Source of the DNA: Trichostrongylus colubriformis
Lineage: Eukaryota; Nematoda; Chromadorea; Rhabditida; Trichostrongylidae
NCBI GenBank assembly: GCA_963978905.1
Contig: OZ022257.1
Coordinates: 38,884,203 to 38,948,202, forward strand
DNA length: 64,000 nt
Direction: 5' to 3'
Made by a program: the position numbers and the translations under genes. Shown here piece after piece: positions 1-64,000 of this stretch; position 1 is the stretch's first letter; the number at the start of each line of letters is the position of its first letter. The notes under the pieces are model-generated. The model was not told where the DNA came from, searched no databases, and was given only the letters and a program-made list of their open reading frames with translations.

Positions 1-700
1 TCTAGAACGTCCTGATATACCCTGACATCCATACGATGCGTAATGAATAGTATCCTGCTCTTACCAAAGCGAGAGAAGGCGGCACAAACCATAACATTAC
101 CACCAGTAAATCCGCGCCTCGAAAAACGGCGCGGCTCCTTCCTCAAATCCTTCCAATGACTTGCCAAGCCATCGACTTCATCCAATTTGGACTTTTCTCA
201 TCAAAAAAGATACCGACAACGCTATTACTGATACGCCGTCAACTACACTACGTCAATAATGTAACCCTGCAGGCTACCTCATCCCATTGATGCGTCCAGC
301 TGACATTTTACTTGGCAAAATGGATTCGAGCCTCTTCGTGCGCCCTCGTGAGGTATGGCATGAACGAAAACCGTCTTCGCTCGATGTGAGGAGACGACTT
401 CAGCAGATGATGCACAGTGCTTTTCGATACAGTAGGTGCCAGTTCCCTGCACAGCCGACAAACACCCTTTCTGGAATTGGACGCAGCGTTGAGGATCCGA
501 CGCTTCTGCCTCTCAAAAAGCTTCTGCAGCCTTTTACTTCACTTTTTCATTCCATACAGGTCCATGGTGTGACAGAAGCTGCTGATCAAGTTGTGTGATA
601 GGCCCTCCTTCTCAGAAATTTTGCGACTGCTGAGTCCCACATCCTTGTAGGCCAGAATTTGCCCTTTTTCGTACTCGGATAAATGCGTACCGTGTGGCAT
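1..700 (-). pseudogene. Tc3-like transposase pseudogene (partial)
   Basis: Read on the minus strand from an ATG at 700-698. The first part has the look of a Tc3-type helix-turn-helix (MPHGTHLSEYEKGQ, then AYKDVGLSSRKISEKEG), followed by RRILNAASNSRKG and SKSTVHHLLKSS, the second DNA-binding half. Toward the window start the catalytic-domain stretch is clear: FFDEKSKLDEVDG (first catalytic Asp), SHWKDLRKEPRRFSRRG, and GGNVMVCAAFSRFGKS. These match the Tc1/Tc3 DDE transposase family in order and spacing. An in-frame TGA near 540 and several stops and frame changes around 220-290 destroy the reading frame. The part with the second and third catalytic acids is beyond the window. Family assignment is firm; subfamily (Tc3 rather than Tc1) is inferred from residues and from the double terminal sites. 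Confidence 0.85.
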
Positions 701-985
701 GACACTGTAGAGTAAATCTCAGAAGGATGCGTTAACACATCTACTTCACAACTTACCTTTCGATGGAAGCAAGGCGGAAAGACAGAGTGGACCTATACTT
801 TTGGGACACCCTCATTTTTGAAAAAAAAGCAAATAAAATTTTGCAATTTTATGTATCCAATTTTACTGAGGCGTTTGATCGGTACAGTGATCAGGTACCA
901 CAGATAAAAATTTGGAAAGGAATCACTGGTCCATTTTGGAGATATGGATGAAAAATAGGTGGACCTATACTTTTGGGACACACTG
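1..985 (-). mobile_element. Tc3-like (Tc1/mariner superfamily) DNA transposon, left end cut by window
   Basis: The outer end reads (minus strand) TA then CAGTGTGTCCCAAAAGTATA, with the TA at 986-987. The block GTGGACCTATACTTTTGGG recurs in the same orientation at about 787-805 and 959-977, some 172 bp apart. Tc3 is known for long terminal repeats that carry two transposase-binding sites about this far apart, so the duplicated block probably marks the two sites. The other terminus lies before base 1. The transposase inside is broken, so this copy cannot move by itself. Confidence 0.82.
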
Positions 986-999
986 TATTTAGCAAGTTG

Positions 1000-2110
1000 C
1001 TGCGCACTCACAAGCGAAGTTCCATCATATTTCGGGTATCACACAGAATTCTTGATCAGTTCTCACAGAATTCCATGATCAGTCACTTCAGCCTTGCTGA
1101 CTCTTGATTTCTGAAAGAAAACAGGTTAGAAAGGTAGAGGGTTCTGCCTTTAGCCAAATACGGGTAAGAATATGCCACCGTGCTAGTTTCAATAATACGA
1201 AACGGAATTTATGTTACATATTTATCAATACATTAACGAGCAATGCAAAACACGGAATGGTTAAATATACAAATCTCACATAATGACAGCAATTAGCAAA
1301 GTAACACTCGTCTTGTCTTTTTGTAACAATCAGCTCATCTACATAGTCCTCCTCCAGGCCCATTCTATAAATTTCTTCACCACCAATGCTCCACACTTTC
1401 CAGCTGAAGTTGCAAAAAGGAAAAACTAGTGTACTTCAGCTGGATCCTTCGTTTTCGAATTTCTTTCGGCGGAAAGTTTCCTGTCATCAACAGGTTCCAT
1501 GGTAAGGAGTTACCTCTTCAATGCCAAACCTGGAGTTCACAGCCCCAATCACACCCATTTTGCGAAAAGCCTTTGGTTGTTTCATTGCCTAGAAAGTACA
1601 GATCAGCTTTTTATCAAGGAAGGAATAACAAGTTACGGGCAATTACTAAATCACAATTAAAAGAAAGAACTGAGTAATCCTTAAGTGAGGAGATGAGGGA
1701 AAATCCACAGTGAACATCAGTATAAGCAAAACGAGATCTACACAACGTCCCCAATTATATTGCGACTGTAAAGGGTAGTTAAGCCATCCCAAGGATTGCA
1801 TAATATGTGTATTTATTTCAGCAAACACGGTAATTGATAAGCGTGTGTGAAAACTCGATAGAGTTCCTTTCGTCTTACCTAAGCACCGAAACGTGGTATT
1901 ATAAGTACAGCCAACAGCTTTCCTGCGAGTTCGGTGCCAAACCCGGTGTGGTTGGGAGACTACGCATCACAAACATTATAACTCACGCCTCTTCGGGGTT
2001 ACTGTAACCCATCGTGCGTGCTGAAGTTGGCTGCTTGTGTATATGTGTCCCTAGCATTATCGTGTGATCGCTCTGTTCCTAACAACACTAATTTCCACAG
2101 AGTAAGGTAT
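1000..2110. other. Gene-free stretch
   Basis: AT-rich sequence without a frame, splice-phase series or repeat that I could support. Short open frames here have no recognisable composition. Confidence 0.5.
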
Positions 2111-2123
2111 ATATTTCAAAAAG

Positions 2124-2390
2124 ACTCAGGCCGTGTACGAAAGCGTCTCCGGTGCGCTGAAGAATGCGGTAGTGGCATGTGCTGGGCCTGAACGCCTGCT
2201 TATTGTACTGGATTACGAGAAAGCCGCTGTTGCAGCAGTGAAGAGGATCTTCCCGAGAGGATCGGTAGAAGGGTGCGCCTTCCACCTGGCGCAGGCATGG
2301 AATAGGAAGAGGAACGCACTTGGACTTCGCCAGTACATACGCGGGGCTCGAAGGTGCAAGCAACTTATCGGGCATTTCTTCGCACTGTGA
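2124..2390 (+). pseudogene. MULE (Mutator-like) transposase fragment
   Basis: An open frame reads TQAVYESVSGALKNAVV, then LLIVLDYEKAAVAAVKRIFP, then GCAFHLAQAWNRKRNALGLR. This is the central part of the MULE transposase domain: the Asp of LDYEKA is a catalytic DDE residue and the GCxFHxxQ block is the typical Cys/His motif that follows it. Family proteins are several hundred residues long; only about 85 remain, ended by TGA at 2388-2390. I found no terminal inverted repeats close by. The GC content is higher than the flanks, as in other transposon coding remnants here. It is a remnant, not a functional gene. Confidence 0.75.
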
Positions 2391-2720
2391 CTATCACGAC
2401 GCACTGCCGGAAGATACCTCGGTTCTCAACAGAGAAGGTGGCCTAGAGTCAAAGGAGTCGTCATCGTCGTCGGAATACCGACCCTTCGGGTTCACCATCG
2501 GCCGAAACGAATACTGGATGGATTAATCTTTATCAAGAAGGATCGAGCACCTTTCCTGTGGTCGCATGCTGTGCTTTGCAATCATAGCGACTACGAGAAG
2601 ATGCCTCTCCTTCAAAATGTGGTTTCGACATGCACACCTACACAACTCACAACGGCCTGACGGGGTTAATGGGACCGTGAGAAACACACCTACGCACATT
2701 CATACATCCACCACAGCACC

Positions 2721-2740
2721 ATGGATGGATGGATGGATGG
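2721..2740. repeat. (ATGG)5 microsatellite
   Basis: Five perfect ATGG units are visible. Confidence 0.95.
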
Positions 2741-2744
2741 GTAC

Positions 2745-4130
2745 ATACAGGCCAGACAAATTTGAATATGAAAACGATAATAATGTCACAAAACAAGTGG
2801 AAAAAAAAGAAAGAATAGAGCAGACGCTCTAGACCAGCACAAAAAGCAGACTAAAGAGAAGTAACAAGTGAAATGATGAATAAACACCGACCTGAACAGT
2901 AGAATTGTTATTTTACTACGAACCACGACGAACTCATCGAATTCGAGAGGGTCGCCATAACGTTCGCCATAACGTTAAGTTGATAAGTGTAAAAACGGAA
3001 GGAGCAAACTGATACTTCCTGCACTGACCGTAGGGTAGATAGGAATAGCTATTCCAATATAAGTCGAGCATCCGCCTTAAAGACTTCAATCAATTGTTGA
3101 ATCCCAAATATACAAACTGAGCCCTTTTCTCTTGTTAGGTGATAAACAATACTATAAGGCCCAGAAAACGAAATAACCAACTCCAACTTACCCGATCAAT
3201 CATTGGCATATGCATGAATGATGAGGTTCCATTCTCGGCCAATCACTGAAGCGATCGTGATAAGTCAACAAAATAGGAGAAATAGAACCTACTATGTTGT
3301 CTATCAAAGAAATTGCTCGGAAAATAAGGAGGACACACCAAGGGGGATTCCTTCCACTTCCACCCCCTCTCCCTTCCTGCAGAATGTGCTCGTCAAAGTA
3401 TGTCAATCTCTCCAAGTGGCAAAGATGAACAAAAACCTAAAGCAGGTAACTTATGGTGCACAAAGCAACTCACCATCATAGCAGTTTTCCAAACCACAGT
3501 ATAGCTTTTCGGCGAAACGAACACTGAGTACAGGTTCACAAACACGAAGGAATATGAGAAGATAGATCCTTTCGAGAGAAAAATGGCCTCATCCAAGCTT
3601 GAGGGTGTGTCTGCAATTGCCTTTGATTTCTCATCCAGCTATTGCACGCCATGTCACTGACGAGACACCTTTAGTCCCCTTGAGCATTCCAGCTTGGGTT
3701 TAAACTTTACTAATTACCTAAATATGGATGAGCGAGGTCAGCCCCACTCTACCACATTGCCTGGTACAATGACTACCCTTTCATTGCAGTGAATTTTCTC
3801 ACTTTCCACTTCATCCTAACTGAGAGGTAAATTGCAAAATATTGGTTACAGAACATTCATGATTACTACATTAAAAAATTCAACAGGAATGTATAAATAA
3901 AATCTGATATGAAAGCCCCACTGGGCGGACAACAAGTGAACATTTCTGGACAATCAATGAGTGAAATTACCTTATTCGGTGCACTTGGAATAACAATTTG
4001 ATTGTTTGCAGCGATACTGAATATGAACTTGTATGAACAATTTTATACAAAGTATTGATGTCCTCCAATAGTGATTCAGCTTTCTCTAAAAAACAAATCT
4101 GGTTCAGAAGAATCTGAAACTATGAATATC
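2745..4130. other. Gene-free stretch
   Basis: AT-rich DNA. A 12-bp duplication (GTTCGCCATAAC-like) at about 2953-2975 is the only local repeat seen. No supported exon. Confidence 0.45.
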
Positions 4131-4138
4131 GTATGATA

Positions 4139-4242
4139 GAGCCTTTTGCAAAAGGAAGAGCACGGTTAGCCGCAGCCAAAAGAATTCCTATCAGTCGACT
4201 GTCAGGAAGTTTATGGCTGACCAGGGTTTTGAGAAGGCCAAG
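4139..4242 (+). CDS. Isolated exon-like segment, unrecognised
   Basis: The frame reads [18 protein letters not shown] then [16 protein letters not shown], a plausible basic protein segment, and stops exactly at a good donor (AAG then GTAAAT at 4243). The upstream acceptor is poor (TATGATAG) and no partner exon with matching phase was found. It may be a chance frame. Confidence 0.2.
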
Positions 4243-4248
4243 GTAAAT

Positions 4249-4560
4249 AAAATTTAAAAAAAAAATAAAAAAATAAAAAGTAAAAATTGCGTCGCCCGTC
4301 TATAGAGACTGTTTGCCTCTATTTCATGGTTTTGTGATGCCTCATATTTTCTAGCCATTTTAGCAATAGCTTTTTCTACTACTCACATACTGCTTACTTA
4401 CATGCTTTACATTGTATCTCCATTCATCACTTATATATTTTTGTATCGTATCGCCATTTATCGCTTATATGCCTTATCTTGCCATTATCACTTATGCCCT
4501 ATATTGGTTTGCCATTTTATCTCTTGTACACTTTACATGTATCAATATAATCATCACATA
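4249..4560. repeat. A-rich tract and degenerate CATTTATCGCTTAT-type repeats
   Basis: 4249-4284 is nearly pure A with scattered T. From about 4380 to 4560 the sequence varies around ACTTATATGCC / CCATTTATCGCTTAT at irregular 25-40 bp spacing. Read on the other strand it resembles the GATAAGCGATAATG wording of the 10.3-11.5 kb minisatellite, so both may come from the same repeat family. Confidence 0.5.
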
Positions 4561-4587
4561 TGATGACTCACTCATTTGTAACTTGCC

Positions 4588-4610
4588 TTAAAGGCAGTTT
4601 CCGCGATAAT
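4588..4610 (+). repeat. 23-bp terminal-type repeat, left copy
   Basis: TTAAAGGCAGTTTCCGCGAT followed by AAT. An exact inverted copy lies at 8970-8992. Its first nine bases are shared with the ends of the other TTAAAGGCA MITEs in this window. Confidence 0.85.
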
Positions 4611-4614
4611 TTTG

Positions 4615-6810
4615 ATGGGTTTTGGAGCTAAGTACGGTTAGTGGATGTGCTGAAGAAGAATAAGTGGAGAAGAAACCCCGAAAAATCGTCGAAACCACTG
4701 AAAACAGGGCCTTCTTCATTCGGGGAATTGTACGAGATTTTCCTCCAAAAGTGGGCGTTCGGACGAGTTTTTCAAAAGTTGGCTTCTTGCCAGTTTTTAT
4801 GTTGGGGTCGATGAAATCATCACACAGCTGATTCCTGCGCCGCAGTACGCCGATGATATCATATTCCTTGTGTGAATTCTTGCTGTCCTGATTTCCTAGG
4901 TGAGTTTGCTGTCTGTGGTCATCAACTGTCACTCCATTATTCTATTTATTCTATTTATTATCTTCTCCACTGACATCTGGGATAGGTGAGTTGTTCCATA
5001 GTTATTTTTGATTGTACTTTCTGCACTACTTTTCAATTATCTGATTATTAGCTGCTCTTTGTTCATGATTATATTTCTCCATGTGTTTGCACGGTTTTTT
5101 ATCCGGTTGTTGCCATCATCGCTTGTTTTCCGACCAGCTATTATACTGCAATGTCTTTGATGCGTTCCTCTTTCGATCAGGGGCTCTCTTTGACATTGCT
5201 GTAAAAACTGCGGTCGTTCTGAATGATGCGTATATGTTGCTGAATTAGCGCTCTGTTTATTTTTCTCTTCACCATTTATGAATCATTGCCACTGCTACTC
5301 CTTCTACAGTTAGTATACAAAAAAAACAGAAGCAAAGGAATGACAGTAACAAGAGCTGTAGTTGAGCACTCCCGAAATCATCTTCGTCGGACTACAGGGG
5401 AAAAATTGCTCAGTAGAGGATAGAAGAATTCTCTGGGTTTTAGTAGAGTGCGAAAGGTACTATGGCGGGGTTTAGACGGAAAATTGACTCTCTCCCTCCT
5501 CCCACCGACTCTCTTCCCGAAAAACCACTACAGACACACCAGCGATTGAATGGAAGTCGAGTGCGCGTTGCATACCTAAAGTAGAGGCTTAACACTTTGA
5601 GGTGAGGGCTTAAAGGTGGAGGCTTAATTTTTTAATTTTCTATGCTTCCTGCACTGGTAATTTTGTACTCTACAAGAGTTTCTGATCCAAGGGCGCTCCC
5701 TTTGTGGGACAGAAGGGGTACAGGTGGCGGGGAACGTTTAAAAATCTCCCACAATTTGGATGCTTTAATTGATGTTACCGAAGTATCTGCATGGTTAATA
5801 ACCCCAAGACCCATCCGCTGAACAAACCGCTGAGGGTGAGCGAAACCAGTTACGAAATCACAAGGCTTTATAGGAAACCTTCCTGAATATAACCGACCAG
5901 AGCGCTTCGAATTTTGGAATCATGATGATTTGAATCTCTTCATATGGTATGTGATGGAAACTAAAATGGGTCTCGTGGTGTAAACGAGAGAGGGGTATGA
6001 GTTGGTTAGAATTCAACCAAGACGTTTCGCCTGCAACTCTGCACAATGTGATCACAAATCTCAAACCGCGAGGAAATAAGAAAGAGAAAATCGGTTTTAA
6101 ACGCAAGTGACAACCTTCGTTATCAGAGAGATAAGATTTTCAAAGAGCCCACACAAACAGTCGTGGGAAAAAAGACGACTTCCGTTTTGACGCCCGCCCT
6201 GATATAAATCGCAGCTTCTTCGAGAACACCATTTTTCGATTATGTCACTCATCGCTGATTTTTGGCAATTCCTCGTAACCCCTATAATTTTCTGATTTTT
6301 TCTGTTGCCACTTAACAAAAAGCAAATGCGCGGAATTAGAAAAAGAATAGCGAAATTGGAGATCCCGGCATTTCGCAAAATCCAAATACCAGCTCGTTTG
6401 TAGTCGAAAAGCTCCTGCACCACGTGAAGGGCAATAGCCGAGTTGTAAAAAAATAATTAGGAAAAGAATCGATGAAAAGGATCAAAGACCTGATGCCCAA
6501 ATTTTGACTCCGCAAAAGCCCACATAACTTCGTGGCATGGGCAGTTCAGCAGCGCACTCCCCCAAAAATATGAACGAATTAAATAAATATGGGTTCCAAC
6601 TAAAGTGTACGGTTTTCATTACAAAATTTCCATCAATAGACCATTCACAATGAAAGACCTTTCACAATTTATATAGTGGTGTAAATGAGTGGTACATACC
6701 CGTACTAGAAACATAATGTCAAACCTATTTGAAATACAAAAATTGGAAGAAGAAATACATTCTGTTACAAACAATTCTATGTTAGGAACAATGACTTGCC
6801 TACGACTACA
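4615..6810. other. Gene-free stretch
   Basis: Unique AT-rich sequence, no recognised repeat. Longer open frames (for example 6097-6423, minus) show no domain and no splice context. Confidence 0.4.
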
Positions 6811-6818
6811 GCTCATAC

Positions 6819-7075
6819 CTGTCTTCAGTAACTAACAGCAAGCAAACTAACAGCAACAAACTAACAGCAAAGTAACAGTAAGCAGATAACTTCTTACTGC
6901 TCAACTTTTGCCCACATTCGGGATAAAATCGAAACAGCTGCATCAGCTTTCGTCCTTCGACGAGGTAATAGTGACCCTTTGGCAAAGCAATTTTTTGTTC
7001 ACTATGCGTTACGTGAAGGCAGGAAGACGAGGGATAACATACAGTGTCGCTGGCATCGTGAGCATAATCAGATGA
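6819..7075 (-). CDS. Candidate exon with CPxCG-like motif (possibly repeat-encoded)
   Basis: Bounded on the minus strand by TTTTTCAG (acceptor, before 7075) and CAG/GTATGAG (donor, after 6819); 257 nt, phase 0 in and 2 out, which matches the phase 0 end of the next upstream candidate exon. The translation includes HYYLVEGRKLMQLFRF, then YPECGQKL. A hydrophobic-KLxxLFRFCPxCG pattern of this kind is what I would expect of zinc-ribbon segments in nematode transposon proteins, so this may be a repeat rather than part of the gene. The 3' part contains three near-copies of CTGTTAGTTTG (6831-6875, plus-strand CTAACAGCAA), a local expansion. Only one CxxC pair is visible. Confidence 0.35.
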
Positions 7076-7299
7076 CTGAAAAATATTTGGTTTTATCATG
7101 AAATTACAGAAAAATCGCCCCTACGCACCTTTGAACCTATCGCTGATTGCAGTGCTTCATATAAATTTGGCTTCCCCAAATTCACATCAGCAACTGAAGT
7201 GGGTTGATCCTCAATTAGCATCATTTCTCAGTGTATCCTCATTGCATAACAACATGAGCTCAATGGGAAATGAAACTGAATATACGATAGCTTCCTAAC

Positions 7300-7611
7300 C
7301 TTTTCCTCAGGTCGCTCAGGCCACAGCGGTGTACCGTGGTACTTTTGCAGGGCATTAATGAGAAATGTACGTACATCTCTTTCTGTGATAACAACACTAT
7401 CCTGAACAATCTGCTCATATACAGCTCCTGAAGTTGTATGAGAAAAGTAAAAAAATAAACGCACACTATTTTTCATTTCATTGAATGCTGACCTGAGATG
7501 CGGAGGAATATCTGCCTGACCAACATATGCAGTACTTGCCCATGCGGTAGGATCTTCGAAATGAGATAATCGCCTGCCGACCATAACCATTTCAGCAGAG
7601 ATGTATTGTGC
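7300..7611 (-). CDS. Conserved-looking exon of an unrecognised gene (largest exon of minus-strand cluster)
   Basis: Minus strand, 312 nt (104 codons), phase 0 to 0. The acceptor is TTTTTTCTCCTGTTGTAG just above 7611 and the donor is AAG/GTTAGG just below 7300. The translation begins AQYISAEMVMVGRRLSHFED, continues PTAWASTAYVGQADIPPHLR, and ends HGTPLWPERPEEK. Amino-acid composition, codon use and clean splice sites argue for true coding origin. I do not recognise the family; the regular amphipathic segments would suit an alpha-helical protein. It joins in frame to the exon at 7671-7741. The gene, or gene relic, lies inside the interval bracketed by the 23-bp inverted repeats at 4588 and 8992. 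Confidence 0.5.
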
Positions 7612-7670
7612 CTACAACAGGAGAAAAAAATCAAAAATGAATTCTCGAACAAGATGCATTTTCAACTCAC

Positions 7671-7741
7671 CGCGGCAACTAGATGAGTATGGCAAAAGAA
7701 CTTATTCTCAGTACAAGCATACTGCAGCTTGCAGCAGCTTA
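7671..7741 (-). CDS. Exon of the same unrecognised minus-strand gene
   Basis: 71 nt, bounded by TTCTTCTTTTAG (acceptor) and GCG/GTGAGTTG (donor). Reads SCCKLQYACTENKFFCHTH then LVAA and continues without phase change into the exon at 7300-7611. Four cysteines in 15 residues are notable but form no motif I know. Incoming phase is 1 at the TTTTAG acceptor (or 2 with a TAAG acceptor four bases on), which does not match the phase 0 end of the exon at 7867-8073, so an exon or a base may be missing. Confidence 0.42.
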
Positions 7742-7744
7742 CTA

Positions 7745-7816
7745 AAAGAAGAAACTTTGGTAAAAAGAAAAACAGCGTAAAAAGAAGAAACTTTGGTAAA
7801 AAGAAAAACAGCGTAA
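7745..7816. repeat. 36-bp tandem duplication
   Basis: Two consecutive, almost identical 36-bp units (core GAAACTTTGGTAAAAAG) lie in the intron between candidate exons 7671-7741 and 7867-8073. Confidence 0.9.
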
Positions 7817-7866
7817 CAAGGAAGGCATGCAAAAAAGAAAGCAATGGAAAGTGATGAAAATTTCAC

Positions 7867-8073
7867 CTGAAGAAATGACGATATCACACTACCGATAACA
7901 TCTCTAGTGGGCGGAACGTTACCAAGTCGGTCTTGCCATAGTGCAGCAAAAAGTTAAGTTGCGTATCTAGTATTGGTTCCATTAGGGGTCCTTCCAAATT
8001 GCCATAGCCACAGTAATAGTATATTCATACGAAGGACCGAAGTTATCAGGAGAGATTGAACGAAACAGTATCA
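7867..8073 (-). pseudogene. Exon of the minus-strand gene with two apparent single-base frameshifts
   Basis: Acceptor TTTTACTTTTGCAG above 8073, donor CAG/GTGAAA below 7867. The first part reads ILFRSISPDNFGPSYEYT then ITVAMAIWKDP, after which the frame must change at a run of four C (about 7980) to continue LMEPILDTQLNF, and again at a run of five T (about 7954) to read AALWQDRLGNVPPTRDVIG then SVISSFLQ. Each segment looks coding and the changes sit exactly in homopolymers. Either the gene is decaying or the assembly has two uncorrected indels. No family recognised. Confidence 0.42.
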
Positions 8074-8133
8074 CTGCAAAAGTAAAATAATCCCACATTG
8101 AAGTTTTATAGGAAGCAAATGGACGCAGCTCAC

Positions 8134-8190
8134 CTGGTAGTAACTTATTTGCCGTTACATCGAAGCTGACATAACGTAGAGTAGAAGTGT
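8134..8190 (-). CDS. Candidate exon of the minus-strand gene (5' limit unclear)
   Basis: Ends at a good donor (CCAG/GTGAGC at 8133-8128) and joins, phase 1, across a 60-bp intron to the exon at 7867-8073. Reads VSFDVTANKLLP. I see no convincing acceptor with the right phase upstream, so its start is approximate. Confidence 0.3.
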
Positions 8191-8266
8191 CAAAAATAAA
8201 ATACATTCAGAGACGAACTGGAAGCAATATTTGAGTAGTTGTCTAACAAAATAGCTGAGCGACTTC

Positions 8267-8339
8267 GGGTCAAATAAAGGGGGGGGGGGCAAAATTTACA
8301 CCCACGCACGTTGCGTCTCCCCCCGACTTTATTTGACCC
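8267..8339. mobile_element. 73-bp palindromic mini-element with GGGTCAAATAAAG ends
   Basis: Starts GGGTCAAATAAAG followed by a run of G, ends with a run of C then GACTTTATTTGACCC. The core contains GCGTCTCCC. The same ends flank a 241-bp element at 29352-29592, so this is a short internally deleted copy of a repeat family. It lies in the presumed intron between exons 8442-8574 and 8134-8190. Confidence 0.8.
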
Positions 8340-8441
8340 CAAGATGGAAAAGGTACGATTTAATATGGATAGGATAGAAATAGGTATGATCTTCAAACGA
8401 CTGTATGAAAACAGAACCATATGTAGATTCCAAAAACTCAC

Positions 8442-8574
8442 CGGCATAGGATAATATACTGGTGGAAGAAATTAGTCGCAAGAGCGGTGAAGTAATGCTC
8501 TCGTCATTGAACACCAGCAGCTCGTAATTCCAATGAAAAATATAGTGCCAGTTATAACAACGGAAAGCACGTGC
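8442..8574 (-). CDS. Exon of the unrecognised minus-strand gene
   Basis: 133 nt between CACTTGCTTTCAG (acceptor) and GCCG/GTGAGTTTT (donor). Reads ARAFRCYNWHYIFHWNYELL, then VFNDESITSPLLRLIS and ends SYA plus one base (phase 1). Aromatic-rich and clearly protein-like, but no domain recognised. Reading on through the donor stays open for a further 40 codons, so alternative exon ends are possible. Confidence 0.42.
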
Positions 8575-8799
8575 CTGAAAGCAAGTGTATTACAATAACC
8601 ATGAAAATTAAGATTTCACCACAATAATAACATCACAGTAAATGCAGAAATGGCGGTAAAATGTGAGGTTCGTAGAGAGGGAAAGGTAATTGGAACTGAG
8701 AGCAGGTGAAGGATCAGCTGATATCCATGATTAACTTCCAACGACAATCCAGAAGACAAAGGGTGAGCAAATAGCACTACACCGTTTCTTGGAATGTCG

Positions 8800-8960
8800 T
8801 TGGAAAAAGGAACGTCCAATGCCGGGTGTGGTCGTAGTCGGTGGGCGGCGTCGGAGGGGCTTGCGGCGGGCTTCGCGCTGTCACGAGGCGCCGTGGCGGG
8901 GCGTGATGGGTGCAGCCTCGACACTCACGCGGGGATCTATCGGCTGCGGCACGGCAATTA
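8800..8960. other. GC-rich block
   Basis: A sharp GC-rich segment (GTGGGCGGCGTCGGAGGGG and similar) next to the 8970-8992 repeat, in contrast to AT-rich surroundings. It is probably part of a repeat end. Open frames through it look like composition artefacts. Confidence 0.4.
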
Positions 8961-8969
8961 CCTAATACC

Positions 8970-8992
8970 ATTATCGCGGAAACTGCCTTTAA
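8970..8992 (-). repeat. 23-bp terminal-type repeat, right copy
   Basis: Exact reverse complement of 4588-4610. Together the two bracket 4.4 kb. They may be the two ends of one element or ends of two separate elements. Confidence 0.85.
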
Positions 8993-9106
8993 CACTATCT
9001 CGAGGCCGATCTTGCACTTTAGTTCAACATTCCCACAGTGAGCTTCAACTTCTCCTTTATCTGTAGCTTCATCAAATGTCAGTACAGACGCGCCCCTTCT
9101 GTAGCG

Positions 9107-9198
9107 TATAAAAGAGCCTCACTGTACCGTCAAGATGGTTTTTCCTCATTGGTGCTCTTCTTTGCCTCATCATATCCTTTTAACCGCGTGGCAATAAA
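9107..9198 (+). promoter_or_regulatory. TATA box and AATAAA signal in LTR-like spacing
   Basis: TATAAAAG at 9107-9114 and AATAAA at 9193-9198, 80 bp apart, followed by an A/C-rich tract. This is the layout of the U3/R part of a retrotransposon LTR. It points the opposite way to the BEL gag fragment nearby, and I could not define LTR borders or a second LTR. Confidence 0.4.
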
Positions 9199-9229
9199 CT
9201 TAGTGTAGAAACGTATATTCTGTATACGT

Positions 9230-9313
9230 CTTTTACACAAAAAAAACAAAAAAACCAAACACAAAAACAACACACAAAACAAAACACAAAAATGAATTTT
9301 ACACACAAAAATG
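9230..9313. repeat. A/C-rich low-complexity tract
   Basis: Imperfect repetition of ACACAAAA and AAAACAAAA words. Confidence 0.85.
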
Positions 9314-9626
9314 ACTAGTTTTTATAAAATTAGGCCAGCCATCTTAGATGTGCAGGTTTCCTGAAACAATGTAGTCCAACTCGGACTCTTTGCGCCGCTC
9401 ACCGCGGGTGGCCACACGGATTTTTGGCGTAATTCCCCCCACCCGCTGATGACCGGGGTCTACAACAACGTGCTCCTACAACAATTGTGAAATGTCTAAT
9501 AAAATACACCCAAACAAAGATGTAAGTCACGGTATCACATAAATCGTCGTCGACAATGTTCATTGCGGAAATGGCGTCTCTTCTTCGTCGGGCTCCAGTG
9601 ATGTCCAATCCTTTTGTTGTCGGTGT

Positions 9627-10192
9627 CTAGTGCGGTTTGGCTGGCGATGGTACATGGCCAGTGCGAGGAAAAGGTTTGCTTATGAAATAATCATACTGAT
9701 GGAAGCGCACGTAGGTACGTACTCCGGCGATATGATTGAAAAGCTCGAACCCTTCGATGTTAATGGTTGCATTCTTATTATACGCGCAAAATGTGGGGTG
9801 ATGTTCTGTAGATTTGCAAGCGCGGCATTTGACTTTGCGCGTGCAATCGTAATTGCTGTATATCCCGCCACAGCGAAAGCAGCCGAGATGATTGGCGTGT
9901 GCTGTTATGCGTTCCCTTAATGTGGGATAAGTGGAACGTTCTGAGGAAAAATGGGACCTACCGCACAAAAAGCACCGCACTTTAGGGGCCACCCTTTACT
10001 TTTACCAATGAAAGGGAGGGGGGGGGGGGGCAGCTCCCGGGGTTCCCTCGGATGCGTCACTTCCTTCTTCCGATGACGATCTTCCCATTTCATCGTCCAA
10101 GATCTGACTGAGAGCGTTCTTGGTTTTGCTTCTTCCCTCCGGTTTTCATCTTGCAGGAGCTCCTGCTCGATAGCTCTCTTCTCAAATGCCAT
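9627..10192 (-). pseudogene. BEL/Pao LTR retrotransposon gag fragment with zinc knuckles
   Basis: Minus strand. After a charged N-terminal part (MKWEDRHRKKEV) and a proline run, the frame reads VRCFLCGRSHFSSERSTYPT, LRERITAHANHLGCFRCG, and CRACKSTEHHPTFC. The C-x2-C...H and repeated Cys/His knuckles after a YPTLRERI linker are characteristic of gag proteins of BEL/Pao elements, which bind genomic RNA in the particle. The first knuckle has Arg where the family has a Cys, and the second has lost its usual histidine. A run of G at about 10019-10030 (C on the coding strand) separates two frames, so the fragment is frameshifted. No protease, reverse transcriptase or integrase is present. Confidence 0.78.
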
Positions 10193-10289
10193 AAATCGCG
10201 AATAGGTTGGTCAGGCCTGAGACTTACCTGAAAGAAAAGGGGTGAGAATAGCGGTTCAATTTTATTGGTGTAATATGTTGGAAGCGAGT

Positions 10290-11520
10290 TTATCTCGGTG
10301 CGAGCGTGCGTGTATCAAGTTTGATAAAATACGTTGCATGCTTCATCGTTAAATGAATAAAGTGTGTTAGTGACGATGGCAAGCGCAGACCTAGCGGGAA
10401 GAAAACAAGTGCGTAGTGTGCGAGAGGAATGGATGCAGTGGGCGGTAAACTTTGGCTAGATGCGTAATGTGCGATGATCAATTGTGAAATGAACGGTGAA
10501 AAATAAACGATAGTAAGGTGCACAGCGGGTAGTATGCTATGACAAAACACAAAGAGCAGCGTTGGATAAAAGTTGCGGTGAGCGTTAAGTAAGGAAAAGG
10601 TAGGTAAATAAGCGGTAAGCAGTTGCGAGATACGCAACGCGCCATGAAAAACGACAAATGCGTATGAAGCAGCGAGTAATGAGAAAGCGCTTGATAGACA
10701 ATAAATAACGTCTGAGATGCCCTGGGCAATGATCCATGAAAGGGTGCGCTACAGACAAGTAAGTAGTATTGAATTGTGCAATAGCAATTAGTAAGGAAGA
10801 GTGCGCAATAAACAATAAGGAATATGGAAGTACGTTTTAAGCACTAAGGGACGAAGAGTGTGCAATAGACCACAAGTGATGACGAAACGCGGGATGAGCA
10901 TTTAATAATGACAAGATGCGCGTTGCGCTATAAGCAGTGAGCATTGAGAAAGGTTTGCAATGTGCGATAAGCAGTAATGAAATACGCAGTGGGTAATAGG
11001 CACGCAGTAAGCGCTAAGTAATAGAAAAGTACGCAGGGAATAATGCGCTATAAGCAGTGAGCATTGAGAAAGGTTTGCAATGTGCGATAAACAGTAATGA
11101 AATGCGCAGTGGGTAATAGGCACGCAGTAAGCGCTAAGTAATAGAAAAGTACGCAGGGAATAATACGAAGTATTGAAGCTCTTAGTTAACTTATACTTAC
11201 TTACTTATATTTAAGCTCTTATTTGTGCGGTCGACGTTAAGCGATGATGGTGTGGCAAAAGAACAAGCATGAGAGCGTGCGTAAAGGGCAACAAACAATG
11301 CTAAAATACGTGATGGATAATGAACAGTAATGAAAATGCACACTGAGTAATAAGCGAAGGGAAAGTACGATGTAAAAAAGATACAGCGGCAAATGCGTTA
11401 TGATTGTTAGCGATAACAAAAGTAATGGTGAGAAATACGCCATCAGTGATAAGTGAACAGAACGCGCTATGTGAAAAAACTGCGACAAATGCGTTATAAA
11501 TAATAACTATAACAAGTAGT
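10290..11520. repeat. Degenerate minisatellite of GCGATAAGCAGTAATGA-like words
   Basis: About 1.2 kb of irregular repetition of short phrases such as AATGCGCAGTGGGTAATAGG, GCGATAAGCAGTAATGA and GAGCATTGAGAAAGG. Stops are rare on the minus strand, so several apparent proteins rich in CLSHIANLSQC and SLLIAHYSLRT appear; these are translation of the repeat and not genes. Confidence 0.8.
10925..11164. repeat. 120-bp tandem duplication (two copies)
   Basis: 10925-11044 and 11045-11164 are the same 120-bp unit with two substitutions that I can see (at 10971/11091 and 10984/11104). This is a recent duplication in an older, degenerate array. Confidence 0.95.
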
Positions 11521-11629
11521 ATCAGATCAAATATTAGTATCAAAACCAACATATAATAAAGAAGCATCCTAATCAACTTTCTAGACCTAAGGGTTGACAC
11601 CCTGCCTAACCTAAGGGGCTTGGCATCCC

Positions 11630-12060
11630 GAAGCCCTCCTGACCATGGCCAGGCACGTGGCCGCGGGCCTGCGACACTACCAGTCACGTCTTGCCAGACG
11701 GGCAGGAGTTACTCGCGCTTGTCCTTCCATCCTCGGAAAGTGCGTCGTCCTAGTTGACGGAGGAGGCAGCTGCGCGGAGAGGCAGCTGCGGCAGGACGAC
11801 GTCCGTTCCAGTCCACTGCGGAGATCCGAACTAAGTCCTCTTCCGCTTTAGGCCCATGGAATAGCGTTCGGTTCGCCGACGGCTACTGTATTATGCGCGG
11901 TGAGACCCCATTGCGGACCTTGGCGATGGTCCTTGCTTGACGAGCGGCCCATCGAAGTTGACTGCGCGTATGATGAGACGTCGAGGCCGTGCGGAAAAAC
12001 AGAACAGAGAAGAAGTTGCACGAAAGTCGTGACACCGCCAGTCATTCAAAAATCTGGAAA
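11630..12060. other. GC-rich island, unassigned
   Basis: A GC-rich stretch (GGAGGAGGCAGCTGCGCGG and neighbours) with an open frame at 11645-11851 (MARHVAAGLRHYQSR). Composition suggests the 5' region of a retroelement or a GC-rich repeat, but no reverse transcriptase or endonuclease motif follows. Confidence 0.35.
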
Positions 12061-12064
12061 CCCA

Positions 12065-15000
12065 ACCTCAGTGTGATGAGCTGTGCAATTCATCAATCTT
12101 TCTAGGCACTCTCTTCCCTTACGCTCTCACTAAATTTGTTATCTTCGGCGAGCTTTTCACTACAGAAGGGAAGTATTGCAATGCACTATATGAATACACC
12201 ATTGGAGAAGGAGGAGAGCGGTTTGCTTAAGCCCAAGAGTGAAGAACTTCAGAAGCTCATTAAGTCATCCGTATGTGGCGTGCCATGCGCGAAAAAGGAA
12301 GGAAAGAAGGGCCCACTACCTCAAGGCCGCCTCATACCGACGCACCATTTTGCCAAATTCGGAAGCATCCTTGGGTAAAGTAAGGTCGCCATAAAGTGTG
12401 TGGTACATTTTTGAGAGCTACTGAAACACTGGTATTTATAGCACCAAACAAGCGTAGTGAAGGGCAAAAAAGCCATTTTACGGAGGAATCAGCACCTTCA
12501 TTTTTGTTGAATGCGTTGCCATTCAATTAACCAAGGAACTTTCCGAATTTCGGCCAAAAGGGACTGGCTCGAGCTCTACGGGCGTCTGCAATTGCAACTT
12601 GAACTAGTATCCTCACTTAGGATAGCTTTCATTACTTCCTTCTCAGAATTGTTCCGCCAATTTAAAGAGCAGATTTGAGTTCAGCGTCTCAAAACGCTTA
12701 CAGAAATGTGCATCCCATTGAGCATGGCGGGTTGATCTATTAGGGTGACGTGCAAGTGTTCCGACCAGTGCTCCAGGAGGTCAGGTCATCAGCTCCGCGT
12801 GGAGGGTATTTCATCATAGAAACGAAGATTCGGTGATGGGCTGACCTGAGCTCACAGTAATCAGCGGAACCCACACACACCGATTTTTGACAACTGCAAG
12901 GTGGGACGAATTTCATTAGGTTTGATTGAGAAGCATTGCAGGACGCGATTCTTACTTTGTTTCTTCAACCTCTTCGCTCATGATTGTTGACAGGAGCGCA
13001 ACCAGGGATTATTTGAGGAGCGCATTGTCCGAAATTGAACACGGTTTTTGCCACTTCTGGGACGATTTCTGACGGCTGCAAGGTGAGACGATTTGGTTGA
13101 GCGTATTTCACATTTCAAAATGGTACAGATTTGCTAGTTTTGGAGATGTGAGAGGCTTAAGCAATCTGAACGGAATCCAATCTACAACTTATGAATGCTC
13201 TGTTGACATAGTCGCCCTGCAAATGTGTTCCGCAATTCTTGAATACCTATTATGTTTGCGAGGAGAATTTCCGGACATGTGTTCTAAGTGCAGCTAATCA
13301 ATAGAAAATGTCGTGGCTACCCTGTAGCCATGTAGTAAATGGCGATGATAGTTTAGACGCTCGCTGCTAAGAAACCTTAAGGACCGCTCACTTCTTTCGT
13401 TTTTTATTATCAAATAATTTCGAACTTTTGCTGACATATACAAATTAAGAAACCGCTCATGTCAGCACGTGCGAGTTCATAGTTAGTCTGTAGTCAACCG
13501 ATTCAAAGTGTGGAAGAGGTGTAGGTTATGGGGTGCAGATCTTGCTCGCTTTGAGCTGGAAGTTTATGTGTAAAATATGTTGGGTAAGTCATCTATCTAT
13601 TCTGCTTTCACAAACTCCCCACCACCTGCCGCCTTCTCTTTCCATCGTTCCTAGTACAGTTACTGCCTTAGGAGTACTAAAAATTGTGCGAAAACTCGGA
13701 TGTGGATGTGAATCTCTGGAATCTTCCCTGACTTCCTAATATAGAATGTTAGTTTACACTGAATGAGACACTTGATCAGAATCATAACTGTCCTATACAC
13801 AGTCCGCGTTATAGACGGCGGTTTTTGGTCTCGCTGTGTCTCGAAAACTTCCTATTCGCCCAATAAAAATAGGTCATGATTCTGCGTTGCTCACAATATT
13901 TGCCAATGAAGCCACTCTGATGAACCGAGTGAATGGGTTTTTTTTCGTTGTGCATCAAATCTCTTGGGTAAAGACATCAAAGATGCTTTGAAAGGCAAAC
14001 ACTAGCGTTTTAGCCGGTGCCACAGATCACTTCCTTTTCTTGCCTTCAGTGTTCATCCGACACCGTTGACTGATGTTTTGTGTTTGATTACCTTTTTTAA
14101 TATTTCTGTTGTGCAGGAATATATTAGGTTGTAAGGAGGGTTCTGGTCGGTTTTTCACCTTCACAAGATAAATCCAAATATCAGAGCGCGTTAACATGAA
14201 TCAGCTTACATACTGTGCTCCTTGGATATATAAAAAGTTGCTCTTTCTGAGTATGTTTTACTTGAATTGCCGCAAGGTATTCAAACTGTCAAGGAAATTT
14301 TAAAGTACTGCGAAAATGGCACATTTTGGTTGACTTCACTGTATGAGTTCTTGTTTAATTGAATTACAGCAAAGGCAATCACAAATGTGAATACTGCAAG
14401 GGGAGGGGGTGAAGCATTGGATGGAACACTTTGTCCCTGGTTTCAAAAAAGCAGAAATGAGAGCGAGTTGCTTGAATTTTCAATTGATCGAATTGCTATA
14501 ACTAAAACGGCAGGAAGCGATGAGCGTCCATACCTGCAGGGATATCCACAAGTATTGGCCCTCTGCAAACAAACTTAGCTGACCAGCTCAAATAGCCTCG
14601 ATTTGAAAAAGAACCCAAAAAATGGGTGCTTGCGACCCCTCGGTGCAGCCATACCCAGGCGCAATTCCCACAAATCCTCTTCCGGTGATTGAAGCAGTTG
14701 CAGGCTTAAGCCATTACTCGTGCATCATATTCATCAAATCCAGCGCTAACTAGGTCCCTTTTCTCCAAACATCTGGACAGCTCCCTCAATAGCAGTGTGT
14801 GCAGGAAGAATAGTGATTTGAAGTCGACTTTTTCCAAGTGTAGCAAATCGATTGATGCTTATTCTGTGAGAAAAGATGCAATCTGAGCCGAGTTATGATC
14901 TCCCGAAGTTGAAATTGCAAAAACCGACCAAAGCTCTCCTTACAACCTAATACGATTCGGTGTCATACAGAGACGATTTTTTTTACTAAGTGGTCCTGAG

Positions 15001-16900
15001 CTTACAAAAAATTTCGAAGCCGATCGATTACCATTGTTCCATTCGATAAGATGATGAGTTAACAAAACACTCAACTCATGTTTACATAGAATCCTTGTCT
15101 CCCAGCTGGAATTCGGAACCGAACCAGTCTGGACTTTTTTCGATCCTGTGGTTCTCTTTACCTCTTTAACATTTGATCCAGTAATGTTCTATCAGCCCAA
15201 AGTGCGTTTAGAGGTAAAGCTCAAAGGGCAGAAGGGCAACCATCAGCATCTGAAACCGTGTCGAACGGAAGCTTTTAATGTTGATTATAGGCATTAGTTA
15301 TTTTGTGAAAACCGGATGCGCTTTGAATTATAAAGGAATCGTCGAGTTACAGTCATCTCATCCTGTCTTTTTGAAATTACTTCCGAAGTGCAACCGCTTC
15401 ATGAATCCGCACCCCCGAATAGCCAACTGAAGTCGCCCCAAGGTTTACAAGCCAAAAAGATGTAAGTTCAGAATAATAGTTCCAAGTGAAGATTGAATTC
15501 CACCACATAGTGAAATAGTTGGACATTTCCCACAATTAGATTAATTTATAGTTTACAAATCCTACAGCTCAATTTCCTTCGCAAAAATTCTGAGAAACAC
15601 ACTCTCAAATTCATTTTCTCGTATTTCTCTTATCTTCGATGAACATTCGATTGGAAACTAGAGCACGAATTCGGTTTTGCTGAGTAATATAAGGGAACCA
15701 TTGCAGAAATAAATCACGGATCAGATTGTGCGTTCCGCCTCGCGCATTCAATCAACATCTTTCACCTTGAACGCTTCTATGCTCGTTTTTTCATTCCCTA
15801 CCACATTTTCGATACCTAATACCCTTGTTCGACTACACTGCAAGCAAGAATCCTTGTCCGGGTGTTACTGTGGGCGTTTTGTTCTAAGTTATTCAAAGGT
15901 CAGCTAACTGGACAAACCCAGGAAATAGTTTAACAAATATTGCTAAACTTCAAGGTCCACACAGAGATCTGGTTGTCTGCAGTGAAATATGATCCAGTGG
16001 TCATGCTTGTTATTGATACTCCTATGACCAGTACGGCCAGTTCACCTGCAGTGACTACTATTCGTGCCTTTCATCCCCTGATCGTTTTCAGTGAAAATTT
16101 TTGTCTCTTTAGTATTTTGACCAATACGTACCAATAATACTGAAACGAAGTCCCGAAGGATCAAGGTCCAACATTTCGTTTTCCTGCTTTTGATCTGGTT
16201 TTTGTGCTTACGCGAACGCCTCACTCAAGTTTTCCCAAGTTCGCAGAAATTCTGCTGATTAACCTCTTTACATGACGATGCGCCACGTGATTAACTTCCC
16301 TTCATTATCGGTGTTAGTTTCAAAGTTTATATGGTTGTCTCAGAGGTAATTAGTCTATTCTATGCTTCAATTCGTATCGTTTTCTAGCGCATTTGTGTTT
16401 GTTTGATTGATTTATGACCTCACATATGTGAATAATTTCGAATGAACCAAGGGGAGATCGACTGATGTCTAATTGTGAATGAGTAACTTTTTCCTCTCAG
16501 ATGAGTGTGGTAGCAACTGTGCGGTCTTGGAAGAATGGATACATGTTGAATTGGATAAGATTCGATCGAGAATTGATTCCCACAATGGTGTCCATACCAC
16601 GGCGCAACTTGTCACAGCCCATCATCGTTCATGTCATTCATACATACCCTTGTTCGCTTCACGATCGACTCACACAGCGCAAATTTTAGGTTGCCGTACA
16701 TCTCCAAAAAACGTCGTTTCCTCAGCCTGCTGTCCCACAGCGATGCCTCCCCAGGTCTTCTTACCCAGAGTCACATTACTGGTACCTCGAACTGGAAGGG
16801 CAAAACCATACTGTATTGTCGGCTTTTCCCGATCACATGTGTGAAAACTAAGTACGCAATGTCATGTTATTAATACATATATTGAGGCACTGTGTAATTA
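12065..16900. other. Long gene-poor stretch
   Basis: Mostly unique AT-rich DNA. A short segment (ACTGCAAGGTGGGACGA-like) occurs at about 12889 and again at about 13075, roughly 186 bp apart. Open frames at 15940-16137 and 16479-16844 have no domain and no consistent splice phase. I see no supportable gene. Confidence 0.4.
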
Positions 16901-16914
16901 CAAATAAACAAACT

Positions 16915-18198
16915 CAGGGTGCGGCAAAATTACCCGTGCATCTGAACACTTTAAATTTTCAAGTTTCGTTAGAAATTTTCCCGCTTCAGTCGCCTATTAT
17001 ATGTCGACTGAAAATTGTCGAACTCGTACGTATTAGAGCAAGAAATGGATAGACGTTTCAACCTACGAGTTATTATCATCAAACATCATAAGGTCGGTAA
17101 GCAAACGAAGGATATTATGGAGATCCTTTCCGTCACCGGAGAACGGTCAAAGTACAGTAAAACGCCGCAAGGGATTGAAGACCGAAGAGGATAGAAAAGG
17201 AAAGGGCGTTTTGCTACAGTACGAACCGGAAAAATGTGTAAGTCAGGGGAGAATATTCGAAGGGTAGTCAGGAGATCAGTGCGCCACACATGGCAAAAGA
17301 CATAGGAGTAAGCGAAAGGTCTATGAGATGGTATCAAAGGAAAGCTCAAAAAGATCATCTCTCCTCGTCCGCAGAAATGCCAGCTTCTGACGGACACTAT
17401 TAAGGAGAGAAAATTGGGAAGAGGCAAAAGGTTACTACAACGTTTCACGGTGGTACGCGCTGGAGACATCGTCTTTAGCGATGAGAAGATTTTCACCTTG
17501 AATCCAATCTTCAACTACCAGAATGAGAGGATTATTGGGGACAAGCGCTTGAATGCTACAAACAAGGACGACTTCACTTCAATTTGCGAGACAGCCTCAA
17601 TCCATTATGGGTGGGGAGAAGTCACATCTTCAGAAAAGATTTCACTTGTTTCCGTCGAAGCTAGCGTAAAAATCGACGGAGCGGTTTACAAGGTGACCTG
17701 GAAACGTTCTCTCAAGCCGTGGGCTTATTTTCAGCTCGGAAAAGTCTACTAGTGCTTTCAACAGGAATCGCCTTCAGCACACACAGCGAGAGTGGTCCAG
17801 GGCTGTCGCGCAGAGCAGCTGACTGACTCCATCACGCACGACGAGCGGCCCTCCACTTCTCCAGATCTCAAACCGATGTATTGTTCTGTGTGAGCCATCT
17901 TAGAGAAAAACGTTTGTTCTATCAGACATCCGAATCTGGACTCTCCCAAGGAAGCACATTTGAAATCCCAGGACGAAAGTGATGAACCTTACCTGCGCGG
18001 CACAGGCGAAGCGTTTGTCGAACGTCTGATGGACTGGGTGGATGCTGAAAGCGATTTAAGGCTCATTTTGAAAAAAGTCAGCATGCTTCGAATTTTCATG
18101 CTTGTAGATGATAATTTCAATAGTTAGAATTGATCTGCGAAGTTTGATTTCAAAATGCTTTTGAACTTTTAGTGCACGGGTGATTTTGCCGCACCCTG
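16915..18198 (+). mobile_element. Complete 1.28-kb Tc1/mariner-superfamily element with both inverted ends
   Basis: Begins CAGGGTGCGGCAAAATTACC (16915) and ends with the inverse, TGATTTTGCCGCACCCTG (18198). TA follows on the right (18199-18200), while the left flank is CT where TA is expected. Length is typical of the superfamily. It carries one decayed transposase. Confidence 0.88.
17045..18126 (+). pseudogene. Tc1/mariner-superfamily transposase pseudogene
   Basis: Starts MDRRFNLRVIIIKHHKVGK. The catalytic core is visible in order: IVFSDEKIFTLNPIF then NYQNERI (first Asp), VMVWGG-equivalent IHYGWGEVTS, then FQQESPSAHTAR, then STSPDLKPMYCSVWA-like (third Asp), then ILEKNVCS and FVERLMDWVDAES. 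The SDEKxFT...NxQNxR wording is that of the insect/nematode lineage close to maT and related mariners. In FQQE the usual FQQD aspartate is replaced, so a catalytic acid is altered, and stops occur near 17190, 17305, 17321, 17750 and 17893. Single-copy decay by substitutions and short indels is the likely history. Confidence 0.85.
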
Positions 18199-18199
18199 T

Positions 18200-18700
18200 A
18201 TAACATGCAGTTTTTCATCTGTAAATTCTTCTCCAAAATTCAAAAGCGAGTAGCGCCGAAATAACTTTATTTACAAATGAATCGGAATATTTCTCGTATT
18301 TTCGTGTTAACCTTTGTGATATATATTGAATTATAATTACGTTTCAACACCGCACGCTCGCACGTAATGGCGACGAAATTCGATCCTGAACGATCATAAA
18401 CCTTCTCGAAACGGTTACGATGGGTATGATTGACTCACCTGAAAACAGCGTTTTCGCTATAAATTTGAACAATCGAGATCTCTTTCCAAGAGCCGGCCAT
18501 CGTAGGAGGTAATGGGAGCTCGTTAGCGTCCAGCGTTGAAAGCTTCAACCGGTCAGTTGCCATGGTCTCTAAGAGCGGTCGTCGCTCATTCCATATGTTA
18601 TTGAATAGGAACCGTTCTCAAGAGAAACGCGGGCTTCAATTGCGGCACAAACTGGCATGAAAGCTTCAGCGGGGGCTTTAGATCCTGCCAAATTGCCATC
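18200..18700. other. Gene-free stretch between two elements
   Basis: No supported feature. Confidence 0.4.
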
Positions 18701-18707
18701 TCTTCTC

Positions 18708-19124
18708 TTGAGGAACCGGTAGGGATCATGAAACGAACATTCGAGGTTAAGGGCGATAAACGGTAGAGAAATTGTTTAAGGCGATAATCGGTAGAGAAAA
18801 GTTCGCATATCCCGCGCATCTCTTCGGACCGCAAAATCACCTTTCTGAGTTGCTCGCTGTAGAAAATATCATTATTTTCTCGTGGGTTGTATTTCATTCG
18901 TTCATTATAATGTGAAATAAGCAATCAACTGAATAATGAATGACAATAATCGAAAAAATAAGTAAGAATGAGCTCGTGATAAAAATTCTATTGAATCCAC
19001 TTTCGACGTCTGAGCAAGGTGTCGTTTGGAAGGCGCCGTGTGTGCAACACAACGAATTGCATGTGTTACGGTAGGTTTCACAGGTCTTACCGTAAGCCAA
19101 AGTTGCCGCCTCTGGGTATCTCTG
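18708..19124. mobile_element. MITE, TTAAAGGCACCGG subfamily, diverged copy
   Basis: Left end TTGAGGAACCGGTAGGG, right end (inverted) corresponds to CTAATTTTGGCTTA-type sequence then CCAGAGATACCCAGAGG. Internal blocks AACGAACATTC, GGCGATAATCGGTAGA and TTCGACGTCTGAGCAAGGTG recur in the copy at 26549-26988. Confidence 0.65.
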
Positions 19125-19333
19125 GACGAGTATATGGCCTTGTGAGGAGACGCTAGCTGTACCACATCGTATGCAAAGTTTTCGGGCCGTAATGCTTATT
19201 TTGTGCTTTCCGTTAGAGGAGTAGGTTATACCGGATTTTAAGGAGCCATTCCATTGCACTCTATGCCTCTAACACAAGAGCTAGAGTTCGGAATGATGAG
19301 TATTCTCACAATCAGCCTTTTATGATACAAAGA

Positions 19334-19393
19334 AACATTCTGTTCGCAATGACAACATTTTGTAACATTCTGTTCGCAATGACAACATTTTGT
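19334..19393. repeat. 30-bp perfect tandem duplication
   Basis: Two exact adjacent copies of a 30-bp unit beginning AACATTCTGTTCGCAATGAC. Confidence 0.97.
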
Positions 19394-19821
19394 AAAAGTG
19401 AAGCAGGAGATGGAAATACAGGAAATTATTCTTCCGTCGGATGTAGATTAGGACACTCGAATCGGGTTAGGCCGCTGGTGACGGTGACTTCACTTCGCGT
19501 TTGACAATTTATAACAGAGGCAGCAGGACATTTTTCGTGCGCGGTAAGCATTTTACATGGCGCGATGACCTAATTTAAATCTCCTGGTCTACAGACCTCG
19601 TTCTTCCGTTTCACCTCCCCGCTCTCCCATCTCCTTTTATAGTAAGCTCAGACATGAAATTGATGAAAATGTATTGACCACACGAGATATTGTCTCGGCA
19701 GAAAAAGACAGATGACGAGGCAAAAATAATTGCCTCTCAACTACAGTAGTATCGATGAAGTGCTTATGTGAGCAAAGCTCTCCACAAATAGCACAAAATT
19801 CCACCTGCCCACTATGACGTA

Positions 19822-20323
19822 CAGTAGCGGTCAAAATTTTATACGGTTTAGGACTTTGACCATAATTTTGGTCGACGTTTACAAACTCGTTTTTCTAGTG
19901 ACTTGAGGGCAACTGCTTCTTCATGAGAAGATATCTCAGCAGAGTAGACGCAGTGTGAAGATCGAAAAATTATTCACTGAAAGCTCTGAAAATGACCGGA
20001 ATCTAAAATATTTAATCAGTCAGCTTATAACACCACGAAATGAGCCGTTGTGCAAAAAGTAGAAGGGGATGAGGCTAAAACATTGCTATCCTTTATTTGG
20101 AACATGGCAGCACTTCACAGCACTGAAACACGGTGTTGATCATTTTGAGTGTTATCAGTTAAACAATTTTTCACCTTCACACTGCATCCTACTCGGCTGA
20201 AAAACTTTATTTCACTGGGTGACAGTTGCCTTCGACGCACAAAAAAAAATTGGACGTGATATGTAAACGCTGGCTAAAGTTATGGTTGAAATAAGAAACG
20301 GCATATATTTTTGACCGCTACTG
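19822..20323. mobile_element. 502-bp foldback element with Tc1/mariner-like ends
   Basis: TA then CAGTAGCGGTCAAAATTTTA at the left, and ATATTTTTGACCGCTACTG then TA at the right (20324-20325). Beyond the ends, the two halves are imperfect reverse complements over about 200 bp (for example GGTCGACGTTTACA against TGTAAACGCTGGC, and GACGCAGTGTGAAGATCG against TTCACACTGCATCC). No transposase. Confidence 0.85.
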
Positions 20324-20329
20324 TAGGTG

Positions 20330-21215
20330 AGCCTGCAAGAACAATACTCACGATCAGACTTTTTCACCAACTACTGGGAAACTCTTACTAAACTATCATC
20401 GCTACCATTAAAATGGCTAAAGTCATTCCATAGATTTTAACCACACGGATAGAAGTGAAAACAAAATTCCCTAAGCCACTGCGCTCTTGACATTTTTGTG
20501 GCCAAATGAAGCATGATTCTATTAACTATGTCTCGAACAGAAGCGCCGCTATCGCCCTCCCCTTTTTTTCAATAACCTCTCGCAACAACGCCAGATGTGA
20601 CCACTAGCAAATGGCATGGGCCTTTTTGATAGCGGATATCTGCCCATATTGCGTATGGATTGTCTATTAATAACACTTGTAGTGTTCTTATGCGGAAACT
20701 AGCCGGCGTGCAGCTTAAAGTCCATCCTCGAGAGATTCTCAAAAAAAAAAAAACGTGGACGCTCGGGTTGTGAGCTTAGAATTATGGCATATTCCATGCG
20801 TGCGGTTGTCTCGCGGGATTACATTCTGCAAGGGTTTTGATGAAACGCCTCGAGTTCCGGGCTTGGTTTCTGCGTAAGAAATCTCGAGAGCGTTGATGAG
20901 TCCCTTCTTTTCTACTCCTATACATATGACAATAGAAGGCGATTTGGCCTACAAATAAATTACCAAGGTTAGCCTATATACGAGTTAGTGATTTTACCCT
21001 TTCCAGACAAATCTAACACCAATTTCCCTACCGCGCAGTTATGGAAAAAGCTAACCACTGGTCTGAGCTGACCTACATCCACGGTTCAGTTTTCAGAACA
21101 TGCGGCTGGTAGAGGAGCCACGCTGCTTGTCGCTACGCCATCTTCGCCTTTGCTCGACGTATACGGATTATATGCGTGCCAACCAAAGCTCACGCCACAA
21201 TTTTAATTTCACCAT
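20330..21215. other. Gene-free stretch
   Basis: No recognised repeat or exon with support. Confidence 0.4.
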
Positions 21216-21220
21216 ATTAC

Positions 21221-21441
21221 CCATGTACGAAACAATATTGAACACTGGGTAGGTCCAAACTACATTCAACCCCACGCCAAATATCCCCGTGCCCCGAAAT
21301 CGCGTTACCACCTCTCGAATCAGCCCTCCATAGTGATAGCTCATTTAGACGTTTAGCGCCCCAGAGCCTACGAATTAACCGCAGAATACGGCTTCCAACA
21401 CTTTGTTCCTTTTCGGATAATTGTGTTGTATTGCTATACAT
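21221..21441 (-). CDS. Isolated candidate first exon, unrecognised
   Basis: Minus strand. ATG at 21441-21439, reading MYSNTTQLSEKEQSVGSRIL, then RLIRRLWGAKRLNELSLWR, open to a donor CATGG/GTAATA below 21221. The composition is protein-like, but no downstream exon with matching phase and good acceptor was established. A weak continuation near 21140-21070 is possible. Confidence 0.25.
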
Positions 21442-21689
21442 ATCGGATACGATCTCCGTTCATCTCATGCAACTCACCTACGCGACGAAATAAAGTATTC
21501 AGTTTTCATACACAGTATTCTATTGGTACGTAATCAGTGCTATTGGATTTTCACAGTCGATAGTTATTAACAATTTCTAAAGTTTGCTCGCTAGCATCAA
21601 CATATAGCTTTTGATTGGCTCTATGATTTTTAACTTTGATTTTTTCACATTGGCATAAGTCGCGTAGGACAAATTTGATTTCATTTATG

Positions 21690-21915
21690 ATGATGTCAAA
21701 CAAGTAAAACAACGAAACGGAGAGTGAAGGAAAATTAACGGGAAGGACTTATGATAAAAAAATTCTACTTTGAATAAACCATTGGATTGAGCTACACACT
21801 CAACGTCGGAACGATGCCACGGCGATGTGTGTGCATTTGCAACAAATTGAAACTTGCGCGAACTGCAGGTGTTCCACCTCAGGCAGAAATTGCTCCCTGC
21901 TGGCTTCAGTAAATA
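21690..21915. mobile_element. Partial copy of the TTAAAGGCACCGG MITE subfamily
   Basis: Shares TGATAAAAAAATTCTA, the ACACTCAACGTC block, GATGTGTGTGCATTTGCAA and an end like GCAGAAATTGCTCCCTG with the copies at 18708-19124 and 26549-26988. Left end not found. Confidence 0.5.
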
Positions 21916-21924
21916 TATTGCCAT

Positions 21925-24550
21925 TCATGTTGTATAGAACCTATTATGCTCGATTGATTTATTCATTTGTTCAGATCTGAGCCAGTTGTTCAGAGCCAAT
22001 ATTACCCCTCCTCACACTACCCATAGCTTTTTTGAGTCTCTCAGCGCCTCTCGTAAATGTACTGAGCGTAAGTAATGTGGCGATTTCTGAGTGCGGGCCG
22101 GTGTTAATGACTCTAATCCATCGCCTTCTGGCTCATTTAACCCCTTTGTTTTCTTACGCGGCATAATCTATGACGATGTTGTGGCAGACGTTGCAGATTA
22201 GGGTGAGCATGAAATAAATAACCAGAAAAAACACGAATAACGACCCGTGCAATCTGGAGGTAGAAGTCATCGTCAAGGAAAATAGTCATACTTCCATGCG
22301 ACTTTTGCGTCATTACTTCAACGAAATCAATTACCCTTTGTGCCCAACTTTGACGAACTTTTATCTTTCTCACATGATTAAGTGTTTAGAGACATTTTAA
22401 TGCTTTTGATTTTTACCGTACATATCACAGTGGCATAGAATTCGTATTTAGACATGGAACACACCATATTCCTAACATTGAGAGGGGACATTACAGGCGA
22501 ACTGAGCTGGGTTCCTCTGATGTGACGGTGGGTGAAGGGCTCGCAGCTCAACTTCTCACTGAACTGAAAGCAGAAAATCTTAGAGTTATCCCTTTGGGGA
22601 ATACTCGCAATCATACGGCCGGTTTCTGCTCTCTCTATTGTCGGACATGCTATCGATTGACTTATATGGTCGTATTTCTTGTTTCTTAATTAAGTTTCTT
22701 GCCATTCAGGGATCCCCTCCCTTCTATGCCGTGCAATACCCAATGTAGGCGAGTATGCCTCGTCCAGAGAGAGATAAGTCCCAATTTTTATGAATTCTGT
22801 GAAATTTCATGAAGGATGCCACGAAAAGTATATAGTAGCATTTAACGGTGATAAAAAAATAAGCGGTGATAATCAGTGATAATAACTGTATATTCCTTTC
22901 AGGCATTCTAACATTGCGAGAGATATACGAAGATAAGGTTGCCTCCATTGGCTGATGGGTCGGAATTGTTGGTAAATTTCAATTCAACCGTGGAAGCAAA
23001 GTTCCTGCTGGTTTTCTTCCAAAACTGTTCCATTCTTGGAGCTGCGGTCGATCTACGCTGTCCTAGGAGGAGGTTGAAGGGTTTTCCGGCTGCATCCTGA
23101 CCCACAGCTTGCACGCGTTAATTGCAAAACGTCTGCGTATCCAGTGGTGGCGACATGTCTGGGCATCGTTCGGTCTCGCCGGGTTGCCAGTCATGGTGAA
23201 GGATCGATGCCTCCCCTCCCAGCTGGTCAATGGCCGTCGACGGACAGCCATCACGCATCGACCTCAGCCACTCCAGAAACTCTTCTGACATTGTCCACAT
23301 GCGCAATCCAATATTAAGTCGCCTTGCTGCGTCCCTCACGCGAATCCGGCGCTAATATGAGCCGTCGAGGTTGCGCTATCTTGCGATCTTTGACTTGGAA
23401 GGTTGTCTAATCTGAGCTGTCCTATCTCTGAGATGTAGTCCTCATAAACTGCTTTTATACTGACTGCAACTGACTGAGCAGCTAAGTGATTCCTTTGGAC
23501 TTTTTCTTAGGCTTATAGAGAGAGTTTCAGAGATGCCAGTCATCCACTTCCAAGCAGCAGCTCATTCCAAAATAATTCAGCTAGCCCCGATCTAGCTCCG
23601 GGTATTCCTTATATCCACCATTTACAGCTAATATTCCCTTTCCTTTCTGTTTGCTATTTCTTTTCATACTTCCTTTTTTCTTACATCTTCTTTCAAGATC
23701 CATTAATTGGCTAGAGCTTCGTGACAGACACTCCTTTGCACTACGCGGCTAGGCTAGGACAAACCTAACATGCACCTGCCTTCCATACCCTTTCACCCGT
23801 CTCCATTGAAAGGTCATTTTCGTTTCTCCAGAATGTCCGTGCTGCCGTAAGCCGCCTCCTCGAAGGGCTGAATAGTGAATAACTGCATCCGCTAGCGGAA
23901 ACCCTCCGACGCCGCACATGTTCAAGCGGATTAGTGGTTTGGTTTCGCATTCCTCGTCCATTCGAGGGCTTGTTTCGTAATCTACGGTGGACTCCTTTCA
24001 ACACCTTATTGAATGAGTCATTGCTTGAAATGACAGGCTTTTTTCGAGCGTCTTTCGAAATTTTCAGATTGCATTTAGAATATAGGACTGCTTGACATCC
24101 TCAAAATTGGATGACTTTCTCCTTTTGTTTTTCTCCTTCATTTTAATTTTCGGGTTTGATTTTTTTATTTCTTGGTTCGAAAGGGTGGAAGCACATTTTG
24201 ACGCAATATCCTAGGAATAGTGAGGTAAATGAACTGATTTGCTTGTCAAGTAGGGTTCTTATGTGAGTACTTCTTTACCCAACTGGAAATCTTTCCCCTT
24301 CCTGGGCTTAGGCTAGCATCTGTTACTATCCTTCCTTCACGTTGACCCTTATTTTACTTTCAATCATATCGGCGTTTATAGAATTCGAGAAAGAAGCGAG
24401 TTTTTGAGGTCGTCGCATGGTGACTGAGTCGTTTTTCCTGTAGAACCATCTCCACCATCTCTTCAGGCGGTTGTAGATATCTTCACTGAGTGCAGCTCGT
24501 CATACTGTCGTCAATGTCGTTTGGTTTCGGAAGGTTCCATAAAGCGTCGT
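21925..24550. other. Gene-poor stretch with two GC-richer open segments
   Basis: At 22908-23339 and 23749-24004 the minus strand is open for 60-80 codons in more than one frame (for example RRLNIGLRMWTMSEEFLEWL). No domain, splice phase or repeat ends identified. They may be decayed transposon coding sequence. Confidence 0.3.
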
Positions 24551-24554
24551 GTTT

Positions 24555-25128
24555 GTATCCCTCTGTAGCTATTTGACGGGTGGGGGTCGATTGGTCGAAT
24601 TTTCGCGCGACCGCCCGCGGCGAACGGCGCGGCGAGTGTGAGTCGTTTGCAGTTCCGCTCAAGACGCAATGGGCTGTTACCGTGAGGGACCTTTGAAGAT
24701 TGCACCTATTTTCAGCGCGGGCGGCTATTTGCTTTTGTTCTCATGCTTTCTGAGAGAACTGAAATACTAAAAGTAATTTAAATGTTATTCTTCTCTCTGA
24801 TCCTGCAGTGAGTGATCCTTAGAAGTTCCTTCTGGAGCATTAACAGTTGCGAAACCAATCAAAACAACACAACAATCGACAACAACCTCCAGTACAATAG
24901 AAGCAGTAATAGCTATGCCTTTATTAGCCCTGAAGGAAGGAAGTTCTAATTTACAACATATTGCTAAAAATAGTGCAATCTTCAAAGGTCCCTTACGGTA
25001 CCAGCCCATTACGTCTTGAACGGAATTCCAAACGTCTCGTACTGACAGCGCCGCGAGTATGACGCCGCGAAGCGAAAATCCGACCAGAGTCCCACCCCTA
25101 TTTGACAGCTGTAAATTGTCGTCCATTG
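24555..25128. mobile_element. Inverted pair of a GGGGTCGATTGGTCGAATTT repeat (foldback)
   Basis: The left arm (about 24555-24715) runs GTGGGGGTCGATTGGTCGAA, CGGCGCGGCGAGTGTGAGTC, GACGCAATGGGCTG, GTGAGGGACCTTTGAAGATT. The right arm (about 24960-25128) is the same series inverted, with roughly 245 bp between. A third copy is at 56318-56530. The arrangement looks like one foldback element or a head-to-head insertion. Confidence 0.75.
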
Positions 25129-25129
25129 A

Positions 25130-25900
25130 TGGTACCTAGGAACAAAGGTAGCCCTCGATATTTCTGCCAGCGGGTTAGCCATTCTGTCAATAGCTTCACG
25201 TCTATTCAAACGCCTTTCTATCTAATCTAAAACCTACACTTGTAGCCGCACTCACTGCAGAAGTACTAAGGCTGATTGATTACCTCTAACTGGATAGGAA
25301 TCGTTAGCGCAAACCACTTTTGCGTTTGCGGAACGCCGCAAACATTAGCTCGTTAGGCACAGCGTCACACAATCTCAAGCACATATCGCATAAGCTAACT
25401 TACTGTTCTACCAGTTGGTGGAACGGACCCAAAGACCTCAAAAGTATGGGACCTAGATGGGTGTTGTTCTTCAATAGAGAACTATTTTCAAAGGATTACG
25501 AAACCCTCTTGTACGAGAGGGAATCCCGTTTCAGTCATGAGTTTTAGGGACAAAGGATAATGGCTTGGCGCTTTCATGCTATCATCATTGTGATTGGAAA
25601 GTATGGCACGAGGGCAAAGGTCGGCCCGAATAAACGCGATTGCCGCTGGTCTCATCTTGAACGTATTCTTCGAACCGTGTACGTTCAATTTGGTCACAGG
25701 GGAAGAGTCCTCGTCCCGCAAAATTGATGAAAATGAGGTACGCTATCTACTCATGGTAACCAAGCGTCCAGATGTTCGCCCACTGACCTCACTAATTAGT
25801 ATCAGCCAATGAGTATCTGGAAATTTTCCATTAGAACAGTGGTTATAAATTATTTTGAATCCATATGATAGTTAAGCTAGTAGAACACCATTACTGATGC
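25130..25900. other. Gene-free stretch
   Basis: Short open frames only, no supported exon. Confidence 0.4.
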
Positions 25901-25917
25901 TTGGTTATGGAAAAAAT

Positions 25918-26010
25918 GTTTGGTCTGGGACGAGACTCGAACTTTTATTCATGCTTTTCGAAAAGCATTCTTACCTACTACGCCACTAGAATGCGCTTTT
26001 CCGAGCCGCC
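25918..26010 (-). repeat. tRNA-like sequence (SINE head or tRNA relic)
   Basis: Minus strand: GTGGCGTAGTAGGTAAGAAT matches an internal A box and D-arm, the anticodon-like hairpin is ATGCTTTTCGAAAAGCAT, and AGTTCGAGTCTCGTCCC resembles a B box. Acceptor and T stems do not pair properly and the anticodon loop would be 8 nt, so it is not a functional tRNA gene. Confidence 0.45.
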
Positions 26011-26019
26011 ACTGTTTTG

Positions 26020-26545
26020 TTTGCTGCTTTTTTGCTGTAGTTTCAGTGGCGTTGCTCTGCCGTTACCCTCCGGATTTTGTAAATAGTGTTCTATTACGTG
26101 GGGTCGTTGCATGAGAGCCTGCCACCTTTGTACCTGCTACCTATTTTCTCTTCCGCAACCACATTTACGCCAAGCCACAAATAATTCCTGAGACATGTAC
26201 TTTGAGCAATCTCCCTCTGACTAACTCAAGATACTCGACTGGTTTTTTTTCACTAAAGCCCTTCCTAATCCTCCTTTGCTAAAGCTCAGAAGAACCGAAT
26301 GGGGAGTTAGAAGTGCTCGATCTACCCTTTTCAACAATCCCGTAAGTTATGTCGAACCTCACACGTGAATTTCTCTTAAATAAAAGGCTATGTGGCTCAA
26401 TAATGCATTACGAATGAGATGGCCAAATTTGTCGATCCTGCGTGCAAATGATCGAGATGATTCCAATTACATAATTGACTAATTACATTAGGAAGCACGC
26501 GGTGGGGCAGCAAAAGTGCACAGCCTGCCCAGATCACCGCCTTGC
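26020..26545. other. Gene-free stretch
   Basis: No supported feature. Confidence 0.4.
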
Positions 26546-26548
26546 CGG

Positions 26549-26988
26549 TTAAAGGAACCGGAAGGGGTCCAAAGTAAGGGGAAGATGCAAAGAAATGATT
26601 ATTTTGTAACGAACATTCAATATTAGAAGCGATAATCGGTGGAAAACCCGGATACAAAAACGCGACGCTGTGGTGTGTATTCGCATCACATTCGCATCAA
26701 CACAGTAACTTTCCGAGTTGTCCGCTGTAGAGATGTCATTTGTTGGCTCGTAAAGTGTATATTATTCATGGGTGATGATGTGATATAAATGAAACAACAA
26801 GCAGCAACAAACAAGCAAAACAATCAAATGAAGAATAAGCAAAAACGTGAGAAATAAGTGTGATTACATTCAAAACCAATTGGATTCGCCTTCGACGTCT
26901 TGGCAGGGTGTCGTGTGTGCATTGCGGCAACTGCAAGCCACCTCAATCCCATACCGTAAGGCAAAATTGCCTCTCCCGGTGTCCTTAA
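26549..26988. mobile_element. MITE, TTAAAGGCACCGG subfamily, 440 bp
   Basis: Starts TTAAAGGAACCGGAAGGGG and ends CTCTCCCGGTGTCCTTAA, inverted partners. Shares internal blocks with 18708-19124. Confidence 0.8.
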
Positions 26989-27109
26989 GTAACCTGAATT
27001 CAAAGCGTCTGTCTCGGTAACTCCACGTCATCCAGATTGCTATATGCTTGTGATGTGCAATTGCTCATAAAGGCTAGGGGATACGGCTTTTTGGCGTCAA
27101 TCAGTCCTT

Positions 27110-27345
27110 TGTTGGTATGCGCCGCGCATTCTCGTTCCATTCAGAATCGTGGAGGCCAGTGAATGCTATTTGGCTTACATAATTAAATGGGGAGCCAGCC
27201 GTTGCCCATGTCAAAGCTTTTACTGTATCATACGGGTCTGGTACCTATCTACCCGGAAGGAATGGAGTTCTTGGTGGGTTCGAGAGGGCACTGATGGAGG
27301 ATTTGCTCCCCGCAGTCCAAAGCACTTTGTACGGGCCCAGCTTTG
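27110..27345 (-). mobile_element. SINE-like repeat with tRNA-related head
   Basis: Resembles 38160-38425 over its length: ATGCGCCGCGCATTCTCGTT, then ATTTGGCTTACATAATTAA, then GTCTGGTACCTATCTACCC, then a GGGTTCGAGAGGGC-containing end. On the minus strand the tRNA-like part comes first. It is more diverged than the 38-kb copy. Confidence 0.55.
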
Positions 27346-27558
27346 TAAGATTTTATGGTTATTGGATATATTATAAATAGCGTCATAGTTACGCGTTGCG
27401 TAACACTCTCCTGAAACCCTACGCGTGGCCGTTTTGCATCCCAATAGAATACACGGGAGGCTTATACGTATCAACGCTGCTTATCTTTCGTTAGGAACCA
27501 CACCTCCTTCGTAGCTCCTGATTTTTGGTGACTTAGTCCATTTCTGCACTCAGTACTA

Positions 27559-27732
27559 TAGTCCATCTCCCAAAAACTGATTGGGCGTGTCCTTCGAACT
27601 TGGGTGAATGGCGAGAGTGAGAGTACGTGGCGAGAGTGAGAGTGTGTGGCGGGGTGAGAGAATTGAGAGAGTTTGGTACACGTTTATACAAGTCCGTAGG
27701 ACACGCCTACTCAGTTTTTGGGAAATGGACTG
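27559..27732. mobile_element. 174-bp MITE with TA target duplication
   Basis: TA, then TAGTCCATCTCCCAAAAACT at the left; CAGTTTTTGGGAAATGGACTG then TA at the right. The inside carries two GGCGAGAGTGAGAGT units. The same family occurs at 63778-63911. Confidence 0.88.
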
Positions 27733-27739
27733 TAGGTTC

Positions 27740-29015
27740 TGTGGAATAATCCGAGAAGGAATCGGTGGTGGTGGTCGTTCTAGTGGTCTCGTTTTCTTTC
27801 CGGAGAGCCAGTTCATGACACGGAGAACCCATTTGTCATCACTATGGTGCACTGGACGACGAACCTAACGATGTCTCGATTGCGGCTTGTTTTGTGGAGG
27901 ATATTTCAGCGTTAATCTTCAGCCCAGATCCGCACTGCGCTATGTTGCTACCGTTATTGACGTCGGCCGATCTTCAGAAAACATCTCTTTATCTCTCGAT
28001 GCGTGAATTCCACAGCTCCCGCTGTTTTCATGCTGTCAGACGGGAGAGCTGCAAATGCATTTTTTCAGGAAAGATGGCTACACATTTCCTCATTGTTCCG
28101 TTCATTCATCTTAAGAGCCATATCAAGGCATTGGTGTCAGTCATCGCCCAGCTTTTGGTCCTTTATTTTTCGAATGAGTGACGAGTGCGTGTCATATATC
28201 GAGTATGTTGAAGCTCCTTTAAGGCAGGCAGGGTGTAGTTCAGAGCGAATTTGAAAAGATTGCTGAAGATGATATGCGAGGCGCTTGATAGAAGAAAGCT
28301 AAGAAAAACGGGATGAAAAAGTCGACACTGGAGAAAAACTTCCTTTTTCCACCAGCTATACCCAAAAGAGGCGGGCCTCGCTAACGAAAGGCGTGGGCCA
28401 TGTCCAAAAACGTGGCAAGCACTTGCTGAAAAGACGACTCTCAGCTCTTAATTACCGGAAATTTCGCCACACGTAGTCTCCCTAGTAATTTCTAAATCCG
28501 TAGCTTTCATTGGATGGCTCATTTCTGAACTCATTATCACATTGCTCGTAATCCTGTTTGTAGCGCTCCATGTGTTCCTTCCTTCTTGCTTCTAGCAGTA
28601 TATGCAGCGAGAGGTCCTTATACGCTCATGTGGGGGTCGTTAATGGAAAGACTTCGTTTCCATGTTTTTGATTTTTGACAGCTTGGTTGTTTTGGCCACA
28701 GCCCACGATTCGAGGGTCGTTGCAAGATTGAAACCAAACCTTGTGCCCATAACTCACCATCCTTGTAACGAGGTCATTTTCAGTTTTTATGTAATCATAA
28801 TTTGTCTAATGCCAGGTAGCCTTAACAGCGCGTGCAAGTGCACCATTGGGTGAAAATGAATTCAGCCCTTTAATGATCTACAAGCCGTCATGCATGAGGC
28901 CTTGCTGTTATATGAGTGAATCTGTTACTGGACTTTTCTTGTAATGTCTATGTTTGTCTCTTAATGAATTTCTCTGAAGTGTTCACAATTTCCATGGCAA
29001 CGTTTGATTCTTTGC
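27740..29015. other. Gene-poor stretch
   Basis: No exon with splice support and no recognised repeat. Confidence 0.4.
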
Positions 29016-29020
29016 ACCTT

Positions 29021-29779
29021 TTAAAGGCACCGGGAGGGGGGCAAGGGCGGAATAACGTTTACAAAAACAATGGCGTCTGAAAACAAACATATGGATTTGG
29101 TAGATACAATGTGTAACGAAACCGGCGTTGAAAAACGCGCCATAGGGCACTATTTGCCCCCAGGGCGCGCTTCCGTCCGAACTGCAAGCTTCCATGGCCG
29201 AGCCACGCTTCGTTCATTTTAAAGCTTGTCTTCGGCCTGATGTAACTTTATTTTTGAATTATTTCCTCTTTAGACTGTTTTCTAGTACATATTTCCTTGT
29301 TTACTTATGGATCTTCTTAATTGTGCATTTCTATACCTGAAAATCTCAGAAGGGTCAAATAAAGTCGGGGGGGGGGGGGGGGATAGGGGGGAGACGCAAC
29401 GCAACCAACGTCGAAGCTCCTTTCCCTTACTAGGCTTAGGCTAAAATGGATACCCCCTCCTCCCACATTAAAAAGCATCTGTCAAAGCATAGGTCTCATC
29501 TGCTTTAGCCTAACCCTAGGAAGGGAAGGAAAGAAGCTTTGAAGTGGGTGAAAATTTTGCGTCTCCCCCCCCCCCCCGACTTTATTTGACCCGTAAGTAC
29601 ATCTAGAAACAATATAAGAAAAAACTAAAAGGAAAAAACAAATCTATAATAGAACCATCTTCTTTTGGCACCATGCCAAGGCTCAAATTGGCGAGTTTGT
29701 GCAATGGCGGCCACTCAAACTCGTCCACACTACGTCTGTTCTACAGTAAGCCAAAATTACCCCCTCCTGGTGTCTTTAA
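29021..29779. mobile_element. MITE, TTAAAGGCACCGG subfamily, 759 bp, with nested insertion
   Basis: Left TTAAAGGCACCGGGAGGGGG, right CCCCCTCCTGGTGTCTTTAA. The 241-bp GGGTCAAATAAAG element at 29352-29592 sits inside it; without that insert it would be about 518 bp, near the size of its relatives. Confidence 0.85.
29352..29592. mobile_element. 241-bp palindromic element with GGGTCAAATAAAG ends and long G/C runs
   Basis: Starts GGGTCAAATAAAGTCGGGG and a 12-17 nt G run; ends with an equally long C run then GACTTTATTTGACCC. The inner arms also pair (GGGAGACGCAACG with TTTTGCGTCTCCC; TAGGCTTAGGCTAAA with TTTAGCCTAACCCTA). Same family as 8267-8339. Confidence 0.88.
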
Positions 29780-29851
29780 GTGTTCATTTGGATGAAAACG
29801 CTTAAACGTGCAGCAGCTTTGACGGTTCTTGAATTCCAGGTGCCTTTGCCC

Positions 29852-30819
29852 TTAAAGGCACATTCCAGGATTGCTAGGGTGCTGTAGCTTTTTCCGTGGT
29901 CAGATAGCTCGATCCTAGCCATGTAGGCTTTACGCTCACCGTGGCGGGTTGTAAGTTCTGGAGAGTGCTGAGCCAAAAGAAGCCAGTGTGACTCCCATGA
30001 AGCAGCCCTGACCCGCCCAGTCCATTCCGACGTGATTGCTAGCACTGGTGGAAACAGCGTGGCAAATGAGGACTGTGTTTAATGCGATAAGATAAAGGAA
30101 GAAATTCCAATAGTGAAGAAATGTTGATAAAAGGACATTATGATATCTCAGGTTTCCTATAACACCATTCAATGGGAACAGATTCAAGGCGTCGCTTACA
30201 CGCGGTTATTTCGTACAAGGCCGGATGCCGGATGGCCTTGTTTTGTTGCCGCTTTTGAAGGCTTCTTCCAAATTTTTCTTTACCGGCGTATTCCTTAGCA
30301 ATTCTTGTTTTATAATTCGGCGCTTCAAAGGCACACCTCGCGAAAAATTGTGAGAGCTATCGCGCGTGTTACAGGATGTAGAGGCCCTGGTTCACCCACC
30401 AGTGAAGAAAAATGAATCAAAACCCCTCACAATCACCAAAAAATAAAGCTCCCTGCTATCGGTCCTCGTACGAGTATGGGAGGTTAGAAATGAATTTTTG
30501 CTCGATGATATCGCGCAAAGTGCTACGATATCACCTATTATTCCCTGTTGAAGTTACCTTCGCTATTGATATCGCTGCCTTATCTTATCTTATCGCAACT
30601 TTCCCTCTCGTCTAAGCCGGGTGTGATTCGGCTCGATGGGCTCAACTCGGCTCAGGTTGGCCAGGCCGTGCGCGCGGGAGTGTGCCGTGGCACCGTGAAA
30701 AGGGTGCAATCTTCACGACCATCCAAGGGTCTACTTGCCCTCAGAAGTTAAGGACCACTTTAATTATCGCGTGGTGTGCCTTTAGTCCACTCGAAATGAT
30801 CCTGGAATATGCCTTTGAA
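29852..30819. mobile_element. MITE, TTAAAGGCACATTCCAGG subfamily, 968 bp, with nested MITE
   Basis: Left TTAAAGGCACATTCCAGGAT, right ATCCTGGAATATGCCTTTGA then A. A second, different MITE (30326-30784) lies inside near the right end. Confidence 0.82.
30326..30784. mobile_element. MITE with AAAGGCACACC(A/T)CGCG ends, copy 1
   Basis: Left TCAAAGGCACACCTCGCGA, right ATTATCGCGTGGTGTGCCTT. The inner sequence (CCCACCAGTGAAGAAAAAT, CCTCGTACGAGTATGGGAG, CGGCTCGATGGGCTCAACTC) matches copy 2 at 36594-37090. Confidence 0.9.
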
Positions 30820-30824
30820 AGTTG

Positions 30825-32985
30825 TTTTCATACTCTGCTGCGCCACGACTGCTGCCCGCACGACTGCTATTTATATATTGTGAGCTAGCCTGTGGTCCCA
30901 AGTGATTGTTCAAATCGGATTTTGTATCATGATAGCTTTTTTACTCATACGCTTTCGCTTATCATTATTTTACATGTATAATGTTGTTGTTTCATTTGTT
31001 TCACATCATCATGCATGAAAGAAATGCGCCCTACGTGACGACAAATGACAATTTCCTTAGTCTGCGGCTCCATCTGCTCTAGCGAGCAAATCGGAAAGGT
31101 GATGTGTGCAGTTTGCGGTGATGCGCGGAAGATCGCGAATAGAGGCCATGACGTCGCGCTTTTCATATTTCTTCTCCTTTCACTTTTTTCCTTACCCCTA
31201 CCGATGCCTTTCGGGAAATACGTCTTCTCAGTCTTGATTTTTCTCATTATCCTTAACGAAGTCTTCGATTGAAGCCTTTCCTCCATTCAGTTTGAGTGAG
31301 GTTGTGAAATGCGCAGTGATATGATGGTATGGATGTAAATGTGAAGTCGCGTATACATACGTGCGCATTTTTACGAGTGTAATGTATTGTACCAGATGTA
31401 CATGTGCAAATTGTACGTGTGCAAGAACCAAAACCCCATAAAACGGTACTGCAATCAGCAATAAAGTCCATGATGGGGCACTCTATTGGCTATCACATGC
31501 GCCCGCCTGCAAGCAATTGTTTCCCGTCAGTTTAAAGTTGACCGTCAAGTTTTTTTCTGAGTATTGGGCCGTTTAAGTTGCTTTACGCCGAATGTCTCGC
31601 TTCAACTCGAATTTCGTACTCTTCCCATAATGGGCACTGCCTTGACCCGTTTGGGCAGTGGAGCACTTTTTTATTTTTTTAGCCTTCTCATGGACGACCC
31701 TTTGCAATTTTCATATGAAATTTGCTTTTTGTTAGCAACCTGAATCAAGAGTATCGAGCAATTTGCTTTCGACACTTCATGGTGTTGTCTGTCCTCTTGT
31801 CCTTCTTTTGTCCTCCGACCACTACCTCACACCACAATCGATTCTTCCACACTTGTCCTGCAACGTATTTTAACGTTAACATCTAATCGGAGTGTTACAA
31901 AGATCGGTTTATTAGAAAATTTTGGGACTGACCTTTTTCATGAAGCAAGGTATTCCAGTAGCATGGGTGGTTTTTCATGGCAACTAGCACACGATAGTCG
32001 CAATTTCGTGCCCAAAATGAGAGCGCAGCCAAGACCACCGAGGTCTCTGCAATTTTTGAAATTGGGAAATTGATCTGAATTTTGAAAACGGCAACAAATT
32101 CTGTGTTTTGAAAAACTTTTGAAAAGATTTTAGTAGCAACCCATTTTTGAATTCATGGTAGATTAACTTTTTTGAAGCACTTCGAATTGGCTGCTGGATA
32201 GGGGGTTGGGGTTTAACAATGCAGTCGTAAATATCTAACCACAAAAACCAAGTACTACTTCTCTATCTGTTCAATAGGAAACGCTGAACAATGAACTTCT
32301 AAGGCTCAAATGTTTAACTGATATCTCATGTGATACCTTGGTCGCAATGCTGACAACACAAATGGCTCGTGGTCTGGAATCTCGATTAGTTTTCTTCCGA
32401 CGAGTGAAACAATTGTCAGTGCTTTTGTATATGAAAAAACTCTGAGGTTTTCTCTTCTTCCTTTTTTTCCCTCACAGATACTTGAGTGTGGCTCGTTTTT
32501 TCAGAATTGCTTGTCTTGAAAGTGCGGTGGCTGGCCACACTAAGCCTATAGATGGAGTGACGGCTGATATTGGACACTTCTCTTTGACGAACTTTTTCTT
32601 TGCTCGCCTTTGGTAATCTCTTTTTACGCTGACTTCGACGCACTCTGTCCACTGACCATTATACGCGCCTTTCTTCGAAATTGGTAAAGGTTGGCTCGAG
32701 AAATACCCTATGAGGGCGTTAAGGCACTCGATTGGGTCCGCTCTACGAGTGAATTGAGTTACAGTGAGCTGCAATTGCCATGCTAGTCCGTTGTGAGGTG
32801 ACCGCACACTAACTGAGACACCTCGCGCGGGTGGGCGCCACCGCCACTTCTCTGCGTGGTCTGATTCAATTCGAGTGTCCTGACGCCCACCTGTGCTCTT
32901 TCATTGACCCTTACCATTGAAGGCACCGAAAGGGAAGCCTTGAAGAAAATCAGGCAAAGGTGGTTTTGTAAATATAAAGGTTATT
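30825..32985. other. Gene-poor stretch
   Basis: Open frames at 31045-31272 (plus) and 32472-32807 (minus) have no supported structure. A TTGAAGGCACCGAAAGGG segment at 32915-32932 resembles the end of the TTAAAGGCACCGG MITE subfamily, but I did not find its partner end. Confidence 0.35.
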
Positions 32986-32994
32986 TATGAATAG

Positions 32995-33166
32995 GTAATC
33001 TTTGGCGAAATTCGCATTGATAAGCGTGCCTTCGGAGTCTTCATCGAAATCTCAGCGTACTTCACTCAGAGTGGCAGCGTCACTGGCCAAGTTCCTGCGA
33101 GAGCGGGGCAACTTCTTCGGCTGACTAGGATAGCCCCTCGCGATTGCACTTATCCCTCAACGGCTG
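32995..33166 (+). CDS. Candidate exon, unrecognised gene
   Basis: Acceptor ATGAATAG before 32995, weak donor GCTG/GTGCAG after 33166, phase 0 to 1. Reads RAFGVFIEISAYFTQSGSV, then TGQVPARAGQLLRLTRIAP. Phase matches the next candidate exon at 33268. It could instead be a repeat segment. Confidence 0.3.
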
Positions 33167-33267
33167 GTGCAGAGAGAAGAGTGAGGAGAGGTCCTATCGG
33201 GTCATTCTACAAGTAGTGTCTTTTTTTCGAGCGAGAATTTTTTCTATACATTTACAAGTTTTTGCAG

Positions 33268-33329
33268 CAAGTCATACATCTTTTGAAGAAGATTTTTCTG
33301 CTCTGCAAAAAGCAATGTTCAGTTTCCGA
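33268..33329 (+). CDS. Candidate exon, unrecognised gene
   Basis: Strong acceptor TTTACAAGTTTTTGCAG and classical donor CGA/GTATGT. 62 nt, phase 1 to 0, reading SHTSFEEDFSALQKAMFSFR. Matches the phases of the segments before and after it. Confidence 0.38.
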
Positions 33330-33500
33330 GTATGTTAGAATGGTGCCGTCTTTCAGGCTGGCCAAGAGGAACTAGGTCCAGCCTACAAAAACTGACCAAA
33401 CCGGCCATTGATTCAAACATTATATTTCACTTCAGAAAAAATCATCCAATCATGATACCCGTACTTAGCGCCGACCTTTTCTGCTGTTTCCAATATTTAG

Positions 33501-33600
33501 TCGATCAAGAAGTCTTGTCGCTATTTTTTAGATTCCTTTTTACGAAAGCACTTATTCATCCAAGATGAATTCTTTCCTTTCAAATCCTTTGCTCAGTACA
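33501..33600 (+). CDS. Candidate exon, 3' limit uncertain
   Basis: Acceptor TTTCCAATATTTAG before 33501, phase 0. Reads SIKKSCRYFLDSFLRKHLFI, then QDEFFPFKSFAQ, and stays open to a TGA near 33680. Several possible donors exist, so its end is only approximate and the join to 33821 is not proven. Confidence 0.3.
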
Positions 33601-33820
33601 GCTTTATAAACCATTCCGAAGGTTTTTTCTGCTTTAAGAAAAATATGTTACGTTTTTGTTTTGGCTGTGATTCATATTGAGTTTGAAAACTGTGTGGTGG
33701 CGGCCCAGTTGACATCATTGTGCAATTTATTTTTGCAACAGAACTCAAGGAATCCGGTCAGTAATCTTCCTCGTCTCTACTCATTACCTCTATGTACTTG
33801 ACGTTTCACCACTCTTCCAG

Positions 33821-33965
33821 CTGTCTGATCGAGAAAATTTTCTTGCATTGGTTCGAAGAAATTGTCAAAACCCACCGAGTTGTGGCAGAAAAACTAAATG
33901 TGGAAGAGATCGACTTACTTTTCAAGCATCCAAGTGGTGGAATTTGCAGAAGAGGTTGGAACTAA
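33821..33965 (+). CDS. Candidate terminal exon with stop codon
   Basis: Good acceptor (TTTCACCACTCTTCCAG) before 33821, phase 2. Reads CLIEKIFLHWFEEIVKTHRV, then VAEKLNVEEIDLLFKHPSGG, then ICRRGWN and TAA at 33963-33965. A polyadenylation signal follows 33 bp later. The charged helical composition is that of a real protein, family unknown. Upstream candidates are at 32995, 33268 and 33501; a 15-nt segment at 33742-33756 flanked by AG and GT might be a micro-exon. Confidence 0.42.
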
Positions 33966-33997
33966 GTATTAAGCACATGATTGGTCAATTTTCCTAC

Positions 33998-34003
33998 AAT
34001 AAA
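33998..34003 (+). terminator. AATAAA polyadenylation signal
   Basis: AATAAA 33 bases after the TAA of the candidate terminal exon. Confidence 0.45.
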
Positions 34004-34062
34004 ATATAATGTTTTCATATCCAACTTCTCTCATCGTGGAACCTCGGCATAGTTCGTTATTC

Positions 34063-34935
34063 TTGTTTTATAATGCTTCTGCCACGAGGTTTTCAGGTGG
34101 AACGTTTATTTCGGCCAACGTTTCGACCTTTCGTCGTCTTCAAAGGCCTAATGGCTCAGGGCTTAAGAAATGCACACTATTCCACGAAACGCCTCATCCC
34201 CTCTAGCATTTCTGACATCGTGTCAAAACCACCCGCAAAAACCCAGATGCCTGACAAAACAGTGACCCTCGAAGTCTGGACATCATTGCGAGTAGTGTTG
34301 TCAGTGTGGCGGTGTCAAAACAGTGACCCTTGAAGACTGGACATACATAGGCGAAGCAGGGAGAATATTATAAGTGCGAATTAAAACAGCGCAGTAATGT
34401 GTTGACACCGTTAGGGAAACACCGACTTGAATGGCATAACGGCAGATTTTGATATCAAGTGCACGATATTGGCCCATGAGACAGAAATTTCCTCTAGAAA
34501 AGCGCTGGAAGCATTCTGAATTTTGGCTAGAAGTTCTAGAATGAACAATAGAAATTAGTGTGTGTCAATAACAAGTGACCTCATGCCATATATGCATCAT
34601 TGCGAGTTGCTGTGATAAGCAAATGTGCATGTCCTTACGAGGACAACAAGTAACATCCATTCGTTACTAATGTGCTAACCGAGTGTAACTTTGCTGCACT
34701 TTTGCGGTGGAATTCAAGGTGAGTCTAACTTTCAGACATCTGGGTTTTTGCGGGTGGTTTTGAAACGATGTCAGAAATGCTAGAGGGGATGAGGCGTTTG
34801 GTGGGATAGTGTGCATTTCTTAGGCCCTGAGCCATGTTTAGGCCTTTGAAGACGACGAAAAGTCGAAACGTTAGCCGAAATAAATGTTCCACCTGAAAAC
34901 CTCGTGGCAGAGGCTTAAAAAACAAGTATAATGTT
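34063..34935. mobile_element. Inverted pair of Penelope-like 3' tails
   Basis: Left arm (34072-34260) reads, on the minus strand, GAAGACGACGAAAGG, TCGAAACGTTGGCCGAAATA, CCACCTGAAAACCTCGTGGC. The right arm (34735-34920) holds the same sequence on the plus strand. About 470 bp separates them. Tails with GAAGACGA...TCGAAACGTTGGC followed by an AATAAA-like word are typical, in my reading, of Penelope-like or similar retroelements. No reverse transcriptase or GIY-YIG motif is present. Confidence 0.6.
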
Positions 34936-35448
34936 TTGATTAATTGCTGGTTTGCTCAGTTTGTCGACTAAACCAACCACTTCGCCAGCCTGAAAATCGG
35001 TCCCATTATGACCGACAAAGAAATTCAGCACAAAAACAATTCTTCCGAATGTCATATGACATGCTGCAGAAACTCATGATTTTGTAAGAAAAATTTTCGT
35101 TTGAAAAAAAACGAAACTACTCATGGAGTAACCCAATAAATATTGCTCGTTTCTGGCCGTTTCACCTTTCTTTTACTGCTATACAAAAGTTAATGCCTCG
35201 ATTTCCATGTTCCACAGTCGGTCAGATTTGCCGTTTTCGCTTTCCTCAGTAGCACTCCACAACGTACATGTCAAGACTGGCCAAGCGTGTTTCGGAGAGA
35301 AACCCAACTCCTCGCTTTGAGCTCGCGGACGGATTCGCGACAGCTATTTCTCCCTCATTATGGGGCCCATTCCCCTAATTAAATGCAACTCACCTCATTG
35401 AGCCAACCGATTTCAACTCCCAGCTGCTGATCAACGGAATTGGTACTA

Positions 35449-36125
35449 TTAGGTTGGCAACTAAGTAATTGCGGATTTTTAAATACTGCTTTTTCCCTCA
35501 AGACTGCTTTCCACAAAATTTCTTCTGTACATATATATGTAGTACAAGTCCACACGCATCTATAAGTATTGTTGTCTTCCATCTCCCGGATAACCCTTTT
35601 CGGCAAAATAAAAATATCAAAAGTCACCTCATTTTCAATTCCAATCTTTTTCTTTGAATGGCGTTAGACAGGGAAAGGGAAAGGTGATAATCCGATGGAG
35701 AAAGATCAGAACTGTATAAGGCAGCAATTTTTATCCAAGCTCGAGAATTTTTTGAAAAAAAATTTAAAATTTTTTTACCACTATTGGAAAAAATGACTCG
35801 CCAAAAAATTCTCGAGCTTGGATAAAAATTGCTGCCCCATCTACCTTATAGCCCTGATCCTGCTCCATCGGATTATCACCTTTTCCTTTCCCTGTCTAAC
35901 GACATTCAAAGAAAAATCTTTTTATAATATTTGTATTGAAAATGAGGTTGACCGTTGACATGTTTAATTTGCCGAAAAGGGTTATCCGGGAGATGGAAGA
36001 CAATAATACCTATAGATGCGTGTGGAATTATACTACATGAGTATGTACAGAAGAGATTGCTGGAAAGCAGTTTGGAGGGAAAAAGCAGTATTTAAAAATC
36101 CGCAATTACTTAGTTGCCAACCTAA
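35449..36125. mobile_element. Palindromic mariner: two head-to-head transposase C-termini with TIRs and TA duplication
   Basis: TA (35447-35448), then TTAGGTTGGCAACTAAGTAA at the left; the exact inverse ending at 36125, then TA (36126-36127). The two halves are near reverse complements over roughly 320 bp each. The right half encodes on the plus strand KILELG, PYSPDPAPSDYHLFLSLS and NDIQRK; the left half encodes on the minus strand DLSPSDYHLSLSLSNAIQRK. This is the mariner region with the third catalytic Asp. Neither half has an N-terminal domain, so it cannot make transposase but could be moved by one that recognises the ends. Confidence 0.9.
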
Positions 36126-36160
36126 TAAATCCTTTGCAAATACGTAGCACAGAACCACAT

Positions 36161-36600
36161 CCTCAAAGGAATGGTTCACGAAAAAATGAGTTTTTTTGCT
36201 ACCCATATGTTTATGTTGTATATGCCTAATAAGGGCCGCATGCAATGTTCCACGCGAAAAAGTGAGAATTCGGCGGAGTCACTGCTCCCCAAATTCTCGG
36301 CCGAGTGGGCGGAGCCTCCGAGTGAGGGCCCCGTCCTGCCATCCGACGCGGTTGGAAATGTAGAGTGGTACTGTTTACGTAACTTCCTGTTCCTACAATG
36401 CATCTCCGATCGCGGCAAACGACGGGATGGGCACTTGCTTGGAGGCCCCGCCCATCGGGCCGAGAATTTGGGGAGCTTTATCTGAGACGAATTCTCACTT
36501 TTCCGCGTGAGACTTTGCATGCGGCCTTTATTAGACAAATACAACATCAGTATATGGGTAACAGAAAATCTCATTTTTCTGTGGACGATTCCTTTGAAGG
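36161..36600. mobile_element. Palindromic MITE (ATGAGTTTTTTTGCTACCCA arms), copy 1
   Basis: Left CCTCAAAGGAATGGTTCACG and AAAAAATGAG, right CTCATTTTTCTGTGGACGAT and TCCTTTGAAGG. Arms of about 110 bp (GCATGCAATGTTCC against AAACTTTGCATGC). The core has CCCCGTCCTGCCATCCGAC against CGACGGGATGGGC. Further copies lie at 45128-45490 and 52930-53200. Confidence 0.85.
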
Positions 36601-37090
36601 CACACCTCGCGATAAATTGTGAGAATTATCGCGCGTATTACTGGTCGTAAAGGCCCTGCTTTACCCACCAGTGAAGAAAAATAATTCAATCTCCTCACAA
36701 CCACCAAAAATAAAGCACCCTGTATTCAGTCCTCGTACGAGTATTAGAGATTAGAAAAGGGTTTTTCCCCGAGATATCGCGCAAAATGCTGCGATATCAC
36801 CTGTTCTTCCCTGTTTAAGCTGCCTTCACTATTGAAATCGATGCCTTATCTTGTCTTATCGCAAGTTTCCTCTCCACGTAAGAGCCACGTTGGAAATTTG
36901 TTCGTCTAAGGCCGGGTGTGATTCGGCTCGATGGGCTCAACTCGGCTCGGGTAGAGCGCGCCTATTGCCGCGAGGATGCACGATCAAGCCGCAACAAGGG
37001 TGCAGCCTGAGCACCTATCTAAGGACCTACTTGCCTAAAGAAAGTAAGCCAGTAAGCCACCAATGTGATTATCGCGTGGTGTGCCTTCAA
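36594..37090. mobile_element. MITE with AAGGCACACC(A/T)CGCG ends, copy 2
   Basis: Left TTTGAAGGCACACCTCGCGA, right TTATCGCGTGGTGTGCCTTC. Same order of inner blocks as 30326-30784. Its left end overlaps the right end of the preceding palindromic MITE at a CCTTTGAAGG sequence. Confidence 0.9.
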
Positions 37091-37094
37091 GCGG

Positions 37095-38155
37095 GTTGCT
37101 TCCCTTCGCTCCCGTTTGACGACACGCTTACCCGTTCGTTTCATCGTTCTTTTGGCTTTTTTGCTGCGGTTTTCGTGAGCTACGTGACACTTATGGCTAC
37201 TTCAATAAAATACATTGAGTCCATGCACAGGTGCACTCAAATCACGCCCGGCTCATTTCGGTGTCTTCGTTTTCTTAGTACTCCGGTAAGGTTTTCTTTC
37301 ATTGTCACAGCTGTGGGCGTCTCCTGTCCATCTGAGTTTTCGCTCTGCTTTATCCATACAACGATAACTGACAATCACATGTAATTATAACTGACAAGCT
37401 CGCTCTCCCCTTCCAACAGGATCAAACAGCATCGACATTCATGCGAGTGGGATCTATGTCAAGCGAAGCTGTGAACACCCGTAGATCCTTCCCGGAAACA
37501 GTTTTCCAATCTGATTTGTCCACATCTACGACCCCGACGGGATGAGTCAATTGTTTGCATTGCGCTTCCTCTGCCACTGCTGAATTCTCAACAAATATCC
37601 TTTTTCGCTACAACCTTTTCCTTCTTTGTCTTCTGTTCTTTTTGCCAGTTAAATGGCGCCTTTCTGAACGGGATCGAAAAGTTTTATCATTGCGTAGTTA
37701 GCTGAAACACATTTTTAGTAGGTCAATCGATTGAGTGGTATCGACGCGCCACATACCATATAAGGAACGAGCAGGTGTTGATCAGCTATGGGGGCGTGCG
37801 TGTCTTTGGGCCCCGGCAAATTAGAAAATATAAACACTTCAAAGATTTCCTGTGCGATTATTACAAGGGTTGAAGCGAAACATTTCTTGATATGTCGCGA
37901 CTTCGTAATCCACTGCCAAAGGAATTACGCTATGTTCTGAATTCTTCCGACAGCGCGCCATCATAAACATAGTAATACCAGCGCTTCGATTCAAGTTCCC
38001 ACTTGGCTCCACCCACGATCCCAAAGTGTCCTCATGGTGAGATTCTCGAAAGGTTGCTTCTCTTAAAACTCCCTATTTTTGCGTAGCACTTTGCATATGT
38101 TATCGAGTACCTCCTTGAGTATGCTAATACTGTCATAAAAAGAAGAATAAAATTT
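37095..38155. other. Gene-poor stretch
   Basis: A long open frame (36851-37384) begins inside the MITE and is not supported as a gene. Nothing else recognised. Confidence 0.4.
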
Positions 38156-38159
38156 GTTG

Positions 38160-38425
38160 CGTCGATCCCTTCCTGGAATGCGCCGCACATTCTAGTTCCA
38201 CTCAGTCGTGGTTGATGGCGAATGTGATTTGGCCTATACAATGACTTGTGGGGGTCAGCCGATGTACAAGTCAGTACTTTTATCCACCCAGACAAGTATG
38301 GTACCAATTCACCGTCCGCAGAGGGATGGAAGGCTTGGTTGGTCTGGACGAGAGTTGATGCGGGAATCGATCCCCGCACCATGAGAGTTGGGTGTGCGCT
38401 ACCTGTCACTATACTACTACCTCCA
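38160..38425 (-). mobile_element. SINE-like repeat with tRNA-related head
   Basis: On the minus strand: TAGTATAGTGACAGGTAGCG (A-box-like), then GGTGCGGGGATCGATTCCCG (B-box-like), then a unique body with ACTTGTCTGGGTGGATAAAA and a tail. The spacing of the two boxes fits a tRNA-derived pol III promoter. Related copies are at 27110-27345 and 38488-38648. Confidence 0.6.
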
Positions 38426-38487
38426 CCTAATACGCTTTAATACTGTGATACAAAGGAATTAATCATACATACGTACTACGTTCACTT

Positions 38488-38648
38488 CAGGGGCAGAGGG
38501 CTAGTCAACATACAAGCCGCCAATTTTGCCCTCCATTCAGGCCTAACATGTATCAATCACCGATGCTGGGGAGATCTGTGTCCTGTTGAAATCGATCTCC
38601 TGACCATGTAGGTGGTTGTGGCGCATTTGCCACTACTCCATACCTGCT
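38488..38648 (-). mobile_element. SINE-like repeat, shorter copy beside the previous one
   Basis: Minus strand: GGAGTAGTGGCAAATGCGCC (A-box-like), then GGAGATCGATTTCAAC (B-box-like), then a body with GGCTTGTATGTTGACTAGCC like the first copy. Same orientation as 38160-38425. Confidence 0.5.
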
Positions 38649-38654
38649 ACTTCA

Positions 38655-39845
38655 TACTTGATATGTTCAGTAGCAACTCGGGTGTTTGAAAAGATTTTGC
38701 CACACATTTTTTGTTCGCATTTTAGTGACGTGGTCGAACACAGGTTCCCGGTTGCTGGTCGTTGTTTATTGGAATTTCTTATTTAAATAGTTCCACCAGC
38801 TGTTTTCCAGGTTGTCGGTCTAGGTCACATCGAAGTAAACAAAGGAGCTCAGCACAAACTGGAAACCTGTTGACCGCTAGAGGAAGCTTAGCGTAATTGA
38901 TTAGGATTCCATACGGGTTATAGGTGAGTTTTTCGATTGATTGAATCTTACTAATTGCATGACTGCTTCACTGAAAAGTGTTGTTTGTGAATGAAAAGCC
39001 AAAACTGCAATTACTGATGACATCCTTGACACTATGCGGTCGCCATCTCAACAATGTTGGCATATTTCGGATTTCTTTTGTGTAAGGTGACAGCGGGGCT
39101 CGATTTCTCTCGAAAGAATTGATTTCCCCTGTTGCTATCCCCTTGAGAGGACTTCTTTGCTGATGTTCCTCACCTTCAGTCCTTATTTGTTTCCTTCATA
39201 TGCTTCAGAAACATTCGGAAGATCATGTCAACAAATTAACGTTCGAATCGTATCTCTGCCCGCACGATCAATGTGAACTTCAAATTTGTTTGCACATACT
39301 CTGAAGGTCAACGTGAAAGCAGTTTTCCTTCGAGTCGTCTTCTTCCACTCAGCACTTTTTCTATTGAGTGTTTTTTACAATGACTACATCATTTGTTAAC
39401 AAAACATCGTCCCCTTAAGATTTCTCAATAACAACAGAAATATGAATTCCTTTGAAATGAAATTCGGAATCTATTCCTTTCATTGAGAAGCCTTTTTATT
39501 ACAATCAACATAATGCGTTATTAACGGTGAATATTTCCCTCTTTAATTAAATCTACTGATGAGCTCTCTAAGGATTATGCCCGTGAAGAGGAATCAGGTA
39601 AACCATCTCACAACAGTGGAAAGGAACCCTTTCTGGCATAGACTCTAAATGAGTTTTTGGTCAGTGGAATCATACAGGATCGAATGCTATTACCTTCTTC
39701 TATACCAGCATCGTCTTCGCAGTCAGATTTTTGGTCACATCTTGAGTTACCACAACCAATCGCAGGCCTCTTCTGCCACTACCAAACCGTCGGATAGTGG
39801 GAGGAGCATGCCATTCCGTCACATTCCACACAGCTTCGTTCACAT
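38655..39845. other. Gene-free stretch
   Basis: No supported feature. Confidence 0.4.
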
Positions 39846-39849
39846 TATA

Positions 39850-40286
39850 CTGGGTGGCGAATGTGCGTGACATTCCCCTCCGTTTTGATTACTGTAAAAT
39901 GCATTTGTCCATACTTTCTCTTCTTGAGAGTATTCACTTGTTTCTTTTTATTGGTTCGTAAAAAAATGCATGACGAAGACCTGAACGCGATTGAACAGCA
40001 AGAGTGGGACTAAAAACTCAACAATTTCTTGTTGAGTTCTTTATCCCACTCTTTGCTAACTTTTAATTTCAAAAAATAGCAGAACCATCCGGACGATAAC
40101 TACATGCGGCGCACCATCGATATCATGAAGAAGCGAATTTAAGCTGATGGTGGACGCTTCGAAAGTTTTTGTAATCATAGGATGTTATCGCCTTTTGTTT
40201 TATAAAAATAAGTTTCTGTAAGAATTCGTTAACAAAAAATAAAGCTTGAACTCTTTATATGGCGCACGTATTTATTCGCCACCCAA
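39850..40286 (+). mobile_element. Mariner remnant with TA duplication and an internal hairpin
   Basis: TA (39848-39849), CTGGGTGGCGAATGTGCGTG at the left; TATTCGCCACCCAA then TA (40287-40288) at the right. Near 40103-40160 the plus strand reads MRRTIDIMKKRI, a stop, then ADGGRFES, which resembles the extreme C-terminus of a mariner-type transposase. A 55-bp hairpin lies inside. Confidence 0.68.
39999..40053. repeat. 55-bp near-perfect hairpin
   Basis: AAGAGTGGGACTAAAAACTC... pairs with ...GAGTTCTTTATCCCACTCTT around a TTTC loop, with one or two mismatches. Confidence 0.9.
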
Positions 40287-40363
40287 TACTTCTTTATGTC
40301 TGTGCGCATTGCGAATGCATATTTTCATTATGAGCGCGGTGGTCGCTAAAGCATTCTGTATTA

Positions 40364-40576
40364 CTGGGTTGGTGCATAATTAATGCGGCTTTTTTTTTGA
40401 ACGCTTCTATTCAGCCAAAACACTGATAAAATTTAGCAAAAACGTGCCAAATGATTGTTTGGGAGCGTCTTCACCATGTAATCAGAGACTGCTTCCCATT
40501 TGGTAGTCGCCAAAACGTCAATTTTTAATACAAAGAATGCAGCATTAAGAAGCCGCATCATTATGCACCAACCTAA
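40364..40576. mobile_element. 213-bp mariner-type MITE with TA duplication
   Basis: TA (40362-40363), CTGGGTTGGTGCATAATTAA then TGCGGC at the left; GCCGCATCATTATGCACCAA then CCTAA, TA (40577-40578) at the right. The TTAGGTTGGTGCA terminal wording is typical of mariners. Confidence 0.88.
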
Positions 40577-40584
40577 TAATCATT

Positions 40585-41640
40585 ACTCCTCATGCATAGG
40601 TCTTCGATAGTTCTAGTGCCCTAGAAAGAACATATAGATAAAGTAAGTAGGTGCTTTCAAGCGCTCTATGAAGCCCATCTTCATGGAACCCAAAGGTTGC
40701 TGGCATCTACCTTAAAGCCTTGCATCTTCTTGCTATTCCGTCTAGTGCATTATTCAAAGCGACATGAACGTGCGTGTTCGAGAGAAAACTTGCGAAATTG
40801 AAAAACGTAGTGGGTTGATTTGAAAATCGACGAACCCTCATGATCTTCGATGGAGCGGTTTTCAAATTTGGCTTTCCAGATAGTTTGTTTTGTGAAATCT
40901 AATTCTGGAATATGACATTATACTGTTTGTAATTCTCTTTTGTAAGTTCCTCCGTATAATCTTTCCATATCTTATCATCATGTGTATTAGTCACAATATA
41001 AAGCAAATCGGAGTATGATAAAGAGATTTTCGTGCTTTTTCGATGAATTAGAGACATTGGAGAACACACCCACAGTCAGAGCAATGTTCGTGATTTTTGT
41101 CAGTAAGAAAATATGGGCTTAAACTTGGTTATATTTTTCAAGTGTTGGGAACAACGGCTGGTGCTCATTTGTGTCTGTAATGCTCCAAATTATCTATTAA
41201 CGTATCAACTGTTCCTCGTAGCAAACTATGGGCCGAAATGCGCCTCGTTTTCGAGCTGTTTTCTTCTGTTACTTATTTAATGGGAGAATATTGTCGATCG
41301 TGTGGATTGATCTTGATTTCTGAATTTGTGGTCATGAAGCCGTGCTTACATTCTTTTTTTTTTTGGTGGAACCGCCACAATTCGTGTATCTTGAATGTGC
41401 ACGCAGCTTTAACATATGTTGAGAGCTAAACTCAAAAATTTTAATCTCAGTGATTGCCATATTTGCAAAAAAATAATCAAAGAAAAGCGCAGCAGCAGTG
41501 GGGGAGTCGTTCGCTCATCGTTGACGTCGACGTGCGTTTTTTAGGAACATCTCTAGAGAGCAAAGCTTACAGTGGTAAAAAACGTCCTCAATTATCGAAC
41601 GAGTGTGATAACTCAGTTTTCGCACAACGCATAACAGTGC
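40585..41640. other. Gene-free stretch before the proline-rich gene
   Basis: No recognised repeat. Upstream exons of the next gene could lie here but I could not fix any. Confidence 0.35.
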
Positions 41641-41698
41641 TACGACTAACTGCTTTCAGGATGATCGTTGCTGTCTGAAACTATTCGACGGCTGTTCA

Positions 41699-41766
41699 AT
41701 GGCTATTCGCGAACCGGACACGAGTCCCCAACCGGGAGGCAGCCGCGTACGGGCTCTTGCGCAAAG
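41699..41766 (+). CDS. Exon 1 (first visible) of a proline/serine-rich multi-exon gene
   Basis: This is the first of ten exons (41699-63361) that join in one open frame of about 328 codons, still open at the end. It reads MAIREPDTSPQPGGSRVRAL then AQ and splits an Arg codon (AG/GTTTGT, phase 2), giving RVRALAQRFE across the join to 52154. The encoded protein is basic and Ser-rich at first, then Pro-rich with SH3/EVH1-type ligands, then acidic with tyrosines; this suits a cytoplasmic signalling or cytoskeletal scaffold, for example the N-terminal part of a Rho exchange factor, but no catalytic domain is visible and I do not assign a family. The ATG could be internal: a good acceptor (CTAACTGCTTTCAG) ends at 41659 and the 13 codons between are open, so this may be an internal exon or a spliced-leader acceptor site. 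Confidence 0.55.
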
Positions 41767-43100
41767 GTTTGTCTCTAAACCTCAATCTCTCATTTGCACT
41801 CGGCCAGATGGGCACTTCGCCAAACATTACCCGAGTGTTACCGAGACCCACTATCGCCTCCTCTTTTTCTTTCGGGTATTGCTACTCTACTCTTTACCTG
41901 TGTTTTTAAGCTTTTGCTGACCTCTTTGTATCGCCATAGTTTTTCGCATCTAGAAATGCATTTTCAGGCGATGATAATGGGTTTTACAATTATTTTTGTG
42001 TGCTATGAGATTTTCACTTCATTTTTCAATTTGTTCGGATCTCTGTGCAAAGCTAACATCCCTATCCGTGATGAGAAGCTTTTATAGTGAGCAAAAAGCG
42101 AATTTTTTTTGTGACTGCGCTATTCAAAGGAAAAGACCCAATACAAATATCATAGCTTTTGGAAGGCTTGGGCATCCTTAATCCAAATGTTAACTCCTGA
42201 CAGTTCTACTAAGGCTTACTGCATACAGACGACATTGCATCGCGTTTTCTTTCGTTATGACGTATGTCGCAGTATCAGCACAGGATAAGGATTTATTAAA
42301 ATTCAAACTCTTCCACGAAGCCACGAATACTGCCAAAAATCACCATAGGGACTGCACATTTCCGAACTCTTTCCAGAATTTGTTATGTTAGAGCATTCTC
42401 GATCACAATTTTGTCTTGCCATCGGTAGGTATGACTTGAATAGATATGCTTTCGACAATTCAAAGGTGACGCAGGCGACAACCTACATAATTCTGATTGC
42501 ATATTGTGTATACTGCTATGAATCACTCTGTATAAGTCAAGCGTGTATTTAAGTGCCCCACGATTCCGAAATAATTGATTTTCATCATTAACTCTTCGCC
42601 TTCACTTTCAAAGACAGGAATAGGAGTAATACGGGTAATGAAAACTCCTAGAGTGAGTCACCCAAATGAAAGCTAGGCGCAGGGTCGAGCCTGGTCAAAG
42701 AAAATTTCCCGAAAACTGGGATCCTCTAGAAAAGGGTTTCCGGTACGACCCTCACTGGAAGCTTCGTTGAAAATACGACATTCGTTTTCCCCTACCTCTG
42801 TCCTACGACTGCCCTACCAATCGACGTCTCCAAACTGCCGCCGGCCGTAGGGTTCCCTGTGTATACATAGTTGTGCAGAACATTGCTGTAGACAAAGTTA
42901 CTATTTTCGCTTTGCTAGATGGGCAAGCGGAATTGAGTAACCTTAATAAATAACTACTTGGGAAATGCGTCCATTTCCAAAAAAAACTTTGTCTCGCTTA
43001 CGATTTTGACATTTACTTTTTGGCACCAGAAAAGCTTCAATGGTTGACATCGTTATCAAAAATGAGACGTTGGGATGGGTAGCTCCTTTGTTATCTGACT

Positions 43101-43345
43101 ATGCGAATATTTCAAGGAACAATGGAACCTTCATCACGGACTTACAGCGCTACACTGCATTCGCTGGGCGAGCTGCTGCGAGGGCCGGGCAAGGTCCGCT
43201 GCTCGCTGTCTCGTCTTCTCCTCTCTGCATCCACTTCCTCTCACCTCGACTTTCGTATTCAACGATTTCCGCAACTAGCCAAAATTACACTTAACGGAGA
43301 CTTTGTATACCGAAATCTAGAACAGGTCGAAACCGTCAAGGAAAG
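43101..43345 (+). CDS. Exon-like open segment inside intron 1, unassigned
   Basis: Reads MRIFQGTMEPSSRTYSATLH, then SLGELLRGPGKVRCSLSRLL, then RIQRFPQLAKITLNGDFVYR and NLEQ, with possible donors at 43324 (CAG/GTCGAA) and 43347 (AAG/GTACGA). Composition is GC-richer and protein-like. Its phase does not fit between exons 1 and 2 of the surrounding gene, so it is a separate candidate, an alternative first exon, or chance. Confidence 0.27.
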
Positions 43346-43940
43346 GTACGAAAGATCGAGATGTCCATAATTTCTTAAATGATCAAGCAAATCTGGGACA
43401 CAATTCTGTATGACCTATGAACATCGATAGAACATCCGAAACCCGTCTTCTTACTTCAATTAATGAATGGTTGAGAACCTTAATAATTAGGGAACAATTT
43501 TTGCCTTGTCAATAGGTAAGTTCTTCGCAATTCTTTTTCAACAACTTATTGTCAGCATCCTTGGGGCAATTTCGTAATCACATTTTTCGCTAACATGTCT
43601 GTAAAATATCGTGAAGGATCGGTCTAAGTGGAAAGAGTTTGAGCAATCTAACACTAGAATCTCTTTTTGGAAAAAACATGCCCACGACTTCCCCTTACCA
43701 GGGAAGGGTTTCAGCTCACAGTTGGACTTTGAAATGATACCTGGGTGAATCGATGGGGTTAAACCACGCATTGATTACAACATTAACAACCAAAATGCCT
43801 TTCCGAAGCGAATCAGAAGAGGGTCAAAAATTGCCTGCCATGGCTCATTGACCGAGTACTTGGTTTGATGTGACCCATTGAATGGAGCCATCGTTCACCA
43901 CCACATACCAGCATTACCAATGCTCTTGCTCTAGAGGTGG

Positions 43941-44035
43941 TGTTTGAAGTGGCTCATCTAAGAAGGCTAGCACCGCTGCAGCGACGGCAACCGTCGCTGT
44001 AGCGGTGTGAGCCTTCTAGATGCGCCACTTCAAAC
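43941..44035. repeat. 95-bp near-perfect hairpin
   Basis: TGTTTGAAGTGGCTCATCTA...GCAGCGACGG faces CCGTCGCTGT...TCTAGATGCGCCACTTCAAA with a 3-nt tip (CAA) and few mismatches over about 45 bp. Ends are TGTTTGAAG and CTTCAAACA. Probably a tiny palindromic transposable element; if transcribed it would form a stable hairpin RNA. Confidence 0.93.
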
Positions 44036-44413
44036 AAAGTATCCCGCCGATTAGTCATTGAGATCAAAATTCCATTTCAACTCGCTAGGAGACACATTTT
44101 TGTATTTCTGGTTGCTCATGTCAAAATTGCAAAGGGAGTTGAAACCACTCCCTTCACTGTTTGGGATCGCAGAGGCACTGGAAAGCGCATTTGGTCTCTG
44201 GCGGTTAAATGTCAACCTCTCAGTGGTCTTGGGTAGCGCGCTCAGCGGTTAAAAAACCGGCTAGCAAGTGAAAAATCAAAAAAAAACCGCCCAAAAAGCT
44301 CAAACTCAAGATGTGCTCAGTGTGTCCACATCCGCTATTGTGTAGTCTATCTGCAAGAGGACAGACAAGAGAGATGCGTGTCATTTGGACAGAAAATTCG
44401 TGTAGCGGCACTC

Positions 44414-44683
44414 GACTTGTAACGAGATTGGTGCAACTTATCGTTAGGGGGTGGGGGCATATGCAGTGGGGTTCAAAGCAATGATGGTCTCCTAGGCCAC
44501 ATCTAGGGCGTAATAGCTTTGAGACGAGTCTAATGTAGCGTCTCTAGCTCGCACCCATCGCATCGCGTGACATAGCAGCCACGCGATTTTTATGTCTTCA
44601 GGGCACACACTCCCAAGAAAGCTCTATAAGGCCAGAGAGCAGAGAGAGGCAGCCGGCGTGTGACGAGATTGGTGCAACTTATG
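44414..44683. repeat. Direct repeat of GACGAGATTGGTGCAACTTA
   Basis: A segment of about 23 bp (ACGAGATTGGTGCAACTTAT) occurs at 44418 and again at 44662, same orientation, 240 bp apart. Confidence 0.85.
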
Positions 44684-45127
44684 GGGCCGCGTGTCCTACA
44701 GCACGCTTGATTATAGTTTTTTTTTTGTTCTAGGGGTCGAGCGACCTTAGCTTTCCGATGAGCAACTGTCGGACCTCAAAGGAGAAGGGTGTGATGTGGA
44801 CAAATACGGAAGGGTCTATGTGTTCACAGAGGGGAGTAGAATTCAATTATGCTGACGTGAAGAGAAGACCTCCTCAAAGTGGGTTTCGATCGATGTACGG
44901 TGGGTACGGTGGGAGTGTTTTTCCTTTTCAATAGCTTGTTGCAAATAGGAGACCTTTGAGGCATGGAAGCCTTGTTTGCTGGGATTCAGTCCAATCCATT
45001 CGATGTATAGGCCTTGCGCATGACATCGTCCTATCAACTCCTGCTCTGATTGCAACAGATCCACACTCACCGCTTTGTAAAACAAAGTTTATAAATTGAG
45101 TGTTGAATGTTGAAAAATTGTGTCGTG

Positions 45128-45490
45128 CACGGAAAAATGAGTTTTCTTGCTACCCACATGTTTATGCTGCGTTTGCTTGATAAAGGCCGCTTGCAAAGTT
45201 TCACGCTAAAAAGTCAAAATCCAGTTAGAGAAGACCTCCTTAAAGTGGCGGACGACGAGGCGGGTCTCTGAGTTGATGTCGCGTGCCCATGCCCGCCATG
45301 ATGGGTGACGGATAATGGGCTGTTTACGTGACTTTTTGTTCCCACTGTTGTTCCCAGCCGCGGCGAACGACGGGGCGGGCCCCCACTCGGAGGTTCTGAC
45401 TTAGCCGGATTCTCACTTCGCGTAAAACTTTGCATGCGGCCCTTATTGAGCAAATACAGCAAAAGCCCGTTTTTGAAGCACCGTTTGTTC
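45128..45490. mobile_element. Palindromic MITE, copy 2 of the 36161-36600 family
   Basis: Left GAAAAATGAGTTTTCTTGCT and AAGGCCGCTTGCAAAGTTTC; right AAAACTTTGCATGCGGCCC and CAGCAAAAGCCCGTTTTTGA. Core with GCGGCGAACGACGGGGCGGG. Confidence 0.8.
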
Positions 45491-46525
45491 AACATTGACC
45501 ACTGTTAATTATCTATTTAATATAGGTATTCTTGGGTATTCGAAATCTTTCCATCATGTCTTTCTCCCCTGCGGATAACGCACAACAAGTGATCGACCCT
45601 TCATTTAAAACCTCAGTCGAACTGTTCACATAGATTGAATTTCCGCTAAAGCTGTAGTGTTTCCTCTGTCACCAACAGCAACTGCGTTAACTGCGCCATC
45701 GCGCCCACCCACCAATTTCCGATTACTGGCACGATAATGATCCGATCACACAGTACCACCTGCGCATTTCACCTCCTGCCTGCTGTTTACCATTGCTGTG
45801 CCTGTCGTATTGTTAACAAATTTCGCCAACGATGTCAAATCAAATGATGTCACTGAAGAAGCTCCCAACGAAACTTACAGCACAGGCACATCGAATCTTT
45901 AATTTTCGGAAAAGGTATGTAAACAGCATCGAGTTAAGCATGGGATTCTCTGGTTACTCTAAACATTGGTTTTAATTTTTCCGAACTTAGTGAGTTTAAG
46001 CGTTAGAAACATCTATCCACGATTTTCCACAATTATCTCAACGAATGGCTTTTAACTTTTTTCATCTGTGCGCTCATTTTCATATGACTGTAATGCCACC
46101 AAATCTCCTGAAAATTAATAACCCCTTCTACGAAATCTAGCGCTCATTGGCGGTTTATTTTACATGTACGAGGAGGGGGGGGGGAGGAACTGCGAGAAAA
46201 AATGGAAAAGAAAAGGACGCACTCGGATGGCAAGATAATGCTAGGTTTACGATGAACAAGAGTAATGATAAAGTCAACATGCTAGCTATGATGACCAGAG
46301 GAATCATTATAATAATTCTGGCACCCTTGTCATTCTTCCTTCAGCCGTGAAACTTCCACATTTACTTCCTTCCTGGAGCCTTTGCCTTTTGACGGGGAAA
46401 GGGATTCACCTGATTCAAGTGGGATGTGCATTGTGACATGCTGGATCGTTTTGATCCTGCTGTGTCCAGGCTCTCTCTAATGCTTAGGATTCTCTCTACT
46501 GTCCCTATGCAGTGCCATTAAGCCT

Positions 46526-46903
46526 TTAATGGCACCGGGAGGGGTGAGGAGAAAGTGAGAATTGGGACACACGTTCTCCGAGAACAAATCTGTCACTTTA
46601 GAAGATGATATGTTGCAAAATGACGAGCGCAGCTCGAGGTCTTACACGATCCCGAAATACGGCCTGTCGTTCTGTAGTTCAGCAGCCGGGCGAGGCCGGA
46701 ACAACTTTGGCGGCTGGCTGACTTGATTCCTCGCCCGTCTGCATCTACCCCTCCGGCTAGTGACGCAGAAGGGCACGAAAGGAGAGATTTTCGGATTCCT
46801 ACTTCTCGGGCTTTCCGCTTTTATATTTTGTTCTTTCCCTACTGTTACACTGCTGAGCTCCCCTACTGTCACAATCTGCCATTTCCCCTTGCGGTGTCTT
46901 TAA
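46526..46903. mobile_element. MITE, TTAAAGGCACCGG subfamily, 378 bp
   Basis: Left TTAATGGCACCGGGAGGGG, right CCCCTTGCGGTGTCTTTAA. Confidence 0.78.
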
Positions 46904-47059
46904 GCTGCGCAACTCATCTCTTTACTCATTCATGTTGAACGTAGCATGTGAAATTTCCTAAGACATGTCTTCTAATTCTAGATAATTTAATGGCGGTTAC
47001 GACCTAACTCATAGTATCTTCATGGTGTTTTCAATAACAAATCAAACGACCGCAGTTTC

Positions 47060-47320
47060 ATGGGATCAAGACCTGTTTATGGCCGCACGCATTTCAAATA
47101 CGTTTCTTACACACATCTGCTTGAAGCAGCCAAGTTTATTGCCCTGCCCTCTGGCAAAGGCAGCTCAGTGGGTGGTGATGCTCAGAAGCCGGTTGGACCT
47201 CATGCCCTTTTCTCCCTGCGGGAGACATTTCCTGTGCCACGTTTGTGGAATACTCGATATTCTGGGCGAGTGGATTCACAGCGCCCTCTGAAACACCAGA
47301 TTTCTGAAGGAAGAATGTAA
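47060..47320 (+). CDS. Protein-like open segment inside intron 1, unassigned
   Basis: Reads MGSRPVYGRTHFKYVSYTHL, then LEAAKFIALPSGKGSSVGG, then FPVPRLWNTRYSGRVDSQRP, ending TAA at 47318-47320. GC-richer than its surroundings. The minus strand is also open over 47136-47399 (NIEYSTNVAQEMSPAGRKG), so the coding strand is uncertain; it may be decayed transposon sequence or an intron-nested gene. Confidence 0.25.
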   Translation: MGSRPVYGRTHFKYVSYTHLLEAAKFIALPSGKGSSVGGDAQKPVGPHALFSLRETFPVPRLWNTRYSGRVDSQRPLKHQISEGRM

Positions 47321-47955
47321 GGAAAGATTGATAACCCCAGTTAGGATGTACCGCGCATCTATCTATATTCAGAGTCATTAGTGACATTATCCTACTCATT
47401 CAATTTGAATGCAGTCTGGGTTATAAAATGACGTGCACGAACGATCGATGTTTAAGTCGTTTTTTATTCAGCCCTAGAGATCTGATGCCATCATATTCCT
47501 TCCAAAGGGATAGAAAAATTGGTTAGTCTGAGTAAGCGTAAATAAGCACGGTTTTTCATGCCTGCCAACATCGGTCTAGAGCATTGATGAGAGCCATTGC
47601 TAAGCTTTTAGTGAACCACATCAATTCTGCGTCATTGTTTATTCCTTTTATTTATTTTTTGACTGACAATCTACGTTGCACCACAAAAATACTGAGTTAC
47701 AATTCTTAAGCTACAATCGATTAGCAAAGGAAAAGCTTATTATTGGGATAAACTAAATGAACATTGCACCCCTGAAGATCATCACATTCGGAGAGAATTA
47801 GCAAGGTGATAATGGCCTGCTTGCGTTGCTTTCAGAAGCGTATTTAATGTGCACCTATGATTACGGAAAAACCAAGAAACCCCAAGGTTTTAACAGAGAC
47901 ATTCAACGTAGCGAATGTATGGCGTTGATATCGTGAAGGCTATTCAGGTCTTTCG

Positions 47956-49055
47956 CTCGACTGCCAATCAAATAGCGTGAATATTCTCGAAAACTGAAAA
48001 AAATCACTTAGATCACTGAGTTTTATTCCCATACACAGTCGTTATTATATGTGCACGTCTAGAAATATTTCACAGGCGATTCGTACTGAAAGTTGGCGAT
48101 ATTGCGTTCAGCTAATAGCCGCTGTCTTACCGGCTCTTCACTAAACCAGCTAGCTGTCACTAACCATCAGCTGACAGTCGCCGCCTAGGCTCACTACGCC
48201 AATTCCCGTTTATTCCTCACTGGAAAAACGTATTCCGTTCATTCATGCGTTCATGCGCTCACTGTTCCCATATTTTCATATATTCATGCGGACTATACTA
48301 TAGTTTACGTGAAGCTCTAATTTAAAAGTGTCCTCCCTGAGCTGTTGGTTTTTTTTCGATTTCGTAAACCCTGTTCCTGGTTGAAAGTGTGGTAGATGTG
48401 AAAATAGTTTGCGCTAACAATACCTTGGGTCGTTTCTGAAGTAGAAAGGAAGAAAGTGCAAGGAATTCGGAACAGTCTAGTAACCCATTACTCAGTGCGG
48501 CCTCCTTCTTTCCCAATGTATGCTTAGTGAAAGGTTTCATGAGATTCCTGACCCTACTCGTACTGCGAGAAGATATAAAAAAGCATCGTGTAGATAACTT
48601 TCCATGAAAAGAAAAAACTGTTTGATCGAGAATGAACACGAACAGGTTTTTCTGAAATTGATGTCTGAAATTGCTTGTCTGGAATTTCCTGGTAGCTGTT
48701 GCTTTCGATATAATCTTATAACTGGCTAGCGCGCTATAAGGGGCCCTTACTGATTGGAGTTTCATTTATCGGAATTTGTACCAATGACTCTGATTCTCAT
48801 TGAGACATTTAATCCGTGAGTGAAAAGCTTTCCGTACGTTGACGCTAGGACATGATTTGTCGAGTATCGGTATACTGGGAACGGTAATAGCGAGAGTAAA
48901 CTCCAAAGCTCTGTGTTTCTCAGTTGCACATTTGTGGCGCGTTAAAGATCGTGCAGGCTAGTAAGATTTTGCGCTCCATTCCCAATCGAATTGTGTGGAT
49001 TTTCTTGGAAATCAAAAATAATCCCTTAGGATACTGATTTTTATTCCCGTAGACA
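47956..49055. repeat. Diverged direct repeat (two copies of about 90 bp)
   Basis: 47956-48045 and 48969-49055 share the order CGCTC..CCAATC, AATCACTTAGATCACTGA/AATCCCTTAGGATACTGA, TTTTTATTCCC and ACAG. Old duplication or two copies of one dispersed repeat. Confidence 0.55.
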
Positions 49056-49295
49056 GGCTCCACAGCGATTTCCGCAGGCATTGGAAAGGTCTACTATAAT
49101 TGTCATCTCGTTAGTGCTGCATGGCGCACATCCAAGAGGGTGCTGCAGTTAGTAAAGTCACGGAATCTTCAGCTGTTATTTGATTATAGTATTAGGTGTG
49201 TGCAGAATAAATGGCCGACGGACCACTTTTTTTCCAAACGCCATAACTTCGCTCAGACGCAACTTTATTGTCGAAATAATATCTATACAACCTTT

Positions 49296-49565
49296 TCAAT
49301 GATCTCGTAAAGAAAATATGCAATCATAATAAAATTCTGGATTGCGAAAATTAATAGAGTCAACGATGGCATTTTCATCATGCATAGTATCGGCGAATTT
49401 TTTCTGAGGCAGGTTTGCATCGAGAACCTGGAAAAAGTGGTAATCCGTCAGAGATAGGTTTGGGGAATAAGGTGGGTGAAGGAGAGTCTCTATGCCTAAC
49501 TGCATCAGTTTCTGCTGGGTGACTTGCGAAGCGTGGGGTTTTGCGTTGTTTTGCGCACTAAGCAA
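49296..49565 (-). pseudogene. Mariner transposase C-terminal fragment, left arm
   Basis: Minus strand: AQNNAKPHASQVTQQKLMQL, then HPPYSPNLSLTDYHFFQVLD, then ANLPQKKFADTMHDENAIV, then NFRNPEFYYDCIF. This covers the mariner region of the second and third catalytic Asp; the second is Asn here (QNNAKPH instead of QDNAxPH) and the third region reads YSPN where YSPD is expected. Both changes should abolish catalysis. No N-terminal half is present. Confidence 0.85.
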
Positions 49566-49820
49566 AAACTGATGCAGTCATGCATCGAGATCTCCCTCCC
49601 CCCCCCCCCCTTATTCCTAACGGATTACCACTTTTTCCGGGTTTTCAATGCAAACCTGCGTTAGAAAAAATTCGCCGATACTGTGCACGGTAAAAATGCC
49701 GTTCTTGTCTTCATTAATTCTCGCAATCCAGAATTTGATCGTGATGGCATATTTTCTTCACCAGATCGTTCTTCAAATCCTGTAGATTCGAATGGTTTTT
49801 ATTCCGACATATAAAGTGTC
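49562..49820 (+). pseudogene. Mariner transposase C-terminal fragment, right arm
   Basis: Plus strand: after a 12-base C run the frame reads TDYHFFRVFNANLR, a stop, then KKFADTVHGKNAV, INSRNPEFDRDGIF and ends at TAA. It aligns with the left arm (same KLMQ start at AAAAACTGATGCAG, about 49564) and keeps a little more of the C-terminus. The YSPxL segment is lost in the C run. Confidence 0.82.
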
Positions 49821-49879
49821 TGAGCGAAGTTATGGCCAGTTATGTTTTGGCCATTTATTCTGCAAACACCTAATACATG

Positions 49880-52150
49880 CCATTGCTATGAAAAACACAC
49901 TTTTGGTCCTCGACAATTTTGATTCAGTCAAATAGTCACCACTGGGACACCATCTAAAGGAATTGCAGCACGTTGTCAGTAAGAAGCATCGAGATTCAGC
50001 TTCTTACCTGCCATCCTTACTGCAATTCTTACATACTTTTGTGCTTTTATCGATCATCTTCGTCATACTGTAATTTTTCCTCATGAGGTGACCACACTAT
50101 ATCGTATCTTCCTCCTCTCATGTACAGTTTTATCGATCACCTCCCTCAACCCGACGTGACGGTGAGCCGTGCTGCCAAAGCCAACTTAGAGGTCGGCTAG
50201 TTAATGCTTGAGATATAGGAATGAGAATGGAATAATAATATTCGTAGATATGTTACCCCGTCATTCCGTGAAATGACTTAGCAGTTTTCGCTTGGGCAAG
50301 CCCTCCCTTGCGATAACTTCTTCCGTCACAGTGCCCGCCTTCTTTTTGACCTTTAGCTCTACAAACATTGCAGCGCAGTAATGAATTTCGTTTTTCTTCT
50401 ATTCGCTTTTCATCTAGAATGTCGTAGAAGAAGAGCATGCAATGAACGGCGAAACCAAATAGGATAGTCATAGAAGTTAAGGCTGGTGCTGTTTGTTGAA
50501 ACACAAGGAAAACCGCCAAAAAGTGGTTCCGTCTGGTAATTAGTAATCTCCTTTTTTTGGATTTCTCCTTTTCTTTGGAATCTCAAAATGTAACAGGACA
50601 GTGAAACTTTACTGAATTCTGACGGCGGTGGTTCCACTAGATTTAACGTTGAATAAACGTGATTTTTGGTGAGTAACTCCTGAAATGATTTGATACGTTT
50701 TTCTCCACCGGGTCAACACAAAACAGGGTGCTCAGCCATGAATTTATCAGTCGGTGATCACAATGACATCTCGGATAGCGACATATTGGCCATACGATCT
50801 ATGGGAGCTGCTGCAGAAGTGACAGCGCGTATGGTGGTACAGAATCCTAAAAACCTTGAGAAGCCTTGACAAGAGCTATGAGTTGGCAACCAGTTCTGAT
50901 CAAATCTGGCGACAAGGAGCATAATGATATGGCAATGTCCTCGTCAATTTATCCCTATATGTATAGCAAAAGGTAGCTGTAAAGCTATGAACTGAGTACG
51001 GTTTCCGGAGTTCCTACAGTCTACGATATTTTGTGTCTCGTCGCGCTCTTTAAAGTCTTAGAAAAACACAACCATGAAGAAAAACAAAGGAAGTTTTCAA
51101 AAGCCTTAATAAAAGTTTCCTCACCTGGCTGGTTGGCTTCGACGACTTTGCAGCTCAGTTATAAACATTCGAACAAGTTTCAACGTATAATATTCGATAA
51201 GGTTGTTTTTACAGTGGGAGTTTTCTTATCATTTCTTATCGCAGTCGATACCATGCCTCTCATACACGTAAAAGCCACCGCTTACCAGCTGGTTGAATCG
51301 AAGATGGGTGTGGGCCATCTAGAGACGGTGGGCGCCATCTTCTTTAATCTTTTGTTCTTTACGCGTTAAGTACTCACCCTCGCGCAGCGACGATGGCACA
51401 TCCTTTGCCGTTGTGGAGGGGGCTATCTGCTGGCTGATGGAACCAAGGTACTCATATCATCGTGAACTGTGCCTTTAGACCTAAGAATGAAAATCCAATT
51501 CTTAAGCCTCAAACTTACTAAACAGTTAAGTGATCTAGAAAAATAGGGTTTGTAGAGCAGATTGAAACCATCGGAATCTACAAGGTGACGAAAATCAAGA
51601 AAACATCGGGAGAAAAGATGATGCAAAGTCGAAAGAGTTTATTTTCCATCCTAATACATACGCACTATCGACCGATATGGCATATTTCAAATATCGGTCG
51701 TTTGTAATCCAATGAAGAATTCGAATGTTGAAATAATGGTAGTCACTTGACTTCCGTTTGTTTTGTGAGAAATGTCTCACCAAGGATGCAGCTATAAAAC
51801 ATTTGTACTGTGCTTTAATGTGTCATTTAACACTAGCTTGACCCTTGTCAGCTGTTCCGGCGCCTCTTGTTTGGCACAGGACACCTCAGAACCTTTTATA
51901 ATGCTCGCGCAAGCCCTGCGAGTAAACAAATCGGCTATTCAAGAGAGTGCTTCGTGTTTCATTCGCGAGAAACAAGGCGCTGGTATGGACGTTGGCGAGC
52001 ATGGTTTATTTATATCCACTGCGGTAGGTCCAGAGGCCATCTAGTCGTAGTGCCGGTCCACTGTGTCTGCGGAGATTAGGCCGCACCTATTAACACCTTT
52101 CTGACGTCGAGCGGTGGACACAATTAGAAATCTTTTTCAAAATTTCCATT
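49880..52150. other. Remainder of intron 1, nothing supported
   Basis: Open frames at 51031-51369 and 51772-52044 have no splice phase or domain support. Confidence 0.35.
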
Positions 52151-52153
52151 CAG

Positions 52154-52261
52154 ATTCGAAACTGGCGCTGATCCATCTGAGAGCAATAACGAGAAGACGT
52201 CTGTGAGCAGCAGTAACAAAATGCTGTTGGTGGTTGAACTTCGCAAAACCACTGCGTCAAG
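52154..52261 (+). CDS. Exon 2 of the proline-rich gene
   Basis: Acceptor TTTCCATTCAG, donor TCAAG/GTTTGT; 108 nt, phase 2 to 2. Of three frames only one is open: FETGADPSESNNEKTSVSSS, then NKMLLVVELRKTTAS. The joined codon with exon 1 is AG/A (Arg). Confidence 0.58.
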
Positions 52262-52929
52262 GTTTGTCAATATGTTCTTCGATTTGTTGAAACTCTGCAC
52301 GGTCTTCTATCTCTTCAATTTGATGGACTGTTCATGGTTGCGCGAACCTAAAATTTCGTGCAGAGGAGTGAAGTTCTCAAAAGGAACCGTCTTCCAGAAT
52401 TTTTGATTTGAGGATGGCTGGGGGCAAGGAGGCATACGTAAGTAGTTCTTGGGAGTGGAGCACTAGGAGGTATTCAGCTGCAGCAAAGAACCGTGAAAAG
52501 TCAAAATCTGTCTAACATGAAGTGTACGAGCTATCTTCTTGAAGTCAAATTTCATAGCTAAACATGTATTTCTTTTATTATTATTTCATATTCATTTCCT
52601 GTTTCCCGTATTTTTTTATCGAAGCGATTGCCATATTTTGTGGATGCTGGACGGTTTGAAAGGGACGAGACACAAACACACACTTCCTTTGCACGAGTGC
52701 GTGTTCAAGTTCCTCCATAGACCAAAGGTTTTACCCATAACTTGACATGACATTTTTCGCATCGAAGGGCGAAGCGAAATGCAGCAGCTATCAAAAATCA
52801 GAATTAGCAGGTTTGTTTCCTTGTACTCCGTGAAATATGGGGCATTTATGCCGAATTCCAAAGATTGTAAAGTTTCGCAACTCACGCCCACGATGCCTTC
52901 ACGTCAGCAGTAGGTGCTACCGCTTCTTA

Positions 52930-53200
52930 TTCCATTATTGCTCCCGCCCCGCCCCGTCGTCCGCCGCGGTTGAGAACGGATAGTAGGAGTGCTTGCGTAA
53001 GTTTCTTAAACTACAATGCGTCTCCGACCACGGTGGACGACGGGGTGGGCACTTGCTCCGCGGCCCGCCCACCTGGCCTACACTTTGTGGTGCCGTGTGT
53101 AAGCCGGATTAATTTTTTCGCGTTAAACTTTGCATGCGGCCCACATTAGGCAAATACAGCATAAGTATATGGATAACAGAAGAACTCATTTTTCTGTGGT
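52930..53200. mobile_element. Palindromic MITE, copy 3 of the 36161-36600 family (right part)
   Basis: Right arm AACTTTGCATGCGGCCCAC and GAACTCATTTTTCTGTGG is clear; core GCCCCGTCGTCCGCCGCGGT against GGTGGACGACGGGGTGGGC. The left outer arm is missing or too diverged to see. Confidence 0.75.
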
Positions 53201-53414
53201 TGATTCATATAACAACTAGTATAAAACCATGCAATAAGACCGATAGCTGACAGCCGAGCCGGTCTCAACCAGGTTTGATCACCCGCAGGAGTTTTTTTTG
53301 GAATCCATTCTGCGGATGTCTACGTCTAGAACAGTCTTGATCTGCTTCTACCGCTGCTTTGCATCCAGTGCTTGTCACTCCATTTTCATCGTGATTGAGC
53401 TCACGACTTTTGCA

Positions 53415-53580
53415 TTATATATGTTTCATGTACCTGCAGTATTGTAGTAAATAAATAAATGAAATAAGCTTAGTTTTGCATACGTTCTTAGTTTTCCCGA
53501 AAGCATAGCTTAATTGATTTCCATATGTCTCGTGTATCTGAGGTACATGCAACAAATAAATAAATAAATAAAACAGCTTA
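53415..53580. repeat. Local duplication with (AAAT)n tails
   Basis: Two related segments (TGTTTCATGTACCTGCAGTA... and ATGTCTCGTGTATCTGAGGT...) each end in repeated AAAT (53447-53461 and 53553-53571), then AAGCTTA or CAGCTTA. Confidence 0.7.
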
Positions 53581-54209
53581 ATTGGTTTTGAAATAGGTGG
53601 AAAAGAGCTCGATTTGTTGTTGCATCTGAACATCCCTTCTCCAGTGAAGATTGCTCAAAAACCATTCATCTTTGTAGAAACCTGATCAATTACTTCTTTA
53701 AGTACAACGTTAAGTACATGACGACTTTTTACTGGAAATGACCTGTGTTCGAGAACTGTAACGCGAATGAATGGGAAAAATACTTCCACTAAGCACCTTA
53801 TTCCGCGATTGTGAAACTTTCAAGGAGAGCACGTCATCAGATCGGTTTAAGTGGGCTCCTGGTGCGACAGATTCAGTCTAATTCGCTCTCTTCTGCACGG
53901 CTACGGACTTCGTGCAGAAGTGTCCAAGTTATGGTCGGCCGATTTCTTCGAACAGCTGTGGTGTCACACCTTTTTTTTTCGGGAGCAGGCTAAAAGAGAA
54001 GGATGTAGTGGACGTTCATGATGCACTACTCACAATCAGTAGAGCGTACTGTTCTATACAATGTACGAATCCTCCTGATCGGTTTTTGCCTTTGCGCTCC
54101 GCTAGAACCCGTTCCCATTTGGACGCGCCTCGCCCCCGATCGCTTCATCGTCCTCATCGCCTCCCTCTGCTACTTCTTTCGTTCTTCATCATTACATCCG
54201 CACCACCAG

Positions 54210-54266
54210 CCATCTTCGTCCTTCAAAAAGTCACATGCGCTCGACGACATCACCGCTTCTCTCGCG
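54210..54266 (+). CDS. Exon 3 of the proline-rich gene
   Basis: Pyrimidine-rich run then CCACCAG before 54210, donor CGCG/GTAGTT; 57 nt, phase 2 to 2. Reads HLRPSKSHMRSTTSPLLS. An acceptor at 54105 (CCGCTAG) would extend the same frame by 35 codons of Ser/Pro-rich sequence, but with phase 0, which does not join to exon 2 directly. Confidence 0.45.
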
Positions 54267-54615
54267 GTAGTTCAGTTCTACACTTCACCTATCATATCTT
54301 CTTAGATACTTTAGCAAGGCTTTGGGGTAGATCTACTGGGCTGTGTGGATCGTGCTCAATCCCTTCGTACGGGTGTAATACCACGCGGGAAGGCCATTGA
54401 ACCGCTGCTCAATCCCGTAATTGCAAGGCTGTTCGCTTCCTGATTGCCCTAGTCCGCCAAAGGTTGTAGCAATAGCTAATGGAAGTTCCCTGACTGTATG
54501 AGCTGGTATATGGAGATAAATGAGAATCCCACGGTTTGTTCATTTTCCTTGTAAGAGGCTGCTAATTCATCGTAAAACTCCTTCTGTTCCTCACAGTCTT
54601 TCCCCTTTTTTTCAG

Positions 54616-54707
54616 CAACCAACCGGCTCGAACACCTCTCGTACGAAGTAGAAATTCACATCGAAGACGACCTCAAAGCAGTTCTGAGCCGTCAATTTCA
54701 AAGAGTC
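54616..54707 (+). CDS. Exon 4 of the proline-rich gene
   Basis: Acceptor CCCCTTTTTTTCAG, donor AGTC/GTGAGT; 92 nt, phase 2 to 1. Reads NQPARTPLVRSRNSHRRRPQ then SSSEPSISKS, a strongly basic, serine-rich segment with likely phosphorylation sites. Confidence 0.58.
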
Positions 54708-56317
54708 GTGAGTTATTTCATTCAATTCATGATTTTGTGCTTCGAACAGGTGATTGACATGGTCGTTTTCGGTTTGCTTAAAATTCTTATCACATGCCCT
54801 CTTTGAATTGGCATGCAGTTCTATGACACGTATAAAAGAATAGATTTTTTATTTATTGGTGTAACCAATTGTCTCTGCTATAATGGAATAGAACGCTCCA
54901 TTGAGAATTTTATTTGGTCTCTCATCTGAGAACTTCACGCGCTTCTCAGACTTTGCACGTTTATTTTTTCTTCACACTTCTTTGCGTCTTCACTATTTTG
55001 AATTACGATGGAATATCCACCATTATCTGATCTTATCACCGCTCATGACATCTATTCTACAGGTCAAATGATTTGCATTTCAAACCTGCAACCACTCCAA
55101 CTCCACCCAGCTGGCTTAATTTTGCTTTCGTCATCTATGGCATCATGAGTAGCTTGGAAAAACAGTTAGGGTACCTTACTTTAATGCCTCTCCACTCTGG
55201 CCTTAGTTAACTAAAATTGAAGATGGTTCTGGCAGGTTCAAATACGATCTCCATTTAGAATTAATCGACGGAGGTCGTATTTTGGGTTGGAAGGTGGGGA
55301 TCGTATTCAAGGGTTGATGAGGTCGTGTTTTTTTAAAATTTTCCTCGACGGTAAGCTCAACCTGCTTTAGTGTCTTTGGTAGTCACACGTAGCTACGGCG
55401 AGAGATCCAAGCTGTCCTATGTCTTACCGGTATTCTATAGCCTGTGCTTCGGTTTTTATGGCTTAGGAGAGCAAAGTCCATTATCTTCTTGAGTTGCTAG
55501 GACCAGTTGATAGGGTCCCGTTAACCTGAAAAGCTACTTGTTCTCACTTTTATCACACGATAATGTGGTCTAGCTTTTCATCTTCTTTATCAACACGAAT
55601 TATATATAGTTCTGCATCACCAGCTGCCATCGAAAAACGTCGGCGATACAATCAGGCACGCTCAAATTTCCGTAATTTGGTGTTCCCGGCGCACTTTCAC
55701 AATCCCTGTTTTTCGTTTGTGGTTCCATCATTTTTGATTACACAAAGTCGCGATGAAACAACTGTCCACTGGGACAATGCTGTCAATCGTGGCGTTCATT
55801 GAAATCAATCAAAAACGCTTTTTACCCCACCTCGGAATGACTCATAAAAAATGGCACCCTTGTACGAATTATACTTTTTTTGTGGTGCTGCATTTGCACA
55901 ATGGCTAGCAGGTCTGAGTGGTGGTGATAAGAGTCCAAGGGATTGAGGTGTAAAGCGAGCAGTCTGGTTTCTGATGTGAAGACGATTTCAATGAGTACCA
56001 TTTGATACGCTGCCAGGTCCTCAATTCTCAATCTTTCCTGTATACGGAGGGTCTATTTCAGAACAACACTTACCTAGGTAAATGTATTGGGGCAACAAAT
56101 GAAAATGAAGCATTTGAAAGGAGCCAGCTGCGCATTACTTCACTCTTTTTCGAAGTGCGTCAAACCTCCTTAGTCGGGTGGTTGATACATATTCCGTAGG
56201 AAGGGAAAGTCCGTTTTAGTTCGTCATGAAGCCTGGAATGTACACCAAGCATGGAGGGATGAAACATTTGACATTCGTGTATCTATGCTCTCATTCACTA
56301 ATAACAACTAACTAGGA

Positions 56318-56530
56318 GGGGTGGGGTCGATTGGTCGAATTTTCGCGCGTCCTACCACGGCTAAGACCTTTCGTACCTGCAATCTTTGGAGGTCCCTCAC
56401 TATACCAGCCCACTGCATACTGAGCGAAATTCCAACCGACTGCAGCAACTCGTGCTAACGGCGCCGCGAGTGCGACGTCGCGAAGCGAAATTTGACCAAG
56501 TGACCCCCATACAACTCGGGCGTTGTTTTG
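56318..56530 (-). mobile_element. Third copy of the GGGGTCGATTGGTCGAATTT repeat
   Basis: Bounded by GTGGGGTCGATTGGTCGAAT and an inverted CGAAGCGAAATTTGACCAAG then TGACCCCC. Contains the inner words CCCACTGCATACTGAGCG and GGCGCCGCGAGTGCGACG of the 24555-25128 pair. Confidence 0.72.
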
Positions 56531-56544
56531 CTCGTGCAGTGGTG

Positions 56545-56640
56545 GTCTGCGCTTTTGAGGAAGAAGATTTGGTCGAAACGTCAGGCCATCAATGAATATT
56601 CCACCTAACAACCTAGTTCGCATAACAGAAAAAGCTTTGA
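56545..56640 (+). mobile_element. Penelope-like 3' tail, third copy
   Basis: TTTTGAGGAAGAAGATTTGG, TCGAAACGTCAGGCC, AATATTCCACCTAACAACCT, then ACAGAAAAAGCTTTGAAG. Follows the same order as the arms at 34063-34935. Confidence 0.5.
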
Positions 56641-58872
56641 AGTAATATCGATGCCCAGGTTCTACTAAGAGAGAAGTCCGAATCTGTTACAAAATGTGCC
56701 GCCACTTACTTTTCTTTGGTGCGCGGAACACTTTCGATTCGTGAATCCCTTTTTGGTGCACTACGCATTAGGCTTTCGTTCAGGATCGTAGAGGCATTCT
56801 AATGCCGAAACGAAAAATAAAAAAACTTGGGTTGTGCAACGACTTACGAAGTCACCTGATGTCCTATCGGGGCTAGTCTAGTACACTCTAAAAAAGTACT
56901 CACTGAACTCTAGAAAAATGGGGTGCTAAATTCGTACTGACTGATTCACGGTTTTATACCTGGACCACATTAATGAGATCTGTACCACTTACCCCTTCAT
57001 CATTACGTCCTATACTATATGTATTCGATCGCTTACACCATCTTCATGAACGGCTCATTCGTAGAAAGTTCACCGGCACCAATCAGCGCATTTTTTCTTC
57101 CTTCACTAACAGGACTGGGTAGAAACAGAAGTGCCACAGTAGGGGTGCAACAGCTCGTGGATTTGCCAAAGAATAGCGGAGAAGGAGCTCCGGTATAGGT
57201 GAAATATTTCCTTTATGTGATAAAAGGAACTTCGTATCACATTATAAATGGTTCATCCTTATCGAAATTCCTTTCGTATTCACCGAGCGTTGTTCCACTC
57301 CCGATTCATATGAGAATCTGAACAAATCCTGAAATAATCCCGTCTATCACCCCAGCATTTTCCTTATCGCTCATTGGTACTCACTCAAACGATGCATTGG
57401 GGCTTGACAGAAGAGACTATCGGGACGACATACAACTTTAGAGTCTTCCTTGTTGTTTTGAAAGATTCATTCTCGCACTGAGTACATACATCGCCGAATC
57501 ACATTAAAACGCCATCCTTTACAAAATTATTCAGCATTTCTGTGCAAGACCTGTTCCCGAGCAAAAGGCTCATAATTGTCGCTGATAGTTCCATTTCAGC
57601 GAAGTGTACTCTTGAGGTGGAATTATTATCGGCATTATCATAAAGTTAGCGAGCGCTGCTGTATACCAGATCAGGAGTCAATGCGGGAAAAGGACAACGA
57701 CTAGTTACAGTACCCACTAAGAGGATTTATGATTCAACGTGTTCGAAACCGGAATTTTTTTCTCGAAAAAAACTCAATTCAGAGGACTGGAGCAAAATAA
57801 AGATATCGGATTGTGGTCCATTAAAGGCAGCTTTAGGGGAAATTCGGACGAAAAGTAAAAGAAGTAGTGAATATGAAAGCCGAGATGCCTAGTAACAGGA
57901 CAGTGGAGAAAAAACGTATGGAAATGGCCAAATACCCGAGAAATAGGACCCCTTCCCACCGCTGATTCTAGGCGCGGACGACCTTCCCGTCAAGAGGCGG
58001 GTAGTCCGCATAGGTTTTCCATTGGCATTACCAAGGCGTAAACATGAAGGGATGTTCGGAAATGCGTCAGCATCTATTTCCATGTGGTGAGCTCCAAGCT
58101 AAAAGTGAGAAAGCGTGCTCGATACTTTCAGTCCTGCCGATTCCTTGACCAACCTCACCGTGACCAACCACTAATCACGTCGCCTGGGGCGGGCTGCCCT
58201 AAACCAAGGCGGCTTGCCCTGACGAGGCCGCCCCTGCCACAGCTCGAGGGGGCGCCATCCGCGGGGGCTTTCGCCATGCATAGGCCTTTCAGACCCGTGG
58301 TTTTTCACTAAATGACTCCTTTTGGGATTTCTTATCACCTACATTATCCCTAACACTGTCTTTAAGCCAAGGTCATTTCCCATTTTTGGATTCTTCAAGG
58401 ACGCACAATACATGCCTTATCAAAGATGGAAAGAGGTGACGCGGATAAGCTGCAACAAATCCGTTATCCCCACTCTCTCTCTAGCAGTGGACTCACACAA
58501 GTAGCTCTTTGAGGGAAACATGGTGTAGACCCGAGGTTCGCTATTGTCAGTCATCTGTTGACTAGTTGGGCTATCGCACAGTGCTGCGCAAATAACCGGT
58601 GGATTTCTGCAATGTGGAAATGGCCAATACTGACCGAGCGATATCAAAGAAGTCTACATCGCACAATAACACATTGTCACAAGCGCAGTACTGAGCGCTG
58701 GCCAAACTGGGACACTGCAATTATCTATCTTTATTCGTAGTTCTACGCAGTTAGTTGTCAAAACCTTTTCACTATTTCACTGTCAAAGTTTCACTTTTCA
58801 CGGTTTCTCTGTCAAAACTATACTTAAGCATTGTCTTGTCCCGAAGCCTCATGTTGATCTGAATGCGTGTAA

Positions 58873-59120
58873 GACAATGTGAGAGTTCCAAAGTTTATTC
58901 CAAAAGACTCAAAACAGCTTTCACAAAACCGGTTGTAAAAAGTGGTTGCAAAAGCGATTTGAGCCTTATAGGCAAGCTTGCGGCGCCTAGCGCCTTTATC
59001 AAGCCTGAAAATGTGCAAATTAGACGTTACTTATAGAGTAGTCTGTACTACTCTTTGCAACCGGTTTTGTGAGAGCTGTTTTGAGTCTTTTGGAGTAAAC
59101 TTTGGAAGTCTCACATTGTC
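58873..59120. mobile_element. 248-bp palindromic MITE
   Basis: GACAATGTGAGAGTTCCAAA...CACAAAACCGGTTG (58873-58935) is the near-perfect reverse complement of CAACCGGTTTTGTGAGAGCT...CTCACATTGTC (59057-59120). Arms about 63 bp. Confidence 0.92.
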
Positions 59121-59827
59121 AAAGCTATGTTCACCTGCTGAGCATTTAGTGCTTGAGTTTCATTTTTGGTAGATAATTCAGTAGTTTACCACTGCATATT
59201 CCATCTGCCACTTCTCGGAAGTCCAGACAAGTGACGGTCGATATCTTTATTGCAACTGATACTGGATCAGGAAGACTCGCCACTTGAGAGTTCAAATATA
59301 TAAAGTTCGATGTTTCTTGGATTTCATTGCATTAATTGGTAACTAATTGTCAACTTAGTAACCATCTGATTCTTAATGATAGTAGAACCATTTGCGAGTT
59401 ACCTATGCTTATTATTTCTCTGAATGTGCGCACTTGGCTACTGCACCATTCAGTTTCATAAGGCCCACAGGTCGATACCCCTTGTTGCTTCTGGTACCTC
59501 ATTGGAAACCAGTTCACTTGATTCGCCATCACAAATCATATTGATCATTCCTGTAAATTGCAGTATTAAAAGAAAGAGGCCATTATTCGTAGGGCTAGAC
59601 AATTTAGCAGTTGATACATTGCTGTAACTGATAAAACGATCTGTGTTCACCCTGTTCCCACTGAGCATCTGACATTTCATCTATTGTGATCGTATTGCTA
59701 TAGTGAGCGGTATACCGGATTTCATTTCAAGCTCTTACTTATGGCTCTTATCAGCCCTTATAAGCTGTTATCAGTTCAGTTCATCCATCGTGATGTTCCC
59801 CTTCCACATGCAAAACACCAGCTAGTG

Positions 59828-60050
59828 TCAGCGCTCTTGGATCAACCTGAAAAACGAAACGGATCTGGCGATGTCTGCCTTCCGCCGCTCCTCATCAGAT
59901 CTAATCAAAACTAATTAAAAGTATCAGTTTGAATTTCTGTTCCATCCTGAAAAAACGTCTGTGAGTGTCAACGCGATAGGATCAACTCGAAAAGCGGAAC
60001 GGAACTTGTGACATTTACCCTCTGTCGCTCCTTATCAGTCCTTATCAGGT
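59828..60050. repeat. Diverged tandem duplication, period about 140 bp
   Basis: GTCAGCGCTCTTGGATCAAC... and GTCAACGCGATAGGATCAAC..., each followed by GAAAA.CG.AACGGA, CCGCTCCTCATCAG/TCGCTCCTTATCAG. Confidence 0.75.
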
Positions 60051-60383
60051 GCTGAAATTTTCGGTCAACCTCCCACGCTCCACCCTTTATATCTCTTAAA
60101 ACTTCAAATTCCCATGACCATCCCTCTGGCGCGGGGTATGAATTTTGTGGCAGACAGACGGACACACTCTCACACACATACCAAGCAATATGCACTTATA
60201 TATGTAGTAGCATATCGCTGCTCACGTATCGCCGGTGTCTATCGAGTCGTTTCCCATCTTTCCTTAAACGGCATAACGGTAGGGCTCATGTTCCGCGAGC
60301 CACTCGGCCTACCTCAAAGAAACTGAGCGACAATGATTAAAAGTTATATTCAGGTCTCAATTCGATCGAGGATTTCTTTTTAG

Positions 60384-60462
60384 GGTCAACGGGTGTCATG
60401 CGCAAAAGTGAATCAGCTCATCCAACTATTTGCTCGCTCGATGTCCCTGGACCGAAACCACG
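60384..60462 (+). CDS. Exon 5 of the proline-rich gene
   Basis: Acceptor GGATTTCTTTTTAG, donor CACG/GTCAGT; 79 nt, phase 1 to 2, exactly what exons 4 and 6 require. Reads STGVMRKSESAHPTICSLDV then PGPKP. Confidence 0.58.
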
Positions 60463-60603
60463 GTCAGTTTAAATCAGTGTTAATCTATCAGCCAACTGTA
60501 AAAAAGCTGAAAAGTGAGGTAATAGATCATTTCTCGATCAAGACCGCAACCTTGCCAATAACTTCCCTATTTCATACCTTCCTGCATTAGGGACTTTTTT
60601 CAG

Positions 60604-60813
60604 ACGATGTGGAAAACCACCACCTCCTGTCAAGCCTGAAGGTTTGTCGCAGAGAGTAAAAGCATTGAATCCGAACTTGGGCCCAATAATCGTCAGTGAG
60701 CCCACCACGCAGCCTTCCACTCGTGGATCTGCTGCAGAGCACGAACGAACTGAAGAAACTGTCCCAGACAAGCCGACAAATGTACCATCAATTTCGAGAA
60801 CACCATCTAACAG
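60604..60813 (+). CDS. Exon 6 of the proline-rich gene
   Basis: Acceptor GGGACTTTTTTCAG, donor AACAG/GTAAGC; 210 nt, phase 2 to 2. Only one frame is open: RCGKPPPPVKPEGLSQRVKA, then LNPNLGPIIVSEPTTQP, then PSISRTPSN. KPPPPVKPE is a candidate SH3-binding stretch. Confidence 0.65.
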
Positions 60814-61972
60814 GTAAGCTTCCATGAAACAGTTCATTGCTTCTTAGTATCTTATAAATCTGTCATTATGTTTGGTAGCGCTCGAACCGGCTAATCTTTT
60901 CCGCATTCTTCTACTCTTCATTTTTCTTTGTTTTTTTGTTTTTTTTTTGTGGAGGTCACATAGCTGAGAAATGACGTCAGTCCCTTGGCTTTTATAACTC
61001 ACTTTCTACTTCCGAAAGTTTTTCACTCTCCTTTTTATACCCATTCCAAGGCCTGATGGCCACAAAAGCGAATACCAGGCGGTTGCATAGTGAAAGAAGG
61101 AAAAAGTATGAAAACCATCAAGTTGTAAAAACATTATGGCAGCGGGTTCTCTAACGACAGTCAAAAAGAAGACAGTCAACGAGAGAATTCGGCGTATGGA
61201 GATTGTAAAACATTAGGTATTTCATTACAAGCGGCTTTAGGCGGCGCGACACCCTATTACTGGCAAGGCACGAAGAATTCAAAGCATGTATTTCTTCGAT
61301 ATTAACAGTCTTGAAACCCGGCCTCTGCGAAATAAGGATCCCGCAAAAGTAACGCTTATGAAAGTTAAAGGCTGATGTTATAGCTCGAACGATTTTGCGA
61401 TCATGTGAGCTCTACACATGTGTGGTCGTGCGCAGTCTCACTTGAACGTGCTGTTTTCCCTCGGTAACACCTTACACAGTTTATTACCACTCAGTGCCCC
61501 GCTTTGCGGATGGGAAATAGCGCGCTGAAGTTAGGCCGCGGTCATACTCACCGCCGGCCGGACGTTGCTGTGTTCACGGGCAGCGAGAGAGAATGGTACG
61601 GGGGAGGTGCAGAGATAACGCAGGCAACGAGGCAGGGTGGCATAGGCGGAGACACAGAGACACGCAGCCACGCCCTGTCCCCGGCACCGCAACGTATGAC
61701 CGCAGCCTTAGAGCGGGTACTAGGACACACGCGACGACTTGTTTTCGTGTTTCGCAAGGTATAACCGCAACTTACTTCTAGTCAGAGGGTGTAAAAAGGA
61801 AGTGGGAAGAAATGCGCAGAAGAGAAGAGAGAACAGAGTCATCTGCACGCAAATTCTGAATCATGTTCGAAAAGTTCATAAGCAGAGTATGAGAGCAGCT
61901 TCACCGCTTTCTTTACAATGAGATCTTATCGTAACTTTTGCTAGACACTGCTTTCTAGTAGCCCATTTTCAG

Positions 61973-62068
61973 GACTACCCGTCCGCGGTTGGCACCACCT
62001 CCACCCCCTCCAAAAAAACCCACGTCATCACCAACGCCACCAGAGAAGCCCCCTCGAGAGCAAATCAG
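61973..62068 (+). CDS. Exon 7 of the proline-rich gene (polyproline)
   Basis: Acceptor AGCCCATTTTCAG, donor ATCAG/GTGCGA; 96 nt, phase 2 to 2. Reads TTRPRLAPPPPPPKKPTSSP then TPPEKPPREQI. The six-proline run followed by KKP is a typical SH3 or EVH1 ligand. Confidence 0.65.
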
Positions 62069-62272
62069 GTGCGAGTTTTTTCATTAATATAAATACTTTT
62101 TTCGTTGTGAAGACAGAGGGAGTTTCAATATTTGTTGGTGCATCAGCTGATCAATGAATTAATTACTTGACTTATTTATTCTCGGTATCTTCAGCTGTGC
62201 TTTTCGAAAATCGAACCATAGGTCCGCTCACCACAAACTACCTGAATTTTTCCCAATAGGATTACGTTTAAG

Positions 62273-62389
62273 GGTTTCCGTCGTACAGGAGCAGCCATGC
62301 ACAGATATCTATCAACAATTGCCGTCTCCCGAGAAAACTTTCAATCCACCAGCTCCGTCAACCAGTTGCGATGAAGGATTGAGACCTAG
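62273..62389 (+). CDS. Exon 8 of the proline-rich gene
   Basis: Donor CCTAG/GTAACG; 117 nt, phase 2 to 2. Reads VSVVQEQPCTDIYQQLPSPE then KTFNPPAPSTSCDEGLRP. Two acceptors are possible: CGTTTAAG at 62272 keeps the frame open; the stronger-looking TTTTCCCAATAG at 62259 shifts to a frame that ends at a TGA near 62375. The downstream exons fit only the first. Confidence 0.52.
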
Positions 62390-63123
62390 GTAACGAGAAT
62401 CCGTATAACTGGTGTTTTCGGACCATTTTATCCGATTTTTTGCTTTTTTGCAATGTTTTTTTTTTCTGGAGCTTACATTTATCATGTTTTTTCAAGAACA
62501 GAACACCTGCCTCAGTGCAAATTTTTTATGAAGAAGTTTTCGTAGTGTAATGATTTGTTAGCTAACGTACTGGCGCAAAAAAACTAAATTGCTCTATCCC
62601 CCCTCTTTTTTCTTTTGCCTTCTTTTAATGGTCTTTGGGTTATATTTCATAGAAAACATTTTTTTCAAGAAATGTGAGCTACAAATGCTTCCTCACCTGC
62701 AAGTCATCAAAATCTTTCTTGCAAATTCATTTGCTCCTCAAATATCCTTTTCTACTTTGCTATTCCCGCAAAAAATCTATTATGGAGTGAATTGCAAGTA
62801 ACAACAGCGGGAGCGAAACCTGAAAAAAATGATGAAATCCAGAGTTTTAGGGATTACTCGAGATATACCCTCTTTTCATCTTTGGTGTGTCACAGAAATG
62901 GGCTCATGGGTCACATCGGACTTGATCTTATTCGATCTCATTTCATCGGATTCCATGAACATTACCGCATTTCACAGAAATTCAGTATTTGATATCTGAA
63001 GTGTTTTTGATGGCCTGAATCCTCGGATTTCTTGGTCAATGCCAGTTTCATTCGAAGGCATTCGAGCTATTCTTATGTGGGTTACCGCACTCATCCATGA
63101 AAACCTAGTCGCATGTTTTTCAG

Positions 63124-63226
63124 CGTCCCCACTATTCCACTTCCACAGCCTCCAGATTCTCCTGAAGACGATAATGGCGAGTATGAGTGCTATGAACGGA
63201 TTGACTTCTGCTACGAGTCTCAGCCG
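63124..63226 (+). CDS. Exon 9 of the proline-rich gene
   Basis: Acceptor GCATGTTTTTCAG, donor CAGCCG/GTGAGA; 103 nt, phase 2 to 0. Reads VPTIPLPQPPDSPEDDNGEY then ECYERIDFCYESQP, an acidic stretch with three tyrosines near Glu/Asp that could be kinase targets. Confidence 0.6.
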
Positions 63227-63305
63227 GTGAGATTTGTTTATCCAATGAACTGATGAATTGTCTTTATAATGTTTCATAGTTCGCGATTGAAATTGTGAGT
63301 TTCAG

Positions 63306-63361
63306 AGTAGTGGAAGGACGGAGACGGACAGATCGCCGGGCCGTGACAGGTTGTCTGAGAC
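63306..63361 (+). CDS. Exon 10 (last visible) of the proline-rich gene
   Basis: Acceptor GAGTTTCAG, donor GAGAC/GTAAGT; 56 nt, phase 0 to 2. Reads SSGRTETDRSPGRDRLSE. No further exon was identified before the window ends, so the gene continues outside. Confidence 0.55.
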
Positions 63362-63777
63362 GTAAGTATTCTAGTTAATTTTCCATAATTTTTCCCTTTT
63401 CTGGTTGAACCTTGATCATGAGTAGGGTGAGACAGGGTGAACAGGAGAGCTACCACGATCGTTTTTGAAATAAAATCTTGTATGGAAGTGCCAAGCGAAC
63501 TGAGCTTTCAAGTCCGCAGGGATCGGATAAATGGATCCTGAAATGGTGAAAAATTGGCTTCGGGCTCGCAAGTTTATCTGTAAGCTCTTCTTCACTTTTC
63601 CAAGTTGCTCTGAGCCGTGTGCCCTATATTTTGCCCATTTGTAAGCAAAAGACAACATATGTATCAGCAACTGAGTCAGCATAACACATACACATAGAGT
63701 CATGCGAATCCCCGAAAGGAGGCTCATATTTTGTCCACTTTAAGGAATGTGGTGACTGTGGGTGATTGGCAGATTTA

Positions 63778-63911
63778 CAGTTCATTCCGGAGCGCTTGAT
63801 AGGGCGTGGCCTACGGACTTGGGTGCGAGTGTATCAAACTCGCTCACCCTGCCACACACTTTCACTCTCGTCACTCACGCCACGCCCTATCTAGCGCTTC
63901 GAAATGGACTG
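63778..63911. mobile_element. 134-bp MITE with TA target duplication
   Basis: TA (63776-63777), CAGTTCATTCCGGAGCGCTT at the left; AGCGCTTCGAAATGGACTG then TA (63912-63913) at the right. Inner GGGCGTGGC/GCCACGCCC pair. Same family as 27559-27732. Confidence 0.88.
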
Positions 63912-64000
63912 TACCCCTCCGTCTTTTTCAATAAACGCTGGGATGGTAAACATAATGCAAGGCATGTACCATAGGTATTGCGACCTAGAAGGGGGGAGGA

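What the first reader, a model, noticed from the sequence alone, without database searches (positions are those of the whole stretch)
49192..49873. A second, unrelated mariner family with the same inverted-duplicate architecture
Different TIR (TTAGGTGTGTGCAGAATAAA) and different transposase, yet again two C-terminal pieces head to head, starting close to the second-to-third catalytic acid interval, with TA duplications. Two families independently reaching the same form in 14 kb suggests a general mechanism, such as aberrant repair or template switching during transposition, or selection for foldback transcripts that could act as dsRNA against the parent transposase.
Basis: partly seen in the sequence, partly recalled or inferred. 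Interest (0 to 1): 0.82.

Follow-up and report, generated by a model that had tools for sequence, protein, structure and literature searches.

The report
Palindromic nematode mariner, double 3' end
This is a short parasitic DNA element made of two copies of the tail end of a mariner jumping gene joined head to head; it is one of many similar copies in this genome that spread from a single accident, and it belongs to a kind already known from insects.

Summary
Window 49192-49873 (682 bp, flanked by TA) is a nearly complete palindrome: two 3' ends of a DD34D mariner, head to head round a 34-nt loop. Its junction 18-mer (up to 2 mismatches) occurs 1,300 times in the genome, control 5. All 40 scored copies are palindromic; the 30 fetched share one loop. 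So one accident was spread by transposition, in at least two waves. Four non-palindromic relatives of the parent were found. The window's other palindrome (35449-36125) has a different loop, hence a separate founder: "same form twice" holds, on two events. The kind is known: Rhodnius Rpmar49 and Rpmar17 replace the 5' part by the 3' part; Drosophila lineages do the reverse. I found no support for selected double-stranded RNA. I favour a repair error, then amplification as a short element with two usable, perhaps strong, ends. Unexpected: subfamilies of the other palindrome differ mainly in the outer ~30 bp, at both ends together; one carries another mariner group's 3' repeat twice.

The parts
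49190..49191 (.). TA target-site duplication, left
   Evidence: sequence; TA at both ends in 20 of 30 fetched copies by my count by eye from the listing
49192..49216 (+). left terminal inverted repeat (TTAGGTGTGTGCAGAATAAATGGCC), a 3' end of the parent mariner
49192..49521 (-). left arm: 3' end of mariner (transposase C-terminus, 3' UTR, TIR), read on the minus strand
49299..49577 (-). open frame over the left arm (93 aa; includes the loop and a few bases of the right arm): region from the second catalytic residue to beyond the third
   Evidence: (DDE_3, E 0.0017, below the curated cut-off)
49522..49555 (.). 34-nt loop; all but the last ~8 nt (49548-49555) continue the left arm colinear with the parent; homologous loop in all 30 aligned copies (small indels in a few)
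49543..49560 (-). founder junction (place of the 18-mer searched genome-wide); this copy has 2 mismatches to it
49556..49873 (+). right arm: second copy of the mariner 3' end, frames broken; lacks about 12 nt near the TIR that the left arm has
49849..49873 (-). right terminal inverted repeat (inverse of TTAGGTGTTTGCAGAATAAATGGCC)
49874..49875 (.). TA target-site duplication, right
35447..36127 (.). the other palindromic mariner (family A, subfamily A1), TA to TA; element 35449-36125; TIRs TTAGGTTGGCAACTAAGTAATTGCGG; separate founder

Best explanation
The element is a non-autonomous, nearly fully palindromic mariner derivative. Inferred: a break inside a full-length mariner was mis-repaired so that its last ~340 nt was joined head to head to a second copy of the same 3' end (fold-back synthesis, sister-chromatid joining, or joining of two nearby copies). 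Shown: two mariner 3' ends facing out, TA flanks, one shared junction, over a thousand junction matches, and different flanks in the copies listed, so it was moved by transposition. Inferred: the transposase came in trans from related full-length mariners, and success came from small size (~700 bp) and from two ends that both bind transposase well. Duplication of whichever end is stronger in a given family would also reconcile the 3'-3' elements here and in Rhodnius with the 5'-5' elements in Drosophila.
For: 1,300 matches to the junction 18-mer, control 5. 40 of 40 scored copies match on both strands. 30 of 30 aligned copies share the same asymmetric loop; mean identity to consensus 93.8%. 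A younger subfamily (TIR TTAGGTC..., 12 copies, 94.1-98.4% to its consensus) has the same junction. Four non-palindromic copies (L065, L074, L075, L076) show the parent layout; L074 runs from TIR to TIR with the three catalytic motifs and DD34D spacing (counted by hand) and one in-frame stop. Parent 5' half: 42 hits at 40 places, 33 with at least 350 bp, none on opposite strands within 3 kb, so no 5'-5' palindrome of this family among them. Passages read: Mos1 with two right ends 26 times more active in vitro than the natural pair, two left ends 50 times less; Mboumar-9 excision is highest with two left ends (PMC4505599); two 3' ITRs about 20 times (PMC3419177).
Against: End strength was not measured for any mariner of this genome. 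In this family the first ~26 nt of the 5' and 3' TIRs look alike in L074 and L075, so a stronger 3' end is unproven. Size alone could explain the success. Drosophila rearranged lineages duplicate the 5' end (PMC4161770), so 3'-3' is not universal. The junction shows no clear inverted microhomology against the four parents, so fold-back priming is not demonstrated. The consensus arms differ at 23 of 334 compared positions (a few flanking bases are in that count), which also fits two different source copies. The parent count may be capped: only 40 of 740 candidates were scored. None of the four parents fetched is intact, so the transposase source is not shown.
Confidence: 0.7

Rival explanations
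1. Foldback transcripts were selected: the palindrome makes double-stranded RNA that silences the parent transposase, as proposed for Mu killer in maize.
For: The RNA of either strand folds into one long hairpin (-367.9 and -370.6 kcal/mol; z -29 and -25 against only 20 shuffles each). Mu killer is an inverted duplication of a transposase gene with two copies of one TIR (abstract and passages of PMC3440606).
Against: Arms of one copy are no better matched than arms of different copies (0.1581 against 0.1585). The consensus arms are only 83-90% identical to the four parents. About 1,300 dispersed copies look like a spreading element, not a silencing locus. No transcript or small-RNA data could be examined.
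Confidence: 0.07
2. The founder arose by deletion between two separate, oppositely oriented mariner copies instead of by fold-back of one copy.
For: The arms differ at 23 of 334 consensus positions and by a 12-nt indel. Arm-to-arm identity is 0.93 in the older wave and 0.88 in the younger; parent copies are 0.845-0.921 identical to each other. In the younger subfamily one arm keeps parent-like bases where the other differs. The Rhodnius authors proposed deletion between neighbouring copies (PMC4678618 section 13).
Against: Both arms share changes absent from the four parents examined (for example CTGAC for CCAAC), and the two arms group together with 0.846 support in a small tree. This fits one source copy followed by divergence, though arm-to-arm conversion could also spread such changes. 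Only four parents were compared.
Confidence: 0.35
3. Amplification owes everything to small size; the 3'-3' layout is incidental.
For: Both founders gave elements of about 680-715 bp. Rearranged and deleted mariner lineages in Drosophila and Rhodnius have uniform sizes (PMC4161770 section 15; PMC4678618 section 13). Non-palindromic short derivatives also exist here (L061:679-1254, 576 bp).
Against: Subfamily A1 of the other family carries at both ends a repeat closer to the 3' than to the 5' TIR of a full-length mariner group, as selection on end type would predict; but the original TIR of that family is not known.
Confidence: 0.3
4. Assembly or sequencing artefact (false hairpin).
For: Palindromes can be made by chimeric reads (general knowledge).
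Against: Copies on six large contigs with the same loop, their own mutations, and different neighbours; 1,300 junction matches.
Confidence: 0.01

Closest known systems
Rpmar49 and Rpmar17, rearranged mariner lineages of Rhodnius prolixus (PMC4678618; section 13 read in full; passages)
   Same: non-autonomous mariners whose 5' part is replaced by the 3' part (with transposase homology for Rpmar49), so both ends are 3' ends; Rpmar49: 13 homogeneous copies from one progenitor
   Different: the long inverted repeat is 221 of 970 bp (Rpmar49) or 57 of 922 (Rpmar17), not a full palindrome; 13 and 140 clean independent copies; Rpmar17 breakpoints vary and the authors doubt that its copies derive from each other by transposition; other mariner subfamilies; host is a bug
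Rearranged mariner MITEs of Drosophila, Dromar7, 11, 28 and 36 (PMC4161770; sections 6 and 15 read; passages)
   Same: internal deletion with one end duplicated in inverse orientation, long TIRs, founder-specific patterns, uniform size
   Different: always the 5' end that is duplicated; MITE sublineages there reach about 300 copies; authors call the origin of the rearrangement elusive
Pseudo-Mos1 3T3 and RR donor plasmids (PMC3419177 and PMC4505599, passages read)
   Same: mariner with two identical 3' (right) ends
   Different: laboratory construct around a marker gene, no palindrome
Mu killer of maize (PMC3440606, abstract and passages)
   Same: inverted duplication of part of a transposase gene with two copies of one element end
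   Different: a single rearranged MuDR locus that silences MuDR; not a spreading family
Tc4 of C. elegans, foldback elements and MADE1 (recalled; Tc4 only as a search term; start of an abstract on Made1)
   Same: palindromic or nearly palindromic non-autonomous DNA transposons
   Different: other families, or no transposase-coding arms; not compared here by sequence

Membership tests
mariner (DD34D) derivative | TA target site and TIRs of about 28-30 bp | tested here: met
mariner (DD34D) derivative | DD34D transposase in the parent | tested here: met
   L074 translation: VDEKW, QDNAKPH, SPTDY with 34 residues between second and third D (counted by hand); left arm matches SETMAR and Mos1 chains
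mariner (DD34D) derivative | active transposase that moves this element | not testable with these tools
   the four fetched parents are broken or truncated; intact relatives were not sought further
MITE / non-autonomous amplified lineage | many copies from one founder, short, no intact transposase | tested here: met
3'-3' rearranged mariner lineage (as Rpmar49) | 5' part replaced by inverted 3' part, with transposase homology in both arms | tested here: met
3'-3' rearranged mariner lineage (as Rpmar49) | shared junction, amplified after the rearrangement | tested here: met
dsRNA-producing silencing locus (as Mu killer) | transcribed through both arms, small RNAs, parent silenced | not testable with these tools
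   no RNA data; arm matching within copies not maintained

The most novel reading that the evidence does not exclude
Palindromic mariners behave as free-living shells that can exchange their terminal repeats. Family A subfamilies with 93-95% identical bodies (gaps ignored) carry different outer ~28 bp (56-68% identical) at both ends together, one set being closest to the 3' repeat of a different mariner group. Because the arms can overwrite each other (as the 130-nt identical inner stretch of family B suggests), a new end gained on one side can be copied to the other, so a palindrome can switch to a new transposase and keep two strong ends after its own parent dies out. Orientation of palindromes (3'-3' or 5'-5') would then read out which end is strong in each mariner family.
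Probability: 0.3. Interest if true: 0.65.

Novelty: new member of a known kind. Interest (0 to 1): 0.42.

Why it matters
How MITEs are born is open; the Drosophila authors call the origin of end-duplication rearrangements elusive. This genome offers two large palindromic families: for one, surviving parents, a readable junction, two waves of different age and an arm-to-arm conversion trace; for the other, a visible exchange of terminal repeats. It gives a testable idea that joins separate reports: duplication of the stronger transposase-binding end makes a superior parasite of the parent, 3'-3' in some mariners and 5'-5' in others.

Tried and rejected
dsRNA selection: tested indirectly by within- against between-copy arm distance, no support. 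Ongoing arm-to-arm conversion in the copies: not supported by the same numbers; a past conversion tract in the family B progenitor remains likely. A first alignment mixed orientations, because loci are given on the genome's plus strand; it suggested loop inversion, which vanished after re-orienting 15 of 30 loci, so the arm identities and distances are void, and the query typed came partly from that consensus. Fold-back priming by a GGGTG/CACCC repeat in the parent: dropped, since the parents read CTGTTGCAGG or CTGTAGCAGG there. One common founder of both families: rejected on loop and body sequence, though both junctions fall between or at the second and third catalytic acids. A rule that palindromes are always 3'-3': rejected by the Drosophila lineages. 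N-terminal arms: no palindrome with N-terminal mariner arms was seen in the 297 kb scanned, but those loci were picked by other criteria. Plasmid collection: no match. Full-length parent of family A: not found, not searched by itself. Counting A1 ends, the parental junction and copies like L036 by genome search: not completed.

Full report
What is there. The interval holds a 682-bp element between two TA dinucleotides. Its ends are TTAGGTGTGTGCAGAATAAATGGCC and the inverse of a near-identical sequence. The whole element aligns to its own reverse complement (49189-49876, 73%). Left arm 49192-49521, loop 49522-49555, right arm 49556-49873. The left arm, read on the minus strand, encodes the stretch from the second catalytic residue towards the C-terminus of a mariner transposase; the best solved-structure matches are SETMAR (E 2.4e-15) and Mos1 (E 2.2e-5). 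Pfam gives only DDE_3, below its cut-off. The right arm encodes the same region in broken frames.

It is a family. The window's assembly (331 Mb, 52 contigs; the six contigs that hold the copies are 39-64 Mb) was searched with the element: 1,625 candidates, 40 scored, all 40 matching on both strands over most or all of the length, 84-88% identical apart from the query itself. Thirty of the 40 were fetched. They share one asymmetric loop and, re-oriented, are on average 93.8% identical to their consensus (window copy 91.9%). TA stands at both ends in 20 of 30 by my count; the flanks listed there differ. An 18-mer across the junction, with up to 2 mismatches, occurs 1,300 times (636 + 664); the pattern read backwards occurs 5 times.

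Parents. A protein search found 150 scored hits among 19,391 candidates. I fetched 12 of these 150, chosen among the best and those with long open frames; 11 were palindromic and one (L065) not. I fetched 13 more: five chosen because the match began at residue 3 as in L065, of which three (L074, L075, L076) were not palindromic and two were; and eight of the other hit class, all palindromic, one of them (L082) with part of an arm deleted. These choices were not random. L074 runs from TIR to TIR, about 1.28 kb, with VDEKW, QDNAKPH and SPTDY motifs, 34 residues between the second and third D, and one in-frame stop. The parent's 5' half (L065:740-1310) gave 42 hits at 40 places, 33 of them with at least 350 bp; none lay on opposite strands within 3 kb. 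Only 40 of 740 candidates were scored, so this is a lower bound, though the last ones were short partial matches.

The junction. Parents read CTGTTGCAGGATAACGCAAAACC (CTGTAGCAGG in L076); the founder reads GGGTG-CGCAAAAC-AACGCAAAACC on the same strand. The long arm is colinear with the parent to just after the second catalytic codon; the short arm begins at CACCC, in the codons for V-T-R-Q-K. The 8 nt between may be a copy of the neighbouring CGCAAAAC (a templated insertion) or a diverged remnant of the parent. No clear inverted microhomology is seen. Papers on inverted duplications describe fold-back loops and junction insertions (passages of PMC3907307 and PMC10622511); the yeast study reports a 5-bp repeat with a 35-bp spacer. 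This is analogy only.

History of the arms. The two consensus arms differ at 23 of 334 compared positions (at least one of these lies in the few flanking bases included) plus a 12-nt indel. The differences leave one 130-nt stretch untouched (20,000 random placements, p = 0.0003). In the younger subfamily (12 copies, 94.1-98.4% to their consensus, TIR TTAGGTC) the same arm is parent-like at several bases just where this stretch ends. The simplest reading is that one arm overwrote the other there in the progenitor of the older wave. Today the two arms of one copy (mean distance 0.1581, n=30) are as far apart as arms of different copies (0.1585, n=870), so there is no sign of ongoing matching.

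The other family. Window 35449-36125 is a palindrome of another mariner body. Of 1,938 candidates 40 were scored; all 40 match on both strands, 95-96% identical apart from the query; 8 fetched copies are 97.6-98.7% identical to their consensus. Its loop differs from that of the first family, so the founder was separate. L036:628-1300 and L023:425-1116 have the same loop and 93-95% identical interiors (gaps ignored), but their outer 28 positions differ at 32-44% at each end (Fisher p 3e-11 to 2.5e-10 for the four comparisons with window and L006 copies; L036 against L023 themselves p 0.04, window against L006 p 0.26). The four ends of the window and L006 copies are identical and match the consensus 3' TIR of 19 full-length mariners of another group at 31 of 33 positions and its 5' TIR at 28 of 33; in 18 of the 19 the 3' end is the closer, in one (L060) the 5' end. 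The 19 are those of 30 loci (L031-L060) with both ends found; I call the group bandit-like after the hookworm mariner of PMC2041818 (passages), a label not tested by alignment. The boundary of the second TIR type with the body occurs 1,569 times, control 0. Among the 100 places listed (exact matches only), eight form four opposite-strand pairs about 610-620 bp apart, that is, palindromes with this end on both sides (my reading of the list). The count for the first TIR type did not complete. The parent of family A was not found, so which TIR is original is unknown.

How it most likely works. A repair error made each founder; transposase supplied in trans moved it; small size and two usable ends made it win. 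Laboratory work shows that mariner ends are unequal: Mos1 with two right (3') ends is about 20-26 times more active in vitro than the natural element, with two left ends 50 times less, while Mboumar-9 excision is highest with two left ends (passages of PMC3419177 and PMC4505599). If each mariner favours duplication of its own stronger end, the 3'-3' elements here and in Rhodnius and the 5'-5' elements in Drosophila are one phenomenon. This is inference: in family B the first ~26 nt of both TIRs look alike, and no end was tested.

What is known. Rhodnius Rpmar49 and Rpmar17 and seven Drosophila sublineages are the same kind of thing. New here, as far as my nine paper searches show (open-licence papers only, most seen as listings), are nearly full palindromes in more than a thousand copies and the exchange of both ends. 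I did not find a paper that links end strength to the direction of the duplication, but no search was aimed at exactly that, so this is weak.

Noticed in passing
window 35447-36127; L006:2193-2869; L036:628-1300; L023:425-1116: Palindromic family A subfamilies have near-identical bodies but two different sets of terminal repeats at both ends; one set is closest to the 3' TIR of a group of full-length mariners (L031-L060).
   Followed up: partly
L061:679-1254; L035:163-1069; L010:2490-3381: Non-palindromic short mariner derivatives with perfect or near-perfect TIRs and matches only to the later part of the transposase.
   Followed up: no
C7:9597197, C8:18869951, C8:28172588, C3:33908195, C8:318755, C1:37862598: Six places start their match to the parent within a few bases of one position (query 398-401), as if another deletion derivative with a shared breakpoint had spread.
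   Followed up: no
window 34057-34931, 58873-59120, 43941-44036, 36163-36597; L012:605-1089; L032:2292-2640; L040:2266-2501: Other palindromic or long-inverted-repeat stretches without a match to the mariner proteins tried (43941-44036 was seen only); palindromic elements seem common in this genome.
   Followed up: no
L006:1491-2202 and 2193-2869: A family B palindrome and a family A palindrome lie side by side, sharing a TA.
   Followed up: no
window 10924-11163: Tandem pair of 120-nt repeats, 98% identical.
   Followed up: no
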